Of a stretch of 10,564 nucleotides of DNA, positions 1-10,564 are shown piece by piece. Both the position numbers and the translations under genes were made by a program. The notes under the pieces were generated by a model. It was not told the DNA's origin and did not search any database. It worked only from the letters and a program-made list of their open reading frames with translations. Numbering within the stretch: the stretch's first letter is position 1; each line of letters starts with the position of its first letter. The DNA comes from Nitrospinae bacterium RIFCSPLOWO2_12_FULL_45_22. Lineage in GTDB: Bacteria; 2-12-FULL-45-22. Location: positions 1-10,564 of the forward strand of contig MHDQ01000231.1 of the NCBI GenBank assembly GCA_001803565.1, written 5' to 3'.

Positions 1-609
1 TGAGCCTACATAATAGGCCACCGGCATCGGCTCACCCCGGGCATGCCACTTCTTCATAATAAGATCCCCTTGCTGGCCATAGGTAGGGTCATAACCGATG
101 CCATTACGGGTATGGATCATACCGCGGTAGTTGGCCCAGTTATTCCAATGCTCCTCCGGGTCCTCCATGCACCAGCAGCCGGTAGTGGTATACCGACCCC
201 CATCACCATGATGCAGATAAGGCCAGGGGAACTTCAGGAGATTCGCCTCTTTACCCATCTGGATATGTTCTTTGCAGGGCCCGGTAGAAACTATGGTCGG
301 AGGGATACCGGTGTATAGTCGCCTCAAGAGTTCAAAGGCAAAATCAAAAGGATGGGCATCGGGCGGGGCACCACCGGCAATGGCTAAACGGCGCCATATC
401 TGCTGCGGTGGGCCTGCCCAGGGCTCTCCCAATAACGTATAACCCTCCGGATAACCTTTTATTTTTTTGAACCAAAGGATTGGGCCGCCTACCCGGCAAG
501 ACATGGTAGAGAAGGCCGCCGCCTCCAGATTCCAATCTACCTCTTCTTCTATCTCGATCAACTCCCCCAACTCTTTTAATCGCTTTATGAATTCTCGTAT
601 TGATGGCAT
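1..609 (-). CDS. UbiD-family (de)carboxylase, N-terminal part, cut by window edge
   Basis: The first 203 codons of a UbiD-family protein are present; the gene continues beyond position 1. Family members use prenylated FMN to decarboxylate or carboxylate aromatic or conjugated acids in the cytoplasm. The start is the ATG at 609-607, preceded by an AAGGGGG ribosome site. Visible family features are the opening IREFIKRLKELGELIEIEEEV, KKIKGYPEGY (49-58), STGPCKEHI (108-116), FPWPYLHHGDGGRY (127-140) and NNWANYR (156-162). R162 matches the catalytic Arg (R173 in Aspergillus Fdc1) and N157 the metal/prFMN ligand Asn. The His expected 18 residues after the Arg is Q180 here. The Glu motifs lie outside the window. 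It is a paralogue of the gene at 950-2464 and lies downstream of it on the same strand, so the two may form a heteromer, as in phenylphosphate or naphthalene carboxylases. Family call is secure; substrate unknown. Confidence 0.9.
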   Translation of the reverse strand, partial: MPSIREFIKRLKELGELIEIEEEVDWNLEAAAFSTMSCRVGGPILWFKKIKGYPEGYTLLGEPWAGPPQQIWRRLAIAGGAPPDAHPFDFAFELLRRLYTGIPPTIVSTGPCKEHIQMGKEANLLKFPWPYLHHGDGGRYTTTGCWCMEDPEEHWNNWANYRGMIHTRNGIGYDPTYGQQGDLIMKKWHARGEPMPVAYYVGS

Positions 610-628
610 CTTGACCCCCTTGTTGGTT

Positions 629-853
629 AACTGGTTAATTAGTGAGTAACCGTTCAGCCACCAAGGCACTAAGTCACCAAGAAGCTCAAAACTTAAAATG
701 CAAAGTCTAAAATTAAGGTAATTATTCCTCCCTGCCTGTGCGGTGCACGCAGACAGGAGCTTTACACTTTTAGCTTTGCGTTTTACATTTCCTTGGTGCC
801 CTTGTGTCTTAGTGGCTGATAAAGCTTAGCCGGGTGAACTGGTTAATTAGTGA
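629..853. repeat. 17-bp direct repeat flanking an inverted repeat
   Basis: The 17-mer AACTGGTTAATTAGTGA occurs at 629-645 and again, identical, at 837-853. The pair brackets the large inverted repeat at 657-816, and a further degenerate copy (GATTGGTTAATTGG) follows the second. A direct repeat around an inverted repeat is what a small mobile element or its target duplication would look like, but 17 bp is long for a duplication. It may equally be part of a longer dispersed intergenic repeat. No gene is visible in 610-949. Confidence 0.6.
657..816. repeat. about 160-bp imperfect inverted repeat between the two ubiD genes
   Basis: The left arm begins GCCACCAAGGCACTAAG (657-673). The right arm ends CTTGTGTCTTAGTGGC (801-816), which is its approximate reverse complement. 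Inside these, AAAATGCAAAGTCTAAAA (695-712) matches the complement of TTTTAGCTTTGCGTTTTA (768-785). The core is a GC-rich palindrome, CCTGCCTGTGCGG then CGCAGACAGG. The fold therefore pairs over nearly its whole length. It lies between two same-strand genes, so a transcript running through would form a long hairpin that could separate expression of the upstream and downstream ubiD genes. There is no T-run typical of a terminator. Confidence 0.75.
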
Positions 854-949
854 TTGGTTAATTGGTACTACTCACCATTCACCAGTTTAATGAATAACCT
901 CTTCTTAAAGCTTAGCTGAAAACTGACGTCTGACATCTGAATGCTAACT

Positions 950-2464
950 TTAGCGGCCAACAATCTGGGGCTTGGGTTTTATCCCTAATTTTTCCCAGCG
1001 CTCTAATACTCGCTTACGGATCTCTTGAGGGAAATGTTCAAAGGAGAGCCTGGCTGGTATATCCTCCTTGGGCCAGGTAGTGGGGAAGGTACAGTCAAAA
1101 AAGACCTTGCTGCCTGTACCGCGTTTCTTGTCTTCCTCGCTAGTATAAGCCACTAACGGACTCAGCGAGGCATCGGCCCCTTCCCAGATAACGATCCCCC
1201 TATCCGGATGGTTCTTCTCTATGAAATCCCAGTAGACATAGGTCATCTCCATGGGTGGCACATCATCTTCCACAAAAATAAGCTTATCAATTAGCCTGCC
1301 GGCCCGAGAGGAAAATACGGTAGCCGCTATCTGGTAGGGATGGCCGGGGAATAGGGGCTTTATAGAGATTACACCGGTGGTAAGGCCCCACTCGACCGGT
1401 AAGTTCAGCCAACGGACAAATAGGTTCGCATGGAGTCTAATTATTCTGATAAGTTCAAAAGAGGCGGTAGTAGACAAAACAGCCATAAAATCCGATACTT
1501 TAGCCCCATCTACTATAAAAGGCAGGATAGGGTTTTTGCGATGAGTAATGGCTTTTACATTAATAACTGGTTGAGGAGAAGGTTGAGAATAGCCAGCCGT
1601 CTTCTCACCATAGGGCCCCTCAATAATACGCACATGTGGTGGGACTTCCCCTTCTATCACGATCTCAGAGGTTGAAGGCACCAACAGGTCAGAAGACTCG
1701 GCCTTTACCATCTCTATCGGCTCTAGTCTCAACCCCCCTGCTATTGCTGCCTTATCCGTACCTTCCAATAGGAAGAATAATGAAGAAATATATAGAGCCA
1801 CTGGGGCACCTAAACAGATACATATCGGCATGGGCTTGTTTTCTCTTTCATACTTCTGATATATCTTCCAGATCCCTTCACCGATAATAGTAATGAGAGA
1901 AGGCTCTTGAGGTAAGAAAGAACCTATAAGGGTCCGATAATCTTTAATCATGACCCGGCTGAATCCCCATTCTTGCATACCACTCTCTGGATCCTTAGCC
2001 GTGATCCCATGAAAAGAGGAATACCGTCCCCCATCATCGGCATGGATAAAAGGGAAAGGGAAATTAAACAGGTCCACTTCGTCCCCCAGAAGGACCTCCT
2101 CCTTGCAGGGGCCACTCTTGACCTGAGTAACGCGCAAAGGACTTCTCAACCTTTCCTTTATCACGTCCAAAAATTCCGGGTAATAGTATTTGTTATAAGC
2201 AAGGTTATGCTCTAATTCCAGGGCAATAGCCTGTCTGGTCCAGGGTAGCCGTTCCCGGGTATAAAGGGTCCCGGGACCGCTCAAGAGGCTCGTAGCCATA
2301 CTATACCCTTCCGGATAGCCCTTTATATTTTTGTAATGGATAGCCTTATCCCCCAGGCGGTTGCTCATGGCCCCCAAGGCAGCCGCTTGCAAGTGCCAAT
2401 GAATTTCTTCTTCAATCGGGTTTAGCTCCCCCATCTTCTCTAGCCTGGCAATATATCTTCTCAT
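950..2464 (-). CDS. UbiD-family prFMN-dependent (de)carboxylase, full length
   Basis: 504 residues, the usual UbiD length. Start at 2464 follows an AAAGGGGTG ribosome site. Motifs: KNIKGYPEGY (45-54), SGPCKEEVLLGDEVDLFNFP (117-136), HADDGGRY (141-148), WGFSR (166-170), AIAGGLRLEPIEMV (240-253) and EGPYGEKTAGY (282-292). R170, E282 and E287 fit the catalytic Arg-Glu-Glu set of Fdc1/UbiD. The three residues that bind the metal and prFMN phosphate in Fdc1 (N168, H191, E233) do not appear: the Asn position is E165, no His is seen in the 185-200 segment, and the Glu of the usual D-E-x-x-x-AG motif is K238. It may therefore be a divergent or non-catalytic subunit pairing with the partner at 1-609. 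It starts 15 bp after the mrp-like gene, so the two are co-transcribed. Family call is firm; substrate and direction of reaction are unknown. Confidence 0.92.
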   Translation of the reverse strand: MRRYIARLEKMGELNPIEEEIHWHLQAAALGAMSNRLGDKAIHYKNIKGYPEGYSMATSLLSGPGTLYTRERLPWTRQAIALELEHNLAYNKYYYPEFLDVIKERLRSPLRVTQVKSGPCKEEVLLGDEVDLFNFPFPFIHADDGGRYSSFHGITAKDPESGMQEWGFSRVMIKDYRTLIGSFLPQEPSLITIIGEGIWKIYQKYERENKPMPICICLGAPVALYISSLFFLLEGTDKAAIAGGLRLEPIEMVKAESSDLLVPSTSEIVIEGEVPPHVRIIEGPYGEKTAGYSQPSPQPVINVKAITHRKNPILPFIVDGAKVSDFMAVLSTTASFELIRIIRLHANLFVRWLNLPVEWGLTTGVISIKPLFPGHPYQIAATVFSSRAGRLIDKLIFVEDDVPPMEMTYVYWDFIEKNHPDRGIVIWEGADASLSPLVAYTSEEDKKRGTGSKVFFDCTFPTTWPKEDIPARLSFEHFPQEIRKRVLERWEKLGIKPKPQIVGR

Positions 2465-2479
2465 ATGACACCCCTTTCT

Positions 2480-3394
2480 CTAATTTGACCTATTTAGCAT
2501 ATCCTCCAATGTTTTTGCAATCTTCATAACCTCTTTAGAAGCCGGGCTTTCGGGATGGGCCAGGACAAAAGGCTTTCCCTCATCCGAGCAGACACTTAAC
2601 CGTGGGTCCAAAGGTATCCTACCCAAGAAAGGCACTTCCAGATCCTTCGCTAGCTTCTCACCACCGCCAAACCTTAAAATATTTACTGTGGTACCGCATT
2701 CGGGACAGACAAAACCACCCATGTTCTCTATAACCCCAAAGATCCTCACCTTGGCCTTCCTGCAGAGCAGACTGGCTTTATAGGCTACATTCTGGGATAC
2801 TTCGGAAGGGACCGTTACTATTACTGCACCACTCAGATCAGGAATATATTCCATCATATTCACTGAATCCGAGCTGGTACCGGGCGGCAGATCTATCAGT
2901 AAATAATCCCTCTCTCCATATACCACATGGCTAAGAAACTCCTCGGTAGCATTCCTCCTCATATCATGAAACCAGGTTAATACCTCATCGTCTTGCAGAA
3001 TATTACCCATAGAGATCACCTGGATACCCAATGTGCCTTCCACCGGTAGAATTCCATCATCACTAAGGGTCAGCTTCTTGGCCATAATGCCGAGCATCTT
3101 CGGTACCGTAGCCCCATCGAAATCCTGATCTAGAATGCTCACTTTCCTGCCCAGCATGGCCAGGGCAGTACCTAAGTTCACGGTAGTTATTGATTTACCC
3201 ACGCCCCCTTTACCGCCTACTATAGCAATCTTGTGCTTGATCTTGCTCATAGTTTGTTTAGCCTTACCCATCCGCCGGCGGATAAACATCTTATCTTTCT
3301 CGGGGTTCTCACACTCAAAGAACTTTTCGCAACTCTCACAAAACTTGTCACAACTAAGGTCTACATTAATAGAAATAATCTCCCTGCCTTCCAT
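2480..3394 (-). CDS. Mrp/Nbp35-type Fe-S P-loop ATPase
   Basis: 304 residues of the ParA/MinD-like Mrp/ApbC/Nbp35 group, cytoplasmic ATPases that carry or transfer [4Fe-4S] clusters. A deviant Walker A, GGKGGVGKS, lies at 60-68, followed by LDQDFDGATVPKMLG (88-102), the Walker B/switch region LLIDLPPGT (165-173), ENMGGFVCPECG (223-234) with the cluster-binding C230-x2-C233, and GRIPLDPRLS (258-267). Upstream of the P-loop is an extra Cys set, C15-x3-C19-x2-C22-x5-C28, recalling the N-terminal cluster site of Nbp35 but spaced differently. The ATG at 3394 follows a GGGAGG ribosome site. It is first in the minus-strand unit and 15 bp before a ubiD-like gene. Mrp/ParA-like ATPases are, as far as I recall, also found beside UbiD-type aromatic carboxylase genes. 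Cluster delivery to the Fe-S enzyme encoded divergently is a second plausible role. Confidence 0.93.
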   Translation of the reverse strand: MEGREIISINVDLSCDKFCESCEKFFECENPEKDKMFIRRRMGKAKQTMSKIKHKIAIVGGKGGVGKSITTVNLGTALAMLGRKVSILDQDFDGATVPKMLGIMAKKLTLSDDGILPVEGTLGIQVISMGNILQDDEVLTWFHDMRRNATEEFLSHVVYGERDYLLIDLPPGTSSDSVNMMEYIPDLSGAVIVTVPSEVSQNVAYKASLLCRKAKVRIFGVIENMGGFVCPECGTTVNILRFGGGEKLAKDLEVPFLGRIPLDPRLSVCSDEGKPFVLAHPESPASKEVMKIAKTLEDMLNRSN

Positions 3395-3493
3395 AAAGCA
3401 TCCTCCCTTACTAAGTTGTTATTGGGAAAACAAATGCATTCTTACTTTTTTCGGATAACATTTTTCATATACCTAACCCTTTGCCCTATGCGT

Positions 3494-3539
3494 GTAACTC
3501 AAGGCTTTAGCCTTGAACAACCCTAAAGGGTTGAGTTAC
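3494..3539. repeat. clover-shaped palindromic repeat in the divergent intergenic region
   Basis: Outer arms GTAACTCAA (3494-3502) and TTGAGTTAC (3531-3539) are perfect complements. Between them are two further palindromes: AAGGCTTTAGCCTT (3501-3514) and AACCCTAAAGGGTT (3519-3532). The unit can therefore fold as a three-way junction or cruciform. It resembles dispersed intergenic repeats of anaerobic bacteria more than an operator. It lies 100 bp upstream of the mrp start, so it could be in the mrp leader or promoter region. The rest of 3395-3864 is AT-rich with no supported gene. A weak GGTAAA/TTTACC inverted pair is at 3597-3626. Confidence 0.75.
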
Positions 3540-3761
3540 AGGGTTTATAAAGGGTTAACTACTTTTGGGCAAACATAAAAGATGCCGGAACAAGGAGGTA
3601 AAATATCCCCTCACCCCTCCTTTACCTTTTAGCACAGTGGACAATTCCATGTCAAACGTTTCGTTTAATGTCAATAAACTTCTGAATTGCCTTGTTAAAC
3701 CTTCTAGGTTGATAATTGTCCTAAACGATAGAATATTCAATGTCTTTTTAGGCAGAACTTT

Positions 3762-3790
3762 TTGGCTAGAAAAAATTTTTCCTTTATTAT
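3762..3790 (+). promoter_or_regulatory. candidate sigma-70-type promoter for the reductase/dehydratase genes
   Basis: TTGGCT (3762-3767) and TATTAT (3785-3790) are separated by 17 bp, matching the -35 and -10 consensus at 4/6 and 5/6 positions. Transcription would begin near 3797, giving a leader of about 68 nt before the ATG at 3865. A second, weaker candidate is TTGCCT (3687-3692) with GATAAT (3711-3716), 18-bp spacing. The region is AT-rich, so chance matches are expected. Confidence 0.35.
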
Positions 3791-3864
3791 ATACTTTTTT
3801 TGGCCAGCAAGCCAGATTTTTTGATTCCCCCATCACCGCAAAGGTTGATAAAAGGAGGTAAGAG

Positions 3865-4989
3865 ATGGAGAGTTTTAAAGAGTTAATAGACAATCGCCAC
3901 GAGTATGCCAGGGAATGGAAGAAAAGAACCGGGGGCAAAGTCCTGGGATATTTATGCTCCTATGTGCCGGAGGAAATAGCTGTAGCAGCAGGGGTACTTC
4001 CGGTCAGGATCTTTGGTAGCCATGAACCTCAGGATGTAGCAGAGAAACATATATATTCGATGTTTTGCCCCTTTTGTCGAGACTGTTTAGCCCAGGGGTT
4101 ATTAGGTAGATATGACTATCTGGATGGGTTGGTCATGGCACATAGTTGTATGCATCTCCGCCAGACCTATTTTTCCTGGAAGACTAATATACCCTTATCC
4201 TACACTTGCTATATCGGGATGCCTTCTAAGCCCCAGAGCCCATTAGCCAAAAAGTTTTTAAAAGGCGAGCTGGAAGACTTTAAGGAGTCCTTAGAAGAAT
4301 GGACCGGTAAAACCACTGGCAATAAAGAACTGGATGAGGGGATAGAGGTTTTAAACCAAAATCGTCGGTTGTTGCGGGAAATATATGAATTGAGAAAGGA
4401 TGAAATACCGCCTCTTACTGGGGCAGAAGCCATGGAGATAGTCTTATCCAGTCAGGTTGTTGATAAAACTGAGCATAGTAACCGGTTAAGTAAATATTTA
4501 GAAGAAATAAAGCAGAGGAGCGGAAAGGGTGAGAAGGATCAGGTAAGATTGATGGTTATAGGCAGTGAAAACGATGATACAGAAATGATTAAGTTAGCTG
4601 AATCTCTAGGCGGTATAGTAGTGATAGATGACCATTGTACTGGGACAAGGTATTTCTGGAATGAGGTAATACCAGAAGAGGATAGACTATCAGCCATTGC
4701 TACTCGTTACCTGGACCGGCCCCGATGTCCGCAGAAAGACTTTGAAACCAGGAGCAGATTGCCGCATATTGCCCAATTGGTCAAGGGTTATAATGTGCAT
4801 GGGGCAATCGTCATCCAGCAGAAATTTTGCGACCCTCACGAACTGGATATTCCTATAATAATGAATTATCTAAAAGAAGAACTAAACACCCCCAGCCTTT
4901 TCCTGGAGTTTGATGTTACGTTCCCGGCAGGGCAGTTCCGGACCAGGATCGAGGCCTTTATAGAAACCCTTCAATTAGAGGTTGTGTAA
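3865..4989 (+). CDS. Benzoyl-CoA reductase / 2-hydroxyacyl-CoA dehydratase small-subunit homologue (BcrC/HgdB-like)
   Basis: 374 residues, close to BcrC and HgdB (about 380). Family enzymes use a [4Fe-4S] cluster per subunit, charged by an ATP-driven activase, for ring reduction of benzoyl-CoA or syn-dehydration of 2-hydroxyacyl-CoA. Visible features: CSYVPEEIAVAAGVLPVRIF (31-50), the Cys cluster FCPFCRDC (67-74), YDYLDGLVMAHSC (83-95), GGIVVIDDHCTGTRY (249-263), FCDPHE (321-326) and a C-terminal FRTRIEAFIETL. Likely cluster cysteines are one of C68/C71/C74 together with C95 and C322. The usual Asp after the second Cys is Met (SCMHLR). The start follows AAAGGAGG with 6-nt spacing. The partner subunit begins 221 bp downstream. 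Benzoyl-CoA-type reductase and dehydratase cannot be told apart from sequence alone. Confidence 0.9.
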   Translation: MESFKELIDNRHEYAREWKKRTGGKVLGYLCSYVPEEIAVAAGVLPVRIFGSHEPQDVAEKHIYSMFCPFCRDCLAQGLLGRYDYLDGLVMAHSCMHLRQTYFSWKTNIPLSYTCYIGMPSKPQSPLAKKFLKGELEDFKESLEEWTGKTTGNKELDEGIEVLNQNRRLLREIYELRKDEIPPLTGAEAMEIVLSSQVVDKTEHSNRLSKYLEEIKQRSGKGEKDQVRLMVIGSENDDTEMIKLAESLGGIVVIDDHCTGTRYFWNEVIPEEDRLSAIATRYLDRPRCPQKDFETRSRLPHIAQLVKGYNVHGAIVIQQKFCDPHELDIPIIMNYLKEELNTPSLFLEFDVTFPAGQFRTRIEAFIETLQLEVV

Positions 4990-5020
4990 TCACTACCTTA
5001 AGCGTAGAGTATTTGCTTTT

Positions 5021-5050
5021 AGGAGCGACAGCGCCAGTGCTGTCATTCCT
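5021..5050. repeat. short hairpin repeat after the BcrC/HgdB-like gene
   Basis: GACAGC (5027-5032) and GCTGTC (5039-5044) enclose a 6-nt loop, and AGGA (5021-5024) can pair with TCCT (5047-5050) across a small internal mismatch. There is no T-tract, so this is not a classical terminator. It looks like another of the dispersed palindromic elements in this genome. Confidence 0.45.
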
Positions 5051-5087
5051 AAACTCAAGGTTTTTGTAAACATACAAGAGGGTATTT

Positions 5088-5184
5088 ACCGCAGAGACCC
5101 AGAGCTTCGGAGAATAGAACTATATGCCGATAGAACTAAACTAGCTCATCAATAGGCTTCTCTGCGCCTCTGCGCCTCAGCGGT
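5088..5184. repeat. imperfect inverted repeat upstream of the selenoprotein gene
   Basis: The left arm, beginning ACCGCAGAGACCCAGAG at 5088, is answered by a right arm ending CTCTGCGCCTCAGCGGT at 5184. Pairing is imperfect over about 28 bp, with about 40 bp between arms. The right arm ends 14 bp before the AAGGAGG ribosome site of the next gene. The sequence type (CCGCAGAG / CTCTGCGG) is a widespread intergenic repeat. Its position between two subunit genes could allow mRNA processing or differential expression, which is inference. Confidence 0.65.
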
Positions 5185-5210
5185 GAATAGTAAAAAATAA
5201 GGAGGCAAGA

Positions 5211-6518
5211 ATGATGGAGACGATAAAAAACTGGGAGAGTAAACCCTTAGAATGTTGGCAAAAGGCAAAGGAATTAAGACTAAATTTTTATAAAGAATTC
5301 ATAACGGCAAATCAGGAAGGCAAGATAGTAAATGTGGCCTGTGGCTTAGTGCCCCAGGCGTTAATTGCTGGGTTTGGGGATTTTGTCCATCTGCAAGGGG
5401 AGCCTTACGGGGCCAGTTGTGGCTTTGATCGTAGGTTTTCGGACGAAGTAATAGATGCCTTTGAGACCAGGGGTTTTGCCCGGGACCTCTGATCATATTT
5501 AAAGAACCAGTTAGGTTCTATCTATGTCAATAAATATCTCTTTGGTGGTGAATTCCCTAAGCCCACATTTGTATTAAGCGGACATGGCTGTGATAGTCAT
5601 GCCAAATGGGTTCAATTAATAGCGGAACATTACCAGGTGCCTTTATATGTCCTTGATCTCGGCCTAGCTGATATAACCGAGAAAAAGACCCAACGAAAAA
5701 TAGAGTATTTAACGGAACAACTATTTGAATGTGTGGAGTGGCTCGAGCAAGTTACCGCGAAGAAATTTGACGAAGATAGATTCAGAGAGGCTTTTATTAA
5801 TACTACCCAGTTGGGACAGCTCTGGGCCGAAATTTGCTGCCTTAATAAGGCCATTCCGGCACCTTTAGACCAAAAATCCATGTACTCATTCTTTGCCTTC
5901 CCCCTACTGGCACCCCATAGGAAAGAGACCGTAGAGCTTTATCGAGAGTTACGGGATGAGACGAAATGGCGGGTAGAGAATAAGATAGCCGCAGTAGCCA
6001 CTGAGAGATGCCGACTATTCCATGATGGTCAACCACCCTGGGGATTCTTGAAAATTTTTCGCTATCTGGAAAAATATGGCGCCGTGTGTGCCGGTGGAAT
6101 ATATGGCTTTTCTTTGGGAGCAACCTGGGATTGGGATAAAATGGAGCCCGCCAAAACCCCTATAGAAAAAGGGGCCCCTTTAGATACCAGAGACGATTTG
6201 ATTAAGGCTTATGCCGAGTGGTACATAAAGAGTTATATCGCCCAGAATATGTTATTTTCCCCCCTATGGAAGGCCGAAGCCTATCTAAAGACTATGAAGG
6301 ACTGGCATATTGATGGACTATTGGTCCATCTCAATCGGGGCTGCGAAGGATGGGCCTTTGGTCAGTTAGAGATGCGCCTGGGGGTGATAAAAGGCGGTTA
6401 TCCGGTATTAACCTATGAAGGGAATATGAGTGATAACAGAGAATTTGACGAATCTCAAACGCTGGATAGGCTTGAGGCCTTCCTCCAGAGCCTGGGGCTA
6501 AAAAAGCTGACCGATTAG
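5211..6518 (+). CDS. Selenocysteine-containing benzoyl-CoA reductase / 2-hydroxyacyl-CoA dehydratase subunit (BcrB/HgdA-like), TGA read through
   Basis: Read through one TGA (5490-5492), the frame gives 435 residues, close to BcrB (about 430). ATG at 5211 follows AAGGAGG; ATG 5214 is an alternative. Homology is continuous on both sides of the TGA. Upstream are ACGLVPQALIAGFGDFVHLQ (43-62) and GEPYGASCG (63-71). Downstream are SYLKNQLGS, VLSGHGCDSHAKW (121-133), GFSLGATWDWD, and HLNRGCEGWAFGQLEMRLG with C378. The TGA is residue 94 in the context RDL-TGA-SYLKNQLG, where relatives have DLCSY. From memory of 2-hydroxyisocaproyl-CoA dehydratase (alpha C84, C117, C346), spacing 94 to 127 is the same 33 residues, so residue 94 should ligate the active-site [4Fe-4S] cluster. 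A SECIS-like hairpin follows. Alternatives are a nonsense mutation or sequence error (TGA for TGC/TGT). If read as two genes, 5211-5492 would be a 93-residue fragment with no ribosome site for the remainder. Confidence 0.82.
5490..5519 (+). promoter_or_regulatory. UGA(Sec) codon and bacterial SECIS-like hairpin
   Basis: After the in-frame TGA (5490-5492) come 10 nt, then a perfect 6-bp stem AGAACC (5503-5508) / GGTTCT (5514-5519) closing the 5-nt loop AGTTA (5509-5513). UGA-to-loop distance is 16 nt, and a G is the second loop base. Bacterial SECIS elements, as I know them from E. coli fdhF and from published consensus models, have an upper stem-loop about 11 nt after UGA, a UGA-to-loop spacing of roughly 16-37 nt and a G in the first two loop positions. 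All criteria are met. SelB binding to this hairpin would direct Sec insertion. Confidence 0.75.
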
Positions 6519-6700
6519 TTATGCCAGGTAAGAAGACTAGACCGGATTTATACGGGATTGAAACTGCGGCTTGAGGGCCGAGTGGACAGTAAGGAGTGAG
6601 CAGTAACAAAAAGAGAAAGCTTCAAAGAAAGGATGGATCACGAGAGTTTACATAATTCTGAAGGGTTAGGTAATTTGGTTTGTGGTAACAAGATAAGCTT

Positions 6701-7081
6701 ATGGATGTTGCTATAGGGACAGACCTGGTAGAAATAGGACGGATTAAAGGGGCTATAAATCGGAGGGGAGAACGGTTCCTTAACCGGATCTTTACCCCTA
6801 ATGAGATAAGGTATTGCCAGAGGCAAAGGGCTCCTTACCCATGTTATGCTGGCCGCTTTGCAGCCAAAGAGGCGGTATTTAAGGCCTTAGGCAAAGGATG
6901 GCGCTTGGGTATGAAATGGACCGAAATGGAGGTGTTAAACGATCCCCAGGGCCAGCCATATATCATCTTGAGCGGTAGGGTCAAAACCCAGGCAGAGGAG
7001 GTGGGAATCCGCAGGTTTTTGATAAGCCTCTCCCATACCCGCGACTATGCCCTCTGCCAGTTATTGGCCCTCAAAGAGTAA
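6701..7081 (+). CDS. acpS: Holo-[acyl-carrier-protein] synthase
   Basis: 126 residues, the normal AcpS length. The enzyme transfers 4'-phosphopantetheine from CoA to a serine of apo-ACP, a housekeeping step in fatty acid synthesis. The N-terminal AIGTDLVEIGRI carries the Mg-binding D8. RFAAKEAVFKALGKG (52-66) carries the second metal ligand, E57. FLISLSHTRDYALCQLLAL (106-124) is the usual C-terminal strand. The ATG at 6701 is the first start after an in-frame TAA at 6686, but no good Shine-Dalgarno precedes it, so initiation may be weak or leaderless-like. It lies 182 bp after the selenoprotein gene. The intervening sequence shows nothing I can name, apart from a 27-codon frame at 6633-6716 that overlaps the acpS start and that I do not support as a gene. 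A link with the CoA-ester genes is probably only positional. Confidence 0.95.
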   Translation: MDVAIGTDLVEIGRIKGAINRRGERFLNRIFTPNEIRYCQRQRAPYPCYAGRFAAKEAVFKALGKGWRLGMKWTEMEVLNDPQGQPYIILSGRVKTQAEEVGIRRFLISLSHTRDYALCQLLALKE

Positions 7082-7106
7082 TTAATCCGTAAACTGTTCT
7101 GGTATA

Positions 7107-7138
7107 GCCACAAAAAGGCGCAAAAAGCTCTTTGTGGC
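7107..7138. repeat. inverted repeat after acpS
   Basis: GCCACAAA (7107-7114) and TTTGTGGC (7131-7138) are perfect complements around a 16-nt loop. It follows the acpS stop by 25 bp, so it may end or stabilise the transcript, but there is no following T-run and a terminator call is not justified. Confidence 0.5.
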
Positions 7139-7168
7139 AGAATAGTTATAATATCCTTATAAAGGGTA

Positions 7169-7196
7169 TTGACGATTTCATAAAAAAGGTTAAGAT
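7169..7196 (+). promoter_or_regulatory. candidate promoter upstream of the small membrane-protein gene
   Basis: TTGACG (7169-7174, 5/6 to the -35 consensus) is followed after 16 bp by TAAGAT (7191-7196, 4/6 to the -10 consensus). Transcription would start near 7203, just before the ATG at 7209. A perfect TATAAT at 7147-7152 lacks a recognisable -35. Confidence 0.35.
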
Positions 7197-7285
7197 TATT
7201 AAAAAGAAATGGAAGGCAAAGAAAGTTCGGCACAGAGAGAGGGGATTTCATATGCCATAAAAAAAGATTTGAGGAGGGGAAGGCC

Positions 7286-7447
7286 ATTTTTAAAAATCGT
7301 TTAGTAGAGGCAATTACTTATCTGGTTATTTCCTTGATTTGTCTTGTTGCTGGATTAAAGATCACTAATCTCAATTATGCTATTTTTCTTTATTTGATGG
7401 CGGCCATGTTCGTTTTGGCTATCTTCCGGCCCAAAGAACTACCGTAA
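7286..7447 (+). CDS. Small two-helix membrane protein with ATT start or -1 frameshift
   Basis: The frame ending TAA at 7447 encodes a hydrophobic 53-residue protein. It has two likely membrane segments, AITYLVISLICLVAGLKI and YAIFLYLMAAMFVLAIF, and ends FRPKELP. No ATG, GTG or TTG occurs in frame upstream, back to the TAA at 7181. A strong ribosome site GGAGGGG (7273-7279) lies 6 nt before ATT at 7286, so ATT initiation is the simplest reading. Alternatively, a 31-codon frame begins ATG 7209 (MEGKESSAQREG) and runs into TTTAAAA at 7289-7295. That is a canonical X XXY YYZ -1 slip site in that frame, 9 nt after the GGAGGGG, an arrangement like E. coli dnaX. Slippage would fuse the charged N-terminus to the membrane part, giving about 80 residues. 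A one-base indel in a decaying gene is the third option. I recognise no family. Confidence 0.5.
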   Translation: MFKNRLVEAITYLVISLICLVAGLKITNLNYAIFLYLMAAMFVLAIFRPKELP

Positions 7448-7450
7448 CAC

Positions 7451-7527
7451 AGCTTAAGGCGCAAAGTGTAAAGCTTAAAAAGCTGAGGTAATTTGTTTCC
7501 TGAGTTTTGCGCGTTGCGCCTTAAGCT
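7451..7527. repeat. inverted repeat with perfect 14-bp arms
   Basis: AGCTTAAGGCGCAA (7451-7464) and TTGCGCCTTAAGCT (7514-7527) are exact complements separated by 49 bp. The interior contains AAGCTTAAAAAGCT and the string GAGGTAATTTGTTTCCT. It shares sequence flavour with the core of the 657-816 repeat (AAGGTAATTATTCCTCC, GCAAAG/CTTTGC), suggesting one dispersed family. It lies between the small membrane-protein gene and the tRNA. Confidence 0.75.
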
Positions 7528-7547
7528 GTACGCTTTCTATTAAGAGG

Positions 7548-7624
7548 GGCGGTGTAGCTCAGGTGGTCAGAGCAGGCGGCTCATATCCGCCATGTCGGGG
7601 GTTCGAGTCCCTCCACCGCCACCA
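7548..7624 (+). tRNA. tRNA with CAT anticodon (Ile2 or elongator Met)
   Basis: A full cloverleaf can be drawn. The acceptor GGCGGTG (7548-7554) pairs with CACCGCC (7614-7620). D-arm GCTC/GAGC is at 7557-7573. Anticodon stem GGCGG/CCGCC encloses loop CTCATAT with anticodon CAT at 7582-7584. T-arm GGGGG/CCCTC carries TTCGAGT. A73 and an encoded CCA occupy 7621-7624. Acceptor position 1 is G paired with C, which argues against initiator tRNA-fMet. The GAGCAGGCG run after the D-arm resembles tRNA-Ile2 (lysidine-modified), but elongator Met cannot be excluded. Loop position 38 is T instead of the common A. Confidence 0.93.
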
Positions 7625-7817
7625 TCCCTTAGCTTAATCCATACTCTTTTTCTAAATACCAGGGTTCGATGGGCATTCTTCAGAGTCGCTACGGCGCCAT
7701 AACCCGTGGTAGCAAATCCTTGATCTCGATCATCGGTGACTCGGGCTTTTCAAAAAGGCGGCTCGCACCGAGTACCTCGATCCCGGCTCTAACGATTTTA
7801 AATAAAGACAGTATTCA
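7625..7817 (-). other. Decayed sequence between tRNA and HDR-motif remnant
   Basis: No intact gene. On the minus strand two short stretches look like former coding sequence in different frames: one reading VLGASRLFEKPESPMIEIKD, the next GYGAVATLKNAHRTLVF, with a frame change between them near 7690-7720. I do not recognise the family. Its position next to the hsdS-type remnants suggests the same decaying island. No tRNA 3'-end duplicate (attachment site) was found in the window. Confidence 0.3.
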
Positions 7818-8207
7818 TCAATGGACTCTGAAGCGATAGTGCAACTTATGAACATTACTTACTTGATCGAATTCCCTTTGAATCTTATCCCGGACTTCCC
7901 GATCAAGTCGAGTCCAGGTCGTTGTTTGACTTGGAATTGGATTTATAGGCGCATCATAACCATATGCCAGATTTATTCCACAAAGGTCAGAGATTAAATA
8001 TCTATCGTGGAAATCATCCCAGATGAATACCTCGAAATTAAACTGATTCCAGCCGGCCTGTTTAAACCGAGCATTCCAATCCTTAAACTGGACCACCTGT
8101 CTACTTGCTCCATAACCTTCATAGCATACTCGATGAAGTTCAATTATAGGTCTTGGTCTATTGCTGGGACGATCAACAAGGTTTATGCTTCCGGATCTCA
8201 GCCTCAT
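7818..8207 (-). pseudogene. Remnant of an unidentified protein with HDR motif
   Basis: An open frame of 129 codons ends with TGA at 7818. The C-terminal part has a well-formed conserved look: FEVFIWDDFHDRYLISDLCG, then TTTWTRLDREVRDKIQREFD and HKLHYRFRV. A His-Asp-Arg followed by hydrophobic residues and Gly recalls the C-terminal phospholipase-D-like (MIT_C-type) fold, but that is a guess from memory. The start is unsafe. The first codons overlap the hsdS fragment at 8173-8277 in another frame, and there is no ribosome site, so the N-terminus was probably lost in a rearrangement. Neighbouring restriction fragments suggest that it came from a defence island. Confidence 0.5.
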
Positions 8208-8277
8208 CCAAGGAAACGTACTTCAGGTCGCTTAAGTCCAGACGTCCGCTGAAATCGATATTATTCATACGTAGCAT
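8173..8277 (-). pseudogene. hsdS fragment, start of a target-recognition domain
   Basis: A 34-codon frame reads LRMNNIDFSGRLDLSDLKYV followed by SLDEAEIRKHK. This is the typical opening of a type I restriction-modification specificity-subunit recognition domain, where the pattern is LR-x-NI-x-x-x-G-x-[IL]-DLS-x-[LIV]-KYI. It stops at TGA 8175-8173, where the HDR-motif frame takes over. The rest of the domain is missing. Recognition is from motif pattern only. Confidence 0.65.
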
Positions 8278-8282
8278 TGGTG

Positions 8283-8525
8283 TCAGTAGAAGGCAAATCT
8301 CGGATGTAGAACATCGGAGTTAACCCGAACGATAAAAACATGCTCATTAACCGCGGCTTCGTCAAAAGGAAAATCATCGTTTACAAAAGCTGTTTTGCCT
8401 GTTGTGGCTCTATCCTTTACAATTAGAACATCATTCCGAAGGATATTGCCTTGATTAAGGGATTCATAATAGGATCTCGGTATAAATTTCATTCCCTCAA
8501 GACGTGGCTTGCCATCATTGAACTC
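8283..8525 (-). pseudogene. hsdS fragment, end of a target-recognition domain
   Basis: The minus-strand frame reads REFNDGKPRLEGMKFIPRSY, then LRNDVLIVKDRATTGKTAFV, DEAAVNEHVFIVR and HPRFAFY before TGA at 8285. The GDxLxxKDGATTGK-type turn and NEHVFIVR strand are characteristic of HsdS target-recognition domains. Similarity continues upstream of the ATG at 8492 to about 8525, where the transposon ATPase sequence on the plus strand begins. The junction therefore looks like a breakpoint. This piece belongs to a recognition-domain end, and the 8173-8277 piece to a domain start. Their abutment implies loss of the central conserved helices and part of the second domain. Confidence 0.7.
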
Positions 8526-8985
8526 TCTACCAGGTTAGATTACCTGGTAAAAAAGAGGGGCATAGGCCTGGTAACCGGTGAGGTAGGTAGTGGTAAAACC
8601 ACCGGCATCCGGGCCCTCTGCCATGCCCTTAACCCAGGCCTCTATAAGCCCCTCTACTTGCCTAATACCACCGGAAGTGTCCTGGACCTCTATAAGTCCC
8701 TGGCAGAGCTCCTGGGTCTTATTGACTCAAGCTCCAGGGCCAAACTCTATATCCAAATCCATCATGAGATAGAGCGCCTGGTGGAGAGTAAAAAAATCTC
8801 TCCTCTCCTGATTGTGGACGAGGCCCACCTCCTCCGCATAGAGGCCCTGGAAGAGCTCAGGCTCCTCACCAATTACCAGATGACACCCGCAAGGCGGGTA
8901 CCCGCGGGAACATCTTACCCTTATCCTGGTTGGCCAGGCAGAGCTACGGATAAAGCTAGGCCTCAATATCAATGAGCCATTAAAC
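8520..8985 (+). pseudogene. TniB/TnsC/ExeA-like transposon AAA ATPase, broken
   Basis: Plus-strand homology starts near ELSTRLDYLVKKRGIGLVTG (8519 onward). It contains Walker A GEVGSGKTT (8579-8605) and Walker B LLIVDEAHLL (8803-8832), followed by EELRLLTNYQM. This is the group of ATPases that partner DDE transposases in some insertion sequences. The frame then shifts: a GC-rich palindromic piece at about 8886-8909 breaks it, and the expected continuation HLTLILVGQAELRIKLGL resumes at 8911 in another frame. Homology fades near 8985. Neither the N-terminus nor a transposase is present. It is sandwiched between an hsdS breakpoint on the left and an imidazolonepropionase-like tail on the right, so it probably marks a transposon-mediated deletion or rearrangement. 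Confidence 0.82.
8886..8909. repeat. small GC-rich palindromic insert in the ATPase remnant
   Basis: The segment contains the perfect 12-bp palindrome GCGGGTACCCGC (8894-8905) with overlapping CCCGC and GCGGG arms. It interrupts ATPase homology between NYQM (ending 8882) and HLTLILVGQ (from 8911). These 28 nt leave the two halves in different frames. It looks like a REP-type mini-repeat inserted in coding sequence. Confidence 0.5.
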
Positions 8986-9070
8986 TCTGGCTTATCACAT
9001 GGGAGACAATCCTGTGGAGACGGTAATAAAAGGAGGGCGGGTTGTATTAGAAAATGGGCATTTAATATGA
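8984..9070 (+). pseudogene. C-terminal tail of an imidazolonepropionase-like amidohydrolase
   Basis: After an in-frame TAA (8981) the frame reads AYHMGDNPVETVIKGGRVVL, then ENGHLI, and stops with TGA at 9068-9070. The G-x-N-x-V-x-TVIKxGxVV ending is typical of HutI and related amidohydrolases, which rebuild the small beta-sandwich domain at the C-terminus. Everything upstream is replaced by the ATPase remnant. The stop overlaps the next gene's ATG by 4 bp (ATGA), as in an operon. A ureohydrolase next to a HutI tail suggests a lost histidine-degradation (hut) unit. Family assignment rests on about 25 residues. Confidence 0.55.
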
Positions 9071-9690
9071 AAAAAGATATCTCTTGAGAAGGGGATTTCC
9101 CGGAAAATACGGTTGCCCTTATTGGTTTTCCTTTGGATAAGGGCATTGAACGGATCGGGGGACGTATCGGCGCATCCCGCGGACCGGCCCGGATCAGAAA
9201 AGCCTTTTACCGGTTGGCAAACGGATGTCGCCATCCGATTAATGAGTTAACTTTGCTTGACCTAGGTGATGTAGTACCTCAGATGGATCTAGAAACCTCC
9301 CATGAGCAACTGGGCGATATTATAACCTTCTGGATAAAAAAAGGAATATTACCCATTGTCCTGGGAGGCAGCCATGACTTAAGCTTCGGCTCAGTCAGTG
9401 GCTTAATCCAGGCAATACCTGGTCAGGAGAAAATCGGCCTGATAAATATTGATAGTCATCTCGATATAGATGTATGTGCGCGGGCTTATACACCAGGAGC
9501 CAGTGCATCCCAAGCCGATGGACTTACGGCTTCAGAAATCCTTCAGATTAGTTTTTTGGCTGGAAAAGAGAAGAAAGTTAAGCTCTTGGATGTCTGTGAA
9601 GTCAGCCCGCTTCTGGACATAGCGAATATGACGGTTAGCCTGGCTGCCCGGATTATCTATTGCTTTTTACAGGGCCTGACATTAAGATAG
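9067..9690 (+). pseudogene. Decayed ureohydrolase (formiminoglutamase/agmatinase/arginase family)
   Basis: From ATG 9067 the frame meets TGA at 9085-9087 after six codons, then stays open to TAG at 9690. Family motifs are VALIGFPLDKG, GRIGASRGPARIRKAF, LPIVLGGSHDLSFG (first Mn-site His and Asp), INIDSHLDID, and the C-terminal TPGASASQADGLTASEIL and DVCEVSPLLD. The DSHLD motif runs directly into IDVCARAYTPG, which in intact enzymes belongs to the second metal motif (DIDxxDPAxAPG) some 80 residues further on. The piece between, including the SGTPFR-type loop, is thus missing in frame, and the DP of DIDxxDP is AR. Length is about 207 codons against about 300. No SECIS-like hairpin follows this TGA at suitable distance. 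A nonsense codon plus deletion makes it a pseudogene. If expressed from TTG 9133, the product would lack the active-site loop. Confidence 0.85.
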
Positions 9691-9709
9691 GGAAAGGACC
9701 AAAATTAAT

Positions 9710-9760
9710 CCCCCTCACCTCAATCCTCTCCGCTTAGGGGAGAGGATTGAGGTGAGGGGG
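9710..9760. terminator. Perfect 22-bp hairpin, possible terminator or dispersed repeat
   Basis: A 22-nt arm at 9710-9731, starting CCCCCTCACC and ending CCTCTCC, is exactly complementary to 9739-9760, with a 7-nt loop. The downstream bases GGTATTTT give only a short T-run, so termination is possible but not certain. The sequence type (CCCTCACC...GGTGAGGG) is a common intergenic repeat. It sits between the ureohydrolase remnant and the cytochrome gene and would shield the latter from upstream transcription. Confidence 0.6.
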
Positions 9761-9782
9761 GGTATTTTCAGGAGAAAGATTT

Positions 9783-10130
9783 ATGCAACCAAGCAAGATT
9801 ATGCACATAAAGCGTCATATGCTAATGGTCCGGATTATCTACTGGGCCAATGCCTTTTGTTTTGTTAGCCTGCTTATTTCTGCTCTGGCGTTGTTGGGAA
9901 TAAAGAATTATGAGGTAAATTATTGGGGTTATTTTTATTCGATGACTTTTCTCTGGCATGGTAACCTGCACGATTATCTGATTATCCCGTATCTGCTTCT
10001 CTTTTTACCCCACCTTTATCTCGCTTTAATAGCCTATCCTATTACTTTTATTGGCATGATAACCGGGTATGTGCCCAAAGAATATGCCCAGAAGCGCCAC
10101 CAAAAATGGTATCAGGACAAAGTTGGATGA
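9783..10130 (+). CDS. Short cytochrome b-like integral membrane protein
   Basis: 115 residues. The ATG follows AGGAG with 8-nt spacing. TM1 is about 18-40 (RIIYWANAFCFVSLLISALA...). A long hydrophobic stretch at 66-96 includes LPHLYLALIAY and FIGMITGYV. The tail is KEYAQKRHQKWYQDKVG. The R-x-x-YWxNAxxF start and the HLxLAxxxxxxxxxMITGxVxxExAxxHxxWY end resemble the first and last helices of the cytochrome b561 / formate dehydrogenase gamma family. Candidate haem ligands are H59, H63 and H77. That family usually has four helices and about 200 residues, so either the middle is missing or this is a compact variant. I lean towards a real, expressed small protein because the ribosome site and frame are intact. 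The sensor gene starts 40 bp downstream. The ending TGA is treated as stop. Confidence 0.6.
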   Translation: MQPSKIMHIKRHMLMVRIIYWANAFCFVSLLISALALLGIKNYEVNYWGYFYSMTFLWHGNLHDYLIIPYLLLFLPHLYLALIAYPITFIGMITGYVPKEYAQKRHQKWYQDKVG

Positions 10131-10170
10131 AGGGGCTTAAGGGAACAATCGTTTATCCCCGAGGTAAGTT

Positions 10171-10564
10171 ATGTTTCAAAGCCTGAAAGTAAAAATAGCC
10201 CTGTGGGTGGGAGTACCCCTGATTTTAATTGTGAGTGTCTCCCATCTCGTGGCCCTCAGAGGGATTCAAAAAGAACTAATGACTGCGGCAGAACTCAGGG
10301 CCAGATCTCTCCATGGCGTGATCAATCGGTCGATCTTCTATATAATGCTCCATGGCAGGTCCCATAAGGGAGGAATAGACACTCTTTTAAAGGCGATATA
10401 CTCCATTTCCGAGGTGGAGCAAATAAGGATATTTAGTGAAGAGGGAATTATCCTGAAATCATCAAAACCGGAAGAAATAAGAGAAAAAATATATAAAGAA
10501 GTGGAGGAAGCTACCCGGAAAATAAATATTACGCCGGAGAAAATTGAAGGAGAAGAAGTCATTG
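10171..10564 (+). CDS. Membrane-anchored sensor protein, N-terminal part (probable histidine kinase)
   Basis: 131 codons are visible; the gene runs off the right edge. The ATG follows GAGGT. A positively charged start and a hydrophobic helix (VKIALWVGVPLILIVSVSHL, about 7-26) are followed by an extracytoplasmic region beginning with a long helix (GIQKELMTAAELRARSLHGV, then SIFYIMLHG). Then comes the pattern IYSISEVEQIRIFSEEGIIL with KSSKPEEI, typical of the small double-helix or Cache-like sensing domains of HAMP-containing histidine kinases and chemoreceptors in anaerobes. The output domain is not visible, so kinase versus chemoreceptor or cyclase is open. It lies 40 bp after the small cytochrome gene and may be co-transcribed, suggesting redox or respiration-linked sensing (inference). 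Confidence 0.65.
   Translation, partial: MFQSLKVKIALWVGVPLILIVSVSHLVALRGIQKELMTAAELRARSLHGVINRSIFYIMLHGRSHKGGIDTLLKAIYSISEVEQIRIFSEEGIILKSSKPEEIREKIYKEVEEATRKINITPEKIEGEEVI

Follow-up and report, generated by a model that had tools for sequence, protein, structure and literature searches.

The window analysed here spans 10,564 nucleotides, positions 1 to 10,564 of contig MHDQ01000231.1 of Nitrospinae bacterium RIFCSPLOWO2_12_FULL_45_22, and its forward-strand frame at 5211-6518 raises the question of how a TGA falling on the codon of a conserved cluster cysteine is to be read. Our best explanation, to which we assign a probability of about 0.88 in the absence of protein or read data, is that the frame encodes a selenocysteine (Sec) form of a BzdO-like protein, the subunit that carries the active site in a class I, bzd-type aryl-CoA reductase, and that Sec serves there as the first cluster ligand. 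Enzymes of this kind break aromatic rings open anaerobically.

The TGA-containing gene and its surroundings

The gene starts at an ATG preceded by a ribosome-binding-like GGAGG and encodes 435 amino acids when the TGA is read through. The single TGA at 5490-5492 (codon 94, forward strand) is the sole interruption of a frame that is open on either side, in agreement with the initial annotation, which had described the frame as continuous around this codon. The same annotation had recognized the DLCSY motif of the family in the residues flanking the TGA, as the alignment with BzdO bears out, and had likened the 33-residue interval up to Cys127 to that between C84 and C117 of HadB. These HadB numbers hold: counted from the alignment, the TGA corresponds to HadB Cys84 and Cys127 to HadB Cys117, and the third cysteine that had been pointed out, Cys378, is present.

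The encoded protein matches the HGD-D superfamily profile PF06050 with 170 bits (gathering cut-off 28.4). It aligns over nearly its full length with BzdO of Aromatoleum sp. CIB (PDB 8s02; E 2e-112, about 41% identity), and its AlphaFold model (mean pLDDT 91.3) superimposes on BzdO with a TM score of 0.94 and an rmsd of 1.5. In the BzdNO structure, the protein holds the active-site [4Fe-4S] cluster through Cys95, Cys128 and Cys380, and the fourth iron bears a water or hydroxide beside Glu65 and His131 (PMC11971306). Residue 94 lands on BzdO Cys95, that is on the first cluster cysteine and not at a non-conserved position. Cys127 (5589-5591) and Cys378 (6342-6344), both encoded on the forward strand and invariant in 34 aligned relatives, are the predicted second and third ligands, equivalent to Cys128 and Cys380, and Glu64 and His130 align with the catalytic Glu65 and His131.

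Upstream lies an intact gene for a BzdN-like partner subunit (3865-4989, forward strand), which has all six cysteines of the [8Fe-9S] double cubane and no Sec. It resembles the BzdN of 8s02 (E 5.5e-125) and scores 433.6 bits with TIGR03190, under the cut-off of 453.8; the BzdO-like protein scores 404.6 bits with TIGR03191, under the curated BzdO cut-off of 448.6. At the substrate, BzdO Trp46, which stands beside the ring and is conserved as Trp in 20 of 33 relatives, is Leu46 in our protein, and the near-substrate residues Ser44, Trp46 and Leu302 are altogether replaced by Cys, Leu and Ser. Since both subunits remain below their NCBIfam cut-offs and these three residues are changed, the substrate may not be benzoyl-CoA. 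The proposal of a BcrB/HgdA-like subunit of a benzoyl-CoA reductase or dehydratase thus stands as to the family and has to be amended as to the type: the protein is bzd-type (BzdO-like), falls short of the cut-off for a true BzdO, and benzoyl-CoA is not certain as its substrate.

An aromatic substrate is nonetheless plausible because UbiD-family genes lie divergently upstream and UbiD-like carboxylases have been proposed as anaerobic activators of benzene and naphthalene (PMC12016498). One of them, encoding a UbiD-family (de)carboxylase (950-2464, reverse strand), suggests aromatic metabolism and is adjoined by a gene whose profile matches indicate an Mrp/ApbC-type ParA NTPase (2480-3394, reverse strand); the other (1-669, reverse strand) runs off the contig, leaving only its start. 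The ATP-dependent activase (BzdPQ type) that a bzd-type reductase requires is represented in the genome by ten matches to BcrAD/BadFG activases, with none on this contig. The 221-base gap separating the two subunit genes (4990-5210) contains repeat-like words (CTCTGCGCCTCTGCGCCTCAGCGG), and a 30-base piece of it was found again at 87% in another locus (L052); no inverted repeat was found in this gap, and scans for sigma-70 promoters and terminators gave no excess over shuffles. Elsewhere in the window, an arginase/agmatinase-family ORF (9133-9690) matches mainly the first part of its profile and seems to lack some of its middle or its end, and a short ORF on the reverse strand (8283-8492), beside an AAA ATPase ORF, resembles a piece of the specificity subunit of type I restriction systems.

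Selenocysteine machinery and a second TGA-containing gene

The source genome is a draft of 3.67 Mb in 321 contigs, 85% complete. A search for selA, selB, selC and selD, which the initial annotation had proposed as a check, found the whole set: a tRNA-Sec with anticodon TCA (75.3 bits, cut-off 47), SelB (372 bits, cut-off 242), SelA (588 bits, cut-off 268), whose gene adjoins selB, and SelD (401 bits), which carries an in-frame TGA of its own at the UxxK motif (GGG-U-ACK).

A second HGD-D-family gene of the same genome also contains the TGA. L050 (G000:C53, ORF 3643-4890 of its locus with the TGA read through) is only about 26% identical to the 5211-6518 protein and has its TGA at the same alignment column. 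It directly follows its own HadC/BzdN-like partner gene, and its best alignment is with HadB, where the TGA again falls on the first ligand cysteine. A gene for a BadI/MenB-like hydratase was also seen nearby on this contig. Within the 5211-6518 gene, 57 other codons are one substitution away from TGA, against only three cluster cysteine codons; given these numbers and the paralogue with a TGA at the same column, the position of the TGA is more than chance. In the tree, the 5211-6518 protein pairs with the Cys-containing paralogue L047 (contig C153) and L050, a long branch, with the Cys-containing paralogue L057, each with support 100/98, and all four come from the same genome. Because each TGA-containing gene pairs with a different Cys paralogue, the topology suggests two separate Cys-to-Sec changes as its simplest reading, without a formal test.

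Hairpins resembling bSECIS elements follow both codons. In the 5211-6518 gene, AGAACC-AGUUA-GGUUCU (5503-5519, forward strand) has its loop 16 nt downstream of the TGA, G being the second loop base, and folds at -9.5 kcal/mol (z -2.2 to -2.7); in L050, a stem of eight pairs closes a GUG loop at a distance of 18 bases, with an energy of -16.6 kcal/mol. Both satisfy the published bSECIS model (loop of 3-9 nt, spacing of 16-37, G in the first two loop bases, energy of -7.5 or lower). However, of 399 Cys codons taken as a control from long ORFs of the source genome, 61 (15%) passed this test as well, so that the hairpins lend only weak support. The Rfam model SECIS_1 gave no match, nor did it in any control genome, and it is hence uninformative.

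Among the fetched relatives, the column of the TGA is occupied by Cys in 121 alignments (some loci being counted repeatedly) and by Asp in one, TGA being confined to these two genes. The Asp (GAT) belongs to a Dehalococcoidia BzdO-like paralogue (L067:246-1526), whose genome contains 28 family matches. Two further relatives that had been flagged as stop-bearing (L089 and L098) were discarded since they simply end with an ordinary TAG at the C-terminus. When the TGA-bearing version of the motif was searched for as a degenerate DNA pattern, the source genome gave two matches, exactly at the 5211-6518 gene and L050, and there was no match in 19 other chosen genomes nor in 395 genomes of one phylum and 400 of another (795), these phyla being those of a Desulfonema-labelled genome and of a Dehalococcoidia genome. 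This pattern is blind to forms departing from the G-F/Y-x-x-D-x-U motif. A profile search in the same two phyla found no TGA orthologue among the few candidates scored per genome, and weaker ones could escape it. Altogether, neither 79 genome loci nor the roughly 815 genomes scanned by pattern yielded a TGA orthologue from another species. Outside the source genome, no close orthologue, with or without the TGA, was encountered (best 47%); conservation of the TGA across species therefore cannot be shown.

Alternative readings of the TGA

Could the codon be a TGC or TGT that was misread in sequencing or assembly, the protein then being an ordinary Cys-containing BzdO homologue? The genome is an incomplete draft in many contigs, TGA is a single substitution from either Cys codon, and every close relative has Cys. 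Yet the identical substitution would have to have arisen independently at the corresponding codons of two genes on different contigs, and in a genome that possesses both the complete Sec machinery and a SelD of the Sec type, which leaves this reading extremely improbable. The TGA could also be a recent nonsense mutation, the gene being dead or yielding only a 93-residue fragment while the 60% identical Cys paralogue on C153 does the work. Neutral decay downstream of the TGA, which would have refuted the Sec hypothesis, was not seen: identity to L047, the nearest paralogue, amounts to 58.1% upstream of the TGA and 59.7% downstream of it, with dN of 0.31 and 0.34 and dS above 2 on both sides. 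Since dS is near saturation, only the contrast between the two sides is meaningful, and it speaks against decay because identity is alike on both sides and dN stays far below dS. A recent loss would show no decay either, and L047 does exist as a substitute. Nevertheless, the start, the ribosome-binding site and the partner gene are all intact, and mutation would have hit the cluster cysteine in two separate genes despite so many other near-TGA codons in the 5211-6518 gene alone; we consider an inactivated gene very unlikely. As for a changed genetic code, in which TGA would be read as another amino acid such as Trp, the frame does run on past the codon, but TGA is the ordinary stop of 10 of the 41 long ORFs of the genome, on which ground genome-wide recoding is rejected, and a tRNA-Sec with a TCA anticodon is present together with SelA, SelB and SelD. 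The chance that this reading is right is negligible.

A different kind of alternative accepts Sec insertion and gives it a mainly regulatory meaning: the UGA would couple the isoenzyme to selenium supply, Cys paralogues would cover a shortage, and the cluster chemistry would be unchanged. It is compatible with the structure of our best explanation and competes only with its chemistry. Both Sec-type proteins have Cys paralogues in the same genome, and a similar option was raised for Sec in NifD (PMC3760896). On the other hand, there are no expression data, and a chemical role is suggested by the choice of the cluster ligand in both genes, although the picture would be the same for any other invariant Cys. 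We regard regulation as an unlikely main function.

Possible role of selenium and related systems

In the reading that we prefer, a Sec-containing BzdO-like subunit, the SelA, SelB, SelD and tRNA-Sec of the genome itself would insert Sec at UGA codon 94. Sec94 would take the place of the first cysteine ligand of the active-site [4Fe-4S] cluster, whose three protein ligands would then be one selenolate and two thiolates. Together with the BzdN-like subunit and an ATP-driven activase from another part of the genome, this subunit would reduce the ring of an aryl-CoA at the water-bearing iron of the cluster. The proposal, made before these analyses, that Sec is a ligand of the substrate-binding [4Fe-4S] cluster is supported: every refuting condition that could be checked spoke in its favour, with the TGA at an invariant cluster cysteine, the Sec machinery present and decay absent. 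The ligation itself is inferred, as are Sec insertion, aryl-CoA activity and any functional gain from selenium, none of which has been shown.

What selenium would bring can only be guessed: it may render the ligand resistant to oxidative damage or tune the cluster to a modest extent. That it alters the cluster potential, as previously suggested, is speculative; according to PMC3760896, which cites work on model compounds, the potential of such compounds barely responds to terminal Se ligands. In [NiFeSe] hydrogenases, selenium has been argued to protect from irreversible oxidation (PMC13188914). By analogy, such protection, or selenium-dependent switching between isoenzymes, may be just as likely here. 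A broader hypothesis, to which we would give somewhat less than even odds, is that a single lineage has on two or more occasions adopted Sec to bind the catalytic [4Fe-4S] cluster directly in the 2-hydroxyacyl-CoA dehydratase/benzoyl-CoA reductase superfamily, and that Sec makes the chemistry of the cluster (its hydrogen-atom transfer, range of substrates or resistance to damage) differ from that of the Cys isoenzymes in the same cell.

The closest known system is BzdNO of Aromatoleum sp. CIB (8s02), which has the same fold, the same three ligand positions, the equivalents of Glu64 and His130 and the six double-cubane cysteines of the partner, and which differs by Cys95 in place of Sec; no activase gene lies on the contig of our protein. 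The 2-hydroxyisocaproyl-CoA dehydratase HadBC (PDB 3o3m) belongs to the same HGD-D family and has its first ligand, Cys84, at the same position, whereas its similarity to our protein is much lower (E 5e-32) and its reaction is another one. BamF, the electron-transfer subunit of the ATP-independent class II benzoyl-CoA reductase, is a selenoprotein and thus also associates selenium with anaerobic aromatic metabolism, but it is not homologous to BzdO. To our knowledge, Sec directly on a catalytic Fe-S cluster has rarely been proposed, and we know of no case in the HGD-D/benzoyl-CoA reductase superfamily. The nearest idea is that of alpha-Sec62 in NifD of a few anaerobes, likewise a prediction from sequence only of Sec at an invariant metal-cluster ligand in an ATP-driven low-potential reductase (PMC3760896); NifD, however, belongs to another family, and its P-cluster is an electron relay and not a substrate site. 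PMC12016498 refers to Peters 2004 for selenoproteins of benzoate metabolism. The 119 families of prokaryotic selenoproteins catalogued in 2026 include no 2-hydroxyacyl-CoA dehydratases and no benzoyl-CoA reductases (PMC13188914), and we found no paper on selenium in a BzdO-type subunit, unlisted GenBank annotations not being excluded. We rate the finding as a new combination, at a catalytic cluster, of a known enzyme family and a known amino acid.

As BzdNO structures and a calculated mechanism exist, a comparison of the Cys and Sec forms is directly feasible, and it would reveal the effect of selenium on a [4Fe-4S]-OH2 cluster that generates radicals. Finally, annotation pipelines may truncate such genes at the UGA, and Sec forms of this widespread family may thus go unnoticed.
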